From: Pelotomaculum isophthalicicum JI
GTDB lineage: Bacteria > Bacillota > Desulfotomaculia > Desulfotomaculales > Pelotomaculaceae
Direction of reading: 5' to 3'
Length of the DNA stretch: 64,000 bases
Assembly (NCBI RefSeq): GCF_029478095.1
Contig: NZ_JAKOAV010000012.1
Location: forward strand, 1-64,000
A program made the position numbers and the translations under genes. Below the pieces are notes generated by a model. The model was given only the letters and a program-made list of their open reading frames with translations, was not told where the DNA came from and searched no databases. How positions within the stretch are numbered: the first letter of the stretch is position 1; each line of letters begins with the position of its first letter. This document shows positions 1 through 64,000 of the stretch, piece after piece.

Positions 1-20
1 AGTTGCAGTACACCTCGGGT

Positions 21-67
21 AAAGGGTAGGCAGATTCCCAAAGTGGAATCGTGATTGTCTACCCTTT
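21..67 (+). terminator. Hairpin, possible terminator of a gene left of the window
   Basis: A 9-bp outer stem (21-29 with 59-67) and a 6-bp inner stem (33-38 with 45-50) form a long hairpin. The tail after it is only moderately T-rich, so termination is plausible but not certain. The gene it would serve is outside the window. Confidence 0.4.
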
Positions 68-240
68 ATCTTTGTTCCCAGGGTAATTGATTCATTTTGT
101 TCGGACATGAGCCGCGTTATTTGTCACAGGTTTCTGTTTTTAGTAACTGTTTAGGTAGGTGTAGAAATAAAATGGAGAATATAGTATAGTAATAATAGTA
201 TACTTAGATAGATAATAAACATTTTTAGAAAGGGAGTTAA

Positions 241-702
241 GTGGCCTTGAAGTTTTCGACACGAGCGCGGTACGGCCTGCGCGCTATGGTAGATCTGGCT
301 CAAAACTACACCCCCAACGAACCTATCGCGCTCGTCCGGGTTGCGGAAAGAGAAGGAATATCCGAGGGGTATTTGGAACAGCTGGTGACTTTCTTGCGCA
401 AGGGGGGACTGGTTCGGAGTGTGCGGGGAGCTCAGGGAGGCTATCTACTTACCCGGGAACCGGCCCGGATTACGGTCGGTGAAGTGATCAGGTGTCTGGA
501 AGGGGCTTTGGGGCCGACCGATTGTGTCAGCGAAGATGATCCGGAATCATGTGTGCGTGCCGACACTTGCCCGACAAGGATAATGTGGGAAAGAATCAGA
601 GATTCTATTGCTCATGTTTTGGACAGCACCACATTGGAAGACCTGTGCCAAGAAGCTGAAAAGATACGTCTTTCGCGAGAAGCTAATATGTACTATATCT
701 AG
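241..702 (+). CDS. Rrf2-family transcriptional regulator (IscR/CymR-like)
   Basis: A 153-residue protein with the Rrf2 winged helix-turn-helix at about residues 1-80, including the family sequences STRARYGLRAM and VRGAQGGYLL. Three cysteines at C95, C104 and C110 sit where IscR-type members bind an iron-sulfur cluster; CymR-type members lack them. The GTG start follows AAAGGGAG at good spacing. The next gene is cysE, so a role in cysteine or Fe-S homeostasis is likely, but this is inferred from context. The upstream region holds AT-rich GTATA/GTATAC half-sites around 187-204 that could be an autoregulatory operator; this is a guess. The family call is firm, the ligand is not. Confidence 0.9.
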   Translation: MALKFSTRARYGLRAMVDLAQNYTPNEPIALVRVAEREGISEGYLEQLVTFLRKGGLVRSVRGAQGGYLLTREPARITVGEVIRCLEGALGPTDCVSEDDPESCVRADTCPTRIMWERIRDSIAHVLDSTTLEDLCQEAEKIRLSREANMYYI

Positions 703-821
703 ATCTAGCGTTAGTATTTAGGGGAATAACCGGACACCTGCATAAATAATTATAAAGGATAATAATATTAGTTCCATCAACAGTAAAGCAATTGGTTAAA
801 TTATGTATGGAGAGGTTAATA

Positions 822-1481
822 ATGTTTAGTCAACTTAGAAGGTATATCAGGAGTATTATGCGGCGCGATCCCGCCGCCAAGTCCGCGTTGGAAGTAATTC
901 TTTGTTATCCGGGTTTTCACGCCGTAGTCATACACCGGGTGGCGCATTTTTTTTATCGGCATGGTTGGTTTTTAACGGCCAGGTTAATTTCACAGTTTGC
1001 GCGTTTTCTCACCGCTATTGAAATTCACCCCGGGGCGAAAATAAGCGAAGGTTTATTTATCGACCACGGAGGGGGAGTAGTGATTGGTGAGACTGCCGAG
1101 ATAGGTAGGAATGTTACTATTTATCAGGGAGTAACCCTGGGTGGAACTGGAAAAGAAAAAGAAAAGAGGCACCCCACCATTGGTGATAACGTCGTGATCA
1201 GTACCGGCGCCAAGGTGCTTGGCTCGTTTACCGTGGGAGACAATTCCAGGATTGGGGCCGGTTCAGTTGTTTTAAAGGCTGTTCCGCCGAACAGCACGGT
1301 GGTCGGTGTCCCAGGCAAAGTTGTAGCCCGGAACGGCCAGAAATTGGCGCTAGTTGATGAAGCCGATATTGATTTGCGGCACGACCTGCTTCCCGACCCC
1401 GTAGCGGAAATGATGTCAAACATGCAGGCGAATATTGAATTGCTTGAACAACGGGTTAAAGCGCTGGAAAACAAGGACTAA
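822..1481 (+). CDS. cysE: Serine O-acetyltransferase
   Basis: CysE makes O-acetylserine from serine and acetyl-CoA, the first step of cysteine synthesis, in the cytoplasm. A short N-terminal helical part is followed by a left-handed beta-helix of hexapeptide repeats (about residues 65-165), with the motifs [14 protein letters not shown] and GVTLGGTGK. The tail after it is helical. The ATG at 822 is preferred because GGAGAGG lies 6 bases before it; an upstream TTG at 792 has no ribosome site. At 219 residues it is the short, Gram-positive type of SAT. It follows the Rrf2 regulator by about 120 bases and its 3' end overlaps the convergent cfa gene by four bases. Confidence 0.93.
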
Positions 1482-2665
1482 TTGTATAAATACTCCCGGG
1501 TAAGGGGCAGGTCGTTGTTCAACCCATTCGAGAATAGAATCTGGTGAACATTTAAGCCGCTGACACGGAAAGAAGAGGCGCAGGAACGAAGGTACAGGCG
1601 CCACATCCGCACAAAACGTTCATCGTACATGTCCCGTATTTTGTCGGTGTGTTTATCAAATCCTTCCGCCCAGCGCTCCAGTGTCATGGCGTAATGCATC
1701 CGTAAACTTTCTATATCTAAAACATGAAAATCATAATCGGGCAATAGACTGATTACTTCGCGCAAGGAAGGGATATACCCCCCGGGGAAAATATACTTTT
1801 TTATCCAACCATTGACCGGCCCTTCTTTGGTATGCGTTATAGTATGAAGCAAGGCTAAGCCGCCTTCTTTCAGGAGTTTTTTCAATGTCATCATGAACTG
1901 GGGATAGTTTGCCTGACCAACATGTTCGAACATCCCGACGCTGGCAATTTTGTCAAAAGCAAGCCCTTTACCGGCCAGTTCCCGGTAATCCATCAACTCG
2001 ACTTCCACCTGATCTTTAAGACCCAGTTCCGTAATCCGGCGCTGGGTTTCCTGATATTGTTCACGGCTCAAGGTGATTCCCACCGCTTTTGCCCCGTAAA
2101 TCTGGGCGGCGCGGAGAATCAGCCATCCCCAGCCGCTGCCGATGTCAAGAAGAATTTCCCCGGGGCGCAACTGTAACTTTTTCAGCACGTGGTCAATTTT
2201 TTGAATTTGGGCTTGAGTCAGGGAATCTTCAGCATTTTGGAAATAAGCGCAAGAATAACTCATTGTTTCATCCAGCCAGAGGGAGAAAAAATCATTGCCT
2301 AAATCGTAATGATGCCGGATGTTTTCCTTTTGTTCGCGTAAGGAAGCTGAATGCGTCCGGCGTGAAAAGATTTTGGTCAGGATTTGCCGGCCCCGGTTTT
2401 CCCCGTTTAACTCCATACTGGAGCCGACCAGTTTGATGATATCGTCCAGATCCCCGGTGATATCAATCAAACCGTCCATGTAAGCCTCACCAAACGCCAG
2501 CACCGGGTCTTTAAGCATTTGCTTGTAAGGAATTTTTCCGTGAAAAATCACCTTAACGGAAGGAGTATCACCGCCGTAGTGTTCAGTCGTACCGTCCCAA
2601 TAGGAAACTTCAAAAGCGCCGGCCTTAGCCTGGTTGAATAAATTTTGGAGCAAACGCTTTTGCAT
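1478..2665 (-). CDS. cfa: Cyclopropane-fatty-acyl-phospholipid synthase
   Basis: This SAM-dependent enzyme adds a methylene group to unsaturated acyl chains of membrane phospholipids. The 395-residue protein has the family's N-terminal lipid-binding domain, then [10 protein letters not shown] and MSYSCAYF near residues 118-142, and the SAM-binding LDIGSGWGW at 173-181. The ATG start has GGAAGGTGAC upstream. It is transcribed toward cysE and overlaps its end by four bases, so the two are convergent and share no terminator. The alpha/beta hydrolase upstream at 2712-3506 runs in the same direction and may be cotranscribed. No lesion is seen. Confidence 0.92.
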
Positions 2666-2711
2666 GAACCGTCACCTTCCATATTAGTAACAAAATTTAG
2701 GTTTCCCGCTG

Positions 2712-3506
2712 TCAGTCTCCTTTATGTGTTCCCAAAGCGTTCGAGATAAATTCTTGAATTGCCTTAAAATATTGCCTTAAGCCCACGTACATAATATCGT
2801 TATGGCCCGCGTCAGGGATGGTAACCAGTGTCTTGCTGGTAGTCCCTAAATTTTCATATAGGTCCAAGGCTTCTTCATATGGAACAATATAATCATCTTT
2901 TCCGTGAATAACTAAAACAGGTATTGAAATATTTTTAACCAAATCCAGGCATTCCTGATCAAACTGGCGCAGGGTAACTTCTTTGGGGAAGTGGTCAAGG
3001 TGTTTCATGATTCTGACCACGTTGGCAAAACCGCTTTCAATAATCATACCCTTAATTGCATCCGGGTATTGATTAGCCAGTTCCAAGGCGGAAATGCTGC
3101 CTAAGGACCTGCCCATCACCCATAATTCTTGCTGGAAACCACGGTTCGATATTTCTCTTGTTGCAGCTGTAAATATGGATTTTGCGTCATGACACACATT
3201 AGTAAAGGAAGGAGTGCCTCCGCTGGCGCCATATCCGCGGTAGTCCGCCACCACCAGGTTAAGTCCCAGTTGGTTGTAAACCGGCGCGATATCATCGTAG
3301 TCGCTGACCACTTCCCCGTTGCCGTGAAAGTATATAACCCAGGGTTGGTTGGCGCCGCCGACGTAAAAGCGGGTCGATACAAAAACGTCTTTATCCACCG
3401 GTACGTTCAAATCAAAGGCGTTTTCCGGACATGGGCTAAAATCTTTACGCGGATAGAAAATCAGATTTAATATCGGAGGCAAATCAATCAGTGTGTAATC
3501 CGGCAT
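2712..3506 (-). CDS. Alpha/beta hydrolase of unknown substrate
   Basis: About 264 residues with the alpha/beta-hydrolase fold: an oxyanion-hole sequence IYFHGNGE, the nucleophile elbow GRSLGS (GxSxG), an aspartate in HGKDDYIVP and the catalytic histidine in DAGHND. The order Ser-Asp-His is complete, so it should be active. The ATG at 3506 is chosen over a TTG 18 bases upstream because that TTG lies next to the GGGAG ribosome site. It is close to BEM46-like serine hydrolases. It sits directly upstream of cfa on the same strand, which may suggest a lipid link. The substrate cannot be told from sequence. Confidence 0.85.
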   Translation of the reverse strand: MPDYTLIDLPPILNLIFYPRKDFSPCPENAFDLNVPVDKDVFVSTRFYVGGANQPWVIYFHGNGEVVSDYDDIAPVYNQLGLNLVVADYRGYGASGGTPSFTNVCHDAKSIFTAATREISNRGFQQELWVMGRSLGSISALELANQYPDAIKGMIIESGFANVVRIMKHLDHFPKEVTLRQFDQECLDLVKNISIPVLVIHGKDDYIVPYEEALDLYENLGTTSKTLVTIPDAGHNDIMYVGLRQYFKAIQEFISNALGTHKGD

Positions 3507-3633
3507 AATACTTTCAACTCCCAAAAATGTTAATTCATACTGGTATTTTTAAAATCATGGTACTAAAATATAACAAGGAATTCAAGGACTAATCATCGAA
3601 AATTCAATTTACCGCGGCATTAGAAAATATTCA

Positions 3634-4305
3634 TTGGCAGTACCGGTTAAGGAGATGAAAAAAACGCGAAAATTAAAAACGACATTGAATAATAACGGTA
3701 TACTTCTGGAAGCCTGCCTGGACATGCCTGACGCGCCCGGCGGTCCATGCCCGGGGGTGGTGTTATGCCATCCCGACCCGCGTTACGGCGGTGACATGAC
3801 TAACAATATAATTATGGCGGTTAGCTGGGCGCTTACCGAGAAGGGAATTGCCGGCATGCGCTACAATTCCCGCGGCGTCGGCCGGAGCCGGGGTTTTTTT
3901 GGCGGGGGCGTGCCGGAGCAGGATGATGCCCGGGCTGCTTTATCTTTTCTTGTCCAACAGAAAGAAATCGATTCAGGCCGGATTGGTATCATGGGGTACT
4001 CTTTTGGCGGAAGAATTGCTTTGCCGGTAGGCGGCGGCTGCAATGAAATCAAAGCGATCGCCGGCGTGTCCCCGGTTGTTCCGCCGGATGTTCTGATTGA
4101 TTGCGCAAAGCCCAAGTTGATCGTCTGCGGCTCGGAGGACGATGTTGTTTCTACCAGTCTGGTTTTGCAGGAAGCCGCCAAAATGAGCGAGCCCAAGACC
4201 GTTGAGGTGATTCCCAATGTTGACCATTTCTGGTGGGGCTATGAGGAAAAAGTAGCGGAGCTGGTGGCGGAATTTTTTGTGAACGCACTAGGCCGGTCCG
4301 GTTGA
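3634..4305 (+). CDS. Alpha/beta hydrolase (dienelactone hydrolase-like, COG2945 type)
   Basis: A 223-residue hydrolase with CHPDPRYGGDMTNN near the N-terminus, typical of the COG2945 group, a nucleophile elbow GYSFGG, an aspartate in CGSEDDVV and a histidine in VDHFWWG. It is divergent from the other hydrolase at 2712-3506 and is a different subfamily, so it is not a duplicate. The start is unclear: an ATG at 3655 sits directly against AAGGAG with no spacing, and the TTG at 3634 lacks a clear ribosome site. The substrate is unknown. The reading frame is intact. Confidence 0.83.
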   Translation: MAVPVKEMKKTRKLKTTLNNNGILLEACLDMPDAPGGPCPGVVLCHPDPRYGGDMTNNIIMAVSWALTEKGIAGMRYNSRGVGRSRGFFGGGVPEQDDARAALSFLVQQKEIDSGRIGIMGYSFGGRIALPVGGGCNEIKAIAGVSPVVPPDVLIDCAKPKLIVCGSEDDVVSTSLVLQEAAKMSEPKTVEVIPNVDHFWWGYEEKVAELVAEFFVNALGRSG

Positions 4306-4315
4306 GGGCGGGTTT

Positions 4316-4606
4316 TTAAAGTTTATTGATCCCGATAAAAATTAATAGGACCCCGAGTATGACTGTTGCCATTCCGGCCGGTGATATTTTCCCGGCGAGG
4401 CCGATCAAACCAAGGCTGGTTACAGCAATAAACACCGTGGGTCCCACCAGCGCCAGCGCGGCGTTTATTTTAAACGCGGTTTCCACCCGCCCGTATTTCA
4501 ACATCAACATAGCCGCCGTAAATTCGATAGTGGCGGACAGCACTCTAATACCCGCCATGCCAAAAACGATTTTTTCCGTGATGAAAAACAGTAGATTCAC
4601 CTCCAC
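4316..4606 (-). CDS. YqhV-like small membrane protein (DUF2619)
   Basis: A protein of about 96 residues with three hydrophobic segments. The core IRVLSATIEFTAAMLMLKYG followed by ALALVGPTVF resembles Bacillus YqhV, a protein found beside the spoIII operon in spore formers. The start is uncertain: the strong Shine-Dalgarno AAGGTGGAGGTG overlaps the first GTG codons, so translation may begin a few codons further in. It is convergent with the hydrolase at 3634. Its function is not known. The membrane location follows from the hydrophobic segments. Confidence 0.7.
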   Translation of the reverse strand: MEVNLLFFITEKIVFGMAGIRVLSATIEFTAAMLMLKYGRVETAFKINAALALVGPTVFIAVTSLGLIGLAGKISPAGMATVILGVLLIFIGINKL

Positions 4607-4681
4607 CTTAGAGCTTACATAGATTTCATATGCTCCAGGGGCGGCTTAAATGACTGTTCTTAATAAATTCTCTTTAGGCGG

Positions 4682-5791
4682 CTAACTGTCCGCTGTTTCC
4701 CGGCCTGCCGGCACGGCGACCAGCATACCCACCACGCCCAGTGCCGCTGCGAAGAACATTACTCCGCGGTAACCCCATCCCTGGGCGATCAGGCCGCCGA
4801 GCAAGGGACCCACGGCGTTGCACAGGTTTAATGTGGATTGAAAAATGCCTCCCGCTGTACCGCGCTCCTCACCGCTTTTGAGGATTATCAGCAGGGCGCC
4901 GACGTAAAGACAGGACCAGGCCACACCCAATAGCGCCTGGACTACGATCAGGGAAAACCGGCCGGAGGCGAAGGCAAAAGCGACAAATACGATAACAGAT
5001 AAGACCTGTCCGATAGCGAATACTTTATATTCAGAGAATTGCTCCAGATAACGCATTACAATGAATTGTACAGCAAAGTTGACCCCCCATAGGATGCCGA
5101 TCCAAAACTGGTCCATACCCACTGAAACCATGTAGAGGGGAAGGATAATCCAGACGGCAGTGGCGCCCAGGTGCCGCAGGAATACCGCCAGGTAAACCCG
5201 GTGGCCCCGCCGCGCCACTTCCCAAAGATTGGGCGGCGCCGGTGAGTTGAGCGGCGGTGTTTCCCGGAAAGCCAGGGAAAGAAAAAATGCCAGCAGGCAA
5301 ACCAAGAAGCTTAGCAGAAAAAGCATGTCAATATTGCCCACCACGGCTGCCGCCAGGGCGCTGAAGATCCAGCCCAGGGAGCCGTAAGAGCTGTATTTGC
5401 CCATGTCCACACCTGATTCGAACGCATAAGCGATAGTTGCCGCGGTGGTGATACCCAGCGCGAACCCTACCGCACCCCGTGTTGCCATCAAAATGAAGAC
5501 ATTATCGGCCAGCAGTTGGGCTGCGAAAGCCGCACTGCTGATCAGAAGGCCCCACCGTACAAAAAGGAGCCTTCCGGTGCTGTCGGATTTCCAACCTGAT
5601 AATAGGGAAGATATTAAAAAAGCAGCCCCATATGCCGCGCCCACCAGACCCACCTGAAAGTCGGAAGCCCCTAACTGGGCGCCGAGCAGGGGAATAAAGA
5701 TAATAGAGCCTTGAATGGCAAAGCTGAGAAAAAAGTTTACCAGTCCGAACAACCACAAGCGGGATTGTTCTTCGCCGATCTCGTTATCCAA
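4682..5791 (-). CDS. Major facilitator superfamily transporter
   Basis: A polytopic inner-membrane protein of 369 residues with about 11-12 hydrophobic helices and the MFS loop 2-3 signature, seen here as GLVGAAYGAAFLISSLLSGWKSD. It is close in type to drug or small-solute efflux carriers. The TTG start has GGAG about nine bases upstream. Nothing in the neighbourhood defines the substrate. The gap to htpG on the right is a divergent promoter region. Confidence 0.85.
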   Translation of the reverse strand: MDNEIGEEQSRLWLFGLVNFFLSFAIQGSIIFIPLLGAQLGASDFQVGLVGAAYGAAFLISSLLSGWKSDSTGRLLFVRWGLLISSAAFAAQLLADNVFILMATRGAVGFALGITTAATIAYAFESGVDMGKYSSYGSLGWIFSALAAAVVGNIDMLFLLSFLVCLLAFFLSLAFRETPPLNSPAPPNLWEVARRGHRVYLAVFLRHLGATAVWIILPLYMVSVGMDQFWIGILWGVNFAVQFIVMRYLEQFSEYKVFAIGQVLSVIVFVAFAFASGRFSLIVVQALLGVAWSCLYVGALLIILKSGEERGTAGGIFQSTLNLCNAVGPLLGGLIAQGWGYRGVMFFAAALGVVGMLVAVPAGRETADS

Positions 5792-6007
5792 ATTAATACT
5801 CCAATCTCCAACATTGATATTAGTTCATTTTAACAGCCTGCCCGGCCGGTGTCTACAACAGGTGTAAAATCCCTTACCTTGGCTGCAGGCGATAAAATGG
5901 GCGACAGGTCTTTTTCATTAAATGCTTTATGTGGTAAAATTTTATTTAGTCAGATTTTATTGACATAATTTATTATAAAACAAATCTTAACGGAGGTGTC
6001 TATTCAG

Positions 6008-7870
6008 ATGTCGGTGTCAACCGGGGAAAACACTTATGAAACCAGGGAATTTCAAGCAGAAGTAAAGCAGATCCTAGATATTGTCGTAAATTCGCTTTAC
6101 ACAGACCGTGAAATATTTCTACGCGAGTTAATCTCCAACGCTGCCGACGCCCTGGAAAAATTCCGGTACGAGAATCTAACCAACAAGAATGTAAAGGATG
6201 AGGAACTACCGCTCGAAATCACCATTGAGCTGGACGATAAGGAGCACATTCTGACCATAACCGATACCGGGATTGGCATGACCAGGGAGGAGTTGATCGA
6301 AAACCTGGGCACCATAGCGCACTCGGGTTCAAAAGCATTTATTAAGCAAATGGCTGAAGCCAATCAGAAAGATTTGAATCTAATCGGCCAGTTCGGTGTG
6401 GGATTTTACGCCGCGTTTATGGTGGCCAAGAAAATCCGGGTGCTGTCACGTTCGTACCAACCCGACGCGGCAGGCTGCGAGTGGGTTTCCGATGGCATTG
6501 GCAATTACACCATCGGTACGGCGACGGATTTGCCGCGAGGCACTAAAATCATCCTGGAGCTTAAGGACGACGCTCATGAATTTGCCGGAGTTGAGACTAT
6601 TAAAAGGATCATCAAGCAATATTCCAGCTTCGTACCTTTTACAATCCGTGTTAACGGTGAGCAAATCAACACCGTTCAGGCGATCTGGACACGAAATAAA
6701 AATGAGATCAAGGAAGAAGAGTATAACGAGTTTTATAAGTTTATCGCAACAGCATACGATGAGCCGCTTTACCGGCTGCATTTCTCCGCCGACGCGCCGC
6801 TGGCCATTAACGCTCTTTTATTTGTGCCGAAGCAGAATTTTGAGCGTTATGGTTTCAGCCGGACGGAGCCCGGTGTCAATCTATACTGCCATAAAATCTT
6901 GATCCAGCAGCAAGCCGAAGGGATCCTGCCGGAATGGCTGCGTTTTGTAAAGGGAGTTGTAGATAGTGAAGACATTCCGCTGAACATTTCCCGTGAAACC
7001 ATGCAGGACAGCACCATGGTATCCAGGTTGCGTAGGGCTGTTACCGGCCGGTTCCTCAGGTTCCTTAACGAACAGGCGAAGGCCGATCCGGACAAGTATG
7101 AAGAGTTTTGGAAACAATTCGGCTTCTTCCTTAAAGAAGGGATTTCCAGCGACTTTACCCACCGGGATGAACTAGCCAAGCTTCTGCGGTTTGAGTCTTC
7201 CAAATCGGAGCCGGGTAAGTTAATATCATTGGCGGATTACACACAGCGAATGAAGGAAGGACAAAAAGACATATATTATATTAACGGTCCCACCCGGGAA
7301 ATTATTGAAGCCGGCCCTTATCTGGAGGCTTTCCGGGCCCGTGACCTGGAAGTCATCTACACGCATGAAGCTGTCGATGACTTTGTCCTGAGCAATTTGA
7401 TGGATTATGAAGAAAAGAAACTGGTGTCCGCCGATCAGGCTGAGCTGGATCTCCCCGCGCTGGACGAGAAGCTTGACGGGGAGCAGCTTGACAATGAAAC
7501 GGTTCAATCGTTGACAGGATGGTTGAAGGAAATACTGGGGAATAAAGTTACCGAGGTCAAGGAATCAAAGCGTCTCATCAACAGCCCCGCGGTTATTTTG
7601 AATCAGGACGGCATGATGACCAGCAGCATGCAGCGGGTGATGCAGGCGGTAAACAGAGACCTGGGCGCTATTGGCAGGAAGATGCTGGAGATTAATCCGC
7701 GGCATGAACTAATCAAGCGCCTGGCCGCGCTGCGTGAAAAAGACGAAAAATTTGCCCGCCTGGCGGCGGAGCAGATCTACGACAACGCCTTGATTTCCGC
7801 CGGGCTGATGACTGACCCGCGCGACATGGTAAACCGCATGTATGATATCCTGGAGCGCGCCCTGGCGTAG
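6008..7870 (+). CDS. htpG: Molecular chaperone HtpG (Hsp90)
   Basis: Bacterial Hsp90, a cytoplasmic ATP-dependent chaperone dimer. The N-terminal GHKL ATPase domain shows LRELISNAADAL, DTGIGMT and GQFGVGFYAAF; the middle domain has ISRETMQDS; the C-terminal dimerisation domain runs to the end. The 620-residue length is normal. The ATG at 6008 is chosen because CGGAGG lies 11 bases before it, while the GTG at 5996 abuts that same site. No CIRCE-type inverted repeat was seen upstream. A pair of GGGGACA/TGTCCCC repeats follows the stop codon. Confidence 0.95.
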   Translation: MSVSTGENTYETREFQAEVKQILDIVVNSLYTDREIFLRELISNAADALEKFRYENLTNKNVKDEELPLEITIELDDKEHILTITDTGIGMTREELIENLGTIAHSGSKAFIKQMAEANQKDLNLIGQFGVGFYAAFMVAKKIRVLSRSYQPDAAGCEWVSDGIGNYTIGTATDLPRGTKIILELKDDAHEFAGVETIKRIIKQYSSFVPFTIRVNGEQINTVQAIWTRNKNEIKEEEYNEFYKFIATAYDEPLYRLHFSADAPLAINALLFVPKQNFERYGFSRTEPGVNLYCHKILIQQQAEGILPEWLRFVKGVVDSEDIPLNISRETMQDSTMVSRLRRAVTGRFLRFLNEQAKADPDKYEEFWKQFGFFLKEGISSDFTHRDELAKLLRFESSKSEPGKLISLADYTQRMKEGQKDIYYINGPTREIIEAGPYLEAFRARDLEVIYTHEAVDDFVLSNLMDYEEKKLVSADQAELDLPALDEKLDGEQLDNETVQSLTGWLKEILGNKVTEVKESKRLINSPAVILNQDGMMTSSMQRVMQAVNRDLGAIGRKMLEINPRHELIKRLAALREKDEKFARLAAEQIYDNALISAGLMTDPRDMVNRMYDILERALA

Positions 7871-7881
7871 TGAACTTGATT

Positions 7882-7996
7882 GGGGACATTCCTCCGACCC
7901 CAAAGTCAGGCTTTAAAGGGAGGTGTGTCCCCTTTCTCAATAGGGGGACATTCCTCGGCCCCAGAGTAAGGCTCAAAAGAGAGGAGTGTCCCCTTT
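7882..7996. repeat. Two tandem REP-like palindromic repeats
   Basis: Two copies of a roughly 54-bp unit (7882-7935 and 7943-7996) each start with GGGGACATTCCTC and end with GTGTCCCCTTT, so each can fold into a hairpin. The second copy has drifted from the first. They lie in the htpG-hydrolase gap and may also end htpG transcription. The type resembles the GGGGACA repeats dispersed in some Peptococcaceae genomes. Confidence 0.75.
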
Positions 7997-8025
7997 CCTA
8001 TTCACAGGTGAAAGGAGAAGCCTAA

Positions 8026-8706
8026 ATGCAAAAACCGGAAAAAGTTTTTGACGGCGTTTACCTCGTGGGCGGACAGGACTTGACTGATATGAGAGATTGT
8101 TGCGTTTACCTTGTCGACGGGGGCAGCGAACTTGCTCTGATTGATGCCGGCCTTGGTTATTCATGCCGGTCGATATTGGACAATATAAAGAAACTGGGGT
8201 TTGACCCTTCCCTGTTAAAGTATGTAATTGCCACCCACGGGCATATCGACCACATTGGCGGCCTGAGCCACTTCCAATCGCTCGGCGCGAAGATAGTGGG
8301 TCACGAAGTGGAGCTGGACGCCATTTCCAAAGGCCTGGCCCATTTGACTGCGGCATCGTATTACAGGGTAAATTACCAGCCCGTCAACGTTGACGTTGTT
8401 CTTAAGGGAGAAAAGCAGGATATAACAGTCGGGGAACGCACTCTTCACTGCCTGTTCACCCCGGGGCACACTCCCGGCGGGATCAGCCCTTATGTTGACC
8501 TCGACGGTTGCAGGATTCTGTTCGGTCAGGACATCCACGGGCCTTTTAACGCGTCCTGGGGTTCGGATATTAAGAAGTGGATCGCTTCGATGAAAAAGCT
8601 GATTGACTTGAAGGCTGATATATTATGTGAAGGACATTTCGGTGTTTATAAGCCGGCGGCAAAGGTGCGGCAGTATATTGAACATTACCTGGACCAATAT
8701 GACTGA
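8026..8706 (+). CDS. Metallo-beta-lactamase-fold hydrolase
   Basis: A 226-residue protein of the MBL superfamily. The metal-binding motif THGHIDH (H71, H73, D75, H76) is complete, and further ligands appear in TPGHTPGG, FGQDIHG and CEGHFG. This points to a binuclear metal hydrolase of the glyoxalase II-like or ribonuclease-unrelated general group. The ATG follows GAAAGGAGAAG. It stands alone between the REP-like repeats and a pseudogene. The substrate is unknown. Confidence 0.85.
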   Translation: MQKPEKVFDGVYLVGGQDLTDMRDCCVYLVDGGSELALIDAGLGYSCRSILDNIKKLGFDPSLLKYVIATHGHIDHIGGLSHFQSLGAKIVGHEVELDAISKGLAHLTAASYYRVNYQPVNVDVVLKGEKQDITVGERTLHCLFTPGHTPGGISPYVDLDGCRILFGQDIHGPFNASWGSDIKKWIASMKKLIDLKADILCEGHFGVYKPAAKVRQYIEHYLDQYD

Positions 8707-8717
8707 TGAATAAATAA

Positions 8718-8834
8718 CAAGGACTTATCGCAAAAGAAGGCTGGGTGCTTCTTAACGGCGGGAGGCCGGCCGGTGTTATGGAAGCGTCGGCAAAAGGCGC
8801 CAGGGAAAACGGCGGGATGACCGTGGGTGATTAA
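8718..8834 (+). pseudogene. Remnant of a LOG/TIGR00725-family nucleotide-binding protein
   Basis: The frame from 8718 to the TAA at 8832 encodes about 38 residues containing LIAKEGWVLLNGGRPAGVME followed by SAKGARENGG. This matches the signature region of the LOG (lysine decarboxylase-like) and TIGR00725 families, normally GGxGGVMEA with AKGAKEAGG. The N-terminal Rossmann part and everything after the signature are missing and there is no start codon. It is best read as a fragment left by deletion. Confidence 0.6.
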
Positions 8835-8839
8835 AGAAA

Positions 8840-9119
8840 TTGCATTTTAAAATTCATTCTGATAGTATAATGTTGTAAACGCTGGGAAAGGGACAGGTAA
8901 CAAGGAATGAGGATTAGCTAATTCTGGAACCAATAATTCTTTGCGAATTGCATGGGCAATTCTGTTCCGGGATGGGTTATCCTCGTGTGTATACATGTGC
9001 CCTTTTTGAAAGCGTACTTAATGCTGGTATTTATTAGTACGATTTTTTATATGGGTAGTTATTATTTAAGATTTAACGAGGATAGTCCTTCCGAAAATAT
9101 GTGTTCGGGAGGATTTTTT
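8840..9119 (+). promoter_or_regulatory. Promoter and attenuator leader of the ABC-F gene
   Basis: A consensus TATAAT at 8866-8871 gives a likely transcript start near 8878, leaving a leader of about 240 bases; the -35 is weak. Inside are a hairpin at 8945-8962 around an ATG (8952), and a 10-bp stem at 9086-9095/9104-9113 followed by six Ts. The latter is an intrinsic terminator whose 3' arm contains GGGAGGA, the ribosome site of the ATG at 9120. Folding would therefore block both transcription and translation of the ABC-F gene. An upstream frame from 8952 stays open into the main gene and could include a leader peptide. Confidence 0.65.
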
Positions 9120-10763
9120 ATGTTGGTGTTACATGCTTATAACACGAAAAAATCTTATGGTGACAGGGTCATCGTCGCATTCGATGATTTGAGGATATAT
9201 TATGGAGAGAGGATAGGAATTGTTGGTGCGAACGGCGCCGGCAAAACTACACTGTTAAATCTTCTGTCGGGCCGGTTGCAGCCGGACGAGGGTTCCGTGG
9301 AGTGGTATGCCCGGCTTTCATATATTGAACAGGAATGGAATCAAGGGGTGACGCCGAACGAAAAACTCGCCGGGGAATTTATGGTCAGCGGTATTACAGG
9401 AAATCATGCCAGTGGTGGTGAAAAGACAAAACTTAGAATCGCGGCCGGCTTTGATGAAAACGCCGGCATACTGTTCGCTGATGAGCCTACGGCTAATTTA
9501 GATCTGGAAGGGATAAAGGTTCTGGAAAAAAAGCTGGCGAATTTTAGAGGAGCCTTGCTGCTTGTTTCACACGACCGGGAACTACTTGATCATTTGTGTG
9601 ACAAGATTGTTGAAATCCAGGAAGCGAAACTGCATGTTTATAAGGGCAATTACTCTTCTTATCTTTGCCGGCGGGAAGCCGCTTACAAACTGCAGCTTTT
9701 TGAATACCGGCAATATGTTCAAGAGAAAAAAAGGCTTAAAGAGACGTTGGCCGAGCGACGCGGTAAGGTTAAAAAGGTCAGGAAGGCTCCAAAAAGAATG
9801 GGTAATTCCGAAGCTCGCCTGCATAAAAGAAGTTCGACGGAAATCCAGAAAAAGTTGAACAAGACAGTTAAAGCCTTGGAAACCAGGCTGGATAAAATCG
9901 AGGTTAAAGAAAAGCCGGCATCGTCTCCCCGTGTAAAAATAACCATCAATCAATCTGCGGAGCCACATGCCGGGATCGTGGCGCAAGGGGAAAATATCAA
10001 CCTTTATTTCGGCAGCAGATGTATTTTTGAAAAGGCTTGTTTTACGATACCCAGAGGTAAAAAAACGGCGTTGGTTGGGCCGAATGGTTCCGGCAAAACC
10101 ACCCTCGCTAATATAATCGCCAGCGGCGCTCCGGGTGTAAGACTCGCGCCGGGCTTGAAAACCGGTTATTTCAGACAGGATCTAGCGGTTGACCTTGATT
10201 TTCAAAGGACGGTTTTAGAAAGCGCCATTCAGAAAAGTGTCCTGCCGGAGCCGATGGTCAGGATAATTCTGGCGCGTCTTCTTTTCAAAGGTAACGACGT
10301 TTATAAAAAGGTATCGTCGTTGAGTGGCGGGGAAAAGGTAAAGCTTTCGCTGGCGAAAATATTGGTCAGCGACGCAAATTTTATCATCATTGACGAGCCG
10401 ACAAACTATCTGGATGTCCTTTCGATGGAAGCGTTGGAGTCTGTGCTGTGTGATTATGAGGGGACATTGCTGGTAATATCCCACGACAGAAAATTTCTGA
10501 ACAACGTAGCCAACCGGGTTCTGTTCATAGAAGACAGCAAAATTAAATCCTGGGAAGGCCGTTTAAAAGAATATTTTGATGAGCCTGGTATTGAGCCTGA
10601 TATTAAAGAAAAAGAAACCGGGGAGATGGTTCTAAGGCTTAAACTCGCGGAAATAGCCGGCAAGATTGCCGGCTGTAAAGATGAACAGGAACGGATTCGT
10701 CTGGATAAGGAATACGCGTTGCTCTTGGATAAAGCGAAATATTTAAGTAGCAACACTGAGTAG
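9120..10763 (+). CDS. ABC-F ATPase, probable antibiotic-resistance (ribosome protection) type
   Basis: A 547-residue soluble protein with two ATP-binding cassettes: Walker A GANGAGKTT and GPNGSGKTT, signatures SGGEKTK and LSGGEKVKLS, Walker B ILFADEPTANLD and IIIDEPTNYLD. There is no membrane domain. The cassettes are joined by a basic linker near residues 190-280, longer than in housekeeping types and in line with ARE ABC-F proteins such as Vga, Lsa and VmlR, which bind the ribosomal E site and displace antibiotics. The first ABC signature reads HASGGEK, close to the Vga/Lsa pattern. The ATG at 9120 has GGGAGGA six bases upstream, within a leader terminator, a control mode known for this group. 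Drug specificity cannot be told. Confidence 0.85.
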   Translation: MLVLHAYNTKKSYGDRVIVAFDDLRIYYGERIGIVGANGAGKTTLLNLLSGRLQPDEGSVEWYARLSYIEQEWNQGVTPNEKLAGEFMVSGITGNHASGGEKTKLRIAAGFDENAGILFADEPTANLDLEGIKVLEKKLANFRGALLLVSHDRELLDHLCDKIVEIQEAKLHVYKGNYSSYLCRREAAYKLQLFEYRQYVQEKKRLKETLAERRGKVKKVRKAPKRMGNSEARLHKRSSTEIQKKLNKTVKALETRLDKIEVKEKPASSPRVKITINQSAEPHAGIVAQGENINLYFGSRCIFEKACFTIPRGKKTALVGPNGSGKTTLANIIASGAPGVRLAPGLKTGYFRQDLAVDLDFQRTVLESAIQKSVLPEPMVRIILARLLFKGNDVYKKVSSLSGGEKVKLSLAKILVSDANFIIIDEPTNYLDVLSMEALESVLCDYEGTLLVISHDRKFLNNVANRVLFIEDSKIKSWEGRLKEYFDEPGIEPDIKEKETGEMVLRLKLAEIAGKIAGCKDEQERIRLDKEYALLLDKAKYLSSNTE

Positions 10764-10799
10764 CGCTTGTATTAAGAATTTGAATGATTGTCACAGTTG

Positions 10800-10841
10800 T
10801 ACCCCTTGCTTCCATCAGGAGCGGGGGTATTTATTCTTTTT
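10800..10841 (+). terminator. Intrinsic terminator after the ABC-F gene
   Basis: A stem of TACCCC plus TGCT pairs with AGGAGCGGGGGTA (10800-10829) and is followed by a T-rich tail to 10841. Confidence 0.75.
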
Positions 10842-10920
10842 ATGGTGACTGTAACAAGATTGCAACAAATGGAATATAGTGTAAAAAATGGATAACAACA
10901 ATTATGAGGAGGATTATTAA

Positions 10921-11286
10921 ATGGAAGAAGTAAATGTCGACGTTGAAGTGAATGAGTTGGAAGAGGTTTTGGAATCAATCAGAAGCTTAAGACCCGAGAG
11001 AAGCATAGGCCACTACTTTAAAGGCGGTAGTGGAATGGTAAGGGACAGTTTTTTTACCTTTAAACACCACGGGCACTATTACTGGGTTGTTTTTGTTTGT
11101 GGTTTAGAAACTTTTGCTTATAAGCGTATTACGCCGGAGTGGATTGAATTATATTCAAATTTGATCCTGCTGTCTCCGGAAGTGTTTGTTGTATGGGACA
11201 AGGAGCATAAAATAATAGAGTGGGCTGTTGAACAGGATAAAGTATGTGAATTTCCTGTTAAGAAGAATATGACACGGGCAACATAA
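10921..11286 (+). CDS. Hypothetical protein, 121 residues
   Basis: Not recognised. A small acidic, soluble protein with an N-terminal helix rich in Glu and Leu (ELEEVLESIRSL) and a mixed core with aromatic residues (HHGHYYWVVFVCGLETFAYK). The ATG follows GAGGAGG at good spacing and a terminator follows the stop, so it is a real single-gene unit. No signal peptide or membrane segment is seen, and the neighbours do not suggest a role. Confidence 0.7.
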   Translation: MEEVNVDVEVNELEEVLESIRSLRPERSIGHYFKGGSGMVRDSFFTFKHHGHYYWVVFVCGLETFAYKRITPEWIELYSNLILLSPEVFVVWDKEHKIIEWAVEQDKVCEFPVKKNMTRAT

Positions 11287-11314
11287 GCATAAAAACTAAT
11301 TATTATCATTGTAG

Positions 11315-11345
11315 ACCCTGCTCAATAAGCAGGGTTTATTCATCG
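11315..11345 (+). terminator. Intrinsic terminator
   Basis: An 8-bp stem, ACCCTGCT with AGCAGGGT (315-322 and 328-335 of this kb), is followed by TTATT. It ends the 121-residue gene unit. Confidence 0.7.
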
Positions 11346-11490
11346 TGTGACTAGTGCGGCAGTCTCTTTTTTATTGTTTCTCATAAGTTTGTTTACGAAA
11401 GTTCAATATAAAATATATAATTTAATTTTAAGGAGACATTCATTTTTTTGATTTTAGTTTGGCTTAATTCAAAGATAAGGAGCGAATGAG

Positions 11491-11973
11491 ATGAAACAAA
11501 TCTGGGCGCCTTGGCGCAGCGTTTACATTGGCGGGGACCACGGGGACAAGTGTGTCTTTTGCGGGATCTTGGAATCTGAGCAGGACGAGGAAAACCTTGT
11601 TCTCCTACGGGGAGATAAGACGTTTGTAGTGATGAACCGCTACCCTTACACTAACGGACATGTGATGGTGGTGCCCAAGAGGCATGTTGGAGAAATTGAA
11701 GAATTAACCGAGGAAGAAATGTTGGAGCTTTTTAAAAACACTCAGAAAATGGTTAAAGCGCTGCGCGCTTTCAACCCGGATGGATTTAATGTCGGGGTCA
11801 ATATCGGCAGAATTGCCGGCGCCGGAGTGCCTGGCCATGTCCATATCCATGTGGTCCCCCGCTGGGGCGGGGACACCAATTTTATGCCGGTGTTCGGTGA
11901 TGTGAGGGTTATTTCCGAATCACTGGAAGTTACATACCAAAAGCTTAAGGATTCTATGGCAAAACTAAAATAA
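11491..11973 (+). CDS. HIT-family nucleotide hydrolase or phosphorylase
   Basis: A 160-residue histidine-triad protein with the motif GHVHIHVVPRW. An N-terminal CxxC (CVFCGI) is the zinc-binding pair usual in the Ap4A-hydrolase/phosphorylase-like branch. The core FNVGVNIGRIAGAG also fits this branch. It likely hydrolyses dinucleoside polyphosphates or AMP conjugates in the cytoplasm. The ATG follows AAGGAGCG. The recD2 gene begins about 50 bases downstream and may share its transcript. Confidence 0.9.
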   Translation: MKQIWAPWRSVYIGGDHGDKCVFCGILESEQDEENLVLLRGDKTFVVMNRYPYTNGHVMVVPKRHVGEIEELTEEEMLELFKNTQKMVKALRAFNPDGFNVGVNIGRIAGAGVPGHVHIHVVPRWGGDTNFMPVFGDVRVISESLEVTYQKLKDSMAKLK

Positions 11974-12025
11974 TCCAAGAAAAATTATTCGTTGTCAGTT
12001 GGGTGGCTTGGGGGTTGTCCCTGGT

Positions 12026-14230
12026 ATGATCACAATTTACGGTTTTCTGGAAAGAATAGTATATCTTAATGAAGAAACTCAATTCATCGTAGCCAGGCTT
12101 CAGGAAAAAGGAAAGAAAGAACTCACTACGGTGGTTGGGAATTTGGCCGGTATAAATCCCGGCGAATCTTTAAAACTCACCGGCATATGGGAGCACAACA
12201 AAAAATTCGGTGAACAGTTTAAGGTTGAGAAATTTGAAACTATCGTTCCAGCCACCGTAAATGGCATAGAGAAATACCTCGGTTCAGGACTGATCAAGGG
12301 TATCGGTCCGGTCATGGCCAGGCGTATCGTGAAGGTTTTCGGGCTGGATACCCTTGATATCATTGAAGACAATCCTGACAAACTGACTGAAGTGAATGGC
12401 ATCGGCTTAAAGCGGGTCGCCATGATCACAAAAGCGTGGGAAGAACAAAAAGAAATCAAGGAAATAATGGTTTTTCTCCAGGGCCACGGGGTCAGCGCCA
12501 CTTACTCCGCTAAGATATTCAAGAAATACGGGAGTGCTTCTATAGAAACAGTTAAAAGCAATCCCTACCGGCTGGCTTCCGATATTTACGGTATCGGGTT
12601 TATTACCGCCGACCGGATTGCCAGGAGCATGGGAATCGATCCCAACTCCGTGATGCGTGCTGAAGCGGGCGTCATCTATGTTTTGAATGAGCTCATGGCG
12701 GATGGGCATGTCTATTATCCTTTTGAACCTCTCTCGAACAAAGCCGTGGAAATGCTCCAGGTCAGCAAGGACGTGGTGGTTAACGCCATGGTGAAGCTGT
12801 TTGAAGAGAGGAGATTGGTCCGGGAAGAACCACTGGAACAAAACCAGGATGTTAAGACCGCTCACAATGCCGTATATCTGCCTCCACTTTACACGGCTGA
12901 GGCCGGACTGGCTAAAAGACTTCTTTTATTGAAGTCGGAACCGTCTGTCATCCGCCCCACAGACCCGGAGAAAGCGGTAGCCTGGGTCGAGACACAATTG
13001 AATATTCAACTTGCTGATAAACAAAAAGAAGCGGTTATCTCCTCCACGCGGAACAAAATTTCCATTATCACCGGCGGGCCTGGCACCGGGAAGACAACCA
13101 TTATCCGGGCTATCATTAAAATATTTCAGGCTATGCGGCTGAAAGTTCTGCTGGCGGCTCCAACCGGCCGGGCTGCCAAGCGGATGCAGGAAGCGACCGG
13201 AAGCGAGGCCAGGACGATCCACCGACTACTCGAATATAGTCCACGTCAAGGCGGTTTTCAAAAGAACCAGGAATTTCCCCTGGAAGCTGATGTGGTCATT
13301 GTGGACGAGTCTTCCATGATTGATACTGTTCTGATGTATCACCTTGTCAAAGCTATTCCCGCTCATAGCGCTTTCATTTTGGTCGGTGATATCAATCAGC
13401 TTCCCTCAGTAGGTCCGGGGAGCGTTTTAAAAGACATGATCGATTCCGGCGAATTCCAGGTGACAGTCCTTGACGAAATATTCAGGCAGGCCAGGGAGAG
13501 CAGGATTATTGTCAATGCGCATATGATTAACCAGGGCGAGTTTCCGGATATTCGCAGACCACAGGCCGGTAATAAAACAGATTTTTATTTTATTGCGGAA
13601 GACGATCCGGAAAAAGCCCTGCAAAAGATCTTGACGCTTTGCAGGGAGCGCATACCTAAAAGTTTTGGCTATCACCCGGTAAGAGACATTCAGGTCTTAA
13701 CACCCATGCACCGGGGTGAACTCGGAGTGGCAAACCTGAATGTCAGACTGCAGGAATTGTTGAATTCCAACGAGAGTAAAACAATAAGAGGGTACAAAAC
13801 GTTTAAGGTAAACGACAAAGTGATGCAGGTGACGAACAACTATGACAAGGAAATCTTTAACGGGGATATGGGACGCGTTGTTTCCATCGATCAAGAAGAA
13901 CAGGAAATCCGGGTAGATTTCGACGGGAGAGTGGTTGCTTATGAATTTTCGGAAACAGACGAGTTGGTGGCGGCCTACGCTATTTCCATTCACAAATCTC
14001 AGGGCAGCGAATACCCGGCTGTAATTATCCCGGTTATGACCCAACACTACATGCTTCTCCAGAGAAACCTGATCTATACCGGAATCACCAGGGGAAAAGA
14101 ATTGGTAGTGATTATCGGCAGCAAAAAGGCGCTGGCCATAGCCGTTAGAAATAATAAAACCCAAAACCGCTACACCAGGTTGAGAGAAAGATTATTATCC
14201 GCCGAGGGAAAAAAGATTGGAGTGTCTTGA
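12026..14230 (+). CDS. recD2: RecD-like DNA helicase RecD2
   Basis: A superfamily 1B 5'-3' helicase of about 734 residues, the RecD2 type found in bacteria without RecBCD. The N-terminal part has OB-like and helix-hairpin-helix regions (GLIKGIGPVMARRIV, LTEVNGIGLKRV). Helicase motifs follow: Walker A GGPGTGKTT, motif II VIVDESSM, GDINQLPSVGPG, and motif VI-region SIHKSQGSEYP. The ATG at 12026 is preferred to a TTG at 11999; GGGGG stands 12 bases before it. It acts in DNA repair and replication-fork stability. The next gene, an SRAP protein, starts one base after its stop, with its ribosome site inside recD2. Confidence 0.92.
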   Translation: MITIYGFLERIVYLNEETQFIVARLQEKGKKELTTVVGNLAGINPGESLKLTGIWEHNKKFGEQFKVEKFETIVPATVNGIEKYLGSGLIKGIGPVMARRIVKVFGLDTLDIIEDNPDKLTEVNGIGLKRVAMITKAWEEQKEIKEIMVFLQGHGVSATYSAKIFKKYGSASIETVKSNPYRLASDIYGIGFITADRIARSMGIDPNSVMRAEAGVIYVLNELMADGHVYYPFEPLSNKAVEMLQVSKDVVVNAMVKLFEERRLVREEPLEQNQDVKTAHNAVYLPPLYTAEAGLAKRLLLLKSEPSVIRPTDPEKAVAWVETQLNIQLADKQKEAVISSTRNKISIITGGPGTGKTTIIRAIIKIFQAMRLKVLLAAPTGRAAKRMQEATGSEARTIHRLLEYSPRQGGFQKNQEFPLEADVVIVDESSMIDTVLMYHLVKAIPAHSAFILVGDINQLPSVGPGSVLKDMIDSGEFQVTVLDEIFRQARESRIIVNAHMINQGEFPDIRRPQAGNKTDFYFIAEDDPEKALQKILTLCRERIPKSFGYHPVRDIQVLTPMHRGELGVANLNVRLQELLNSNESKTIRGYKTFKVNDKVMQVTNNYDKEIFNGDMGRVVSIDQEEQEIRVDFDGRVVAYEFSETDELVAAYAISIHKSQGSEYPAVIIPVMTQHYMLLQRNLIYTGITRGKELVVIIGSKKALAIAVRNNKTQNRYTRLRERLLSAEGKKIGVS

Positions 14231-14231
14231 A

Positions 14232-14894
14232 TTGTGTGGACGTTTTACCCTGTCAACTGACTCGGACGAACTGAGAATTTGTTTTAATCTTGAGGAAAAC
14301 TTTGATTATACTCCACAATACAATATTGCTCCGGGCGCTGATGTGCCGGTGATTGTCAATAATTCAGGCGGGAGAAAAGTTTCCTTGATGCGCTGGGGGT
14401 TGGTTCCTCACTGGGCCAAGGATAAGAAAATCGGCTATAAGATGATTAACGCCAGGGCGGAGACGGTCGAACAGAAACCCGCTTTCCGGGATGCTTTTCT
14501 GCGCCGGCGATGCCTGGTTCCAGCCGACGGTTTTTTTGAATGGCGCAAGGCAGGCGGCAAGAAATATCCAATGTATATTAACCTGCCGGGCAAATCACTT
14601 TTTGCCTTCGCGGGCATCTGGGACAGCTGGACGGCGCCCGACGGGATTATTATTAATTCCTGCAGTATCATTACCACTCCGGCCAACGCGTTTATGAGTA
14701 ATATTCATGTGCGGATGCCTGCGATATTAGCCGGGGAGCGTGAATACAAGGTATGGCTGGAAGCGGATCATGTCATGGCAAAAGAGTTGTTACAGCCGTA
14801 TGAAGGTATTTTAACTGCTTACAACGTGTCAACGATAGTGAATTCACCAGGGGTGAACAGTCCGCTTTGCGTAGAAAAAATTGATCAAATATAA
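14232..14894 (+). CDS. SRAP-family abasic-site DNA-crosslinking protein (YedK/HMCES-like)
   Basis: SRAP proteins form a covalent thiazolidine link between their N-terminal Cys2 and abasic sites in single-stranded DNA. The TTG at 14232 gives M-C-G-R-F, placing the catalytic cysteine at position 2; GGAG at 14219-14222 is nine bases before it. A start at the TTG at 14217 would bury this cysteine and so is rejected. Other active-site motifs are NARAET, FFEW and HVRMP. The 220-residue length is normal. It is tightly coupled to recD2, which makes a shared role in repair of damaged single strands likely. Confidence 0.92.
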   Translation: MCGRFTLSTDSDELRICFNLEENFDYTPQYNIAPGADVPVIVNNSGGRKVSLMRWGLVPHWAKDKKIGYKMINARAETVEQKPAFRDAFLRRRCLVPADGFFEWRKAGGKKYPMYINLPGKSLFAFAGIWDSWTAPDGIIINSCSIITTPANAFMSNIHVRMPAILAGEREYKVWLEADHVMAKELLQPYEGILTAYNVSTIVNSPGVNSPLCVEKIDQI

Positions 14895-14904
14895 AAATGC
14901 AGTT

Positions 14905-15129
14905 TCATCTCTTTAATTCCATGATCATTTTTGATAAAAGCAGGAAATTAATTTTATTGTGATAATCTATCGCGGCGTCAATGCAGTCTAAGATAGCTAT
15001 AAGAGTTAACTGTTTTACGTTTATTTTTTCCGGTCTATTAATTTTATTAAATCCTAGCATGCGTTCAAAGTAGTCCTGTAAACTGCCGTCTATATTAGGA
15101 TTAAGGTAATAGTCATCTATGTTATCCAT
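14905..15129 (-). CDS. Hypothetical protein, 74 residues
   Basis: Not recognised. An ATG at 15129 follows TTGGAGGA with seven-base spacing, so it is probably translated. The protein is soluble, with an acidic N-terminus (MDNIDDYYLNPNIDG) and a C-terminal helix containing LIAILDCIDAAIDYH. It is convergent with the SRAP gene and divergent from the riboswitch-controlled gene at 15629. Confidence 0.6.
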   Translation of the reverse strand: MDNIDDYYLNPNIDGSLQDYFERMLGFNKINRPEKINVKQLTLIAILDCIDAAIDYHNKINFLLLSKMIMELKR

Positions 15130-15423
15130 GTCTTATCCTCCAATTGACTTAATTCCCCTTATATTTTAGTGTCATTATATGCGGCGTTAGTTACTCTTGC
15201 CAAATTTTGATAATGTGATTTTTAAAAGGCTAGTCCAAGAAATATTAAATTGCGTTGAATGAAGCGAAAGCATGTTGAATTGATAATAGATATAATGAAT
15301 TCAATCACTAAGATGTGGTATGGAATATAAACCCTTACTATCTTGATATTCAGTAAACATATTTAATTATTAGCATGCTTCATGTCTGTTATATTAAAAG
15401 TAACTGTAGGCGGTATCTTAATT
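15130..15423. other. AT-rich intergenic stretch
   Basis: About 290 AT-rich bases between the divergent 74-residue gene and the riboswitch promoter. No frame with a ribosome site, no clear hairpin and no repeat was found in it. Confidence 0.5.
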
Positions 15424-15453
15424 TTGCTATTGAATTATGGAATGTAGTATACT
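15424..15453 (+). promoter_or_regulatory. Likely sigma-A promoter of the c-di-AMP riboswitch transcript
   Basis: TTGCTA at 15424-15429 and TATACT at 15448-15453 are separated by 18 bases. The transcript would start about 15 bases before the aptamer. Confidence 0.6.
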
Positions 15454-15473
15454 CTAACGAAGCTGGCTATATC

Positions 15474-15607
15474 TTTGCCGAATCCCAGAAAATTTGTCAA
15501 CTGGGTACGGGGGAACCATTCATGGGGTGAATCCCAAATTCTCTTAGATAATGGTGAACTTGGGTAGGGTTTCTTTCACCGAACCCGTCAGCTAACCTCG
15601 GAGGCAA
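15474..15607 (+). promoter_or_regulatory. Cyclic-di-AMP riboswitch (ydaO-yuaA class)
   Basis: The conserved ydaO blocks occur in order: GGTACGGGGGAACCA, TGGGGTGAATCCC, GGGTAGGGTTTC, and CCGAACCCGTCAGCTAACCTCG before GGC. A closing stem forms between TTGCC near 15475 and GGCAA at 15603-15607. The aptamer ends only 21 bases before the ATG at 15629, and no U-tract terminator lies between, so control is probably translational or through an overlapping fold. In characterised cases ligand binding turns the gene off. Known targets are cell-wall hydrolases, potassium and osmolyte transporters, so the target here is unusual. Confidence 0.92.
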
Positions 15608-15628
15608 CAAAAGAAAGGGGAAAAGAAA

Positions 15629-16018
15629 ATGGTCAGAACGAAACGTATCCTTTTTGTAGCCGCATCTTGTCTCTTATTGCTTTTTGGTGTACTGGCTAGC
15701 GCAAGTGCCGCAGTGCCGGCATATTCGCTGCAAAGTTGTGCATCAGGTCAATGTCTGAGTGCCTACAACACACAATGTGGCGCCAGCATACAGCAGCCGG
15801 CTTCGCTGGCAAGTATGTTGTCGAATTGTGCATCAGGGCAATGTCTGAGTTCCTGCCCGCAAAGTGCTACTAGTGCATTACAGCAAACTTCGCTGGCAAG
15901 TCTGTTGCAAAATTGTGCATCAGGACAATGTCTAAGTGCCATCAATTCACAACAATGTGGCACTAACGCACAATCCTGTATTACTTCATTGCTAAATTGT
16001 TTTAGTGCCGCAAGATAG
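15629..16018 (+). CDS. Secreted cysteine-rich repeat protein under c-di-AMP riboswitch control
   Basis: A 129-residue protein with a clear signal peptide: basic MVRTKR, a hydrophobic core, and an ASA-A cleavage site near residue 27. The mature part of about 100 residues has three repeats of near 30 residues, each with the exact core CASGQCLS (C37/C42, C67/C72, C96/C101) and a following third cysteine (C50, C76, C110), plus two C-terminal cysteines (C117, C124). The even spacing suggests disulfides or metal or heme-like ligation outside the cell, but this is inference. The spacers are rich in Ser, Ala and Gln (SLASML, SLASLL). I know no named family for it. GAAAGGGG precedes the ATG, directly after the riboswitch. 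Confidence 0.85.
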   Translation: MVRTKRILFVAASCLLLLFGVLASASAAVPAYSLQSCASGQCLSAYNTQCGASIQQPASLASMLSNCASGQCLSSCPQSATSALQQTSLASLLQNCASGQCLSAINSQQCGTNAQSCITSLLNCFSAAR

Positions 16019-16084
16019 AAAAATACGAACAATGCTAATAGTACGATAATAATCTAAACTGATGTTATATGGTTAATATTGTTA

Positions 16085-16120
16085 GGCCGGTGGGAAACCC
16101 CCCCGGTCATATTTATTTTT
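16085..16120 (+). terminator. Intrinsic terminator after the secreted protein gene
   Basis: GGCCGG plus GGG pairs with CCC plus CCGGTC around an AAA loop, followed by ATATTTATTTTT. A C homopolymer in the 3' arm, and another at 16165-16174, are places where base counts may be unreliable. Confidence 0.65.
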
Positions 16121-16237
16121 AGAATTATGCTTTCCATGATTTGTGGATACCGGCCGGGCTGGTCCCCCCCCCCAATTAAGTAAAAGCCCGGCACGTGGCC
16201 GGGTGGAGCGGGATTATAGTAATTGAATTAATTCCTC

Positions 16238-16340
16238 TACCGCCAGGGACTGGACCGCTCCCGGCGATGCGGACAGCCTGGGCAATGCTGAAGCAGGGGC
16301 AGTTTTACAGCATTTTGGCGCCGAAAAAGTAAAAATAGCC
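16238..16340 (+). mobile_element. Scar of an earlier related element outside attL
   Basis: 16238-16312 is about 90% identical to 26003-26077 inside the resident element (end of the ArpU-like gene and start of the HIRAN gene). It then switches at CATTTTGG to sequence like 28612-28639, the right end of the element next to attR. The piece in between, which would hold the HIRAN body, ImmA and integrase, is absent. The ATG at 16285 opens a 15-codon frame that is the cut-off HIRAN start. The simplest reading is the right end of an older sister element with an internal deletion. Confidence 0.7.
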
Positions 16341-16438
16341 AAAAGTAAAAGACTTCCAAAACCTCGGAAGTCTTATTTTCATTGGTGCGGGCGGGGGGAG
16401 TTGAACCCCCACGAGGTTGCCCCCACTGGATCCTAAGT
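16341..16438. repeat. attL: left 98-bp direct repeat with the 3' part of tRNA-Leu
   Basis: Matches 28640-28737 over 98 bases with two differences (16395 and 16409). It holds the tRNA terminator hairpin, CCA, acceptor 3' strand, T-arm, variable arm and half the anticodon stem of tRNA-Leu on the minus strand, then diverges. The two differences pair with each other in the T-stem, so this copy still folds. It is not a full tRNA gene. Confidence 0.92.
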
Positions 16439-16644
16439 GTCGGGAGAACATATTTTCTGGTTATAGCATAATTTTTGTGTTCACGAAAGACCTTTAAAAC
16501 TAAGGGTTTTTATTTTTGCCGTGGATAAGGTAGACTAGAAAAATAGGGTGAAAAATAAAAGACGGCACCATTTTGGCACCATTTTTTTACCTGTCAGGGC
16601 AGTAGGGACAAGAGTTAGCGGTCTTTTATGTGGCGTGTTCTAGG
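16439..16644. other. Left inner att arm with paired GGCACCA sites
   Basis: About 200 bases without a gene. 16564-16581 carries GGCACCA twice with a four-base TTTT spacer (11-bp period). The same arrangement occurs at 28606-28623 near attR. In the circular form both would flank the core, as expected for integrase arm-type sites. A weak hairpin near 16485-16510 was not assigned. Confidence 0.5.
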
Positions 16645-17607
16645 CTAGCTTTGCCCGCCTTTGATAACGTTATCAATCCACCTGGTTACCGTTTTAATAT
16701 TACGACTTGTCGTGACGGCAATTTCATCAATAGATTTTCCCTCTTTCCATAGACGCTCAGCGGCCCTCCTGTCACTTATATATAATCTTTTTGCTGCCTT
16801 CTTATCTTGACCGCAATCAGGGCAATAATTTTTTTTGCTCTTTGAAATAGCCCTGTTTCTAAAATATAAGTGGCCACAACCGTCACAGGTAGTTACTCCA
16901 CCTGTCTTTTTTGTTATTGTCTGTACTAATAGGACCCACACTATTCTTATAAATCCTAATCCAGCATTGAGAGATAATTCTGGCTGTGTATCTTTCCAGC
17001 TCAGCCATAAAATAGGTCCTTGTTGAAGGTGGCTTAGGTGCTTATTAATGGCAGCGGTTAAGAAGTATTTTTGAGCTTGTATCGGTAATCTGGAGATATT
17101 TAAATCCGGATCTAATCCAGCGATTTCCCATAGATCTGCTTGAGGGGGTTTGTTGTTCATAAGGGAAACAGAAATATCAAGTAAAGACTTAACATATAAC
17201 GCTATTCTTCTCCATTGTTCAATATTTTCTATCGGAAACCAATCACAATCCTTTGATACCGAGGACCAAAAACAAATATGGTGAAGGGGATGGTTACAAA
17301 TCCATAAAGGTCCCCATTGTTCTGAAAAAAGCCTTATTTTTTCAGAATCTGCATCCGAAAGACAAATAAACCGTTCAAGTAGATTCTTAGTATTTTGATT
17401 CCTAATGAATTTCCATTTCAAAGAGAGAAGGTCATGAAGATCTTTCTTTCCAGGGTGCTCCCAGCCATCAGGAACAGGGTAGACCAAAAAGTCCTGTTCA
17501 TCATGCCTATAAAGCTTGACTAATGGCGGTTTCCATATCCCCCCACCTTCAGTTAAAAAAGTTTCATCATATGTAAGTCCTTCTAATTGGTATCCTTCAA
17601 AATCCAT
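16645..17607 (-). CDS. Zinc-ribbon and helix-turn-helix protein of the element
   Basis: A 320-residue protein of unknown function. Residues near 240-270 form a zinc ribbon (CDGCGHLYF and NYCPDCG). The C-terminal 50 residues look like a resolvase-type helix-turn-helix (GKSIDEIAVTTSRNIKTVTRWI). The long N-terminal part is rich in Trp and is not recognised. The ATG follows AGGGGATG. It is transcribed away from the excisionase-like gene, so the 100-base gap between them is a divergent control region, the place where a lysogeny switch would be expected. A regulator role is inferred. Confidence 0.7.
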   Translation of the reverse strand: MDFEGYQLEGLTYDETFLTEGGGIWKPPLVKLYRHDEQDFLVYPVPDGWEHPGKKDLHDLLSLKWKFIRNQNTKNLLERFICLSDADSEKIRLFSEQWGPLWICNHPLHHICFWSSVSKDCDWFPIENIEQWRRIALYVKSLLDISVSLMNNKPPQADLWEIAGLDPDLNISRLPIQAQKYFLTAAINKHLSHLQQGPILWLSWKDTQPELSLNAGLGFIRIVWVLLVQTITKKTGGVTTCDGCGHLYFRNRAISKSKKNYCPDCGQDKKAAKRLYISDRRAAERLWKEGKSIDEIAVTTSRNIKTVTRWIDNVIKGGQS

Positions 17608-17714
17608 AAAATATTTTCATCCCCTAAAAAGTAGAACTTATGTAGAACTATAAACATTTTATATTAATGAGTTAAATTGTATCATATAGGAAGAAAAAAA
17701 CAAGGGGGAAGACA

Positions 17715-17909
17715 ATGGATATGGATAAGTGGCAAGAAAAACCGACGCTTAGTGTTCCAGAAGCAGCAAAGATACTAGGTATTTCCCGCTCTTTGGGTTT
17801 TCGGATGGTGGAGCGGGGAGAATTACCGGCATTACGTCTGGGCATGAAACGGTTGGTCGTTCCAACAGCGGCAATAGTACGGATATTGGAGCGGGCAGCG
17901 GGTGTATAA
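17715..17909 (+). CDS. Excisionase-like helix-turn-helix protein
   Basis: A 64-residue HTH_17/MerR-like DNA-binding protein with TLSVPEAAKILGISRSLGFR followed by MVERGELPALRLGMKRLVV, the standard excisionase-family layout. The ATG follows AAGGGGGAAG. In elements such proteins direct excision or act as small regulators. It is the first rightward gene of the element, ahead of the replication genes. Confidence 0.85.
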   Translation: MDMDKWQEKPTLSVPEAAKILGISRSLGFRMVERGELPALRLGMKRLVVPTAAIVRILERAAGV

Positions 17910-18066
17910 AAACAACCCGCCTGCTCGGCTTACCGGATACCAAAGGAGGCTCTGCGGACGTTGCTCCTACGACACGCCGCGGGAAAATAATAAACATCCA
18001 TCCCGATGGACACCAATCGGTGTGAAGGGTGGACATGTTTAAAAGCATGAAGGGAGGATTTATTTA
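17910..18066 (+). other. Non-coding gap with a small inverted repeat
   Basis: No supported gene. ACACC-AATC-GGTGT near 18010-18023 is a short perfect inverted repeat that could be an operator or hairpin. Confidence 0.35.
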
Positions 18067-18213
18067 GTGTCTCCCGAAGCAAAGGCCCGGAGGCGGGCAA
18101 ACCGGAGGCTTGGGAAAAAGGGACTTGAACGGAAAAACAATTACGGTATAACGGATTTAACACCATACAATATGGTAAGGCAATTGAAGGGAAAAAACAT
18201 CATAATGCGATAA
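18067..18213 (+). CDS. Small basic phage-type protein, 48 residues
   Basis: A GTG start with GGGAGG eight bases upstream opens a 48-codon frame to TAA at 18211. The product is very basic at the N-terminus (SPEAKARRRANRRLGKKG) and ends with a motif YGITDLTPYNMVRQLKGKN. Short proteins with a similar TPYNAV-like motif occur in Firmicute phages and elements, in my recollection. A terminator overlaps its stop codon. Function unknown. Confidence 0.6.
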   Translation: MSPEAKARRRANRRLGKKGLERKNNYGITDLTPYNMVRQLKGKNIIMR

Positions 18214-18242
18214 ACCCCGCTTTTCGATGGAGCGGGGTTTTT
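18212..18242 (+). terminator. Intrinsic terminator
   Basis: AAACCCCGCT pairs with AGCGGGGTTT and runs into TTTTT. It separates the small early genes from the primase/helicase unit. Confidence 0.85.
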
Positions 18243-18301
18243 GGATGGAAAAGTATAGCCGGTGAACTATAACCCGGCAGGCAGGCCGGGCGTGACAGGA
18301 A

Positions 18302-18916
18302 GTGATTAAACTGTCTGTACCTATCTTACAACAAAATAATGATATTTTTCAATTGGTCAAAGAACTTCCCTTTATTGAGGTAGCCCGCCGTTACCTGCCC
18401 GGGGAGTTACGGCACCAGGGAAGCCGGTGGGTAACCCGCTGCCCTTTCCATGAGGACCGCTACCCTTCCCTGGTGGTGTATCGAGATGGTTGGAAATGCT
18501 TTGGCTGCCAGGAACACGGTGACAGCGTTGACCTGGTTGCCCTGCTGCATAACCTCCGGCCACTGGAAGCGGCCCGGATGATTGCCGCTGATTTTGGTAT
18601 CCCGCTCCCTGATGCAACCCAGGAGGACATTGCCCAGGCCCGGCAGGCTACCCTATTAGCAAAGGCACGGCGGGAATTAAAAGCCTGCTTCAAGGTGAAG
18701 GAGAATGAAGTTTATCAGCGTTTATCATCCATTTACCGGGCGGTAGACAGTAAGCTTGCCGGGATCCAGACTGAAGAGGATTTGGAGCGGCTGGGTGGGC
18801 TGTATCATATTGAACCAATTTTGGAGCATGTGTTGGAAGTACTGAGAACTGGGAAGATGACTGATAAGGTTGCTGTCCTAAAAAGTGATCGAGTGAAGCG
18901 GTGGTGCAATAAATGA
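18302..18916 (+). CDS. CHC2 zinc-finger DNA primase-like protein
   Basis: A 204-residue protein with the primase CHC2 zinc finger near residues 35-80: RCPFHEDRYPS and KCFGCQEHGD. This domain binds template DNA in DnaG-type primases. The Toprim catalytic core is absent; the C-terminal half is helical and not recognised. A GTG start follows CAGGAA. The next gene, an AAA ATPase, overlaps its stop by four bases, so the two form a replication module of the element. Confidence 0.88.
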   Translation: MIKLSVPILQQNNDIFQLVKELPFIEVARRYLPGELRHQGSRWVTRCPFHEDRYPSLVVYRDGWKCFGCQEHGDSVDLVALLHNLRPLEAARMIAADFGIPLPDATQEDIAQARQATLLAKARRELKACFKVKENEVYQRLSSIYRAVDSKLAGIQTEEDLERLGGLYHIEPILEHVLEVLRTGKMTDKVAVLKSDRVKRWCNK

Positions 18917-20301
18917 GCAAACACATAGATGATATTTCAGATGAAGAATTAAAAGCGCTACTTGATGACCTGGATGGCAAACAATCGCAGGAGAAAAAGC
19001 AAAAGCCAGCAGATGGAAAGGAAATCAAATTTGTCCGGATGTCCGATGTCAAGCCTGAGGAAGTTTCCTGGCTGTGGGATCCATATGTGCCGTTAGGGAA
19101 AATAACCCTTCTGGAAGGTGATCCGGGCTGCGGCAAAACGTGGGCGGCCCTGGCGATAGCAAGCGCCATTTCAACCGGCAGCGCCTTACCTGATGGTGAC
19201 AGCGGCAGGTGTATTATGAAGCGTGCTCCTGGCAAGGTGATCTATCTAACCGCTGAGGATGGTATAGCTGACACGCTACGCCCACGCCTGGACGCTGTTA
19301 AGGCTGATGTAGAGAACATTTACGCCATCACCGGGACACAAGACGAAAGCGGTGATAATGCTTTCTCATTCGCTGACCTGGCCCTGCTGGATGGCATGGC
19401 CGAAGCGCTCAAGCCGGCGCTGGTTGTTATTGACCCGCTCCAAGCCTTTCTGGGCGCTAGTATTGACATGCATAGGGCTAATGAAGTAAGGCCCCTCTTA
19501 GCCAGGCTGGCCGCTTTGGCCGAGCGGCATAAATGTGCCATGTTGTGTATCATACATTTATCAAAAGCTACCGCAAGCAAGAGCATATACCGCGGTATGG
19601 GTAGTATAGACTTTACAGCGGCTGCCCGGAGCGTTCTCCTTGCTGGCAGTGACCCTCAGGACACCAAAAGGAGGGCACTGGTGCATATTAAATCAAGCCT
19701 AGCTGCGGCAGGTCAAAGCCAGGGCTTTGAGTTAGGAGATAACTTCTTTTGGACAGGTATTTCCGAACTGACAGCAGGCGCGTTATTAGCCAATGAAGTT
19801 AATTTGGCTGATAAAAAGAACAAACTTGATAGCGCGGTAGAGTGGCTTACTGAAATCCAAGACGAGGACATTTCACTAATGACACTAAGACGGGTTAAGG
19901 AAAAATTATGTATAAAAGCATACAAGAAACCGGGTGAAAAGAACGGTCCATATCTTTGGGAATTACCAGGGAATAACTTCCAAAGCGACAATGATAATAT
20001 TATACCTTTTGGTATGGTCCCTAAGGGCAAAAAAATGAGCAACCCGTCAACCCGTAATTATTCCAGTAATGACGCAGACTCCATGGGTCGTTCATCAAAA
20101 AACAATGAACAAAACATGGAAGTCAACGGGGTCAAGACTTCCGGAGATTCTTACGGGTTGTTCAATAATGTGCCCTTAGAGGAACAACCCAAAAATCAAC
20201 AAAATGAGCAATCGGTAACCGAAACCGCTACTGGTAATAATGGTAATCAATTACAGGACATTTTAGGGCAGGAGGTTGATATAGATGAACTCCCCTTCTG
20301 A
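18913..20301 (+). CDS. RecA-fold replicative helicase (RepA/AAA_25 type)
   Basis: A 462-residue ATPase with Walker A GDPGCGKTW near residue 75 and a Walker B-like LVVIDPLQAFLG. Downstream IIHLSKA and GSIDFTAAARSV fit the RSF1010 RepA / AAA_25 group of phage and plasmid helicases. The C-terminal 150 residues are low-complexity, rich in Asn, Gln and Ser, and probably disordered. The ATG overlaps the primase stop (ATGA). It likely unwinds DNA for element replication together with the primase-like protein. The next gene starts inside its 3' end. Confidence 0.87.
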   Translation: MSKHIDDISDEELKALLDDLDGKQSQEKKQKPADGKEIKFVRMSDVKPEEVSWLWDPYVPLGKITLLEGDPGCGKTWAALAIASAISTGSALPDGDSGRCIMKRAPGKVIYLTAEDGIADTLRPRLDAVKADVENIYAITGTQDESGDNAFSFADLALLDGMAEALKPALVVIDPLQAFLGASIDMHRANEVRPLLARLAALAERHKCAMLCIIHLSKATASKSIYRGMGSIDFTAAARSVLLAGSDPQDTKRRALVHIKSSLAAAGQSQGFELGDNFFWTGISELTAGALLANEVNLADKKNKLDSAVEWLTEIQDEDISLMTLRRVKEKLCIKAYKKPGEKNGPYLWELPGNNFQSDNDNIIPFGMVPKGKKMSNPSTRNYSSNDADSMGRSSKNNEQNMEVNGVKTSGDSYGLFNNVPLEEQPKNQQNEQSVTETATGNNGNQLQDILGQEVDIDELPF

Positions 20302-20713
20302 GTTAATCAGACAGTTAAATTATTACGGTGTTCACGTTTTGAAGGGGGATTCTGGCATCCGGGTAAAGCTACCTAAACCGCTCCCTCCTGAAGCTATCCA
20401 GTTATTGAGAGAGTTAAAACGGCTCTCTAAAGCGGAGTCCTGGGACGAAGAAAAAATTATTCAAATTTACGTCGATATGCTTGCCCGACAGAACAAACGC
20501 TACCCTAAAGGCGCGTTAGAATTCACATACCAGAGCAGACCCGACCTGTTGGCAGCTTTACAGAAGGCAGAGGCTAACTATACGGCGGCATATCACCAGC
20601 AAGACATGTCCGGCTGCCGGCAGGCAATTAGCAAAGTTGAAGCGGTGCTAATCAAAATGATTGAAGCCTTCGAGCTTGAGCATGAAGATATCTGGCAAGA
20701 AGGGAGAGACTAA
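20285..20713 (+). CDS. Element protein with TubC_N-like N-terminus, 142 residues
   Basis: The ATG lies 17 bases inside the helicase gene, so translation is coupled. The first 45 residues (LIRQLNYYGVHVLKGDSGIR with KLPKPLPPEAIQLLRELK) resemble the TubC N-terminal docking fold often seen in phage-borne proteins; this is a weak resemblance. The rest is helical and charged. Function unknown. Confidence 0.65.
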   Translation: MNSPSELIRQLNYYGVHVLKGDSGIRVKLPKPLPPEAIQLLRELKRLSKAESWDEEKIIQIYVDMLARQNKRYPKGALEFTYQSRPDLLAALQKAEANYTAAYHQQDMSGCRQAISKVEAVLIKMIEAFELEHEDIWQEGRD

Positions 20714-20717
20714 CCCA

Positions 20718-20956
20718 ATGCTTTTATCGGAGCAAGAAACCATCATAAGATTTGACGAGGAAAGCGAGATTGCCGAGGTTTACACTATTAGCCCGCGCGT
20801 TCAAAAGTTGTGGATAAGCAGAAGGGCGAGCCGTCCGGGTGGTTTTACAGTTTGCCCAAGGCTACCGTTTTATTGAAACCGGCGAACAAGATAATTCGGA
20901 TAGGCGGTAGGCGCAAGATGCCCGCTAATGCTTCAGACGGTGCAGCAGGTGAATAG
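20718..20956 (+). pseudogene. Small phage-type gene with a frameshift
   Basis: From the ATG at 20718 the frame gives LLSEQETIIRFDEESEIAEV and YTISPRVQKL, then reads nonsense-like sequence to a stop at 20876. Near 20808-20810 the adjacent frame continues the family pattern with DKQKGEPSGWFYSLPKATV and IIRIGGRRK to TAG at 20954. Proteins of this type join the two halves. One indel near 20808 explains the break. Programmed frameshifting is possible but no slippery run was seen. Confidence 0.65.
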
Positions 20957-20999
20957 GTGGAGCGGGTATCTCAAAGTACTGGAGTGGTAGGAGGGTGAA

Positions 21000-21215
21000 A
21001 TGAGACAAAAGTATGTTGAGATTCGCTTAACAAAATGCAGGCTCTTCCTGACGGAACCGGAACTGCAAAACCTGCTTTCCTTAAACCCGCTCCTATGGAA
21101 AGAAGGGATCCGGCGCGGCAAATACATCCTCCGGGCACGGGCTGCAAAGGGGCGACAGGCAGGCGGTAAGCAAGCAGAGGAACTGCCCTGGAATTTGAAA
21201 GGGGGTATGCGATAG
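21000..21215 (+). CDS. Hypothetical element protein, 71 residues
   Basis: Not recognised. An ATG at 21000 follows GGAGGG by four bases. The product is basic, with MRQKYVEIRLTKCRLFLTEP at the start and a Lys/Arg/Gly-rich C-terminus. It sits between the frameshifted gene and the tail region. Confidence 0.6.
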   Translation: MRQKYVEIRLTKCRLFLTEPELQNLLSLNPLLWKEGIRRGKYILRARAAKGRQAGGKQAEELPWNLKGGMR

Positions 21216-21292
21216 GTTATAGGCTTTATGTGTGGTACTACTGTGGTACTACATTGATATTACTGCTATTTAAAGGAAAAGGTAGGTTATAA

Positions 21293-21625
21293 ATGGGGGC
21301 TTTAGCAGATAAAGACATATACTGGGCCAACAACGTTGAGCCAGTCAGGGGTTTAGAAGTGATTCAAAAATACATTTCTGAACTTAAACAAAGTAGTAAT
21401 ATTCTGGAGAAGACAATCGCAAAAATGTCGAAAATCCATAAGGAATTCAGGAGCCTATCCCGTCAAGGGAAGTTTCCGCTGGCTGATTATGAAAAGATGG
21501 TGGCGGAGGATTCAAGACTAAAAATGGAAGCGGAAAAGGAATTAAAAGAAGGTTTGAAGCGTTACAGGCAATTACAAAAAATTTTAAAAAGAAGGATAAG
21601 GGAATGCAAAGTGAGACAACGATAA
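21293..21625 (+). CDS. Helical element protein upstream of the tape-measure gene, 110 residues
   Basis: An almost wholly alpha-helical, charged protein likely to form a coiled coil (ISELKQSSNILEKTIAKMSK and EKELKEGLKRYRQLQKIL). The ATG follows AGGTAGG. It overlaps the tape-measure gene by 22 bases, the position where tail-assembly chaperones lie in phages, but its sequence does not show that family. Function unknown. Confidence 0.6.
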   Translation: MGALADKDIYWANNVEPVRGLEVIQKYISELKQSSNILEKTIAKMSKIHKEFRSLSRQGKFPLADYEKMVAEDSRLKMEAEKELKEGLKRYRQLQKILKRRIRECKVRQR

Positions 21626-24261
21626 CAATTAGTGTTGACGCATCGCAATGTTATGCTGCTATGAAGAATGTTGCTGATAGGACTGAAAAAGAGACTGACA
21701 GAGCTAGGGCTGCTTTCGATAAAACTAACAAAAAAATGGAACAACTTCAGAAGCGAACCCAAGCTTTGGGACGCATGACGGTTAGTCCCACTCGGCTTGT
21801 TGACCGTGTATCAAGTCCTTTGAGGAACATAGAATCAAAGCTGAGTCGCCTTTCCACGGTCAAGAAGATACCAATTGAGGCGGTAGATAAGACAACCAGT
21901 ATAGTACAGAGGATCACAGGGGCACTGACCAGCCCTTTAGCCCTGCTTGGTGGCGGAGCTGGTGCTGCTGCCTCAGTTGTTTTTCCTTTAAATTTAGCTG
22001 GCGAGATGGCCAGATCGCGCAATGCCGTGATAAATTATTCTAGCTCAATAGAAGAGGGTAAAAAGAACTTCGAGGACCTTGTTAATTACGCGATAAAGTC
22101 GCCTGTTTACGAGGTTCCTTTTGCAACTCAAATGGGTGGCCGATTACTGACGCTTACTAAGGATATTAACTTTACCAAAAGAGCACTTGAATCATTTGGT
22201 AATTCAATGTTATATACTGGGGCAACCACGGATGGTCTAAAACTTGCGTTCCGTGGGTTTACACAGATTGCAACAAAAGGCAAGCTACAGGTGGAGGAAT
22301 TGTATCAGGTCACTGAAAACCTTGGTGTCCCTTTACAGTGGATTACTGAGGAACTTGGAATCACCGGGGACGAACTAAGCGATCTGGGAAGGCTTGGGAT
22401 TTCTGCGAAGGATGCAATGGAAGGCATTTTAAGGACATTAGAAAAACGGTACCCTAAAGCAAATTATAATAATGATTTATTAGCTCTCGCTTCTAACACT
22501 AAAGAAACAGCCAGGGTTGTAGTTTGGCAATTTGGTGAGGGTATGGCACAGCCCGTTATTCGAATTCTGCAGGATTTGACCGGAACCCTTGATCCCACAG
22601 GTGACAAATTTGTTGCCTTTAGTGAACGAGTTAAAAACGCTGGCAAGCAAGTAGGTGAATTCTTTGAGCGTAGCTATAATTGGATTAAAGAGTTGTTTAG
22701 CGATGAGAAATTTCAGGGCATGAGTCCGGGTGATAAATTTGTCTACATTATAGACCGGGGCCTTGACGATGTTATTGCATATATTAATGGCGACGGCGGG
22801 GAAAAGGTCGGGTCTATATTTACCAAGCTTGGGGAAATAGCTGCAAGGGCTTGGTGGACTGGGTTAACTGGCATGGCAAGCGGATCTGCTCAGGCTTTAA
22901 TGCATGGCAATATTATGGGTGCTATCGGGCTTGCGGCTGGTGCCTCCCTGCTGGGCGGTGGCATGCTGGTGCGCGGTGCATGGGGCGCAGGAAAAGGACT
23001 TGTTAATGCCGGGAAGTGGGCTGCTGGGAGAATGGGGCTAACAGGTGCGGCAGAGGCCGGAACGGCGGCGGCTGAAGAAGCAGCGACAGCAACAAGGGGT
23101 GCCGACTTATTGCCGCGTTTAGGGATTCTTGGACGAATGGCAGGCAAAGTTGTTATCCCGTTAGGTGTTGGTCTTGATGTACTTTCAGTTGCAAGGGCAA
23201 GGCCAGAAGAGCAGGCAAAGAAAATAGGTGGCTTAACAGGTCGCTGGACCGGTATGTTTGCCGGAGCTAAACTAGGCGCTATGGGTGGCGCGGCGGTAGG
23301 TTCAGCTATTCCCGGTGTAGGGACTGCTATTGGTGGAGGTGTAGGTGGCTTTCTTGGTGGTATCGCTGGCTTTTCGGGCGGCGGTGCAATTGGTGAAAAA
23401 ATTGGTGCAAATCTAAAGCGCATGAAAACTGTCGTTGCAACGAAATTTAGTGAGATTAAGAATAGTGCTATAACAGCGGTACAGCAAATGGGTATAAACA
23501 TTACTGACTGGTTCAGTCAACTGCCAGAGCGGGCCGGTTATGCTGTCGGCTATATAGTTGGCTGGTTTTCAGGTTTGCCGGGTCGTATATCCATTTTTGT
23601 CCAACAGTTGCCGGGTATTATAACCACATGGTTTAGCCAAGCATGGTCCTCCGCTACCCAATGGGCAAGTCAAACCGTTGCAGATATAGGGGTCTGGTGG
23701 AGTTCGTTACCGGATCGTGTGTCTGAATGGTGGTCGGGTGTAACATCAGCAGTAGATACGTGGGCGCATAGTTCTTATACATCAGTTGTGAATTAGTTTA
23801 GCGGTATTCCGGATGCGATAGAAAGTTGGATTACTGATGGTATTAATAGGATTAAATCCCTTGGAGTTGGTATCGGGGAAAAATTCGAAAGTGGTTATAG
23901 TGCCGGGAAAGAAGCAGCAGAACCACATGCCGCTGGCGGCATTCTTACGAGGCCTCATCTCGGATTAGTGGCTGAAGCGGGACCAGAAGCAATAATACCA
24001 CTGTCTGCAAGGATGAGGGATAGGGGTATTGACCTGTGGCGACGGACGGGAGAGTATTTAGGCGTCAGGCCATACGCTGAAGGAGGATTTGCAGGGCTAA
24101 TGCCAGCGTTAGCTAGCGCCAACGGGATTGCAATTCAAATAACTGGCGATACGCATATTCATATTTCCAATGCTAAAGAATTAGATGAAGATGCTTTGGC
24201 TTTAAAGATAGGGCGACAATTTGCTCAGAATATAAAGAAGGCACTGGAAAATAGAGCATAA
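21604..24261 (+). pseudogene. Phage tail tape-measure protein, interrupted by an in-frame TAG
   Basis: The frame runs 730 codons to TAG at 23794-23796 and continues in the same frame for 154 more to TAA at 24259. Residues about 130-250 show the tape-measure domain (GGRLLTLTKDINFTKRALES, then GFTQIATKGKLQVEELYQ). Later come Gly/Ala-rich helices and repeats of WFSQLP/WFSGLP type. The TAG falls in one of these, SVVN-stop-FSGIPDAIESW, where the repeats have Trp, so TGG to TAG is the likely mutation. The C-terminal part GLVAEAGPEAIIPLS is the conserved end of these proteins. In tailed phages this protein sets tail length. No other tail structural gene is intact here. Confidence 0.82.
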
Positions 24262-24280
24262 TCAAAGGAAGGACTTTCCT

Positions 24281-25099
24281 GTGTTGACGTCGAAGCCTCC
24301 GCATAAAATACCAAACGGATGTATTGTTATGGATATCCTAGCTGGGTTTATGGTATTTTTGGCCCTTGTCGGGCTGGGAATTGCACTTGTGCTTTTTGGG
24401 GTCAAAGCGATAACAAAGAAGGGTTGGGAATATAAAAAGACCGGCATTTTAGCTGCTGTTGCTGGTGTTCTATTTCTCGCTGGCATGGTGATGGCTGGAC
24501 CATCAGTTAAACAAGGCTTTGAAGCTGGGCGGCAGGCTGCGAAAGAAGATTCTGCTGCCCCTGCTTCAACAACCCCTCCCCATGAAGAGGTATTACAAGA
24601 ACAGAAAAATGAGGGCGAGAAAAACCAAGCACAGCAGGCTGAACAATCAGTATCCACAAAAGAGGAACATATTGCCAAGAATGAGCAAGACCTTCTTTAT
24701 GAGGAGTGGTTAAAACATACCATTACCAGCACTATCGGAGAAAGCACCAATACCGACAAACCGCGAATCGAATCCGTTCTTTTTTATAATAAAGAAGAGA
24801 CAGAAGTGGAGATCACTCTTTGGGCTGATAACAACCTAACTCCTGGCTTAATCCGGGATGGAGCTATAACGAAATCGACAGAGGTGTTACATCGAATATT
24901 TTCTGATTCTCGCGCAAAGAGGGTACTTTTATACTGGTTATTCCCAGTCAAAGATTCTTACGGGCAAGAAAGGCAAATGGTTCTCATGCAAGTAATTATG
25001 ACTAGAGAGACGGCAAATAAGATTAACTGGAGTGGATTAAGTCCCTTGGGTCTTCCAAATGTGGCAGATAAATTTCATATTCATCCAAGTTTGCAATAA
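24281..25099 (+). CDS. Membrane-anchored hypothetical protein
   Basis: A 272-residue protein with two hydrophobic helices (about residues 18-45 and 55-75), a disordered Glu/Gln/Lys-rich linker (about 85-135) and a C-terminal globular domain of about 130 residues with ESVLFYNKEETEVEITLWAD. The GTG at 24281 follows AGGAAGGA by seven bases; an ATG at 24329 is a weaker choice. The fold is not recognised. It may be cargo of the element rather than a phage structural gene. Confidence 0.65.
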   Translation: MLTSKPPHKIPNGCIVMDILAGFMVFLALVGLGIALVLFGVKAITKKGWEYKKTGILAAVAGVLFLAGMVMAGPSVKQGFEAGRQAAKEDSAAPASTTPPHEEVLQEQKNEGEKNQAQQAEQSVSTKEEHIAKNEQDLLYEEWLKHTITSTIGESTNTDKPRIESVLFYNKEETEVEITLWADNNLTPGLIRDGAITKSTEVLHRIFSDSRAKRVLLYWLFPVKDSYGQERQMVLMQVIMTRETANKINWSGLSPLGLPNVADKFHIHPSLQ

Positions 25100-25109
25100 A
25101 AGCAAGGGT

Positions 25110-25137
25110 TTGAAACCTATATAATGTATGGTATACT
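25110..25137 (+). promoter_or_regulatory. Promoter of the putative antisense RNA
   Basis: TTGAAA at 25110-25115 and TATACT at 25132-25137, 16 bases apart, point toward the toxin gene on the other strand. Confidence 0.6.
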
Positions 25138-25143
25138 GAATTT

Positions 25144-25271
25144 AGAAAATGCGTAAAATTAAAGAGGAACCATGCGGCAAACACGGTTCCTCACAACAGC
25201 CGCTTTATGGGCGGTCGGCTTCGGAGAAACGGAATAGACCGTTATTCCTTGGGCAGGAGCGGTCTATTTCC
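25144..25271 (+). ncRNA. Putative type I antitoxin RNA
   Basis: A transcript of about 130 bases would run from the promoter at 25110-25137 to a hairpin at 25231-25271 (GGAATAGACCG with CGGTCTATTTCC). It overlaps the 3' end of the toxin gene on the minus strand, as in txpA/RatA and bsrG/SR4 pairs. No long reading frame with a ribosome site is present on this strand. Confidence 0.5.
25155..25192 (-). terminator. Terminator of the toxin mRNA
   Basis: GAGGAACC (25164-25171) pairs with GGTTCCTC (25185-25192). On the minus strand it is followed by TTTAATTTT. Confidence 0.6.
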
Positions 25272-25347
25272 TGTTATGGAAAGAAAGTACCAAAACGACT
25301 AATGTCGCAAATGAAATCATCAGCGTCAAAGCCTGGTATACTTCCAT
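25264..25347 (-). CDS. Putative holin-like type I toxin, 27 residues
   Basis: A 27-codon gene for a single-helix hydrophobic peptide with a charged tail: MEVYQALTLMISFATLVV and then a short end FHNRK. This is the Hol_Tox pattern common in Firmicute prophages. The ribosome site AAGGAGGTGAT is a full match to the anti-Shine-Dalgarno and stands six bases before the ATG. A minus-strand promoter (TATAAT at 25407-25412, TTACCT at 25431-25436, 18-base spacer) and a terminator complete the unit. It is too short for most gene callers. Confidence 0.8.
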   Translation of the reverse strand: MEVYQALTLMISFATLVVLVLSFHNRK

Positions 25348-25406
25348 AGGCATCACCTCCTTCCGGAGGGAATGCCGACCGCCCTGAGCCTTTCTGTTGT
25401 GAAATT

Positions 25407-25436
25407 ATTATAACACAAGAGGAAATACTTAGGTAA
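25407..25436 (-). promoter_or_regulatory. Promoter of the type I toxin gene
   Basis: On the minus strand, TTACCT (25436-25431), an 18-base spacer and a consensus TATAAT (25412-25407). The leader to the ATG at 25347 is about 50 bases. Confidence 0.65.
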
Positions 25437-25457
25437 ATATTAAGAGGTCATTATAAT

Positions 25458-25485
25458 CACTCTCATATGAGAGTGTTTTTGTTTT
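25458..25485 (+). terminator. Intrinsic terminator
   Basis: A perfect palindrome CACTCTCAT/ATGAGAGTG at 25458-25475 followed by TTTTTGTTTT. Confidence 0.8.
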
Positions 25486-25508
25486 GTAAATTTAAGGAGG
25501 TAATCTCC

Positions 25509-25622
25509 ATGGACATATACCTCAGGGACCCAGAGGGATTAGAACTCCATCTCCCGGTCAACCCCAGCGAGATAACGGCGAAGGGAGTCAAGAAACAAGT
25601 TTATGGGAGCGTGATCCGGTAA
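25509..25622 (+). CDS. Cut-off N-terminus of a phage tail (LysM baseplate-type) protein
   Basis: An ATG with AAGGAGG upstream opens 37 codons: MDIYLRDPEGLELHLPVNPS and then EITAKGVKKQVYGSVIR. The LPVNPSEI element is typical of the N-terminus of XkdP-like LysM tail proteins, which follow the tape-measure gene in phage tail modules and are over 200 residues. Here the TAA overlaps the ATG of the next gene, so the rest was lost by deletion and the junction lies near 25615. It may still be translated. Confidence 0.6.
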   Translation: MDIYLRDPEGLELHLPVNPSEITAKGVKKQVYGSVIR

Positions 25623-26092
25623 TGGCCAACCAAAACCCTACCTCCTCGCGTATGGTTGATTGGTTTCTCTATAACCTGCCGATGCTTAAAGAGCAGGTGG
25701 AGACCATGGAAGGTAGCACGACATGTAAAATAACCATTGTTTGGGCGCGAACCCAAAACACTGAGAGTAAGATAGAAAAATACGCCATAAAAAGGAATAC
25801 CGTATTGTCGGCAGTAAGTGCGGTTGAGAAGGGGATCAGGTCTCTTCATCCCGATCAGCGTAAAGTATACCGGCTAAAATACAAGCAAGGATTTTCTAAT
25901 AAAGCTATAAGAAAACGACTTTATTTCTCCACTAGAACCGTTGAAAGGAGATTGGCGGAAGTAAGGAACATGATCTCAATGATAATCGCCAACGCGCTCC
26001 ACTACCGCCAGGGACTGGACCGCTCCAGGGCAATGAAGACGGCCTGGGCAATGCTGAAGCAGGGGCGTTTTACAGCAAGGTTGCCGGTGTAA
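25622..26092 (+). CDS. ArpU/RinA-like phage transcriptional regulator
   Basis: A 156-residue protein with a sigma-70 region 4-like helix-turn-helix in LKYKQGFSNKAIRKRLYFST followed by RTVERRLAEVRNMI. Such proteins activate late or packaging genes in Firmicute phages. The C-terminal 20 residues are probably not original: the copy of this region outside the element (16238-16312) has its stop at 16289-16291, overlapping the HIRAN start, whereas here an extra base lets the frame read on. The ATG overlaps the stop of the tail fragment. Confidence 0.72.
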   Translation: MANQNPTSSRMVDWFLYNLPMLKEQVETMEGSTTCKITIVWARTQNTESKIEKYAIKRNTVLSAVSAVEKGIRSLHPDQRKVYRLKYKQGFSNKAIRKRLYFSTRTVERRLAEVRNMISMIIANALHYRQGLDRSRAMKTAWAMLKQGRFTARLPV

Positions 26093-26382
26093 CCTACGGC
26101 CTCCGTCAAACAGCCCTTTTAAGGCTGAAGCGGTATAACCTGGATTCCATAGCGGTTAACCTGGTCCGGGAGAACAACCCGGAGGACGGGAACGCAGTGG
26201 CTGTCCTGGTGACAGTGGCTGGCAGACGGCCCTTCAAGGTTGGGTACCTGCCCCGCTCCATAGCAGCAACGTGGAGTTACCTGGTGGCAGCCGGCAGGGT
26301 AGAAGCCAGGCTGGAGCGGGTGACCGGGGGCAACGGCAAGGCTCTGGGCGCGGTGATAAGATTGGTACTGGCAGCAGCATAA
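26051..26382 (+). pseudogene. HIRAN-domain protein gene with a one-base deletion
   Basis: The frame at 26068-26382 encodes a HIRAN domain (VAGVTYGLRQTALLRLKRYN; LVRENNPEDGNAVAVLV; VGYLPRSIA), a fold that binds DNA ends and abasic or stalled sites. It has no start until a GTG deep inside at 26197. In the duplicate at 16285 the sequence reads ATG CTG AAG CAG GGG CAG TTT TAC, joining start and domain in frame. The resident copy has lost the A (GGGGCGTTTT for GGGGCAGTTTT) near 26066. Confidence 0.72.
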
Positions 26383-26467
26383 GGAGCGGGTATGGTCCCG
26401 CTCCACCTTCAGCAGGTTGTAGTTGAGTTCGAAGGACCATGAAAAAACAGGAACAGGAGGTGCCATC
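26383..26467 (+). other. Short non-coding gap with palindrome
   Basis: GGAGCGGG-TATGGT-CCCGCTCC at 26383-26404 is a perfect inverted repeat. Its left half, GGAGCGGGTAT, recurs at 20959 and 26988. Confidence 0.5.
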
Positions 26468-26884
26468 ATGTATTTTCGTGAAGCCGGTCAACCCATTCCG
26501 GCAGCCGGGGCAGCGGCAATTAAACCTCATATTAATAAAGATGAAGCTATGAAATTATTAACTGGATTGGCGAAAGTTTTGAAGTTAAGTGTTTGCCTTG
26601 TGGATCATATCAACTATCGCGGAGAAAAATTAAACGGCTTATACAATGGCGCTAATAGACGGATTTATCTTGATAAACACCTAAAAGGATATAAACTAAG
26701 GTTTGTTTTGATGCATGAAATTGCGCATTATGTTTTGCATACTGGTAAACTCGGCCCACGTTACTGGAAAGATCCTACTTACAGACAACAACTTGAAAAA
26801 GAGGCAGACGATTACGCAATGAGTATATTGAATATCTTGGAAAGACGGCAACCTTTTAGATCTGAGGTGAAGGAGATGGCGTAA
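26468..26884 (+). CDS. ImmA/IrrE-family metallopeptidase
   Basis: A 138-residue zinc protease with the HExxH motif in LMHEIAHYVLH and a third-ligand region EKEADDYAMSIL. In ICEBs1 and many prophages ImmA cleaves the ImmR repressor to trigger excision. The ATG at 26468 follows AGGAGGTG; an upstream in-frame start at 26423 lacks a site. No ImmR-like repressor lies beside it, so its target might be one of the left-end HTH proteins, which is a guess. Confidence 0.88.
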   Translation: MYFREAGQPIPAAGAAAIKPHINKDEAMKLLTGLAKVLKLSVCLVDHINYRGEKLNGLYNGANRRIYLDKHLKGYKLRFVLMHEIAHYVLHTGKLGPRYWKDPTYRQQLEKEADDYAMSILNILERRQPFRSEVKEMA

Positions 26885-27021
26885 TGAAAAAGCTGTGCCG
26901 CTGGGAACACCTGGCCTGACCGATGCCGGGCATAGAAGTCGGCGGGATGCCTAAGTAGTGACCCGGTCGCAAGCGGAGCGGCGCTAGGGAGCGGGTATTA
27001 TTAGTTGGAGGTGGAATTTGA

Positions 27022-27375
27022 ATGATCAGTGATAAGGCGCTTTACTTGGTGAAAATAGACTCTTGGGGAGCTGAACAGCCGGTAATCCTTGGTCTGGCTG
27101 TAGAAGTGCACGAGGACTACATGGGATTCCATGATAAAGTCCGCGGGCACCACATAAATGGAAAACTTGAGAGAGAAACCGAAGACGGTTTTGTCTGGCA
27201 CCGTATAGAAAACGGGGAAGACATGGGCAATATTTCACTTAGGGCGCTCGCCCTGGAGGAGTTTAACCAGGTGGTAAGGCCGGGCATGGATTATCCGCCA
27301 CCGGAATTCCTGACCACGGAGGACCTCTGGGAATTTTACCGGCGCAAGTTTGGCGACCGGGGCAGTCATTATTAG
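27022..27375 (+). CDS. Hypothetical element protein, 117 residues
   Basis: Not recognised. The ATG follows TTGGAGGTGG. The protein is acidic and mixed alpha/beta with YLVKIDSWGAEQPVILGLAV and an aromatic C-terminus (EDLWEFYRRKFGDRG). It precedes the integrase gene and could be cargo or an accessory to recombination; nothing shows which. Confidence 0.6.
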   Translation: MISDKALYLVKIDSWGAEQPVILGLAVEVHEDYMGFHDKVRGHHINGKLERETEDGFVWHRIENGEDMGNISLRALALEEFNQVVRPGMDYPPPEFLTTEDLWEFYRRKFGDRGSHY

Positions 27376-27425
27376 GTATTGAACAGAGATGTGATTAAGG
27401 AAAAAATAATAGGGGGGTGGCATGG

Positions 27426-28589
27426 ATGAGGGGGAGGATTGTAAAAAACGAAGGCAAGCGGGGTGTTAGTTATTCGGCTATTGTCGACATTGGTCCGGAC
27501 CCGGTGACTGGGGATCGAAAACGTAAAAAGGAAACTTTCTCCGGGAAAAAAGAGGCTGAAAAATGGCTTGCCAAAACCATAGTGGAAATTAATAAGGGAA
27601 CCTATGTTGAACCAGCTAAAACTTCCGTTCGGGAGTGGCTGTTAGACTGGCTTAAATCTTACGGCAAACAAAACCTTGCACCTACTACCTACCAGGGATA
27701 CAAAATTATAATTGAAAAGCACCTTATCCCGGAATTAGGTGCGATCCCTTTAAGAGACCTAAAGCCAAAACATATTCGGGACTATTATCAGAAGGCCCTT
27801 GACGGTGGGCGCGTGGATGGCAAGAAAGCCCTGGGCAAGAGCTTAAGCCCAACCACAGTAAGCCAACATCACCGAGTATTAAGGGAAGCCCTGCAGCATG
27901 CCCTTGAATTGGAAATGATAGCCCGGAACCCGGCCGATGCCGTCAAACCCCCAAAGAAGGTAAAGCATGAAATCAAATTCTTGCCGGTGGAGGATGCGAA
28001 CAAGATTATTGACCTGTTTAAAGGGACCTATATGTTTATACCGGTTTTCTTGGCGGTAACTACCGGAGCCAGGCGCGCTGAAATCCTGGCCTTGACCTGG
28101 GATGATGTTGATCTGAAAAAGGGAATTATAAATATCAGGCGCGGTTTATACGTTACCAAGGAACAGTGATTGTTCTTTAAAGAGCCAAAGAATAAAACAA
28201 GTCAAAGGGCAGTTGCTATTTCCCCCGAAGTGGTTAAGACATTAAAGACGCACAGAATGGAACAGAAAAAAGACAAGGTAGCTCTGGGGGAAGGGTATCA
28301 GGACAATAACTTGATTTGCTGTCTGCAGGATGGAAGTCTGATTAACCCATCTACGGTAACAAAGCGTTTTCAGGAGTTAACCGGAAAGGCAGGTTATAAG
28401 GTAACATTCCACCAATTGAGGCACGCTCATGCGAGCTTTCTACTAAAGCAGGGAATACACCCGAAAGTTGTTTCGGAGCGGCTGGGACATAGCAATATCT
28501 CCATGACAATGGACCTGTGTAGTCACATAGCGCCGACACTGCAGAGGGATGCTGCTGACCAGTTAGATAATATTCTCTTTAAAAAGTAG
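27426..28589 (+). pseudogene. int: Tyrosine integrase, inactivated
   Basis: About 387 codons in one frame, interrupted by TGA at 28167-28169. The domains are in order: arm-binding (1-55), core-binding SAM-like (60-160) and catalytic. The first catalytic Arg is in TTGARRAE; HQLRHAH gives the His-x-x-Arg box; LGHSNISMTMDLCSHIAP holds the site of the nucleophile, which is Cys (TGT, 28518-28520) where the family has Tyr in the TYSH context. The TGA follows VTKEQ and precedes LFFKEPKNK, where relatives have Gly, so GGA to TGA is likely. The ATG at 27426 has AGGGGGG eight bases before it. Two independent lesions indicate that it no longer works. Confidence 0.88.
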
Positions 28590-28639
28590 CTTCCAAAAAC
28601 TGCATGGCACCATTTTGGCACCAAAAAAGAGAAAAATGC

Positions 28640-28671
28640 AAAAGTAAAAGACTTCCAAAACCTCGGAAGTC
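28640..28671 (-). terminator. Terminator of tRNA-Leu
   Basis: GACTTCC (28650-28656) pairs with GGAAGTC (28665-28671); on the minus strand TTTTACTTTT follows. The same hairpin is copied in attL at 16341-16372. Confidence 0.8.
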
Positions 28672-28737
28672 TTATTTTCATTGGTGCGGGCGGCGGGAGT
28701 TGAACCCGCACGAGGTTGCCCCCACTGGATCCTAAGT
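28640..28737. repeat. attR: right 98-bp direct repeat
   Basis: Partner of 16341-16438. It covers the tRNA-Leu terminator and the 3' 53 bases of the intact tRNA gene, to the anticodon stem. Crossover must have been within this block. Confidence 0.92.
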
Positions 28738-28767
28738 CCAGCGCGTCTGCCATTCCGCCACGCCCGC
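28685..28767 (-). tRNA. tRNA-Leu (anticodon UAG)
   Basis: An intact class II tRNA on the minus strand: acceptor GCGGGCG/CGCCCGC, anticodon stem CTGGA/TCCAG with loop CTTAGGA (anticodon TAG), a long variable arm and T-arm GCGGG-TTCAACT-CCCGC. CCA is encoded at 28684-28682. Its 3' half is probably supplied by the integrated element. Confidence 0.95.
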
Positions 28768-28807
28768 AAATAACTATCATTGTTTAAAACCTGTTTTATG
28801 CAATTAG

Positions 28808-28836
28808 ATGCTAGCATAAAAAGCTAGACACGTCAA
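28808..28836 (-). promoter_or_regulatory. Promoter of tRNA-Leu
   Basis: On the minus strand, TTGACG (28836-28831), a 17-base spacer and TAGCAT (28813-28808), about 40 bases before the tRNA 5' end. Confidence 0.7.
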
Positions 28837-29246
28837 GGTCATTACCAATTGTTATGGAAAACTTCAAATATACGGGTTGAATTTAAAAGCCTTTTCTGCC
28901 CGCCCGGGCTACGCCGGAAATGCTCTGGCGCGGTTGGAAATTGAAACAATTAAAATCCTAAAGAGTCAAAATATTTTTAATTGTTCTTGGTTTTATTTTT
29001 AGTTTGGAAGGATAATTGATATTTTTGTCGAAAGTAACTTATTGATTGGTTATTGCCTTATTCTTCCATGAGAATCCTTTGCGAATATAATGTTTGGTTT
29101 GTTCGAGCAGCAGGGTGATAGCATAACTTTTTTTTGAAGGAAGGCGACAGTGGACCCGGTTAAAAAAATAAACGTAAAATACAAATTAACGCATTGATCT
29201 GTTTGAGATTAACTATGATTCTATAAATACAGGGGGGATATATATA
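28837..29246. other. Intergenic region without a recognised feature
   Basis: About 400 bases between the tRNA-Leu promoter and the first chemotaxis receptor. A GC-rich patch near 28898-28930 can pair weakly. I see no gene, riboswitch or repeat here. Confidence 0.45.
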
Positions 29247-30176
29247 ATGCTATGGAGTAAACCTCAGAAAAAGCCTGATACTAATCTAGCCGAAAACAGG
29301 CAGCCTGCTATGGCGGCAGTATCAACCACACCCGGCGAAATTCAAAGAACTGAAAAAAAAGAAACCATTGTAGATTTAGTAGTCAAGCTTGCGCCAATTA
29401 TTCAGGAGATGATTCCGATGGACTGTACAATTGGCGTATCAGACAGGGAGAAGTTTGTCTATTATCTTCCCGGTGAGGGAATTAACTTTGGGGCGAAGCC
29501 CGGAGACGCGATCCCTAAAGGTAGTGGATTATATGGCGCCGTCAGTACCGGAAGAACTATTGATACAGTGGTGCCCAAGGAAGCTTACGGGGTGTCTTTC
29601 AAGTTAAGAGGACTGCCGTTAAAGGATGAAAAAGGGCAAATTATAGGGGCGGTTGCTTTTGGTCTGAGTCTTAAAAACCAGGAGGCGCTAATAGAAGTAG
29701 CCCAAAATGTCGCGGCTTCAACACAACAGACATCTGCCACCGTTGAAGAGCTTGCTTCATCAGCCCAGCAGTTGGCCGGCAGTCAAGAAGTCCTTGAGAA
29801 CTTGGGTAAAGAAGTATTGGAACAGGTGAAGAAAACAGATGTGATACTGGGATTTATTCATGAGGTGGCCGATACATCAAACCTGCTGGGCCTTAATGCG
29901 GCTATCGAGGCGGCAAGGGCTGGAGATCACGGGAGAGGTTTCTCGGTCGTAGCTGAAGAAATCCGCAAGCTTTCAATAAAGAGCGCGCAGGCCGTAAAGG
30001 AAATCAGGGATATCCTGGCTATTATCAATGATAAAGTGATGGTGATGTCTGAAAAAGTTGTCGAGGCAGCGGCTTTGAGTGAAGAGCAGGCAGCGGCTAC
30101 CGAGGAGATATCTGCCGCTATGCAGGAACTGTCCACTTCAGCAGGAAAGCTTGAGGAAGTAGCTTCGGTTATTTAA
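29247..30176 (+). CDS. Soluble methyl-accepting chemotaxis-type receptor
   Basis: A 309-residue cytoplasmic receptor with no membrane helix. Residues about 40-155 form a small sensor domain ([37 protein letters not shown]). A short signalling coiled coil follows with the conserved tip [20 protein letters not shown]. The signalling arms are much shorter than in transmembrane receptors. The ATG follows AGGGGGG. It probably passes a cytoplasmic signal to CheA/CheW. The ligand is unknown. A membrane receptor follows on the same strand. Confidence 0.85.
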
Positions 30177-30315
30177 TTGATCAAATTTACTGCAATCAAT
30201 TTGTTACCGGTCCCGGGGCGATAGATAAAAATCGGTATTATTCATTTCCGGAATATGAATGGGTGATCTTCTGGGAGTACTCTACTATCGGACTGGTATT
30301 GGGGAGGGGATTCAG

Positions 30316-31941
30316 TTGACTTTAGGAATTAAAGCGAAAATACTTTTTTTAGTGGCTATCTTTGGTGCTTTTATGCTTGGAATAGTTGTTTTTGGTTCCA
30401 TTTCTATGACTAGTATTGACAATAACTATAATAAGATGTTGGAAAAGGATGTCAAGGCTACCCAATCGATTTTGGAACTGCAAGGTCACCTATATAAAGT
30501 AGGATATACTGTGCGTGGGTATTTTATTGATCCTAATGAAAGTAATTTAAACCATTACCGCGAAGCTGTTGAAGAACTGAAGGGGCAGGTGGCTTTTCAT
30601 AACAACAACGACCTTGCTACTGATAAGGAAGCCTGGTCAAATCTGGAGATTAACGTTAATAGCTATCTGGGTTTGGCGGATAGTATTGTGTCCTCAATGC
30701 AACGAGGAGTGCCTCTCCAACAGCTCAGACCTCAAATTGCCGAAGCCGATAGTGTTATGACGAGTTTGGAAGATAACTTGGAAAAAGCTGTTACCCGGTA
30801 TGAGGAAGTCATCGATACCCGAGGCCAGGAACTAGCCCGTGAAGGCGCCAGGACCGTGGTTACTTCATTCGTGGTTGGCACCATCGTGGCCTTGCTGATG
30901 CTGGCTCTCGGTTACTGGTTTGCCGCCGGCATTGCCAAGCCGGTTGTGTCTTTGGCCAAGGCAGCCGGTATTGCTTCATCTGGTGATTTAACCGTGGATA
31001 TCACGGCTAATTCCAAGGATGAGGTAGGCAAGCTGGCCGGGGCTTTTGGTGACATGGTTCGCAATATGCGCTTGATGGTGCGGCAAATAAACGAAAAGTC
31101 CGAGATGGTTGCCGATTCATCCCGGCAATTGACGCTTAACGCTCAGCAAACAGCTGCCGGCGCCAGCGAGACTGCCGCTGCCGCGGGTGAAATTGCCACT
31201 ACCATTGAACAGGTTTCTTCTAATATACAGGAGATATCTGAATCTTCGCAGTCAGTTAATGAGCAGGCTAACGCAGGCAGTAAAGACGTTGTTAAGGTCA
31301 GTGAACAAATGGGGAATATAGCTGAATCAGCTGAGGATGTTTCCAAAGCAATTAACGGCTTGAGTAAAAAAACGCAGGAGATTAACCATATTGTTGGTCT
31401 GATCACCACCATTGCCGATCAGACTAACTTGCTGGCCCTAAATGCGGCAATTGAAGCAGCCCGGGCAGGTGAACAAGGACTGGGATTTGCCGTCGTGGCT
31501 GAAGAAGTCAGAAAACTGGCTGAACAGGCAGCCAGCGCCACTAAAGAAATAAACGCTTTGGTAAACGACATCCAGGATGAATCGAAAAGAGCAGTTGAGG
31601 AAACAGCCAAAAGCGTTAGATCGGTCGAGTCAGGCACTAAGATAGTGCAGGGGGTCGGTGAAGGATTTAGGACTATTATTGAAGCAGTGCAGGGTTTAAC
31701 AGAGCAAATCCGGGATGTGGCGGCCGCGGCGGAACAAGTGTCGGCGGGGGTGCAAAATGTGGCGGCATCCACCGAAGAACAAACTGCTGTCATGGAAGAG
31801 GTTTCGGCTTCCGCCGAATCCTTTTTTGCAATAAAATTAACTTTTTTCTCATATCTTAATATGGCTGGGGCGGCTGGATTCGAACCAACGAAATGCCGGT
31901 TCCAAAGACCGGTGCCTTACCGCTTGGCGACGCCCCAGTGA
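30316..31941 (+). CDS. Transmembrane methyl-accepting chemotaxis protein with replaced C-terminus
   Basis: Starts at TTG 30316 after GGGAGGGG. A first membrane helix (about residues 8-30), a four-helix-bundle sensor, a second helix near residue 200, HAMP, then the signalling domain with the tip [20 protein letters not shown]. The family sequence ends at [10 protein letters not shown] near 31815; the last 40 residues (from SFFAIKL on) are unrelated and are encoded across the antisense strand of tRNA-Gln, stopping at 31941. The usual end of about 30 more residues is missing. A deletion that joined this gene to the tRNA operon is likely. It may still signal. Confidence 0.8.
31865..31937 (-). tRNA. 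tRNA-Gln (anticodon UUG)
   Basis: On the minus strand, acceptor TGGGGCG/CGCCCCA, anticodon loop CTTTGGA (TTG) in stem CCGGT/ACCGG, T-loop TTCGAAT. CCA is encoded at 31864-31862. The 3' end of the chemotaxis gene reads through it on the other strand. Confidence 0.95.
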
Positions 31942-31951
31942 TAATGAGTGG

Positions 31952-32026
31952 GGTGGATAGTGGGACTTGAACCCACGACCCCCAGAGCCACAATCTGGTG
32001 CTCTATCCATCTGAGCTATACCCACC
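31952..32026 (-). tRNA. tRNA-His (anticodon GUG)
   Basis: On the minus strand, acceptor GTGGGTA/TATCCAC with the extra G-1 opposite C73, anticodon loop TTGTGGC (GTG) in stem CCAGA/TCTGG. CCA is encoded at 31951-31949. It precedes tRNA-Gln in one transcript. Confidence 0.95.
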
Positions 32027-32077
32027 ACGTTGCCAAAAAAATGTGCTGTTAAAGTTTCCCCAATATCCGCAAGTGAT

Positions 32078-32106
32078 ATGTTAACAAATAATAAAGACAT
32101 TGTCAA
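32078..32106 (-). promoter_or_regulatory. Promoter of the tRNA-His/tRNA-Gln operon
   Basis: On the minus strand, consensus TTGACA (32106-32101), a 17-base spacer and TAACAT (32083-32078), about 50 bases upstream of tRNA-His. Confidence 0.75.
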
Positions 32107-32186
32107 GAAAAAAACCATTCACTCGAATGTTTATATTATTAGGTTAAGTCCATATATTCAATATGTAAAGAAATTCTTTTTACCAG

Positions 32187-32215
32187 TTGATAATTTTCAC
32201 CGGTGCGGATATAAT
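32187..32215 (+). promoter_or_regulatory. Strong sigma-A promoter of the structured RNA
   Basis: TTGATA at 32187-32192 and TATAAT at 32210-32215 with a 17-base spacer. A transcript would begin near 32222. Confidence 0.75.
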
Positions 32216-32221
32216 TGAAAA

Positions 32222-32352
32222 GTAATATAATACCGCTTTGAGACGGTAGTATTGAGGCACCCGGTTTTTCGCAGCGGCGTAACAGGCGGGTGAGCCCCAC
32301 CGGTAATAAGAAAAGTGATTGGTGCCAGGGCTATTGTATGCCTTGGTTTTTT
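32222..32352 (+). ncRNA. Unidentified structured RNA or riboswitch-like leader upstream of tig
   Basis: About 130 bases between a strong promoter and an intrinsic terminator (CCAGGGC 32325-32331 with GCCTTGG 32340-32346, then TTTTTT). A 5' hairpin AATACCG/CGGTAGTATT comes first. A long-range stem GGCACC (32256-32261) with GGTGCC (32321-32326) encloses a GC-rich core. This closing stem shares two bases with the terminator stem, so the two compete, as in transcriptional riboswitches. I cannot match it to a known class. The tig start lies about 180 bases downstream. Confidence 0.5.
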
Positions 32353-32530
32353 AGTTGCGTTTGAAGGAAAGATTGTGGTTATCGTAGAATAATTTATTAA
32401 ACCGGTTAAAATATTATAACAGGGATATTGTGGTATTCCATAATTAACGGAGAGGGTGTGACTTTTCTACACAGCAATTGTCTAGGATAAATTACCAGAA
32501 TGCAATCAAACCATTTAAGGGGGAGCATAT

Positions 32531-33847
32531 ATGAAAGCAAACGCGGAAAGGATAGAAAAGAACACTGTTCTCCTTGAGGTAGAGGTGGATGCCGAACTAT
32601 TCTCACAGGCAGTAAATAAAGCCTACCGCAATATAGTTAAGAAAGTAAACATTCCGGGTTTCCGCAAGGGGAAAACCCCGCGACATATTCTTGAGCGTTA
32701 TATCGGTAAGGAAGCTCTGTATGAAGAAGCGATGGAAGCCCTGGTGCCTGAGGCTTATTTTGACGCAGTGAAGGATACCGGTATAGAACCTGTTGACAAG
32801 CCTCAAGTTGAGATTGTGCAGGCTGAAGAAGGCAAGCCGGTGGTGTTCAAGGCCACTGTAATAGTAAAACCGGAAGTGGAACTAGGCCAGTACAAGGAGT
32901 TGGAAGTAGTTAAACAGTCCTATAAAATTGAAGATGAAGATATTCAGAAAGAACTTGACCGCCTGCAGAACAGCCATGCCAAGCTGCTGACAATGGAAGA
33001 AGGCACTGTGGAGAAAGATGATATAGCGGTTATTGATTTTCTGGGAAAAACGAATGGCGAGCCCTTTAAAGGAGGGGAAGGAAAAGACTATTCCTTGGAA
33101 ATTGGTTCCGGTTCCTTTATTGAGGGATTCGAAGACCAGATAATAGGCATGACTATTAATGAAACCAGGGATATCCAGGTAACATTCCCCAACAGTTACC
33201 AGTCGGAAGAATTAGCCGGTAAGGAAGCCACTTTTACCGTAACAGTTAAAGAAATAAAAAGAAAAGAGCTGGCGCCCCTGGATGATGAGTTTGCCAAAGA
33301 TGTCAGTGAGTTTGATACTCTTCAGGAATTAAAGGACGATATCAAGAATAAATTAATACAAGCTGCTGAAAGCAGGGCAAAATTCATGCTCAGGCGGGAA
33401 CTGCTTGATAAAGCCGTCGACAACGCTGTCGCTGAAATTCCGGACAGTATGATTGAGCAGCAAACCAGGGAAATGTTTAAAAACATTGGAGACAACTTTG
33501 CCAGACAGGGGCTTTCGGTAGAGGATTATCTTAATTACAACAAGTCCTCTATTGAAAAGATGAAAGAAGATATGCGTCCGGAAGCCGAACGGAACGTTAA
33601 AACTTCGCTGGTTATGGAATCTATTGGTAAGGCTGAAGGTATTACGGCCACTGAAGAAGAAATACAAGCGGAAATTGAAAAAATCGCTTCAGCGTACCGT
33701 CAGGATCCGGAAGAATTTCGTAAGACGATTGAAAGTGAAGGCAGCTTAGATTTTATCAAAGATAATATAGTAAAAGAAAAAACATTTCAATTTTTGGTCG
33801 ATAATGCAAAAATAATTGAGGACACGAACGTGGAAACTGCGGAATAG
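32531..33847 (+). CDS. tig: Trigger factor (ribosome-associated chaperone, PPIase)
   Basis: A 438-residue protein with the ribosome-binding signature VNIPGFRKGKTPRHILE near residue 40, a central FKBP-type prolyl isomerase domain (about 160-245; VIDFLGKTNGEPFKGGEG) and a C-terminal helical chaperone cradle. It binds the ribosome exit and shields nascent chains. The ATG follows AAGGGGGAG. The clpP gene follows by about 50 bases and clpX next, the usual order in Firmicutes. Confidence 0.96.
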   Translation: MKANAERIEKNTVLLEVEVDAELFSQAVNKAYRNIVKKVNIPGFRKGKTPRHILERYIGKEALYEEAMEALVPEAYFDAVKDTGIEPVDKPQVEIVQAEEGKPVVFKATVIVKPEVELGQYKELEVVKQSYKIEDEDIQKELDRLQNSHAKLLTMEEGTVEKDDIAVIDFLGKTNGEPFKGGEGKDYSLEIGSGSFIEGFEDQIIGMTINETRDIQVTFPNSYQSEELAGKEATFTVTVKEIKRKELAPLDDEFAKDVSEFDTLQELKDDIKNKLIQAAESRAKFMLRRELLDKAVDNAVAEIPDSMIEQQTREMFKNIGDNFARQGLSVEDYLNYNKSSIEKMKEDMRPEAERNVKTSLVMESIGKAEGITATEEEIQAEIEKIASAYRQDPEEFRKTIESEGSLDFIKDNIVKEKTFQFLVDNAKIIEDTNVETAE

Positions 33848-33894
33848 TAATAGAGGTAGCAAAGCAAACAGATTGTTAGGAGGAATAAACCAAG

Positions 33895-34485
33895 ATGAAT
33901 CTGGTGCCTATTGTTGTAGAGCAAACTAATCGCGGTGAGCGCTCATATGATATTTATTCCAGGCTGTTAAAGGATCGCATCATTTTTATCGGCGGGCCGA
34001 TTGACGATTACGTCGCCAATCTGGTTATTGCGCAATTCCTGTTCCTTGAGGCGGAAGACCCGGAAAAGGACATCCATATTTACATTAATTCTCCGGGCGG
34101 TGTGGTTACTGCCGGCATGGCAATATATGATACCATGCAGTACGTCCGTCCGCCTGTATCAACTATCTGTCTTGGCCAGGCGGCCAGTATGGGTTCGTTT
34201 CTTTTGGCAGCCGGGGAGAAAGGCAAGCGTTACGCTCTTCCTTACGCCAGGGTCATGATTCACCAGCCGATGGGTGGGGTCCAAGGCCAGGCGACAGACA
34301 TCGATATTCACGCCAAAGAAATTTTGCGGACGAAGGATATTATCAACGAAATCCTCTCCAAGCACACCGGTCAGCCTCTTGAAAAAGTGGCTCTGGATAC
34401 CGAACGGGACTTCTTTATGTCGGCACAGCAAGCTAAGGAATATGGTATTATTGACGAGGTGTTCGATGTCAGGAAGCAAAGGTAA
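33895..34485 (+). CDS. clpP: ATP-dependent Clp protease proteolytic subunit
   Basis: A 196-residue serine protease that forms the tetradecameric barrel of ClpXP. The catalytic Ser is in [11 protein letters not shown], the His in MIHQPMGG, and the Asp in the DTERDFFMS region. The N-terminus [20 protein letters not shown] is typical. The ATG follows TTAGGAGG. It lies between tig and clpX. Confidence 0.97.
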
Positions 34486-34498
34486 AAGAGGTGGGAAT

Positions 34499-35749
34499 AT
34501 GTTTAACGATAAAGGGCAGTTGAAGTGTTCCTTCTGTGGTAAACTTCAGGACCAGGTGAAAAAACTGGTGGCTGGCCCTGGCGTTTATATTTGTGATGAA
34601 TGTATTGAGTTGTGCAATGAAATTATTGAGGAGGAACTCAGTGAAGACCTGGGCCTGGAACTCGGCGATATACCAAAACCTAAAGAGATCAAAGAAATTT
34701 TGGACCAATATGTGATTGGACAGGAAAATGCGAAAAAATCCCTCGCGGTTGCTGTTTACAATCATTATAAAAGGATTAACCTCGGCGGTAAAATTGACGA
34801 TGTCGAATTGCAAAAAAGCAACATTGTAATGCTTGGGCCTACCGGAAGCGGTAAAACTCTTCTGGCTCAAACTCTGGCCCGGCTGCTGAATGTGCCTTTT
34901 GCCATCGCAGACGCCACATCCCTCACTGAGGCCGGTTATGTGGGCGAGGATGTGGAAAACATTTTGCTGAAGCTGATACAGGCCGCGGATTATGATGTGG
35001 AAAAAGCGGAAAAAGGCATTGTATATATCGACGAGATTGACAAAATCGCCCGCAAGTCGGAAAACCCGTCGATAACACGCGACGTTTCCGGAGAGGGTGT
35101 TCAACAAGCGCTATTAAAGATACTTGAAGGCACTGTGGCCAGTGTCCCGCCACAAGGCGGGCGCAAGCACCCCCACCAGGAATTCATTCAACTGGATACC
35201 ACTAATGTTTTGTTTATCTGCGGCGGGGCTTTTGACGGGATTGAGAAAATCATCCAAAACCGCACAGGGAAGAAGTCCATGGGGTTCGGAGCTGAGATCA
35301 AACCCCGGAAGGAAATGAAAATAGGAGAAATCCTTAGTAATATACTGCCGGAAGACCTTCTTAAATATGGGCTTATTCCTGAGTTTGTCGGCAGGCTGCC
35401 GGTTATTGTCACCCTGGACGCCCTTGATGAGGAAGCATTGATCCGCATCCTCACCGAACCGAGGAACGCGCTCGTTAAGCAGTATGAGAAATTGTTTAAC
35501 TTGGATAATGTTTCTTTGGAGTTCGCTCCGGAAGCGTTGAAAGCGGTAGCCGAAGAAGCGCTCAGGCGCAACACCGGCGCCAGGGGGTTACGGTCTATTC
35601 TGGAAGAAGTCATGCTGGAAGTGATGTATGATATTCCATCCCGTGATGACATAGCTAAATGTATCGTTACCAGGGAAACCATTCAGAAAAAGGAACTCCC
35701 GCGGATTATCGCCGTGGATCGCAAGAAGAAAAAAGAAGAGACGGCTTAA
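34499..35749 (+). CDS. clpX: Clp protease ATP-binding unfoldase ClpX
   Basis: A 416-residue AAA+ unfoldase. The N-terminal C4 zinc finger is CSFCGK with CDECIELC. Walker A is GPTGSGKT, Walker [10 protein letters not shown], and the pore loop lies in GYVGEDV. The ATG at 34499 follows AGAGGTGGG; a longer in-frame reading into clpP is not used. It feeds unfolded proteins to ClpP. A terminator follows at 35780. Confidence 0.97.
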
Positions 35750-35779
35750 GGCGCGCCGGAGTTGTTATACGCGAAAGAA

Positions 35780-35816
35780 AGCTCCTGACGGGAATAATCC
35801 CGCGGGGGCTTTTTTA
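35780..35816 (+). terminator. Intrinsic terminator after clpX
   Basis: AGCTCC with an inner CGGG/CCCG pairs with GGGGGCT (35780-35810), followed by TTTTTTA. It ends the tig-clpP-clpX region and faces the end of the convergent XRE gene. Confidence 0.8.
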
Positions 35817-35831
35817 TCGCTTAAATAAGCG

Positions 35832-36164
35832 TTATGTATCTTTTAGTTTCAAGTAGGATTCCATCACTTCTTTTAAAAATGTAACATGTTTTACATCGTT
35901 TAAATTAATGAGCAAGTCATGCAGTTCATACAGAGCCTTTTCAAATTCATCTTTAGGCACTCGAAGGAGTATATCTGGCGGAACTCCTAAGATTTTTGCT
36001 ATTTTCGCCAGAGTCAGTAGTGAAGTATTTCTCTGGCCTCTCTCAAGATAACCCAGATATGAACCAGTAATACCTAAACTATGTGATAATTGTTCCAATG
36101 TCAAATCTTTTTCCTTGCGGTACCGGCGAATATTTTGTCCACATACTTTCAGTATATCAAACAC
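35832..36164 (-). CDS. XRE-family helix-turn-helix regulator
   Basis: A 110-residue protein with an HTH_3 domain at about residues 8-64 (RRYRKEKDLTLEQLSHSLGI, YLGYLERGQRNTSLLTLAKI) and a short C-terminal helical part similar to the dimerisation tail of SinR-like regulators. The GTG follows CTGGAG by seven bases. It is divergent from the c-di-GMP operon, with about 320 bases between, and so might regulate it; that is inference. Confidence 0.85.
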   Translation of the reverse strand: MFDILKVCGQNIRRYRKEKDLTLEQLSHSLGITGSYLGYLERGQRNTSLLTLAKIAKILGVPPDILLRVPKDEFEKALYELHDLLINLNDVKHVTFLKEVMESYLKLKDT

Positions 36165-36257
36165 TTGTTTTCTCCAGCCATTTAAGAATATTTGTTAATA
36201 AAATTCCCATCTAATAAAATAACTATCCCAAAGATACACTTTTCACTGTAAAGTAAT

Positions 36258-36286
36258 TGATAATGTAAACACATAGTTGTATAATT
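36258..36286 (+). promoter_or_regulatory. Promoter of the c-di-GMP riboswitch operon
   Basis: TTGATA at 36258-36263 and TATAAT at 36281-36286 with a 17-base spacer, about 40 bases before the aptamer. Confidence 0.75.
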
Positions 36287-36325
36287 ATTGTTAATTGTCG
36301 GGAAAAGTAGAATAATAGTTTCTTT

Positions 36326-36408
36326 GGCGGGCAGACCATTTCGAAAGAGTGGGGCGCAAAGCCTTGAATCTAAGGTAACTAAGTTGCTATGATTGTCAGG
36401 CTGCAGAA
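36326..36408 (+). promoter_or_regulatory. Cyclic-di-GMP-I riboswitch (GEMM)
   Basis: The conserved blocks are present in order: GGCGGGCAGACCATT, a TCGAAA tetraloop, GAGTGGGGCGCAAAGCC, then TAAGGTAACTAAGTTGCTATG with the closing strand GGCTGC. The ligand-contacting CGCAAAGCC and the tetraloop/receptor layout are typical of class I. It lies about 80 bases before the HD-GYP gene that starts at 36488. Confidence 0.88.
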
Positions 36409-36450
36409 AGAAACGGTGATACAAATTTTTACTCGTCCTTTCTGGAAAAG

Positions 36451-36478
36451 CCCCTTAATGCCATTGTGATGGAAGGGG
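36451..36478 (+). promoter_or_regulatory. Ribosome-site hairpin of the c-di-GMP operon
   Basis: CCCCTT plus CCAT pairs with ATGG plus AAGGGG. The 3' arm is GGAAGGGG, the ribosome site of the ATG at 36488. No U-tract follows, so the expression platform is likely translational. Confidence 0.6.
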
Positions 36479-36487
36479 TATTGATTA

Positions 36488-37063
36488 ATGTTAGAGGAAT
36501 TAAATAACTTAGTTAAAATGATCTCTATTTACAGTTTAGAAACTTATCAACATTCAGTCAATGTGGGAATAATTGCCACTAGAATAGGAAATTTTCTAGG
36601 ATTGCCAGAAAAGCAAGTTTCGTTAATCAAATATGCAGGTTTGCTTCATGATATCGGTAAAACTAAAATTGATTTAAAAATATTGAATAAACCAGGAAAG
36701 TTAACAACCAAAGAATTTAACATTATTAAAAAACATACAGAATACGGAGTTAAAATACTTTCATCTTATCCTTGGACCAAACCTTTTCTCCAGTTGGTAA
36801 ATTTACACCATGAAAGATGGGATGGCAACGGTTACAATGGTATCCATGGACCAGATATTCCTATAGGAGCAAGGATACTTGCTCTGGCAGATGCTTTTGA
36901 TGCCATGTCTTCATGCAGGCCCTATTCCCCAATTAAAAGTATGGATCAAATTATAAATGAATTAGATAGGTTTAGTGGCGCTCAGTTCGATCCCCACTTA
37001 GTCGAAAAGGTTATTCAGGCTTCAGACAAAGTATTGCTAAAAGATTGGGATGGTGTTGTTTAA
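36488..37063 (+). CDS. HD-GYP-domain c-di-GMP phosphodiesterase
   Basis: A stand-alone HD-GYP domain of 191 residues that would hydrolyse c-di-GMP. The HD motif is GLLHDIGKTKID, and later ligands are in HHERWDGNGYN and ALADAFDAMSS. The GYP motif reads GYN, a small change that does not touch the metal ligands. There is no sensor domain. It is the first gene of an operon led by a c-di-GMP riboswitch, so its product would act on the riboswitch ligand. The next gene starts 14 bases before its end. Codon use is AT-rich compared with the housekeeping genes. Confidence 0.88.
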   Translation: MLEELNNLVKMISIYSLETYQHSVNVGIIATRIGNFLGLPEKQVSLIKYAGLLHDIGKTKIDLKILNKPGKLTTKEFNIIKKHTEYGVKILSSYPWTKPFLQLVNLHHERWDGNGYNGIHGPDIPIGARILALADAFDAMSSCRPYSPIKSMDQIINELDRFSGAQFDPHLVEKVIQASDKVLLKDWDGVV

Positions 37064-37421
37064 CTTGAAATCAGGTAATTTGAATGACAGTGGGAGAAAG
37101 GCACAAATTTCAATTATTCTGTCTGAGTTTGAGATTCCTCCCATACAGGACGTACTGCTCATCGGCAAGAAAGCGCCCGTTGGTCCCGAAGCCGTTCAAC
37201 GGATGATAGACGTGCTGAGTCCGGAACAATATGAAGTTTTACAGGTAAATGAGGGACCCTTTGAAGCAGTGGTAATTCGTAATTCACTTTCCCGATTGAT
37301 TACACGGGAAAAGCTATTAAGTATTATTCTAAATGAAGGGTGTAAAGTTGCATCCGAAACAGCAGTTTTGAAAGCTCAAGTAGATATAGTTTTAAATATT
37401 AATGTTGAGGTTGATCTATAA
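37050..37421 (+). CDS. Unknown protein between HD-GYP and CBS-GGDEF genes, 123 residues
   Basis: Not recognised. It overlaps the HD-GYP gene by 14 bases and its TAA overlaps the ATG of the CBS-GGDEF gene, so all three are translated together. The sequence is soluble and mixed alpha/beta, with EFEIPPIQDVLLIGKKAPVG and SPEQYEVLQVNEGPFEAVVI. No membrane helix, signal peptide or metal motif is seen. The tight coupling suggests a partner or regulator of the two c-di-GMP enzymes. Confidence 0.7.
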   Translation: MVLFNLKSGNLNDSGRKAQISIILSEFEIPPIQDVLLIGKKAPVGPEAVQRMIDVLSPEQYEVLQVNEGPFEAVVIRNSLSRLITREKLLSIILNEGCKVASETAVLKAQVDIVLNINVEVDL

Positions 37422-38263
37422 TGTTCAAAGTTTCCGATGTTATGTCTTCTCCCGTTATCACAGCCGAAATCCTGGATAGCGTTAGTAAAGTGGCTTCAAT
37501 TATGGAAAAATATAAAATAGGCGGTCTTCCAGTTTTAGATGAAGGAAAACAATTGTGTGGCATTATAACCTCTCGGGACGTGCGTAACACCCACCACAAT
37601 CGTATTGTTGCCGACGCCATGAGCAAAGATGTAGTACATGTTAGTAAAAATACTTCTCTATGGGATGTTAAAAGCATTCTTGAGGAAAAAAAACTGGAAA
37701 GGCTACCGGTTTTAGATGACTGCAAACTAGTCGGAATTATTACTAAAACTGATATTCTGGTTGAAATCGGCAGGCATACAGATCCGCTAACCGGGCTTAT
37801 GACAGGTTCATATATAAGATATCTAGCTGAAAACATCCTGAATGACAGGAATGAACTTACGGTCATATTTTTTGACCTAAATGGTTTCGGACTTATTAAC
37901 AAAAGTCATGGACATGTTTACGGAGATCGTTGTTTGAAAATAGTCGGGCAAATTTTTGCCGAAAACACATCCGGCGGACTCTATTTTCCAGGGCGCTATG
38001 CCGGGGATGAATTCATAGTAGTGACCACAGAAAACAAAGATGATGCCGGTTTATGGGCCAATGAAATAATAAAAAAAATAGCCAATATCACAAAGAAAAA
38101 GGGCATGCCAGTAAGTATCGCCGCTGGAGTGGCAGGCGGCCGCAGAAAAAACGCGCGTGCACAAACACATCTTTCTGCGACAGTTGATGACTTAATCAAT
38201 TCGGCCAGCCTTGCCTCGACTTTATCAAAGCAACATTGTGTGCCGGTTACATTTTCAAATTGA
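37421..38263 (+). CDS. CBS-pair and GGDEF-domain diguanylate cyclase
   Basis: A 280-residue protein. Two CBS domains (about residues 1-120) bind adenine nucleotides in other proteins (GLPVLDEGKQLCGIITSRDV and RLPVLDDCKLVGIITKTDIL). A GGDEF domain starts at DPLTGLMTG; its active-site motif is AGDEF, a variant known from active cyclases. FFDLNGFGLINKSHGH holds the metal and guanine contacts. It would make c-di-GMP in response to nucleotide levels. It is the last gene of the riboswitch operon, so synthesis and breakdown of the ligand are under one switch. Confidence 0.88.
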   Translation: MFKVSDVMSSPVITAEILDSVSKVASIMEKYKIGGLPVLDEGKQLCGIITSRDVRNTHHNRIVADAMSKDVVHVSKNTSLWDVKSILEEKKLERLPVLDDCKLVGIITKTDILVEIGRHTDPLTGLMTGSYIRYLAENILNDRNELTVIFFDLNGFGLINKSHGHVYGDRCLKIVGQIFAENTSGGLYFPGRYAGDEFIVVTTENKDDAGLWANEIIKKIANITKKKGMPVSIAAGVAGGRRKNARAQTHLSATVDDLINSASLASTLSKQHCVPVTFSN

Positions 38264-38477
38264 CACAACGCTTGCCGCAACTAGGGTTAACCATATACTA
38301 CTTCTCTTTCCCTTCCGCTTTCCGCAGCACTCTTTTGATCTACGCCCCCAGTATTTCGACCGTTTATTATATTGCAGCTCTTCATCATTATAAATTGACG
38401 TATTAAATTAAATAATATAAATTATTAGTTGATGAAAATTATACCAATTTTAATTTTTGAAAAAATGAGGTAAGTTA
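38264..38477 (+). other. AT-rich intergenic region with a possible promoter
   Basis: Holds TTGACG near 38395 and AT-rich -10-like sequence near 38415, which may start the glycosylase gene. No gene or repeat was found. Confidence 0.4.
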
Positions 38478-38981
38478 ATGCCAGAAATTAGTTCATTCAA
38501 TCCGATTGTCGATAACAGGTCAAAAGTTTTAATCCTTGGAACAATGCCGGGACCAGAATCACTTCGTCAAAATCAATATTATGCAAATGCTAATAATAAA
38601 TTCTGGAACATAATATATGAAATTTTTGGACGTATTCCAGACCTAGAGTACGAAAAGAAAGTTATTTTTTTACTTAATAGAAGAATTGCTCTGTGGGATG
38701 TGTTAGATAGTTGTTCAAGAGAAGGAGCACTTGATGCCAACATAACAAATGGTAAGCCAAACAATTTTTTGAATTTTTTTGAAAAGTATTCTAACATTGA
38801 ATATGTTTTCTTCAACGGAACATCGGCTTACAAGCTGTTTAAGAAATATTCCAAACAAGATTTTAATAATATTCGTAAGTACATCATATTACCATCGACA
38901 AGTCCTACGCCTGGAAGATATGTTAAACCTTATAAAATAAAATTATCAGAATGGATAACTCTTTTGGAATATATGAATTGA
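38478..38981 (+). CDS. Hypoxanthine-DNA glycosylase-like protein (UDG superfamily, family 6)
   Basis: A 167-residue member of the uracil-DNA glycosylase superfamily. It has the motif GTMPGPESLRQNQYYANANN that defines family 6 enzymes, which remove hypoxanthine (deaminated adenine), FFNGTSAY in the middle and LPSTSPT near the end. The ATG follows ATGAGG weakly. The gene is AT-rich and stands in an accessory stretch, which suggests recent transfer. It would act in base-excision repair. Confidence 0.85.
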   Translation: MPEISSFNPIVDNRSKVLILGTMPGPESLRQNQYYANANNKFWNIIYEIFGRIPDLEYEKKVIFLLNRRIALWDVLDSCSREGALDANITNGKPNNFLNFFEKYSNIEYVFFNGTSAYKLFKKYSKQDFNNIRKYIILPSTSPTPGRYVKPYKIKLSEWITLLEYMN

Positions 38982-39142
38982 TAAAAACTTTATGAGGCGG
39001 CAAGGACATGAACGACTATTTAAAAATAGCATTAGGGATAAGACGATCAGGAAATTGAAAGGCCGTAACGAAATTGCCGGTTGATTCCATAGCATGAAAG
39101 AAATATAATATGGTTAGAATTCTGCTACAAGGAGTTGGTACC

Positions 39143-39433
39143 ATGCAGATTAAACCGTCCGCAAACATCCGGCAGAACTACAATGAGATTGCGGCATTAT
39201 GCAAGTCTACCGATGAGCCGGTGTATCTTACCAAAAACGGCGAGGGCGATCTCGTGGTGATGGATATAGAGGCGTTTACCCGCCGTGAAAAAATGCTGAA
39301 GCTGCGGGAAGAACTGCTGGCCGTTGAAGAAGACCGTTTGGCCGGTCGTGCCGGAACGACGCCGGATGAACTGGACAGCTATCTGGAAAGCATCATTGAC
39401 GAGGTGGAGCATGGAAAAGAAGCCTCAATATAA
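39143..39433 (+). CDS. Phd/YefM-type antitoxin
   Basis: About 96 residues with the Phd/YefM DNA-binding N-terminus (IKPSANIRQNYNEIAALCKS, EPVYLTKNGEGDLVVMDIEA) and an acidic C-terminus that would wrap the toxin. The ATG at 39143 follows AAGGAG; an in-frame start at 39110 has no site. It overlaps the toxin gene by 23 bases. Such antitoxins also repress their own operon. Confidence 0.88.
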   Translation: MQIKPSANIRQNYNEIAALCKSTDEPVYLTKNGEGDLVVMDIEAFTRREKMLKLREELLAVEEDRLAGRAGTTPDELDSYLESIIDEVEHGKEASI

Positions 39434-39728
39434 GGTGATTGTTTCCGACCGTGCCCGTCAGATGCTGGCGGGCCATGTCCGTTTTCTGGCGCAGAAAAGC
39501 CCCGCCGCCGCCCGCAGAGTGAAAAACGATCTAATAGAAGCCATCCTTTCCCTGCATCAAATGCCGGAGCGTTTCCCGTTTCTAAACGCTGAATTTATAC
39601 CGCTCAATAAGTATCACAAGATGTTCGTAGAGAAGTGGTATCTCATTTTGTATCAGATTAAAGATCAGACGGTATATGTTGACTATATCGTGGATTGCAG
39701 GCAGGATTACGGGTGGCTGGTGCGGTAG
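39411..39728 (+). CDS. RelE/ParE-family toxin
   Basis: A 105-residue RelE/ParE-fold protein: YKVIVSDRARQMLAGHVRFL, the helical hairpin with AARRVKNDLIEAILSL, and the strand region KWYLILYQIKDQTVYVDYIV with DCRQDYGW at the end. The ATG at 39411 follows GAGGTGGAGC. Whether it cuts mRNA on ribosomes or poisons gyrase cannot be told. It pairs with the overlapping antitoxin gene. Confidence 0.88.
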   Translation: MEKKPQYKVIVSDRARQMLAGHVRFLAQKSPAAARRVKNDLIEAILSLHQMPERFPFLNAEFIPLNKYHKMFVEKWYLILYQIKDQTVYVDYIVDCRQDYGWLVR

Positions 39729-39907
39729 ATTTAGATATATGGCGTAATGGTTGTTAGAATAAAAGTTTGGGAAATTACTGAGCTTTCGAGGTATGTCTAT
39801 AGCATGGAACTACGGAGGTAGAGGCACAATCTATGGCGTTAACTCTCGGAGTAAGATTAGAAAAGGCAATATAGCTGTAACATTTGAATTTATCACGGAG
39901 GAGACGC

Positions 39908-41128
39908 ATGGAAATATCAGTTGATCTATGCCGCATGCTTTCGACGCTGTCTCTCTGTCTGGATTTTACAAGCGAGGGAATCCAACGGCATCATCAGAGG
40001 GTAGCCTATATCGGATTAAGTTTGGGTAAAGAAATTGGCCTGACAGACGAAGAAAAAAACCTTATTTTTATGGCGTCCATAATTCATGACGCTGGTGTCA
40101 GCACTTGGCAGGAAAAAAATAAGCTAATAAATTTTGAGGTGGAAAATCCGTGGGATCATTGTAAAAAAGGTTATGAGAAGATTTCCGGTGTAGACATTTT
40201 ATGTCCGGTTGCCGAGATCATCTTAAGTCACCATGACCGCTTCGACGGCAACAACATATCCGGGCTTTACGGCAAGGAAATACCATTAATTGCGCGGATC
40301 GTCCACCTGGCCGACCGTGTGGAAGTTTTGCTGAGACATGATACGCATGTTTTAAAACAGTATAACGGTGTGACGCATGCGATAGAAAAGCTTTCCGAAC
40401 AGGCCTTTGATCCGGAGCTTGTGTCTGCTTTTAAAAACCTGGCCGGCCGGGAAAGTTTCTGGTTAGAATTAACATCACCTTTTTTATCACACGGACAAAC
40501 GAACGTCTGTTTAAATTCAATAGTTAATATTAATGAAAAAGACATGAAACAGATGGCAACAATGTTTGCCAGTGTAATTGATGAAAAAAGTCCTTTCACT
40601 CATAGACATTCCCAAGGCGTGGCGGCAGTGGCTGTGCACCTTGCCGCCGCAATGGGTTTTGGACGTGAAGAGGTCTTTTTAATAGAACTAGCCGGACTTT
40701 TGCATGACATAGGCAAACTCTCAATACCAGACGAAATTCTAGAGAAGCCGGGCTCTCTCACCGCGGAGGAATTCGCGGTAATTAAGCAACACACTTACTA
40801 CACTTACCAAATTCTTAGTGAGGCCGGCGCTCCTTATCCAATTCCGGAGTGGGCCGCCTACCACCACGAAAAACTGGACGGCAGCGGTTATCCATTCCAC
40901 TTGGATGCTTCACAGTTAGAGACCGGTTCAAGGATTTTAGCTGTCGCAGACGTTTTCACAGCTCTCCGTGAAGATCGTCCCTACAGACCGGGTATGAGCA
41001 AAAGAAATATTGAGGAAATTATGGGCAAGATGGTCACTACCGCCGCGTTAGACAGCAAAGTGGTCAATGTTCTTTTGGATCTATATGATAAATTAGATGA
41101 AGTGTTCACTGCCATAGCACTTGAATAG
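39908..41128 (+). CDS. Tandem HD-GYP-type phosphodiesterase
   Basis: A 406-residue cytoplasmic protein with two HD domains. The first has SIIHDAGVS and HHDRFDGNN and lacks the GYP motif; the second is a full HD-GYP with GLLHDIGKLSIP, HHEKLDGSGYP and AVADVFTALREDRPYR. The second is probably the c-di-GMP phosphodiesterase and the first a degenerate or cGAMP-type partner. The ATG at 39908 follows ACGGAGGAG. It is the second c-di-GMP-related unit within 4 kb. Confidence 0.88.
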   Translation: MEISVDLCRMLSTLSLCLDFTSEGIQRHHQRVAYIGLSLGKEIGLTDEEKNLIFMASIIHDAGVSTWQEKNKLINFEVENPWDHCKKGYEKISGVDILCPVAEIILSHHDRFDGNNISGLYGKEIPLIARIVHLADRVEVLLRHDTHVLKQYNGVTHAIEKLSEQAFDPELVSAFKNLAGRESFWLELTSPFLSHGQTNVCLNSIVNINEKDMKQMATMFASVIDEKSPFTHRHSQGVAAVAVHLAAAMGFGREEVFLIELAGLLHDIGKLSIPDEILEKPGSLTAEEFAVIKQHTYYTYQILSEAGAPYPIPEWAAYHHEKLDGSGYPFHLDASQLETGSRILAVADVFTALREDRPYRPGMSKRNIEEIMGKMVTTAALDSKVVNVLLDLYDKLDEVFTAIALE

Positions 41129-41224
41129 GATTAGTAAACTTCTCCCTAAATAGAATTTTGGTTAAAATTTCAAAAACTTAGCAATACTATGATTAGTATT
41201 TCTGTTCGATGGGAGGAGAAACTA

Positions 41225-42943
41225 ATGGGAGAGTATTCTTCCGGTTTTGGCAGCTTATTGACTTTTATTCAGGTCTTTTTCGCGGTGGTTATCGGCTTAT
41301 ATTTTTGGAATTTGTTAAAAAATCAGCACAGCAGCAAAAACGTATTGGAAAAGGAATCAAAAAGGGAGATGGAAAAGCTAAAAAAGCTGCGTTCTATTTC
41401 CCTGACTGAACCCCTTACTGAAAAAACTCGCCCGACCAGTTTCGAAGATATTATCGGGCAAACGGAGGGGTTGAAGTCTTTGCGCGCAGCTCTTTGCGGG
41501 CCAAATCCCCAGCATTTGATTATTTACGGGCCGCCTGGTGTCGGCAAAACCGCCGCGGCCAGACTGGTGCTGGAAGAAGCTAAAAAAAACGCCTGCTCAC
41601 CATTTAAGGAGGACGCTAAATTTATTGAAATTGACGCCACCACGGCCCGTTTTGACGAGCGGGGCATTGCCGACCCGTTGATTGGATCGGTCCACGATCC
41701 AATTTACCAGGGAGCGGGCGCGATGGGTGTCGCGGGCATTCCCCAGCCTAAACCCGGCGCTGTGACGAAGGCGCATGGAGGAATGTTGTTTATTGATGAA
41801 ATCGGCGAACTTCATCCCAATCAGATAAACAAGCTGTTAAAAGTGATGGAAGACCGCAAGGTCCTTCTGGAGAGCGCTTATTATAGCGCGGAGGACCCCA
41901 ATATACCCTCGCATATTCATGATATCTTTCAGAATGGATTGCCGGCGGACTTCAGGATGGTGGGCGCGACTACAAGGGGTCCGGAACAAATTGCGCCGGC
42001 TATCCGCTCCCGTTGTCTGGAAGTCTATTTTCGCCAGTTATTGCCCGACGAAATCGAAACGATTGCCGCTAACGCGGCTGAAAAAATTAAGATGCCTCTC
42101 AGCGCGGGAGCGCTTGAAGTGTTGAAAAAATATGCCACGAACGGACGCGAGGCTGTAAATATTATTCAAATCGCCGCGGGGTTGGTTATAACCGAAGAGC
42201 GGGGAGAGATCCGCACCGCCGATATTGAGTGGGTTGTCCAAAGCGGTCAGTACGCGCCGCGTCCCGATAAAAAAATACCTGACCATCCTCAGGTCGGGCT
42301 GGTCAATGGCCTTGCGGTGTATGGCCCGGGAATGGGGGTTCTCCTCGAAGTGGAAGCTAACGCTCTGCCCGTTGCCAGGGAACAAGGCAAGTTAACTGTT
42401 ACCGGGCTGGTGGAAGAAGAGGAGATGGGGGGAGGCGGCAAAACTATTCGCCGCAAGAGTATGGCCAGAAGTTCGGTGGAAAATGTTCTGACCGTACTGC
42501 GGCGGGCTATGGCATGTGATCCCCGCGACTATGATATCCATGTTAATTTGCCTGGAGGAGCGCCTACCGACGGGCCTTCGGCAGGTGTTACCATAGCCAC
42601 GGCTGTTTATTCGGCAATCCTTGGCCTGCCGGTGGACAACACAGTGGCTATGACCGGTGAGGTCTCTATTCGCGGCCTAGTCAAGCCGGTGGGCGGAATA
42701 GTGGCCAAGGTGGAGGCCGCCCGCCGGGCTGGAGCCAGAAAAGTGTTAATACCTGCTGAAAACTACCAGGAACTGTTCAGTGATTTTACCGGGATTGAAG
42801 TGATTCCTGTTAATCGCTTAGAAGAAGTTATGCGTGCAGCGTTAGTTACCATGCCGGTGTTGGGCAAAAAATTGGAGCGGCAGGCTACAACCCCGCCGGA
42901 AGTGTTAAGCGCTAATGGCTTCATGGCGGGACATTCATTGTAA
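41225..42943 (+). CDS. lonB: ATP-dependent protease LonB
   Basis: A 572-residue membrane-anchored Lon of the sporulation type. One N-terminal helix (about 8-28) replaces the large N-domain of LonA. AAA+ motifs are YGPPGVGKT and LFIDEIGEL. The protease domain has the catalytic Ser in PTDGPSAGVT and the Lys in PVGGIVAKVEAARRAG. In Bacillus lonB is expressed in the forespore. The ATG at 41225 follows GGAGGAG. It lies upstream of lon, the common arrangement in Firmicutes, with a terminator between. Confidence 0.94.
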   Translation: MGEYSSGFGSLLTFIQVFFAVVIGLYFWNLLKNQHSSKNVLEKESKREMEKLKKLRSISLTEPLTEKTRPTSFEDIIGQTEGLKSLRAALCGPNPQHLIIYGPPGVGKTAAARLVLEEAKKNACSPFKEDAKFIEIDATTARFDERGIADPLIGSVHDPIYQGAGAMGVAGIPQPKPGAVTKAHGGMLFIDEIGELHPNQINKLLKVMEDRKVLLESAYYSAEDPNIPSHIHDIFQNGLPADFRMVGATTRGPEQIAPAIRSRCLEVYFRQLLPDEIETIAANAAEKIKMPLSAGALEVLKKYATNGREAVNIIQIAAGLVITEERGEIRTADIEWVVQSGQYAPRPDKKIPDHPQVGLVNGLAVYGPGMGVLLEVEANALPVAREQGKLTVTGLVEEEEMGGGGKTIRRKSMARSSVENVLTVLRRAMACDPRDYDIHVNLPGGAPTDGPSAGVTIATAVYSAILGLPVDNTVAMTGEVSIRGLVKPVGGIVAKVEAARRAGARKVLIPAENYQELFSDFTGIEVIPVNRLEEVMRAALVTMPVLGKKLERQATTPPEVLSANGFMAGHSL

Positions 42944-43061
42944 CGAAATCATAAGTTGCGAAAGATATGATTGGAAACCGCAGGATTATCCTGTCTGGCC
43001 AGGCTTGCATTGATTAGCAAGAAGAAGTAAAATAATAGATAGAAGTCCAGATCTTCATAAT

Positions 43062-43095
43062 AACCCGGCATAGGCCGGGTTTATTGGTTTTCTAT
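43062..43095 (+). terminator. Intrinsic terminator between lonB and lon
   Basis: AACCCGGC pairs with GCCGGGTT (43062-43081), followed by TATTGGTTTTC. Confidence 0.8.
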
Positions 43096-43208
43096 GTAAT
43101 TATTACTATAGGGGTTTTCAAAATTTCATGTTAAAATAAACGCATATACAAGTACGTCCTAATATTATGACAACGTAAGCAACATCATTCCTAAAAGGGG
43201 GCGCAGCT

Positions 43209-45623
43209 ATGGATTCAGAAATTAAGACTTTGCCTTTACTGCCTTTAAGGGGTATCCTGGTCTTTCCCTATATGGTCATTCACCTGGATGTCGGCCGCGA
43301 GAAGTCGGTGGTTGCCATAGAGGAAGCGATGATCCACGACCGGGTTATTTTCCTTGCCACCCAGAAAGAAGCGCAGACTGACGATCCGGGGCAGGATGAT
43401 ATTTTTGATATTGGTACTGTCGCTGAAGTTAAACAACTTTTAAAACTGCCGGGCGGCACCATCCGGGTGTTGGTAGAAGGATTGGCCAGAGCTAAGGTCA
43501 AACATTTTATAACTAACGAGCCATATTTTCAGGTAGAGATTGAACAATACTCCGAAAACTTTCAAAAAAACAGTGAGATAGAAGCGCTGATGCGCAGTCT
43601 GGTTTACCAGTTTGAACAATATGTTAAACTGTCCAAGCGCATTCCGCCCGAAGCGGTTGTTTCCGTCGTTAATCTTGACGAACCCGGACGTCTGGCTGAT
43701 ATTGTCGCTTCACACCTGACATTGCGCATTGAAGATAAGCAAAGCATCCTTGAGTCTGTAAATATATCTCAACGTCTTGAAAAACTGTGCGCTATCGTGG
43801 CAAAAGAGCTGGAAATCGTTGAATTGGAGCGCAAGATTAACATTCGTGTCCGCAAACAAATGGAAAAGACCCAAAAGGAATATTATTTGCGTGAACAGTT
43901 GAAAGCGATCCAGCGCGAGCTCGGCGAAAAAGATGAACGGGTGGCCGAGAGCGAAGATCTTAGAGATAAAATCGCTCAAGCCAAGCTGCCAAAAGAAGTG
44001 GAAGAGAAAGCCATCAAAGAAGTGGAAAGGCTTGAGAAAATGCCGCCGATGGCGGCGGAAGCGGCAGTAGTGCGCAACTATTTGGACTGGCTTTTATCCT
44101 TGCCGTGGAACAAATCTACCAGAGACCGGCTTGATCTGAAAATGGCTGAAACTATTTTGGAAGAAGACCATTACGGATTAAAAACGGTAAAGGAACGTAT
44201 TTTGGAATACCTGGCAATCCGGAAGCTGGCCAAGAAAATGAAAGGCCCGATTATCTGTTTTGTTGGACCGCCAGGTGTGGGTAAAACTTCTCTTGGCCGT
44301 TCTATAGCCCGAGCCCTGGAGCGGAAATTTGTCCGCATGTCCCTGGGCGGGGTGCGCGATGAAGCTGAGATCCGGGGGCACCGCCGCACTTATGTCGGCG
44401 CCATGCCGGGGCGGATCATCCAGGGCATACGTCAGGCCGGCTCCAGGAACCCGGTGTTCCTGCTGGATGAAATTGACAAGATGAGCATGGATTTTCGCGG
44501 CGACCCGTCCGCGGCGCTGCTCGAAGTGTTGGATATGGAACAGAACAACACTTTTAGCGATCACTATATTGAATCTCCGTTCGACTTGTCCAATGTCATG
44601 TTTATCACCACGGCGAATGTGCAGCAAAACATTCCCAGACCGTTGCTGGACCGGATGGAGGTAATCTATCTGTCTGGTTACACGGAAGAGGAGAAAGTTC
44701 AGATCGCCATGCGCCATCTCTGCCCCAAGCAAGTAAAGGAACACGGATTAAGTAAAGACATGCTGAAGATTTCTGAAAATACTATTCGCAAGATTATCCG
44801 GGAATACACCAGGGAATCAGGCGTGCGGAATCTGGAAAGACAGATAGCGGCAATCTGCCGTAAGACTGCCAGGCAGATTGTCACCGACAAGACTAAAAAA
44901 GTCCTGGTGAATACGCAAAACTTAGGCCAATTTTTGGGCACGCCCCGCTTCCGTTACGGTGTGGCGGAACAGGATGACCAGGTGGGTGTGGCGACAGGCT
45001 TGGCCTGGACAGAAGTAGGCGGCGATACGCTGGCGATTGAAATCACTATTTATAAAGGAAGCGGCCGGCTTACTTTAACCGGTAAACTGGGTGACGTGAT
45101 GAAAGAATCGGCGCAAGCCGGTTACAGCTACATCCGGAGCCGGGCTGACGAACTGGGTATTAATGAGGAGTTTTACGATAAACAGGATATTCACATTCAT
45201 GTCCCCGAAGGGGCGATTCCTAAAGACGGTCCCTCGGCGGGCATTACCATGGCTACTGCCCTGGCTTCTGCCATTACCGGGCGCAAGGTGCGGCATGATG
45301 TGGCCATGACTGGTGAAATTACCTTGCGGGGCCGGGTGCTTCCGGTGGGCGGGATCAAGGAAAAGGTGCTGGCAGCCCACCGTGCCGGTATAAAAACGCT
45401 GCTTTTACCAAAAGATAATAAGAAAGACTTGGACGATATTCCTAAAAAGGTTAAAGATAAGATGAAATTTATCCTGGTGGACCACATGGACGAAGTTTTG
45501 GAGACAGCTCTTGCGGAAAAAGAATACAGAACCGAAGGGCTTGACGCTGTTCCCCCGGTGGTGTCGCCGGAAGTTTATCACCCTGCTGTAATAAGCGAGG
45601 GAGGCACCCCTGTACCGTCATGA
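43209..45623 (+). CDS. lon: ATP-dependent protease La (LonA)
   Basis: An 804-residue Lon with the N-terminal substrate-binding domain ([20 protein letters not shown]), a long coiled coil, AAA+ ([18 protein letters not shown]) and the S16 protease domain with Ser in [10 protein letters not shown] and Lys in [14 protein letters not shown]. It degrades misfolded and regulatory proteins in the cytoplasm. The ATG follows AAAAGGGGG. The engB gene overlaps its stop by four bases. Confidence 0.97.
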
Positions 45624-46222
45624 AAATAACCAGCGCAGAATTCGTTGCCAGCGCGGTTAAAGCCGCTAATTACCCGGCCGGGGAACTTGCTGAGGTTGCC
45701 CTGGCCGGGCGTTCTAATGTGGGGAAGTCGTCCCTGCTGAATAAAGTTGTCAACAGAAAGGCGCTGGCCCGCACCAGCAATACCCCGGGACGTACCCGCC
45801 TGATAAACTTTTTCCTGATTAACGGGCAGTTTCATCTGGTGGACCTGCCGGGCTACGGGTATGCCAGGGTATCTGCCAGTGAAAGAGAAAATTGGGGTAA
45901 AATGATTGAATCCTATCTGACCGGGAGGAAAAACTTAAAGGGCATTTTACTGCTTATTGACAGCCGCCACCCGCCGACAGCCCAGGACATTCAAGTGTTC
46001 GGCTGGTTTAAGGACAACGGCATACCGGTAGCGGTTGTCGCGACAAAAGCTGATAAAATGTCGCGTTCGAAGTTGCTTCGTTCTATGCAGACAATCAGAA
46101 AGGAATTACCGCTGGCCGGGGAAGACATGTTGACGCCGTTTTCCGCGGAAACCGGCCAAGGCCGTGAAGAACTGCTGAGTATAATTGAACAATGGGTGAA
46201 TATTACTGAAAGAACATCATGA
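45620..46222 (+). CDS. engB: Ribosome-biogenesis GTPase EngB/YsxC
   Basis: A 200-residue TRAFAC GTPase: G1 [12 protein letters not shown]3 DLPGYGYA, G4 TKADK, and the switch sequence NTPGRT. It is essential for 50S subunit assembly. The ATG overlaps the lon stop (ATGA), so it is coupled to lon. Its last 20 bases overlap a convergent gene. Confidence 0.96.
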
Positions 46223-47297
46223 ATGATTTTCTTTTTTTCTTTTCTGTTTCCTGAACGTATATTACCGTTTCAACCGCTTGCCGGGCGAAATTAGTGACAA
46301 CGGTAGTGTCGTAAGGAACGGGCGCGGCAATTTCTCCGGCATTTTTTGCCGCTATGTTGAATCTTTCATAAGGTTCCCGTTCGACTACCGGATTATCCGC
46401 CCATATCCTTAATGTACCGTACCGTTCGATGGATTTTATCAAAACCTGCATTTCAAGATTGGAAAACGACGGATAAACCGCTCTGGCTGCTTCTTCGGCA
46501 CTGTGTTGTTTTAACCAAAGTTGGGCCTTGTATATTGCGTTTGTGAACCTTTGGATTGTTTCCGGATGAGATTCGATATATCCGGGCAAGGCGGCGTAAG
46601 CTGTAATTGTCATATCCTCCCCCGCCGCACCCACCGAGGCGACCACCTGGCCGTAACCTTTCATTTCAGCGACGGTAGCCTCTGGTTCCAGCAACTGAAG
46701 GTAATTGCCCGTTCCGGCGCGAAAAGCGCCAACGCGCAATGTTTCAGGGATGTTGTGATAAATGGTCACCTGCCTGTAGGGAAGGATGCCGGCCTTTCTA
46801 AGAACATCTTCCAGCGCAATTTCTGAACTGTCGTTATGAGGACTGCCGATAATTGTTTTGTCTTTCATATCTAGCCAACGAAAATCGGAATCGTTTTTCC
46901 TGGCTAAAAGAAAGGACCCGTCCCGGCAGGCCATGGTGGCGAAGACTATTGGAGCAGTCTTTTCTCTTCCGGGATCGTCCGGGTTGAAGATTATTTTTTG
47001 CAAGCCGCAAAGAGCCACATCTGTTCTCTGGTCGGCCAAAGCGGCGCGGATGGCCTCAGGACTGGTCGTGGTTATTTTTACATCCAGGTCTTGTTCTTTA
47101 AAAAAGCCCAAATTCAGGGCCAGGTATTGGGGCAGGAAATACGGCGACCTTACCGACTCCAATACCCGGATGGTGTGAACCTCCTGTTTCGGGGCAGGTT
47201 TTTTAAGCACACTTTTATATAAGGTTAAAACAATTAATATGATCAGGAGGATGATTACAGCAATCTTGATAGAGAATACTGGACGCAAGTTTTTCAA
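46203..47297 (-). CDS. NMT1/SsuA-type substrate-binding lipoprotein-like or anchored protein
   Basis: A 364-residue periplasmic-type binding protein held by an N-terminal membrane helix (about 10-28). The fold is that of nitrate, taurine or thiamine-precursor binders (YLALNLGFFKEQDLDVKITT, DKTIIGSPHNDSSEIALED). There is no Cys lipobox at the cleavage site. No ABC permease or ATPase gene lies beside it, so it is an orphan. It ends inside engB on the opposite strand (20-base overlap). The ligand is unknown. Confidence 0.8.
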   Translation of the reverse strand: MKNLRPVFSIKIAVIILLIILIVLTLYKSVLKKPAPKQEVHTIRVLESVRSPYFLPQYLALNLGFFKEQDLDVKITTTSPEAIRAALADQRTDVALCGLQKIIFNPDDPGREKTAPIVFATMACRDGSFLLARKNDSDFRWLDMKDKTIIGSPHNDSSEIALEDVLRKAGILPYRQVTIYHNIPETLRVGAFRAGTGNYLQLLEPEATVAEMKGYGQVVASVGAAGEDMTITAYAALPGYIESHPETIQRFTNAIYKAQLWLKQHSAEEAARAVYPSFSNLEMQVLIKSIERYGTLRIWADNPVVEREPYERFNIAAKNAGEIAAPVPYDTTVVTNFARQAVETVIYVQETEKKKRKSFMMFFQ

Positions 47298-47337
47298 CCC
47301 CCATCTTAACTTATTGTAACTACTCAGGTTACAGGAA

Positions 47338-47418
47338 TCAGTAGTCAGTATTCAGTAGTTAGAATAATAGAACGGATTATCGTCTTGAAAATATTCTGAC
47401 TCCTGAATTCTGACTACG
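47338..47418. repeat. Dispersed CAGTAGTCAG-type repeat, copy A
   Basis: GTAGTCAGTATTCAGTAGTT at the left and CTCCTGAATTCTGACTACG at the right are imperfect inverted heptamer arrays around TTATCGTCTTGAAAATATTC. The same core occurs at 59677-59735 (reversed) and 61885-62070. Confidence 0.75.
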
Positions 47419-47540
47419 TGAATAGCAATCATAAAATTTTTATTTTGGGGTAAGAGTTTTCATGCCATAAAAGCAATTAAATATTTTTTGAAGGATTTTT
47501 GCCATTCCTGGAGAAAATATGCCATGGGGTTCGAATGATT

Positions 47541-47580
47541 CCTCCTCCGCTAAACAGGTGGAGGGGTTTTTGGTTTTTTT
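47541..47580 (+). terminator. Intrinsic terminator or attenuator before valS
   Basis: CCTCCTCCGC pairs with GGTGGAGGGG (47541-47566) followed by a long T-rich run. It stands just before the valS ribosome site. The T-box sequences (AGGGTGGNACCGCG) are not present in the 300 bases upstream. Confidence 0.7.
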
Positions 47581-47606
47581 AATATGGAGGTAAGGAGAGG
47601 TGCGCT

Positions 47607-50261
47607 TTGGCTAAAGCAGATATTCCTTCCACCTACGATCCACGTTCGGTGGAAGACCGGTGGTATCCCTACTGGGAAAAGGGCGGGTTTTTTCACGCCG
47701 GGGTTAACCCGGATCAGGAGCCTTTTTGTATTGTAATGCCCCCGCCCAATGTTACAGGGCAGTTACACATGGGACACGCCCTGGATTATACTTTACAGGA
47801 CATCCTGACCAGGTGGCGGCGGATGCAGGGTTACAGTTCGCTTTGGGTGCCCGGTACGGATCACGCCGGTATCGCCACCCAGGCCAAGGTCGAAGAGCAA
47901 TTGGCGAAGGAAGGAACAAACCGGTATGAACTGGGCAGGGAAGCGTTTTTAGAACGGGCTTGGGCCTGGAAAGAGCAGTATGGCAGCCGGATCACCGCCC
48001 AATTAAGAAGACTGGGCGCCTCCTGCGACTGGCAGCGGGAACGGTTTACCATGGATGAAGGCTGCTCGGACGCAGTGCGGGAGGTCTTCATCAAACTTTT
48101 CGAGCGCGGTTTGATTTACCGCGATTACTACATTACCAACTGGTGTCCCAAATGTCACACCACCATATCCGATATCGAAGTGGAGCATATAGAAAAACCC
48201 GGGCATTTTTGGTATCTGAAATATCCTTTTAAAGACGGGGAAGGGCATGTTATTGTCGCGACAACCCGGCCTGAAACGATGCTTGGTGACACGGCCGTGG
48301 CGGTGCACCCGGATGACGAGCGCTATACCGGCTTGATTGGAAAAATGCTTGTTTTGCCCCTGGTCGGGCGGGAGATGCCGCTCATCGCCGACGAGTATGT
48401 GGACCCTTCCTTCGGCACAGGGGCGGTTAAAATCACCCCGGCCCACGATCCCAACGACTTTGAGGTGGGGCACCGGCATGGTCTGGAGCAGATCATAGTA
48501 ATTGATAAAGAGGGCAAGATGAGCGCGGAAGCGGGCCCGCGTTACCAGGGGCTGGACCGCTATGACTGCCGCAAAAAAATCGTGCGCGACCTGGAGGCGG
48601 GCGGTTACCTTCTGAAAACTGAAGACTTGTCCCATGGTGTAGGCCACTGTTACCGCTGCAACACGGTTATTGAGCCGATGCTTTCCCGCCAGTGGTTCGT
48701 AAAAATGAAACCGCTGGCTGAACAGGCTATCACCGCGGCAAAAGCGGGAGATGTCCGCTTCATCCCGGAGCGGTTCACCAAAGTGTACCTTGGCTGGATG
48801 GAAAATATCCGCGACTGGTGCATATCCCGCCAGCTTTGGTGGGGCCATCGCATACCGGTATGGTACTGCAAGGATTGTGATGAAATGATCGCGTCCAAAG
48901 AGCCGGTGTCACAGTGCCCTAAATGCGGCGGAACGGACTTAGAACAAGATCCCGATGTGCTGGATACCTGGTTTTCCTCCGCCCTGTGGCCTTTTTCAAC
49001 CTTGGGTTGGCCAAAGCAAACAATTGAACTTGCTTATTATTATCCCACCTCCGTCCTTGTGACGGGGCGTGATATTATCTTTTTCTGGGTTGCCCGGATG
49101 ATCTTCTCGGGTTTGGCCTTTATGAACGACGTCCCGTTCAGGGTAGTGTCCATTCACGGGATGGTTCTGGACGCCCTTGGGCGAAAGATGAGCAAATCCC
49201 TGGGCAACGGGGTGGACCCGATTGATGTCATCGAATCGCACGGCGCGGACAGTCTGCGTTTTATGCTGGTGACCAGCAATACCCCGGGCAATGACCTGCG
49301 TTTTAACTTTGAGAAGCTGGACGGGGCGCGTAATTTTGCCAATAAACTATGGAACGCATCAAGGTTTGTTTTGATGAACCTGGAGGATTATGAGCCGGGC
49401 GAGCGGCATGGCCAGTATACATTGGCTGACCGGTGGATCATCAGCCGTTATCAGAACCTGACAGAAGAAGTTACCCGGTTGCTTGAATCATATGAGCTGG
49501 GAGAGGCTGCCAGAGTCCTTTATGAGTTTATCTGGAACGAGTTTTGCGACTGGTATATCGAACTGGCCAAACCCAGACTTTACGGAAAAACTACCCCGCA
49601 GGACCGCTATACGGCGCAGAGTGTGTTGACAGCCGTGCTTAAAGGCACGTTGGAACTGCTCCATCCGTTTATGCCGTTTATTACTGAGGAAATATGGCAG
49701 CATTTGCCCGGCAAAGGATTGACGATAATGCGCGCGTCCTGGCCGGTTGCCAGGAAAGAACTGAGTGATCCGGAAGCGGAGCGTCAGATGGGAATGTTGA
49801 TGGAGGTAACAAAGGCTGTCAGACATATCCGCAGTGAAATGAACGTCCCGCCCGGCAAACAGGTAGAAGCCTTTCTGGAGGTTCCCCAGAACGCGTCTAG
49901 AGAAGTTTTGGAACGGGGAACAGGATATGTTCAAAGCCTGGCAAACGCAAAAGTAGCTATTTATGATGCGTTGCCGGAGAAACCGGAACAGGCTGCTCAC
50001 GCTGTAACCCGTGGCGTGGAAGTATTTGTCCCGCTAAAGGGCTTGATCGATATTGAGCAGGAAGCCGCCCGGTTGCGTAAAGAACTTGCGGGATTGGAAA
50101 AAGACCTGGCAAGGGTTAAGGGCAAGTTGAATAACCAGGGCTTTTTGAGTAAGGCGCCGGCCGACGTGATTGAGAAGGAAAGGAAAAAGGAAGATGAATT
50201 AACCGGCAAACAGACAGCCATCAGGGAGAGGTTGTCCATGCTGGTTGGGAAAAATGAATAA
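47607..50261 (+). CDS. valS: Valyl-tRNA synthetase
   Basis: An 884-residue class Ia synthetase that charges tRNA-Val. HIGH is in PPPNVTGQLHMGHALDYT, KMSKS in GRKMSKSLGNG, with the editing domain between (TTRPETMLGDTAVAVHP). The last 70 residues are the coiled coil typical of ValRS. A TTG start follows AAGGAGAGG. A terminator-like hairpin precedes it. The folC gene follows within four bases. Confidence 0.97.
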   Translation: MAKADIPSTYDPRSVEDRWYPYWEKGGFFHAGVNPDQEPFCIVMPPPNVTGQLHMGHALDYTLQDILTRWRRMQGYSSLWVPGTDHAGIATQAKVEEQLAKEGTNRYELGREAFLERAWAWKEQYGSRITAQLRRLGASCDWQRERFTMDEGCSDAVREVFIKLFERGLIYRDYYITNWCPKCHTTISDIEVEHIEKPGHFWYLKYPFKDGEGHVIVATTRPETMLGDTAVAVHPDDERYTGLIGKMLVLPLVGREMPLIADEYVDPSFGTGAVKITPAHDPNDFEVGHRHGLEQIIVIDKEGKMSAEAGPRYQGLDRYDCRKKIVRDLEAGGYLLKTEDLSHGVGHCYRCNTVIEPMLSRQWFVKMKPLAEQAITAAKAGDVRFIPERFTKVYLGWMENIRDWCISRQLWWGHRIPVWYCKDCDEMIASKEPVSQCPKCGGTDLEQDPDVLDTWFSSALWPFSTLGWPKQTIELAYYYPTSVLVTGRDIIFFWVARMIFSGLAFMNDVPFRVVSIHGMVLDALGRKMSKSLGNGVDPIDVIESHGADSLRFMLVTSNTPGNDLRFNFEKLDGARNFANKLWNASRFVLMNLEDYEPGERHGQYTLADRWIISRYQNLTEEVTRLLESYELGEAARVLYEFIWNEFCDWYIELAKPRLYGKTTPQDRYTAQSVLTAVLKGTLELLHPFMPFITEEIWQHLPGKGLTIMRASWPVARKELSDPEAERQMGMLMEVTKAVRHIRSEMNVPPGKQVEAFLEVPQNASREVLERGTGYVQSLANAKVAIYDALPEKPEQAAHAVTRGVEVFVPLKGLIDIEQEAARLRKELAGLEKDLARVKGKLNNQGFLSKAPADVIEKERKKEDELTGKQTAIRERLSMLVGKNE

Positions 50262-50264
50262 TTA

Positions 50265-51572
50265 TTGCGCCGGAGGCGGATTATTCTGGACTACAAAGAA
50301 GCGTTGGAGTACCTCGCCAACCTGACCAAATTTGGCGTTAACTTTGGTTTGGGACGTGTCGAAGAACTATTAAACCGGTTAGGCAACCCGCATAAGTCTT
50401 TAAAAATAGCGCATATCGGCGGGACAAACGGTAAAGGTTCCACTACCGCCATGCTGGCAAATATATTGCAGTCGGCCGGATACCGGGTGGGAACATTCAC
50501 TTCGCCCCACTTGCATTCCTATTGTGAGCGGTTCCGGATCAACGGTAAAAAAATCGGCGAAAGCCGGATAGCCGGTTTGATCGCGGAGCTCCAGCCGCAT
50601 TTGGAGGCAATGGTGTCGGAAGGCTTTGAACACCCTACTGAATTTGAAGTATCCACAGCCCTCGCGTTTCAATATTTCTACCGGGAAAAAGTTGATTTTC
50701 TGGTGCTTGAAGTGGGTATGGGAGGGGCAGTTGATTCTACGAATGTAATTACACCGGTACTTTCCGTCATTACCAATGTGAGCATAGACCATACGGATTA
50801 CTTGGGGAAATCGATTAGAGAAATCGCCGGGGTTAAGTCCGGTATCATTAAACCAGGTGTTCCGACAGTGACGGCGGCTGCTGGAGAGGCACTGGCAGTG
50901 CTCTCGGAGACATGCCGGGAGAGAGGCTCCCCGCTGACGCTGGCAGGACGCGACATTACCTGGAAGCATCAGTCCACATCCCTCGCCGGACAGCAGTTTT
51001 CGGTTCAGGGACGCCGGTATTTATACGAGAATCTGTGGTTGCCCCTGATTGGCAGACACCAGCAAATTAACGCTGTTTGTGCAATAGCGGCGGTGGAAAT
51101 ACTGATTGACCAGGGCTTGACAGTAAACGACAGGAACGTGCGGGACGGTCTCGCGGCCACGTGCTGGCCGGCTAGACTGGAAATTATGCGCAGGGAACCG
51201 TACGTGCTGATTGACGGGGCGCATAACTTTGCAGGCGCCCGGAGCCTTCGCCAGGCGTTGGAAGATTATTTTCCGGATAAAAAAGTTGTTCTGGTTATCG
51301 GCATGCTGGAAGACAAGGAGCGAGCCAAGGTAGTGTCGGAACTGGCCCCGGCGGCAAGGGCGGTCGTCGTGACCAGACCGGACAACCCGCGAGCCGGGAA
51401 TTGGCGGGAGATGGCCGTGGAAGCGCGTCGTTTCACCCCGGATGTTTATCTGGCGGAAGAAATCGAGGGTGCTTTAAATAAAGCGCTTTCAATAGCCGGG
51501 CCCGACGAGTTGATATGTGTCACCGGATCGTTTTATATGGTGGCGGAGGTTCGGGAATTGCTATTAAAATAA
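50265..51572 (+). CDS. folC: Folylpolyglutamate synthase/dihydrofolate synthase
   Basis: A Mur-ligase-type enzyme of up to 435 residues that joins glutamate to folates. The P-loop is GGTNGKGSTTAML; DGAHN marks the ligase domain. The start is uncertain: the TTG at 50265 precedes a GGAGGCGG that would itself suit a start near 50280-50286 at a non-standard ATT or CTG codon. It follows valS by four bases, a common clostridial order. Confidence 0.93.
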   Translation: MRRRRIILDYKEALEYLANLTKFGVNFGLGRVEELLNRLGNPHKSLKIAHIGGTNGKGSTTAMLANILQSAGYRVGTFTSPHLHSYCERFRINGKKIGESRIAGLIAELQPHLEAMVSEGFEHPTEFEVSTALAFQYFYREKVDFLVLEVGMGGAVDSTNVITPVLSVITNVSIDHTDYLGKSIREIAGVKSGIIKPGVPTVTAAAGEALAVLSETCRERGSPLTLAGRDITWKHQSTSLAGQQFSVQGRRYLYENLWLPLIGRHQQINAVCAIAAVEILIDQGLTVNDRNVRDGLAATCWPARLEIMRREPYVLIDGAHNFAGARSLRQALEDYFPDKKVVLVIGMLEDKERAKVVSELAPAARAVVVTRPDNPRAGNWREMAVEARRFTPDVYLAEEIEGALNKALSIAGPDELICVTGSFYMVAEVRELLLK

Positions 51573-51573
51573 G

Positions 51574-51648
51574 GCGGTTGGTGTCAATGAATTGCCCCTG
51601 GACAGTGTGGTGGAGATAGAAATGATTGTACAGGTAAAAGAACCTTAA
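51574..51648 (+). pseudogene. Possible RidA/YjgF C-terminal fragment
   Basis: One frame after folC reads AVGVNELPLDSVVEIEMIVQ and ends VKEP-stop. This is close to the RidA family C-terminus (AVxVxxLPxxxxVEIExIA). Nothing before it fits the family and there is no start codon, so it would be a scar. Confidence 0.4.
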
Positions 51649-51807
51649 AGAATTCGTTTAGCCTGTTGGTAAGTATCGCTTCTGCCTTGATTTACGAAAA
51701 ATAACATTTTTTTAATATTTTCGTCAAACCTTGTCATCAAATATTTAAAATGATAAACTGTTAAATAGTGCATGTGCTTGTTTCTTTAGTTAGCCGGGGG
51801 ATGTTTT

Positions 51808-52065
51808 ATGGCAAAAGGTTTTAAAAACTACAGCAATGTTTGGGTTTTAGTACTGCTCCTGCTGGTTGGCGGATTGACCGGGAGCGCTATCGGGAACGCC
51901 CTGGCCCCGTTTTTGCCCTGGTTGAAAGCTACCTCAACCATAGGTTTAAAGCCATTTACGCTGGACTTGCAGTTTTTTAACCTGACCTTTGGTTTTACTT
52001 TTGCATTAAGTCCACTAACAGCATTGGGACTTTTACTGGGTTATTTTATTTACAGGCGGGTGTGA
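51808..52065 (+). CDS. DUF4321 small membrane protein
   Basis: An 85-residue protein with two hydrophobic helices (about 12-32 and 62-82) around a short extracellular loop. The layout and the position directly before maf fit DUF4321, a family of unknown function in spore-forming Firmicutes. The ATG follows CCGGGGG. The maf frame begins right after its stop. Confidence 0.8.
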   Translation: MAKGFKNYSNVWVLVLLLLVGGLTGSAIGNALAPFLPWLKATSTIGLKPFTLDLQFFNLTFGFTFALSPLTALGLLLGYFIYRRV

Positions 52066-52069
52066 AACA

Positions 52070-52645
52070 ATAAAAGAAATAATTCTCGCGTCTTCCTCTC
52101 CGCGCCGTTCGGCCTTATTGGAACAAATTGGTTTGAATTTCCGGGTTATCGTATGTGATCTGGAAGAACATACTCCACCGGGGCTGCAACCTTTTGAAGT
52201 TGTTGAACGCCTCGCTGCCAGGAAGGCCATGTTTGTAGCGGATAGATTGACGGAGGGGATTGTCATCGGGGCCGATACCGTGGTGGTATGGCGCGGGCAA
52301 TTGCTTGGCAAGCCGTCCTGTGAGCAAGATGCCGTAGAGATGTTGAAACGCTTGCAGGGCAGCGCACACGAAGTATTTACCGGGGTTGCGCTGGTAGATG
52401 CCGGCAACAATAAAGTTGAAGTGAGCCATGAGAAAACCCGGGTAATATTCAGGCCGCTGGACGAGGAAGAGATCCGGCGGTACGTCTCCACCGGCGAGCC
52501 GTCGGATAAAGCCGGCTCTTACGGTGCTCAGGGGATTGGCGCGATTTTTATTGAACGCATTGAAGGATCTTATACAAATATTGTCGGTCTCCCTATGTCC
52601 AAGCTTTCCCTGATGCTAAAAAAATTTGGCTATGATATTCTGTAA
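52070..52645 (+). CDS. maf: Maf-family nucleotide pyrophosphatase with a non-standard start
   Basis: Maf proteins hydrolyse non-canonical nucleoside triphosphates and affect septation. The essential motif ASSSPRRSALL lies at 52085-52117, upstream of the first standard start codon (TTG at 52118). Reading back in frame there is no ATG, GTG or TTG; ATA at 52070 gives the usual start KEIILASSSPRR and follows GGCGGG by about 11 bases. Later motifs are GADTVV, GKP and SYGAQGIGA. The start at ATA (or ATT at 52082) is inferred; a sequencing error is the other explanation. It is coupled to the DUF4321 gene. Confidence 0.85.
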   Translation: MKEIILASSSPRRSALLEQIGLNFRVIVCDLEEHTPPGLQPFEVVERLAARKAMFVADRLTEGIVIGADTVVVWRGQLLGKPSCEQDAVEMLKRLQGSAHEVFTGVALVDAGNNKVEVSHEKTRVIFRPLDEEEIRRYVSTGEPSDKAGSYGAQGIGAIFIERIEGSYTNIVGLPMSKLSLMLKKFGYDIL

Positions 52646-52672
52646 CCAAGGTTTCTGTTAGGAGATGGACCT

Positions 52673-53368
52673 TTGGCTTTATCAGGCGATCGTCCAACTA
52701 TTAAGGAACTTCCGGCAGAAATGCGACCCCGGGAAAGATTATTGAAAGAAGGGGCCGGAGCGCTGTCGGAAATAGAACTTTTGGCTATTCTTTTAGGAAC
52801 CGGTTCTCCTGAAAATACTGTGCTGGAGTTAGCTTCCTTGATTTTGACGCGCTTTAGAAGTCTCCGCTTGCTGGTAGATGCCACGATTGAAGAACTGAGC
52901 GAGATTAAAGGCGTTGGGCTAGCTAAAGCAAGCCAGGTAAAGGCGGCGCTGGAACTGGCCAGGAGGCTGTCCCGTTTTACCAGCCAGCCCCGTCCGGTGA
53001 TTAAATCACCCGCAGATGCAGCCGGGTTGGTAATGGAGGAGATGCGCCATCTTGATAGGGAGCATTTCAGGGCCTTGCTGCTAAACACCAGAAATCAGGT
53101 TGTTGCTAACGACGAGGTGTCGATTGGCACACTAAATACTTCCAGTGTGCATCCTAGGGAACTTTTCCGCAATGCGATTAAAAGAAGCGCCGCGTCGTTG
53201 GTTTTGGTCCACAACCACCCCAGCGGCGACGCCACTCCCAGCAAAGAGGACCTGGATGTAACCAGAAGACTTTGTGAGGCCGGGAGAATCATTGGCATTG
53301 AAGTCTTGGATCATATTATTATCGGCGATAACAAATTCACCAGCTTTAAGGCAGAAGGGCTTATTTGA
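52673..53368 (+). CDS. radC: RadC/YsxA JAB-domain protein
   Basis: A 231-residue protein with an N-terminal helix-hairpin-helix (EIKGVGLAKASQVKAALE) and a JAB/MPN metalloprotease-fold domain with the metal motif VHNHPSGDATPS. The historic DNA-repair role is doubtful and the function is unsettled. The TTG follows TTAGGAGATGG. Its place between maf and mreB is conserved in Firmicutes. Confidence 0.94.
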   Translation: MALSGDRPTIKELPAEMRPRERLLKEGAGALSEIELLAILLGTGSPENTVLELASLILTRFRSLRLLVDATIEELSEIKGVGLAKASQVKAALELARRLSRFTSQPRPVIKSPADAAGLVMEEMRHLDREHFRALLLNTRNQVVANDEVSIGTLNTSSVHPRELFRNAIKRSAASLVLVHNHPSGDATPSKEDLDVTRRLCEAGRIIGIEVLDHIIIGDNKFTSFKAEGLI

Positions 53369-53407
53369 TTTTTAGATTTTGCATTATACGCAGAAAGGGG
53401 CCGGGAA

Positions 53408-54439
53408 ATGCGCGTCGGTCTGTTTTCAAAAGACATGGGTATGGATTTGGGTACAGCCAACTCCCTCGTATATGTCAAAGGAAAGGGTATAGTTATCCGT
53501 GAGCCTTCGGTAGTAGCGATCCAGAAGGATACGGGTCAGGTGCTTGCGGTCGGGGAAGACGCCAAGAGAATGATTGGCCGTACTCCGGGGAATATCGTGG
53601 CGATTCGTCCGATGAAAGATGGAGTTATAGCTGATTTCGACGTTACTCAAAGCATGATTAAATACTTTATCAATAAATCTCTGAGAAACCGTACTTTTTT
53701 GGTCCGGCCGCGAGTGGTTGTAGGCGTTCCATCCGGGGTTACCGCGGTGGAAGAAAGGGCGGTGCGTGAAGCGGCGCTTCAGGCGGGAGCCAGGGAGGCT
53801 TATCTGATTGAAGAACCGATGGCGGCGGCTATCGGGGCGGGATTGCCTGTTCACGAGCCGACCGGCAATATGATTGTCGATATAGGCGGGGGTACTACGG
53901 AAGTAGCTGTAATATCCCTCGGCGGCATTGTTACCAGCCGCTCGATCAGGATAGCCAGCGACGAGATGGACGAGGCCATTATCAACCACGTTAAGCGCAC
54001 CTATAATTTGTTAATCGGAGAGCGCACGGCTGAGTTGATTAAAATTCAAATCGGCACGGCTTATCCGCTTTCGACGCTAGAGACAGAAGAAGTCAGGGGG
54101 CGTGATTTAGTCACGGGGTTGCCTAAAACTGTGAATATAACCTCTGAAGAAATCTACAAAGCCCTTTCTGAACCCGTAACGAGTATCATTGAGGCTATTA
54201 AGGCCACGCTTGAACAAACCCCGCCGGAACTGGCGGCGGACATCATGGACCGGGGTATTGTCATGGCTGGTGGCGGGTCATTGTTAAGAGGTCTTGACCG
54301 GCTGGTTATTGAGGAGACCGGGATGCCGGTGCATCTGGCGGACGAGCCGTTGCTGGCCGTCGCTTATGGCGCCGGCCGGGTGCTTGAGAATATTGATGTG
54401 TTGCGCAAAGTATTAATTCAGCCCAAAAAATTGGCTTAA
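53408..54439 (+). CDS. mreB: Rod shape-determining protein MreB
   Basis: A 343-residue actin homologue that guides lateral cell-wall synthesis. The phosphate loops are [11 protein letters not shown] and [13 protein letters not shown]; the adenosine motif is [12 protein letters not shown]. The ATG follows AAAGGGG. It leads the mreBCD-pbp2-minCDE-rodA cell-shape cluster. Confidence 0.97.
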
Positions 54440-54499
54440 GGCAGTTTCCGTACCTGATTATCAATATCCGGAATCATTAAAGCAGGGAGTGAATGATGG

Positions 54500-55327
54500 G
54501 TGCGTTGGGTAACTGCCAGGCGGCTATTGTTACTTGCGGCCTTGGTGGCGGCCGCCCTGGTGGCCATGCGTATTACGGTACCGGAGCGAACCCGGCTGAC
54601 ACCCCTGGAATTCAAGTTCAGGGATGCTATAGCACCGGTACAGACTGGTTTAACTTGGTTGGGCAAACAGGCGAGTCATATGTTATCTTTCCCAATTTCC
54701 ATGTATAGGGCGGGAGAGCGCAACCAGGCTCTGGAAGAGGAAGTAGACCGCCTGCAAAGCCAGATAATCCAGTTGAACGAGTATAAGTTGGAAAATGAGC
54801 GTTTAACCAGTTTGCTTAGTTATAAGCAAGTGATGGCTAAGACATATAATCTGGTCGCCGCGTCTGTCGTCGGCAGAGATCCGAGCAACTGGTTCGGTAC
54901 CATAACCTTGAACAGAGGAACCAATGACGGTGTCAAGGAAAACATGACTGTCCTAACACCGGAAGGACTGGTAGGGCGGGTTATATCCGTTTCCTCCTCT
55001 ACCTGTGATGTTCTTCTGATTACCGACCCGCGCAGCGGGGTGGGTTCGTTAATTCAGGATACGCGTACTTCCGGTATTGTTGAAGGGACAACCACCAGTT
55101 CAGGTATGACCAGGATGATTCATATCCCCAACAGCGCGACGGTGGAAGCAGGCCAGGCGGTGATTACCTCAGGGCTCGGGAGCATTTTCCCAAAAAACAT
55201 ACCTGTGGGGAGAATAACCGATATCCGGAGTGAACCATCCGGTATGTTCAATAGCGCCGATATTCAACCATTTGCCGATTTAAGCCGGCTGGAGGAAGTA
55301 CTGATAATTATCAGCAGGTATCCTTAA
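54500..55327 (+). CDS. mreC: Rod shape-determining protein MreC
   Basis: A 275-residue protein with an N-terminal membrane helix (about 8-25), a coiled coil (EEEVDRLQSQIIQLNEYKLE) and two beta-barrel domains outside the membrane. It links MreB to penicillin-binding proteins. The GTG at 54500 follows GGGAGTG by about 10 bases. An overlapping frame from 54493 is not a gene. Confidence 0.95.
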   Translation: MRWVTARRLLLLAALVAAALVAMRITVPERTRLTPLEFKFRDAIAPVQTGLTWLGKQASHMLSFPISMYRAGERNQALEEEVDRLQSQIIQLNEYKLENERLTSLLSYKQVMAKTYNLVAASVVGRDPSNWFGTITLNRGTNDGVKENMTVLTPEGLVGRVISVSSSTCDVLLITDPRSGVGSLIQDTRTSGIVEGTTTSSGMTRMIHIPNSATVEAGQAVITSGLGSIFPKNIPVGRITDIRSEPSGMFNSADIQPFADLSRLEEVLIIISRYP

Positions 55328-55357
55328 AGCCTGGATCGCTGTGGGGAGGTTATAACA

Positions 55358-55849
55358 GTGCCGTTTCCCGCTTTGTTGCTCCTGCTGGGAGTGGTTTTGA
55401 TACTCCAAACCACGATAATGGACTATTTAAGCGTATACGGGGTTAAACCCGACCTGGTTATGCTGCTAGTTATTTTTAACGGCTTCCTCCTGGGTCCTAA
55501 GGAGGGGGCTTTTTTGGGTTTCGCCGGTGGAATAATTGAAGATTTGTTTTCCGGGAGCTATATTGGAATAAACGCTCTTACGAAAATGGTTGCCGGCTAT
55601 TTAGCCGGTTTCTGCGGTGAGCGTCTTTATAAAGAGAATTCACTGGTAGTAGCGGGAGTTGCCTTTTTTTCCACGACAGTTGGTTTACTGATAAATTATT
55701 TTTTACTGCTGTACCTAAAAATTTACATGCCCTTTTTTTATACCTTGTTTAGAGTGATTCTTCCCACAGCGCTTTATACGGCAGTGCTGGCGCCGTTTTT
55801 CTACAAGCGTGTGCTCCATTTGGTAATCATTAAGAATAAGGATTTATAA
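55358..55849 (+). CDS. mreD: Rod shape-determining protein MreD
   Basis: A 163-residue integral membrane protein with about five helices, including GVKPDLVMLLVIFNGFLLG and GFAGGIIEDLFSG, the conserved MreD core. The GTG follows GGGAGG. It works with MreC and PBP2 in elongation. Confidence 0.94.
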   Translation: MPFPALLLLLGVVLILQTTIMDYLSVYGVKPDLVMLLVIFNGFLLGPKEGAFLGFAGGIIEDLFSGSYIGINALTKMVAGYLAGFCGERLYKENSLVVAGVAFFSTTVGLLINYFLLLYLKIYMPFFYTLFRVILPTALYTAVLAPFFYKRVLHLVIIKNKDL

Positions 55850-55874
55850 ATGCTGCGCAGGGGCGGGGGACAGA

Positions 55875-57848
55875 ATGGAAAAGAAAACTGTTGAGCGAAG
55901 AATGCGTGTTTTCCTTTATATAGTAATTTTTATCTTTGTTGTTCTTGTGTCCAGGCTGGCTTACATGCAGTTGCTGCAAAACGATAAGTTTTCCACGATG
56001 GCGAGGGAAAACCGGATGAAGTTGATTACTATCACCGCCCCCCGCGGTGAAGTTTTCGACCGCAATGGTGTTAAAATAGTGGGCAATCAGCCGGTATATA
56101 CAGTTTCTCTTGATAAAGTTTCCCTGGTGAGCCTTGGACAAAAAGATACTGGTGAGGTGGTCCGGCGGCTGGCAGCGATTTTAGGCACAGATCCCCAGGA
56201 AATTCAGCAAAAAATCGACCAGCAAGAACGCCTTTACGAACCTGTAAAACTGGCTACCAAGGTGCCTTTGGAGGTTGTCACCAGAATTGAGGAGCAGCGT
56301 CTGGAACTGCCTGGCGTAGTCATTGATATTGAGCCGCTGCGGGAGTACCCCAATGGGAATTTGCTGGCTCAAGTTATGGGATATGTGCGGCAAATCAACG
56401 AGGACCAACTTAAAGAAAATAAAGATAAAGGATATAAGTCCGGTGACCTTTTTGGGCAGTCAGGACTGGAATATACGTACGAGCAATACCTGCGCGGTCA
56501 GGACGGCGGGAGGCAAGTTGAGGTTGACTCCATGGGGAGGCCGGTACGTGATCTGGGTGTTAAAGAACCGGTGCCGGGCAATAATTTAGTGCTTACGATT
56601 GACCATAAGGTGCAGAAGGCGGCGGAGGAAGCCCTGGCCAGGGCCTCCCAGGAAGCGTTGAAACAGGGTTATAACGAAGCCAGGGCCGGCGCCGCGGTTG
56701 CCCTCGACGTGCGGACCGGAGCAGTGCTGGCTATGGCCAGTTACCCCGGATACGACCCGGTAAAGCTCTCTGGAGTATTGTCCCAGAAAGATTATGACGA
56801 AATCTTTAACTCGCCCTGGAAACCCATTCTTAACCGGGCATTGTTATCTTATGCGCCTGGCTCAACTTTTAAAATGATTGTTGCCATGGCCGGCCTGGAG
56901 ACAAACACCATCACCCCTCAGAACACAATATCCGACCCGGGTTATTTTATTTGGGGCACTCGGTACGATGACTGGCAGCCGGGTGGCCATGGGATCGTGA
57001 ACATGGTCAAGGCAATTAAAGTGTCTTGTGATACCTATTTTTACCAGCTTGGTTTTAAGACAGGTATTGATAACATTGCCCGTTTTGCCAAGGAGTTTGG
57101 ACTGGGCAAGAAGACAGGCATTGAGCTCCCTGGTGAGGACGCTGGCGTTGTTCCCAGCCCTGACTCCAAACTGCAGTTGCGCAAAGATTATTTAAGCTCC
57201 CAAGATCTGAAGAAAGTGCAAGAAATTGAACAGCGATACAATGATCTTCTGGCCAAAGCGACCAGCGATGAACAGAGAAAACAATTGCTCAACAAGAGAT
57301 CTGATGAGTTGCTCGCGGTAGACTGGGAGTTGGCATGGCATGATTATGACACGATTATTTCCTCAATTGGCCAGGGTGATAACCGCTATACGATGCTCGA
57401 AATGGCAAATTACGTTGCCACCATCGCCAATGGGGGCACTCTTTATAAACCATTTCTGGTGCAGCGGGTAGTTGATCCTAATGGTAAGGTTATTAAAGAG
57501 AATAATCCAGTTGTGGTAAACCAGGCCAAGGTATCACCAAAAACTCTGGCTGTAGTCAGAGAGGGGATGCATGAGGTAACGCTGCCTCCTGACGGCACGG
57601 CTTACGGTTTTTTTGCCGGGTTCCCGCCTGTGGCCGCCAAAACCGGAACTGCTGAAGTAACCGGCCATAACAATCATGCTCTGATTGTTGCCTTCGCGCC
57701 TTTTGATAATCCGGAGATCGCCGTAGCGGTGGTCGTTGAATTCGCAGGTCATGGTGGTACCATGGCCGGACCGGTTGCCGAGAGCATGCTTGCAGCCTAT
57801 TTTGGTTTGCCTGAACCAGGTAAGAAATCAGTTAGCAGCCCGGAATAA
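55875..57848 (+). CDS. mrdA: Penicillin-binding protein 2 (MrdA-type transpeptidase)
   Basis: A 657-residue class B PBP with one N-terminal membrane helix, a pedestal domain (PRGEVFDRNGVKI) and a transpeptidase domain. Active-site motifs are SYAPGSTFKM (SxxK), SCD in KVSCDTYF, and AAKTGTAEV (KTG). It cross-links peptidoglycan during elongation. An insert near residues 430-490, rich in charged residues, is not assigned. It follows mreD with a 26-base gap. Confidence 0.95.
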   Translation: MEKKTVERRMRVFLYIVIFIFVVLVSRLAYMQLLQNDKFSTMARENRMKLITITAPRGEVFDRNGVKIVGNQPVYTVSLDKVSLVSLGQKDTGEVVRRLAAILGTDPQEIQQKIDQQERLYEPVKLATKVPLEVVTRIEEQRLELPGVVIDIEPLREYPNGNLLAQVMGYVRQINEDQLKENKDKGYKSGDLFGQSGLEYTYEQYLRGQDGGRQVEVDSMGRPVRDLGVKEPVPGNNLVLTIDHKVQKAAEEALARASQEALKQGYNEARAGAAVALDVRTGAVLAMASYPGYDPVKLSGVLSQKDYDEIFNSPWKPILNRALLSYAPGSTFKMIVAMAGLETNTITPQNTISDPGYFIWGTRYDDWQPGGHGIVNMVKAIKVSCDTYFYQLGFKTGIDNIARFAKEFGLGKKTGIELPGEDAGVVPSPDSKLQLRKDYLSSQDLKKVQEIEQRYNDLLAKATSDEQRKQLLNKRSDELLAVDWELAWHDYDTIISSIGQGDNRYTMLEMANYVATIANGGTLYKPFLVQRVVDPNGKVIKENNPVVVNQAKVSPKTLAVVREGMHEVTLPPDGTAYGFFAGFPPVAAKTGTAEVTGHNNHALIVAFAPFDNPEIAVAVVVEFAGHGGTMAGPVAESMLAAYFGLPEPGKKSVSSPE

Positions 57849-57976
57849 CAGAAATGTGTCTAAAAAGCATAAAAAATAGGGTTTTTTATTGAGTCTTTTT
57901 TGTTTTTTATTAGCAGGATTTGGTTATCGACCGTAGAATTTAATATCTGATAGCCGCGGTTCAGGAGGAGATGGCT

Positions 57977-58402
57977 TTGGCTAATTCATATAGTGTTTCA
58001 GGATTTGGCCGGGATATTCCAGCTGATTTGGATGAGCTGGTTGACGAGAAAACGATCCTGGTGCAGCGGACGCTGCGTTCTGGCCAGAGTATTTATTACA
58101 ACGGGAATGTGGTTATATTGGGGGATGTTAATCCGGGAGCCGAAGTGACAGCGACAGGCAATGTTATTGTGATGGGCTCCTTAAGAGGTGTGGTGCATGC
58201 CGGGGCGGGCGGTGATGAAAATGCTGTGGTGATGGCTTTTCACCTCCAGCCGACTCAACTTAGAATAGCCAATCATATTACCCGCCCTCCGGACAATGAG
58301 ACGGAGGATGCTGACTACCCGGAGATGGCGCGGATCAAAGACGGAGTTGTTACTATTGAATTTTTCCAGACTGCTGGAGAGCGCCAAGCCAAGAGCATTT
58401 GA
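57977..58402 (+). CDS. minC: Short MinC-like division-site protein (C-terminal domain only)
   Basis: About 141 residues, matching only the C-terminal beta-helical domain of MinC (TLRSGQSIYYNGNVVILGDV, GAEVTATGNVIVMGSLRGVV), which dimerises and binds MinD. The N-terminal FtsZ-inhibiting domain of about 100 residues is missing, and the upstream 120 bases do not encode it. A TTG at 57977 follows GGAGGAG; an ATG at 57971 abuts that site. It precedes minD and minE in the right order. Confidence 0.9.
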   Translation: MANSYSVSGFGRDIPADLDELVDEKTILVQRTLRSGQSIYYNGNVVILGDVNPGAEVTATGNVIVMGSLRGVVHAGAGGDENAVVMAFHLQPTQLRIANHITRPPDNETEDADYPEMARIKDGVVTIEFFQTAGERQAKSI

Positions 58403-58502
58403 CAGTTGCCTGTAGTTGGGCAGTAATTAAAATGAACATGTACAAGTTTTTTGACCTCCGGCGCGAGGCGTCCAATGACTTGACAGGAGGAGGAACTAAA
58501 GG

Positions 58503-59297
58503 ATGGGCGAAGTAATTGTTGTAACTTCCGGCAAAGGGGGTGTGGGAAAAACCACCTCCACCGCCAATATCGGAACCGGTTTGGCGGCCATGGGTTATAA
58601 AGTAGCTTTGATTGACACTGATATTGGTTTAAGAAATCTGGATGTTGTTCTGGGACTTGAAAACAGGATAGTTTTTGATATTGTTGATGTTGTTAACGAA
58701 AACTGCCGGCTGCGCCAAGCGCTGATTAAAGACAAGCGGTTTGAAGGCTTGCACTTGCTCCCGGCTGCTCAAACCAAAGATAAGACAGCGGTCAGCCCGG
58801 ACCAGATGCGTAATTTATGCGCGGAATTAAAAAATGATTTTGATTATGTCATTATTGATTGCCCGGCCGGTATCGAGCAGGGTTTTCGTAATGCTATAGC
58901 CGGGGCGGAGAAGGCGGTTGTGGTAACCACGCCGGAAGTCTCGGCGGTACGGGACGCCGACAGGATTATCGGACTTCTGGAAGCCGCTGAATTGCGTGAA
59001 CCGAAACTGATTATTAACCGTATCCGGCAAAAGATGGTCAAGCAGGGGGACATGATGAGCATTGATGATATCATCGACATCCTGGCTGTTGACCTGCTCG
59101 GGATAATACCGGAAGATGAGATGATTGTAATTACCACAAATCGTGGAGAAGCCGTAGTGCTGGATCAGCATTCCCGTTCCGGCCAAGCTTACAGAAATAT
59201 TGTCCGCCGCATATTAGGAGAGGAAGTGCCAATAATTAATCTGGATGAAGGCAGTGGTTTCTTTAATAAAATTAAGAAAATTATCGGCCTGGGGTAA
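58503..59297 (+). CDS. minD: Septum-site ATPase MinD
   Basis: A 264-residue deviant Walker A ATPase: TSGKGGVGKTTSTANIG, DTDIGLRNLD, DCPAGIEQGF. The C-terminal amphipathic helix (FFNKIKKIIGL) binds the membrane. It recruits MinC and is moved by MinE. The ATG follows AGGAGGAAC. Confidence 0.97.
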   Translation: MGEVIVVTSGKGGVGKTTSTANIGTGLAAMGYKVALIDTDIGLRNLDVVLGLENRIVFDIVDVVNENCRLRQALIKDKRFEGLHLLPAAQTKDKTAVSPDQMRNLCAELKNDFDYVIIDCPAGIEQGFRNAIAGAEKAVVVTTPEVSAVRDADRIIGLLEAAELREPKLIINRIRQKMVKQGDMMSIDDIIDILAVDLLGIIPEDEMIVITTNRGEAVVLDQHSRSGQAYRNIVRRILGEEVPIINLDEGSGFFNKIKKIIGLG

Positions 59298-59318
59298 ACC
59301 GGGAAGGGGGGAGCAGCC

Positions 59319-59591
59319 TTGTTAGATTTTATCGCCAAGCTTTTTGGTAAAGACAGCGGGAGTAAAAACGTGGCAAAAGATAGACTGCGCCTAGTTCTGA
59401 TGCATGACCGGGCCAGTATATCGCCCCAGATGCTCGATTCGTTGAAGCTCGACTTGATTAAAGTTATTTCAAGTTACATGATTATTGACGAGGCCAACCT
59501 GGAGGTGAATCTGGACTCTAGCGGCAGCACGGTGGCGCTGGTTGCGAATATTCCTGTCAAAGGGATGAAACGGGCCGCGGGAACTGCTTAA
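59319..59591 (+). CDS. minE: Cell-division topological factor MinE
   Basis: A 90-residue protein with the MinD-contact helix region (KDRLRLVLMHDRASISPQML) and the topological domain (LIKVISSYMIIDEANLEVNL). A TTG start follows GGGGGGAG. With MinD it forms the oscillating system, so this organism has MinCDE rather than relying only on DivIVA. Confidence 0.95.
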   Translation: MLDFIAKLFGKDSGSKNVAKDRLRLVLMHDRASISPQMLDSLKLDLIKVISSYMIIDEANLEVNLDSSGSTVALVANIPVKGMKRAAGTA

Positions 59592-59618
59592 AGATGTCCG
59601 GTTTGTAAAGATGCAACA

Positions 59619-59647
59619 GCCTGTATTATCTGATACGGGCTTTTTTT
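59619..59647 (+). terminator. Intrinsic terminator after minE
   Basis: GCCTGTAT pairs with ATACGGGC (59619-59640) and is followed by seven Ts. Confidence 0.85.
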
Positions 59648-59676
59648 GTGCGTTAATTTATAATATAATACAAGTA

Positions 59677-59735
59677 TTCAAGAATTCAGGAGTCAGGAGT
59701 CAGAATCCAAAATATTTGAGGACGATAAACCATTT
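59677..59735. repeat. Dispersed CAGTAGTCAG-type repeat, copy B (partial, reversed)
   Basis: AAGAATTCAGGAGTCAGGAG and AATATTTGAGGACGATAAAC match, in reverse orientation, the right part of copies A and C. The left inverted arm is absent. Confidence 0.65.
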
Positions 59736-59835
59736 TATTAATCTGATAATTTAGTAGTTACAATATACTTAACCAGAAAGAATATTTATGTAAGTTGTTA
59801 CCGTGTTGGGAAAAAATTTTGAAAGGAATAGCTGA

Positions 59836-61017
59836 GTGTTAATTCAAAGCAGATTTTTAAAAAAGCTCGATCATACTATATTGATTTCAGTTTCTATGAT
59901 CATTCTGCTTGGTCTGATTGTCATATACAGCGCTACAAAGCCAACCGAGTTGCTGCCTGTAGCGGGATCTGTCGCCAAGAGCGCGGATCCCTTCGCTTTT
60001 GTAAAAAGGCAAATAATTTTTGTGTTTTTGGGAATAGGGATGATGTGCATGATGCTTTATATCCATTATGAGGATCTTATAAAGCATATGAAATCCCTGT
60101 ATATAATTAACCTGATCATGCTTGGGGCGGTAATTTTTTTTGGGGTTTCCGAGTTGGGGGCGCAGCGCTGGATTAGTATTATGGGTTTCCACTTCCAGCC
60201 TTCCGAATTTTCCAAGCTAATTATCATAGTTTGTTTTGCGGCCTTTCTGACATCCCGTAAAAAAAAGCTTAACCGGTTTCGTGACTTGCTTCCCAGTTTT
60301 GCGTTTTTCGGCGTTCCTATAATGTTGATCCTAAAACAACCGGACCTGGGCACTGCTCTGGTGTTTTTTGCAGTAATGTTCGGGATGCTCTTTGTGTCAG
60401 GCGCGAACCCCAGGCTGTTAGTCCTGATCATAGTTGTCGCTCTCGGAGCGGTATCATTATGGATATGGGCTCATTTCTGGCTGGAGGCAAACCGCGGGGT
60501 GCAACTTTGGATGCCACTGAAGGACTACCAGCTAAACAGGCTGATTATTTTTATCAACCCCTGGCAAGATTGGCATGGCGCCGGCTATAACGTGATCCAG
60601 TCGCAAATTGCCATCGGTCAGGGTGGTTTCTGGGGGCGCGGGTTATTCCAAGGGAGCCAGACTCATGGAGATTTTCTGCCTATTCAGGAAACCGATTTTA
60701 TTTTCTCGGTCGTCGGGGAGGAACTTGGTTTTATTGGCGCGGTTATCCTTTTAACTCTTTATTTTATTGTGATCTACCGGTGTATTCTGATTACGATGAA
60801 CGCTAAGGACGATTTCGGCACCCTGCTTGCTGCCGGAGTGGTTTCTATGCTTACTTTCCATGTTTTGGTCAATGTGGGTATGACCTGCGGGATCATGCCT
60901 GTGACCGGCATCCCATTGCCGATGTTCAGCTCCGGAGGAAGCAGCATGATAACCAACCTTGCGGCGCTCGGCCTGCTTTTGAATATAAACATGAGACGAC
61001 AAAAAATAATGTTCTGA
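59836..61017 (+). CDS. rodA: Rod-shape glycosyltransferase RodA (SEDS family)
   Basis: A 393-residue polytopic SEDS protein that polymerises lipid II with PBP2. Ten hydrophobic helices, the motifs QPDLGTALVFF and GIPLPMFSSGGSS, and the conserved WQDWHGAGYN region. The GTG follows AAAGGA. It ends the cell-shape cluster; a terminator overlaps its stop. Confidence 0.94.
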   Translation: MLIQSRFLKKLDHTILISVSMIILLGLIVIYSATKPTELLPVAGSVAKSADPFAFVKRQIIFVFLGIGMMCMMLYIHYEDLIKHMKSLYIINLIMLGAVIFFGVSELGAQRWISIMGFHFQPSEFSKLIIIVCFAAFLTSRKKKLNRFRDLLPSFAFFGVPIMLILKQPDLGTALVFFAVMFGMLFVSGANPRLLVLIIVVALGAVSLWIWAHFWLEANRGVQLWMPLKDYQLNRLIIFINPWQDWHGAGYNVIQSQIAIGQGGFWGRGLFQGSQTHGDFLPIQETDFIFSVVGEELGFIGAVILLTLYFIVIYRCILITMNAKDDFGTLLAAGVVSMLTFHVLVNVGMTCGIMPVTGIPLPMFSSGGSSMITNLAALGLLLNINMRRQKIMF

Positions 61018-61047
61018 CCGGGGTACAAACCGCCCCGGTTTTTTTTA
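61017..61047 (+). terminator. Intrinsic terminator after rodA
   Basis: ACCGGGG pairs with CCCCGGT (61017-61039), followed by TTTTTTTT. Confidence 0.85.
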
Positions 61048-61121
61048 TGGCCAGTCATATTTCCTGATAAAGGAAAATATGCTTTTAAAGACAAGCTTTC
61101 AATAGTCGGGGGGGTTCATAT

Positions 61122-61871
61122 TTGAAGGGGATTGATTTTAAGACAAGCGGACCGTTTAAAAAAGACGATGATTGGATTTCCTGTTATCAACAGCCCCACT
61201 GGAAGAGGCCTGGACACAGGGGGGGCAGTAGATATAACCTTTACCGCGCTGCCGTCGCCCTCTTGATCTTTATGGCGTTTTGGGTCGTCAGGGAGACCCA
61301 CAGCCCCTGGGGCTTAGAAGCGAAAGAAACCTTGAAAAGTGTGCTGACTTCTGAGTGGAATTACCAGCCTGCGCTGGAAAGAGTGGTTCAATTCGGCTTA
61401 CAGATTGCCAACACGGACTGGCCTTTATTCAACGCTGTCCAGCCTGTTGTTTCAAAACCTCAGCAGGGTAATGTAAGTGTAATGCTGCCGGTGCCGGTCT
61501 CAGGTAAGGTAGTCAGGGGGTACGGTATGACTATCGACCCGGTCGACGGCATGGAGCGTTTTCATTGTGGAATTGATATTTCCGCTCCAGTAGGCAGCGC
61601 GGTCAGGGCGGTGCGGGACGGCAGGGTGAAACGCACAGGTGACAGCGCGGCAGTGGGGAAGTATGTATTATTGGAGCATGACCAGGGCAGCTTTACTCTT
61701 TATGGTGAGCTTGCCAGGGTGCTAGTTAGCGAAGGACAGCAGGTGCAAGCCGGCCAGAATATTGGAGAAATTGGTGTGGAGGGCGATATTTCAGGCGGGG
61801 GTCTGCACTTTGAAATGCGGGAGAACAACAAACTGGTGGATCCTTTGACTAAGTTGCAGCCATTAAATTAA
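61122..61871 (+). CDS. spoIVFA: SpoIVFA-like M23 (LytM) membrane protein
   Basis: A 249-residue protein with a single membrane helix (about 43-60) and a C-terminal M23/LytM domain (RFHCGIDISAPVGSAVRAVR, GGLHFEMR). Histidines of the zinc site are in part present (HCGID, LHFEM). In Bacillus SpoIVFA holds the SpoIVFB protease inactive until the mother-cell checkpoint. A TTG start follows GGGGGGG. The next gene is spoIVFB, which supports the call. Confidence 0.85.
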   Translation: MKGIDFKTSGPFKKDDDWISCYQQPHWKRPGHRGGSRYNLYRAAVALLIFMAFWVVRETHSPWGLEAKETLKSVLTSEWNYQPALERVVQFGLQIANTDWPLFNAVQPVVSKPQQGNVSVMLPVPVSGKVVRGYGMTIDPVDGMERFHCGIDISAPVGSAVRAVRDGRVKRTGDSAAVGKYVLLEHDQGSFTLYGELARVLVSEGQQVQAGQNIGEIGVEGDISGGGLHFEMRENNKLVDPLTKLQPLN

Positions 61872-61884
61872 AAGTAAGGGTAAC

Positions 61885-62070
61885 GGGTCAGGAGTCAGTA
61901 GTCAGTAGTCAGAAGTCAGTAGTCAGAAGGCAGGAGAGACAGGGACGAAAGACGAAAGACAAAAGACAGGAGTCAAGGAGTTAGAAGACAGGATGAGGAA
62001 TCAGGAACCAGTGAATAGAATGGTTTCGTCTTAAAATATTCTGAATTCTGACTACTGACTACTGACTCCT
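61885..62070. repeat. Dispersed CAGTAGTCAG-type repeat, copy C (MITE-like, complete)
   Basis: A perfect 25-base inverted repeat (61890-61914 with 62046-62070), built of AGTCAGT heptamers, encloses about 130 bases of purine-rich GAC/AAAGACGAAAGAC arrays. It lies between spoIVFA and spoIVFB. The right arm and its core ATGGTTTCGTCTTAAAATAT are shared with copies A and B. Confidence 0.85.
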
Positions 62071-62090
62071 TGAAGAAGGTGGTGTTGTTT

Positions 62091-62972
62091 TTGAAAATTG
62101 GCCGTGTTTCCGGGATGGAGATCCATTTAAATAATTATTTTTTAGCCCTGCTCGGGCTGTTTTTTGTGGCTGGTGTGCTGGGGAAGGGGTTGATTGCTTT
62201 TGCTGTAGTGCTTTTCCATGAGTTGGCGCATGTAGCCGTTGCCCGCCGCTTGGGCGTGCAAGTTTCAGACATCGAGTTGTTGCCTTTTGGCGGTGTCAGC
62301 CGCATGGGTGGTGATATCGTTTTTGACCCTGCCAAAGAAGTTTATGTTGCTGTTGCCGGACCGGCAGCCAACCTTTTTCTAACCGGCTTGGGTACTGTGT
62401 TAAATAATCACAGCCTGTGGGATAAAGACCTGGGGCTGTTTTTTCTTCACTGCAACCTTATGGTGGCTGCCTTTAACCTGCTTCCGGCGCTGCCCCTGGA
62501 CGGCGGCAGGGTTTTCCGCGCCTACCTGGCCAGACGGTCCGGTTTGAAGAAGGCAACTTACCTGGCGGCTTGGTGGGGGCAGTTTTGGGGCGTCGTGATC
62601 ACCGCCGGTGGATTAGCCGGGCTGGTAATGCGCCTGTCGGGACTGGATATCATTATAACCGGCCTGTTTCTGCTCTACGCCGCCACTCGGGAAAAGAGCC
62701 TGGCGCCGTATCATTTTATCCGGCATCTCGTTCAAAAGAAGAATGAGTTGGCGGCAGCGGGCGTGCTGCCCGGAGAACCGCTTGTTTCTCTTGATACGGT
62801 ACGGTTGGGACATTTGATCCAAGCATTTCTGCCTCAGCGATTCCACTTGGTTCTCTTGCTCGGTCACGACTGGCAATATAAGGGTGTGGTCAGTGAAGTT
62901 CAGATAATTGAGGCATTGCTGGCTGAGGGGGTTGACTGCCCTGTCGGCAAGTTGTTAAATCCACATGTCTGA
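62091..62972 (+). CDS. spoIVFB: Intramembrane metalloprotease SpoIVFB
   Basis: A site-2 protease of about 293 residues that in Bacillus cleaves pro-sigma-K. The zinc motif is LFHELAHVAVA (HExxH) and the third ligand lies in LLPALPLDGGR. Six helices fit the family; a CBS-like C-terminal part follows. The TTG at 62091 is chosen because AAGGTGG lies about eight bases before it, and because an upstream TTG at 62070 is formed by the end of the repeat. It pairs with SpoIVFA. Confidence 0.9.
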   Translation: MKIGRVSGMEIHLNNYFLALLGLFFVAGVLGKGLIAFAVVLFHELAHVAVARRLGVQVSDIELLPFGGVSRMGGDIVFDPAKEVYVAVAGPAANLFLTGLGTVLNNHSLWDKDLGLFFLHCNLMVAAFNLLPALPLDGGRVFRAYLARRSGLKKATYLAAWWGQFWGVVITAGGLAGLVMRLSGLDIIITGLFLLYAATREKSLAPYHFIRHLVQKKNELAAAGVLPGEPLVSLDTVRLGHLIQAFLPQRFHLVLLLGHDWQYKGVVSEVQIIEALLAEGVDCPVGKLLNPHV

Positions 62973-63174
62973 AAAGTCTGGTTTGCATGTCTTAAATTGC
63001 CTGGAACACCGCATAGTATTATTCAATAGAAAGGTTTTCAGTACCGGTTGTAGAATAATACTTTCAGGGAATATTCCCCCGGCGGCTTTGGGTTATACTA
63101 GTATAGATAATTATTATTGCGGATGTTTTATTGTAGCTTGCTGCCGGAAGTATTAACGGGGGATACAATATAAT

Positions 63175-64000
63175 ATGGATTTGCTCGATCAAATTTTGCC
63201 GCTGGTACAAAAGCCTGCCCGCTATACCGGGGGTGAGTGGAACATCGTCCGGAAGGACTGGGACAAGGTTGACATAAAGGTGGCTTTCGCTTTTCCCGAC
63301 GTTTATGAAGTAGGCATGTCCCACTTGGGCTTGCAGATTCTTTACCATATCGTCAACAGCCGGACTGACGCCCTGATGGAAAGAGTATTCGCGCCGTGGC
63401 TTGACATGGAAGAAAAAATGAGGGAGCACAACCTGCCCCTTTTCACCCTGGAATCTTTCCGGCCGGTCCGTGATTTCGACGTGGTTGCCTTTACCCTGCA
63501 ATATGAAATGTGTTATTCCAATGTCTTGAACATGCTCGATTTGGCCGGTATTCCCATAAAATCCAACCTGCGCGGTGAAGAACACCCGCTGGTTATTGCC
63601 GGCGGCCCTTGTGCTTTTAACCCTGAGCCGCTGGCTGATTTTATCGATCTGTTCGTTATTGGTGAAGGTGAAGAAGCGATTGGAGACTTTTTAGACTTTC
63701 TCCGTAATGCGAAGAACCGGAACCTCGCCAAAAAAGACTTATTAAGAGAGGCCGCGCGGGTGCCTGGAGTTTACGTGCCTTCGTTATACCGGGTTGAGTA
63801 CCGGGAAGACGGTGAGATTAGCAAAGTGGAACCGGTGCTGAAAGGAGTGCCGGAAATTGTCAAAAAGCGGGTTGTACGGGATATGGACAAGGTATCTTTT
63901 CCAACCCGGCCGGTGGTGCCTTCCACTGAAATAGTGCATGACCGGATTATGATTGAAGTGTTGCGAGGCTGTGCCAGGGGATGCCGTTTCTGCCAGGCCG
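63175..64000 (+). CDS. Radical SAM protein, TIGR03960-like, cut by the window end
   Basis: 275 codons are visible from ATG 63175, after a CGGGGGA site. The N-terminal part resembles a B12-binding-type domain (FAFPDVYEVGMSHLGLQILY, IAGGPCAFNPEPLADFIDLF, GEGEEAIGDFLDFL). The radical SAM cysteines appear at the end: RGCARGCRFCQA (CxxxCxxC). This family lies next to a TIGR03936 gene, rng and rplU in many Firmicutes. Its substrate is unknown. Confidence 0.88.
   Translation, partial: MDLLDQILPLVQKPARYTGGEWNIVRKDWDKVDIKVAFAFPDVYEVGMSHLGLQILYHIVNSRTDALMERVFAPWLDMEEKMREHNLPLFTLESFRPVRDFDVVAFTLQYEMCYSNVLNMLDLAGIPIKSNLRGEEHPLVIAGGPCAFNPEPLADFIDLFVIGEGEEAIGDFLDFLRNAKNRNLAKKDLLREAARVPGVYVPSLYRVEYREDGEISKVEPVLKGVPEIVKKRVVRDMDKVSFPTRPVVPSTEIVHDRIMIEVLRGCARGCRFCQA

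Follow-up and report, generated by a model that had tools for sequence, protein, structure and literature searches.

A ydaO-class riboswitch conserved with a secreted cysteine-rich protein gene in Pelotomaculum and its relatives: a probable translational switch

What does a riboswitch of the c-di-AMP class control when the gene directly behind it encodes a small secreted protein rich in cysteine, and at what level would that control be exerted? The question is raised by a locus in Pelotomaculum isophthalicicum JI, in the 64,000-nt stretch of DNA that was analysed here as a whole (the window). An initial annotation had proposed that a complete ydaO-class aptamer there precedes a gene for a signal-peptide protein, and that the c-di-AMP regulon would thereby be extended to a new class of secreted product. 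The features with which the answer is concerned are the following.

15322..15348, + strand: conserved DNA element GGAATATAAACCCTT...TTGATA, about 100 nt before the -10 (alignment of six loci)
15424..15453, + strand: sigma-A-like promoter, -35 TTGCTA (15424-15429), 18-nt spacer, -10 TATACT (15448-15453) (consensus scan)
15466..15622, + strand: c-di-AMP (ydaO/yuaA) riboswitch aptamer, RF00379 (86.7 bits, gathering score 38)
15570..15576, + strand: pseudoknot loop strand UUUCUUU, complementary to 15610-15616
15610..15620, + strand: pseudoknot tail AAAGAAA (15610-15616) overlapping the Shine-Dalgarno sequence AAAGGGG (15614-15620), the proposed expression platform (sequence, pairing)
15629..16018, + strand: gene for a 129-aa secreted cysteine-rich protein (ORF translation, homologues, dN/dS)
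16085..16120, + strand: probable intrinsic terminator, a G+C-rich hairpin and then a T-rich stretch (read from sequence)

The leader, the gene and their surroundings

The Rfam covariance search of the window gave a single RF00379 match, at E 7.4e-19 and over the full model (positions 1-134), and the claim of a complete aptamer is borne out. Both the conserved ydaO core strand, CCCGUCAGCUAACCUCG, at 15584-15600 and the loop-tail pseudoknot characteristic of the class can be read from the sequence. The 21 bases that had been placed between aptamer and gene are roughly right when counted from the end of the P1 stem (GGC, ending at 15605, with the ATG at 15629), but the Rfam model itself ends only 6 nt before the ATG, the spacing being dependent on which point is taken as the aptamer end. 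The riboswitch and its target are solid, and binding of c-di-AMP by this aptamer is to be expected from its class. Two genes of the genome, which has five ydaO aptamers, score above cut-off as diadenylate cyclases (PF02457), and the organism is predicted to make the ligand.

Position 15424, with which the locus had been taken to begin, is the first base of the -35-like hexamer. TTTGC(T/G) and GTATACT of the promoter are kept in all six aligned loci, and transcription would start near 15459. A simple fold of the leader, by a program that cannot model pseudoknots, shows no unusual stability (z 0.57). In the consensus scan the stretch from the aptamer into the first part of the gene was free of terminators, and the candidate at 16085-16120 was not picked up either; at the equivalent place of the Pelotomaculum terephthalicicum locus a clearer hairpin runs into TTTTTTT. 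The gene looks monocistronic. Further upstream, GGAATATAAACCCTT...TTGATA is recognisable in five of the six aligned loci and weakly in the sixth, despite differing gene neighbourhoods, and its pattern occurs once in the 3.6-Mb genome. A possible reading is that of a transcription factor site, and control of the gene by a transcription factor, in addition to the riboswitch, is probable. Within the leader, a 5′ element, AGCUGGC, could pair with GUCAGCU of the aptamer core or with the start-codon region, AUGGUCAG. For the latter pairing about 1% of permutations are as good when the leaders of the cysteine protein are taken by themselves (n=5), and there is no significance over all leaders close to a ribosome-binding site; an alternative pairing in the cysteine-protein leaders is suggestive.

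The description of the protein stood up to a count in the ORF: CASGQCLS cores begin at residues 37, 67 and 96, and of 12 cysteines 11 follow the signal peptide (approximately residues 1-28; its cleavage region is of the AxA type and a lipobox is absent). In the mature part, helix-like segments alternate with Cys/Gln segments of the CASGQCLS type up to the C-terminal NCFSAAR. Comparison with the P. terephthalicicum homologue gives a dN/dS of 0.43 overall, which shows a real, constrained protein, and of 0.39 over the mature part alone. The part that encodes the signal peptide (15629-15712) has a synonymous divergence of 0.13, about five times below the 0.68 of the mature part, a hint that the start of the gene is constrained at the RNA level or was recently exchanged by recombination.

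Other features of the window merit mention in their own right. A 132-bp direct repeat (93%), at 16308-16438 and 28608-28737, includes the 3′ part of a tRNA-Leu gene (28682-28767) and flanks some 12 kb with ORFs that are integrase-like (27417), excisionase-like (17715) and primase/ATPase-like (18302, 18913); the segment, one end of which lies shortly beyond the cysteine-protein gene, may be a prophage or some comparable integrated element. Inside it, a full-length match to BsrG, a Bacillus type I toxin RNA, at 25167-25401 on the - strand (57.0 bits against 55) is possibly spurious. An HD-GYP-like ORF at 36488 is preceded by a c-di-GMP-I riboswitch (36320-36408, + strand; 64 bits with a cut-off of 35), probably an ordinary cyclic-dinucleotide feedback arrangement.

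Conservation of the unit and the targets of related aptamers

A search of 25 genomes of the family with both the protein and the Rfam family yielded seven full-length homologues in six genomes, representing five species and three genera (genomes G000 and G015, of one species, G016, G009 and G007, and two loci in G006). In taxonomic terms these are one locus in each of two genomes of the window's own species, one in P. terephthalicicum, three in genus g4, of which G006 has two, and one in genus g5. All seven start 4-6 nt after a ydaO aptamer above cut-off. The arrangement recurs at six distinct loci in five species, while a genome has only about 1-12 such aptamers, which is more than chance would give. 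Gene neighbours differ between genera, from which it follows that the conserved item is the promoter-aptamer-gene unit and not the neighbourhood, and a neighbourhood shared across genera, considered as a clue to function, was not found. The core of the aptamer and its spacing are retained over several genera although the coding region is down to 28% identity (the range over whole proteins being 28-66%). In the remnant present in genome G008 the promoter is fused directly to the C-terminal half of the gene, so that aptamer and N-terminus were lost together in one deletion.

A search for the repeat in other genomes, and for ydaO aptamers before the genes concerned, had been proposed as a check. 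The full-length homologues lie behind such aptamers without exception, but three exact CASGQCLS copies are confined to the window's own species; in relatives the pattern stays rich in Cys, Gln and Ser, the repeat is no longer exact, and the cysteine count of the mature proteins varies from 7 to 15. A C-terminal segment of the type (I/V)xS(M/L)...(R/K) is present in most homologues. The assembly Pelotomaculum sp. PtaB.Bin013 carries an identical copy of the locus, the P. terephthalicicum relative has 63% identity in the best segment, and a scan of genome contigs gave the two Pelotomaculum loci and no others. Beyond the family, neither the class (113 genomes) nor the phylum (398 genomes) yielded a convincing homologue, most of the weak matches there covering just the signal-peptide part.

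The company that the gene keeps was judged from the first gene after each of the 109 ydaO aptamers in the 25 genomes. By a simple ORF rule a start codon follows within about 20 nt for 65 of them and at a greater distance for 43, with about 5 of the 65 being wrong start calls and the true close number near 60; two CAP genes of G006 were counted as distant because of their start calls. Two arrangements are distinguished by target. Aptamers more than about 80 nt from the gene precede K+ and osmolyte genes, mostly those for KimA-like proteins, Trk/Ktr potassium uptake, ProV, lysine and glutamate 2,3-aminomutases, DapB and citrate synthase. Those at the ribosome-binding site precede genes for secreted envelope proteins, namely LysM plus Hydrolase_2 (SleB-like), NlpC/P60, CAP/YkwD and the cysteine protein. 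All five in the window's genome are of the close type, their targets being two LysM hydrolases, two CAP proteins and the cysteine protein. The same two arrangements recur behind 92 aptamers from other families of the order, in a sample that favours high-scoring aptamers; some aminomutase genes are also close there, and a small cysteine-rich target is absent from those 92. These data suggest that the c-di-AMP switches of the family are split by target, translational for the envelope and spacer-containing for transport and osmolytes.

Two further observations concern other leaders. The most frequent ydaO targets of the order include the genes for lysine and glutamate 2,3-aminomutase, the aptamers being mostly 80-400 nt upstream (e.g. 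L012 and L097), and c-di-AMP control of beta-amino-acid osmolytes is suggested. Upstream of CAP genes in genomes G020 and G022, the leaders L048 and L051 have ends (GTCAGCTTTCCCGGA...GGGAAAGGGGAAATGGATATG) that resemble those of ydaO leaders; Rfam does not recognise them even at E 1, and they are perhaps decayed or diverged ydaO elements.

Pseudoknot pairing and the probable level of control

The Shine-Dalgarno sequence sits 8 nt before the ATG and overlaps the tail strand of the pseudoknot, which in the window is A-U rich and contains just three of the Shine-Dalgarno nucleotides. The ydaO construct of a solved structure has the same loop-tail complementarity (CUCCUUCG with CGAAGGAG), and a stable pseudoknot was described for it (PMC5393176). 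Across the family the loop-tail pairing co-varies with the type of target. In LysM leaders CCCUC pairs with GAGGG of the Shine-Dalgarno sequence itself; in CAP and cysteine-protein leaders UCUUUU pairs with AAAAGA abutting it. The mean loop-tail helix score is 14.25, against 12.88 ± 0.21 (sd) when tails are exchanged between loci, and none of 1000 permutations reached as high a value; the figures are for the 70 of 109 loci that passed the core pattern (64 distinct), the loops and tails of which fall into two target-linked groups, and the permutation ignores relatedness.

In Corynebacterium glutamicum, raised c-di-AMP lowers the protein and not the mRNA from nlpC, which is preceded by a ydaO aptamer, and the switch there is most likely translational, repressing at high c-di-AMP (PMC9960051). 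At the Pelotomaculum locus, with the Rfam model ending so near the ATG, a terminator could not be fitted in before the gene. Taken together with the overlap of pseudoknot and Shine-Dalgarno sequence, the covariation of the pairing and the C. glutamicum case, this leads to the reading of a translational OFF switch. At high c-di-AMP the aptamer would take up two ligand molecules, by which P1 and the loop-tail pseudoknot would be made more stable; through the overlap of the pseudoknot tail with the Shine-Dalgarno sequence ribosomes would be kept off, and protein would not be made. When c-di-AMP falls, as at high osmolarity, low turgor or low K+, the ribosome site would open and the protein be exported alongside the LysM/SleB-like hydrolases and CAP/YkwD proteins under the same kind of switch. 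The direction of control, as with ligand binding, is that expected of the aptamer class, and action on translation is most likely, with the gene joining the secreted envelope targets that share one architecture.

The main competitor accepts the aptamer as real and has it act on transcription, with c-di-AMP causing early termination or pausing in the manner of Bacillus subtilis ydaO/kimA. This mode is established in Bacillus (review PMC5575661), and the family's aptamers at 80-400 nt from transporter genes have space for a terminator. Against it are the 6 nt between model end and ATG, the terminator-free scan up to the first part of the gene, and the fact that the same tight spacing is found at all the cysteine-protein loci and with about 60 aptamers of the family. 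Transcriptional control is accordingly regarded as unlikely here. The preferred interpretation, to which a probability of about 0.6 is given, is of a self-contained unit comprising a sigma-A-like promoter, a translational OFF c-di-AMP switch, one Sec-secreted cysteine-rich product and a terminator.

The product and its known counterparts

Pfam and NCBIfam gave no credible match for the product, and the best match in a PDB sequence search was at E 0.11, with no credible relative. A ricin-type beta-trefoil lectin (PF14200) was rejected at 22.2 bits, below the gathering score of 25.6, the protein having no tryptophan and hence no QxW motif; membership of the CAP/CRISP family (PF00188) was likewise rejected, a Pfam scan at E up to 10 giving no CAP match. 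Its AlphaFold model is disordered, with a confidence so low (pLDDT 42) that no functional claim is based on structure. Neither VKOR nor DsbA turned up in G000, G016, G007 or G009 (in G006 there is a broken-up DsbA match), which makes a structural role for disulfides less likely. As a best guess, the product is associated with the envelope, mostly disordered and rich in thiols, and would serve to bind metal or to form cross-links.

Pelotomaculum is a spore former, cysteine-rich proteins are common in spore coats, and deposition of the coat normally proceeds from the cytoplasm of the mother cell. A coat or exosporium component, as had been tentatively suggested for this product, would fit with the first two of these, and two NCBIfam models with spore-protein names are matched by co-regulated products, SleB by the hydrolases (below cut-off) and YkwD by the CAP proteins (above cut-off). 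There is also a link of ydaO to sporulation genes (review PMC5575661). The Sec signal peptide is, however, at odds with the normal route of coat deposition, the promoter looks vegetative (sigma-A-like and not of the type used by a mother-cell sigma factor), no coat family is matched and the gene is missing from most of the order; the suggestion is not upheld and the reading is quite improbable. To a similar degree improbable is a fast-evolving secreted factor aimed at other cells, be it a peptide toxin, an adhesin or a signal to a syntrophic partner. The variability of sequence and cysteine number, the patchy presence and the lack of conserved neighbours are as such a factor would have them, but the dN/dS of the mature part gives no sign of positive selection, no adjoining immunity gene, processing enzyme or exporter is obvious by eye, and the co-regulated genes are for wall enzymes. 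Expression mainly from a start downstream of a relic aptamer is very improbable, there being no promoter-like + strand site between aptamer and gene, and aptamer core and spacing having outlasted the divergence of the coding region.

A small secreted cysteine-rich protein, conserved together with a ydaO aptamer, differs from the known targets (as compiled from reviews, PMC9960051 and general knowledge), and the proposal of a new target class is sustained. Since the aptamer is genuine and conserved with the gene, the c-di-AMP regulon very probably gains a further class of secreted product. Neither the riboswitch class nor a translational ydaO switch, proposed before, is new; what is new is the target family, the split of architecture by target within one family of organisms, and comparative support for coupling of pseudoknot and Shine-Dalgarno sequence, i.e. 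for masking of the ribosome site by the aptamer's own pseudoknot, all in a restricted lineage. A cysteine-rich secreted family hitherto uncharacterised is now tied to a second messenger that is among the best understood, and its function thereby becomes testable, with c-di-AMP level, osmolarity and K+ as predicted controls. A more speculative and, as a whole, unlikely proposition is that c-di-AMP has direct control over the synthesis of an extracellular protein, disordered, rich in thiols and specific to this lineage, with the aid of which syntrophic anaerobes would remodel their surface, cross-link it or retain metal there as turgor falls, the gene having been born from a ydaO-leader-plus-signal-peptide cassette of a CAP gene and a new cysteine-repeat body. 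If true, it would mean a new effector class for c-di-AMP.

Of known systems, the C. glutamicum nlpC riboswitch (PMC9960051) resembles the present one in having a ydaO-class aptamer before the gene for a secreted envelope protein, with no terminator, and in the proposal of translational repression by an aptamer strand pairing with the ribosome-binding site. It differs in that the target is an NlpC/P60 wall peptidase, encoded by the first gene of an operon, and in the pairing proposed, CTCC with GGAG, where the window locus has the loop-tail pairing. The B. subtilis ydaO/kimA and ktrAB riboswitches share the aptamer class and the loop-tail pseudoknot, but work by transcription termination and control potassium uptake. 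The CAP/YkwD proteins behind ydaO aptamers in the family itself (e.g. G000:C20 and G000:C2) have the same leader subtype (AAAAGAAAGGGGAA or near) before the ATG and the same spacing; among the other close ydaO targets the nearest signal peptides to that of the cysteine protein are those of CAP proteins of genus g8. CAP/YkwD proteins differ in their CAP domain (PF00188) and in having 0.35 mature cysteines per 100 residues (LysM targets have 0.49) against 10.6 in the cysteine protein, and the likeness in name to the Pfam title of PF00188, 'Cysteine-rich secretory protein family', is accidental.
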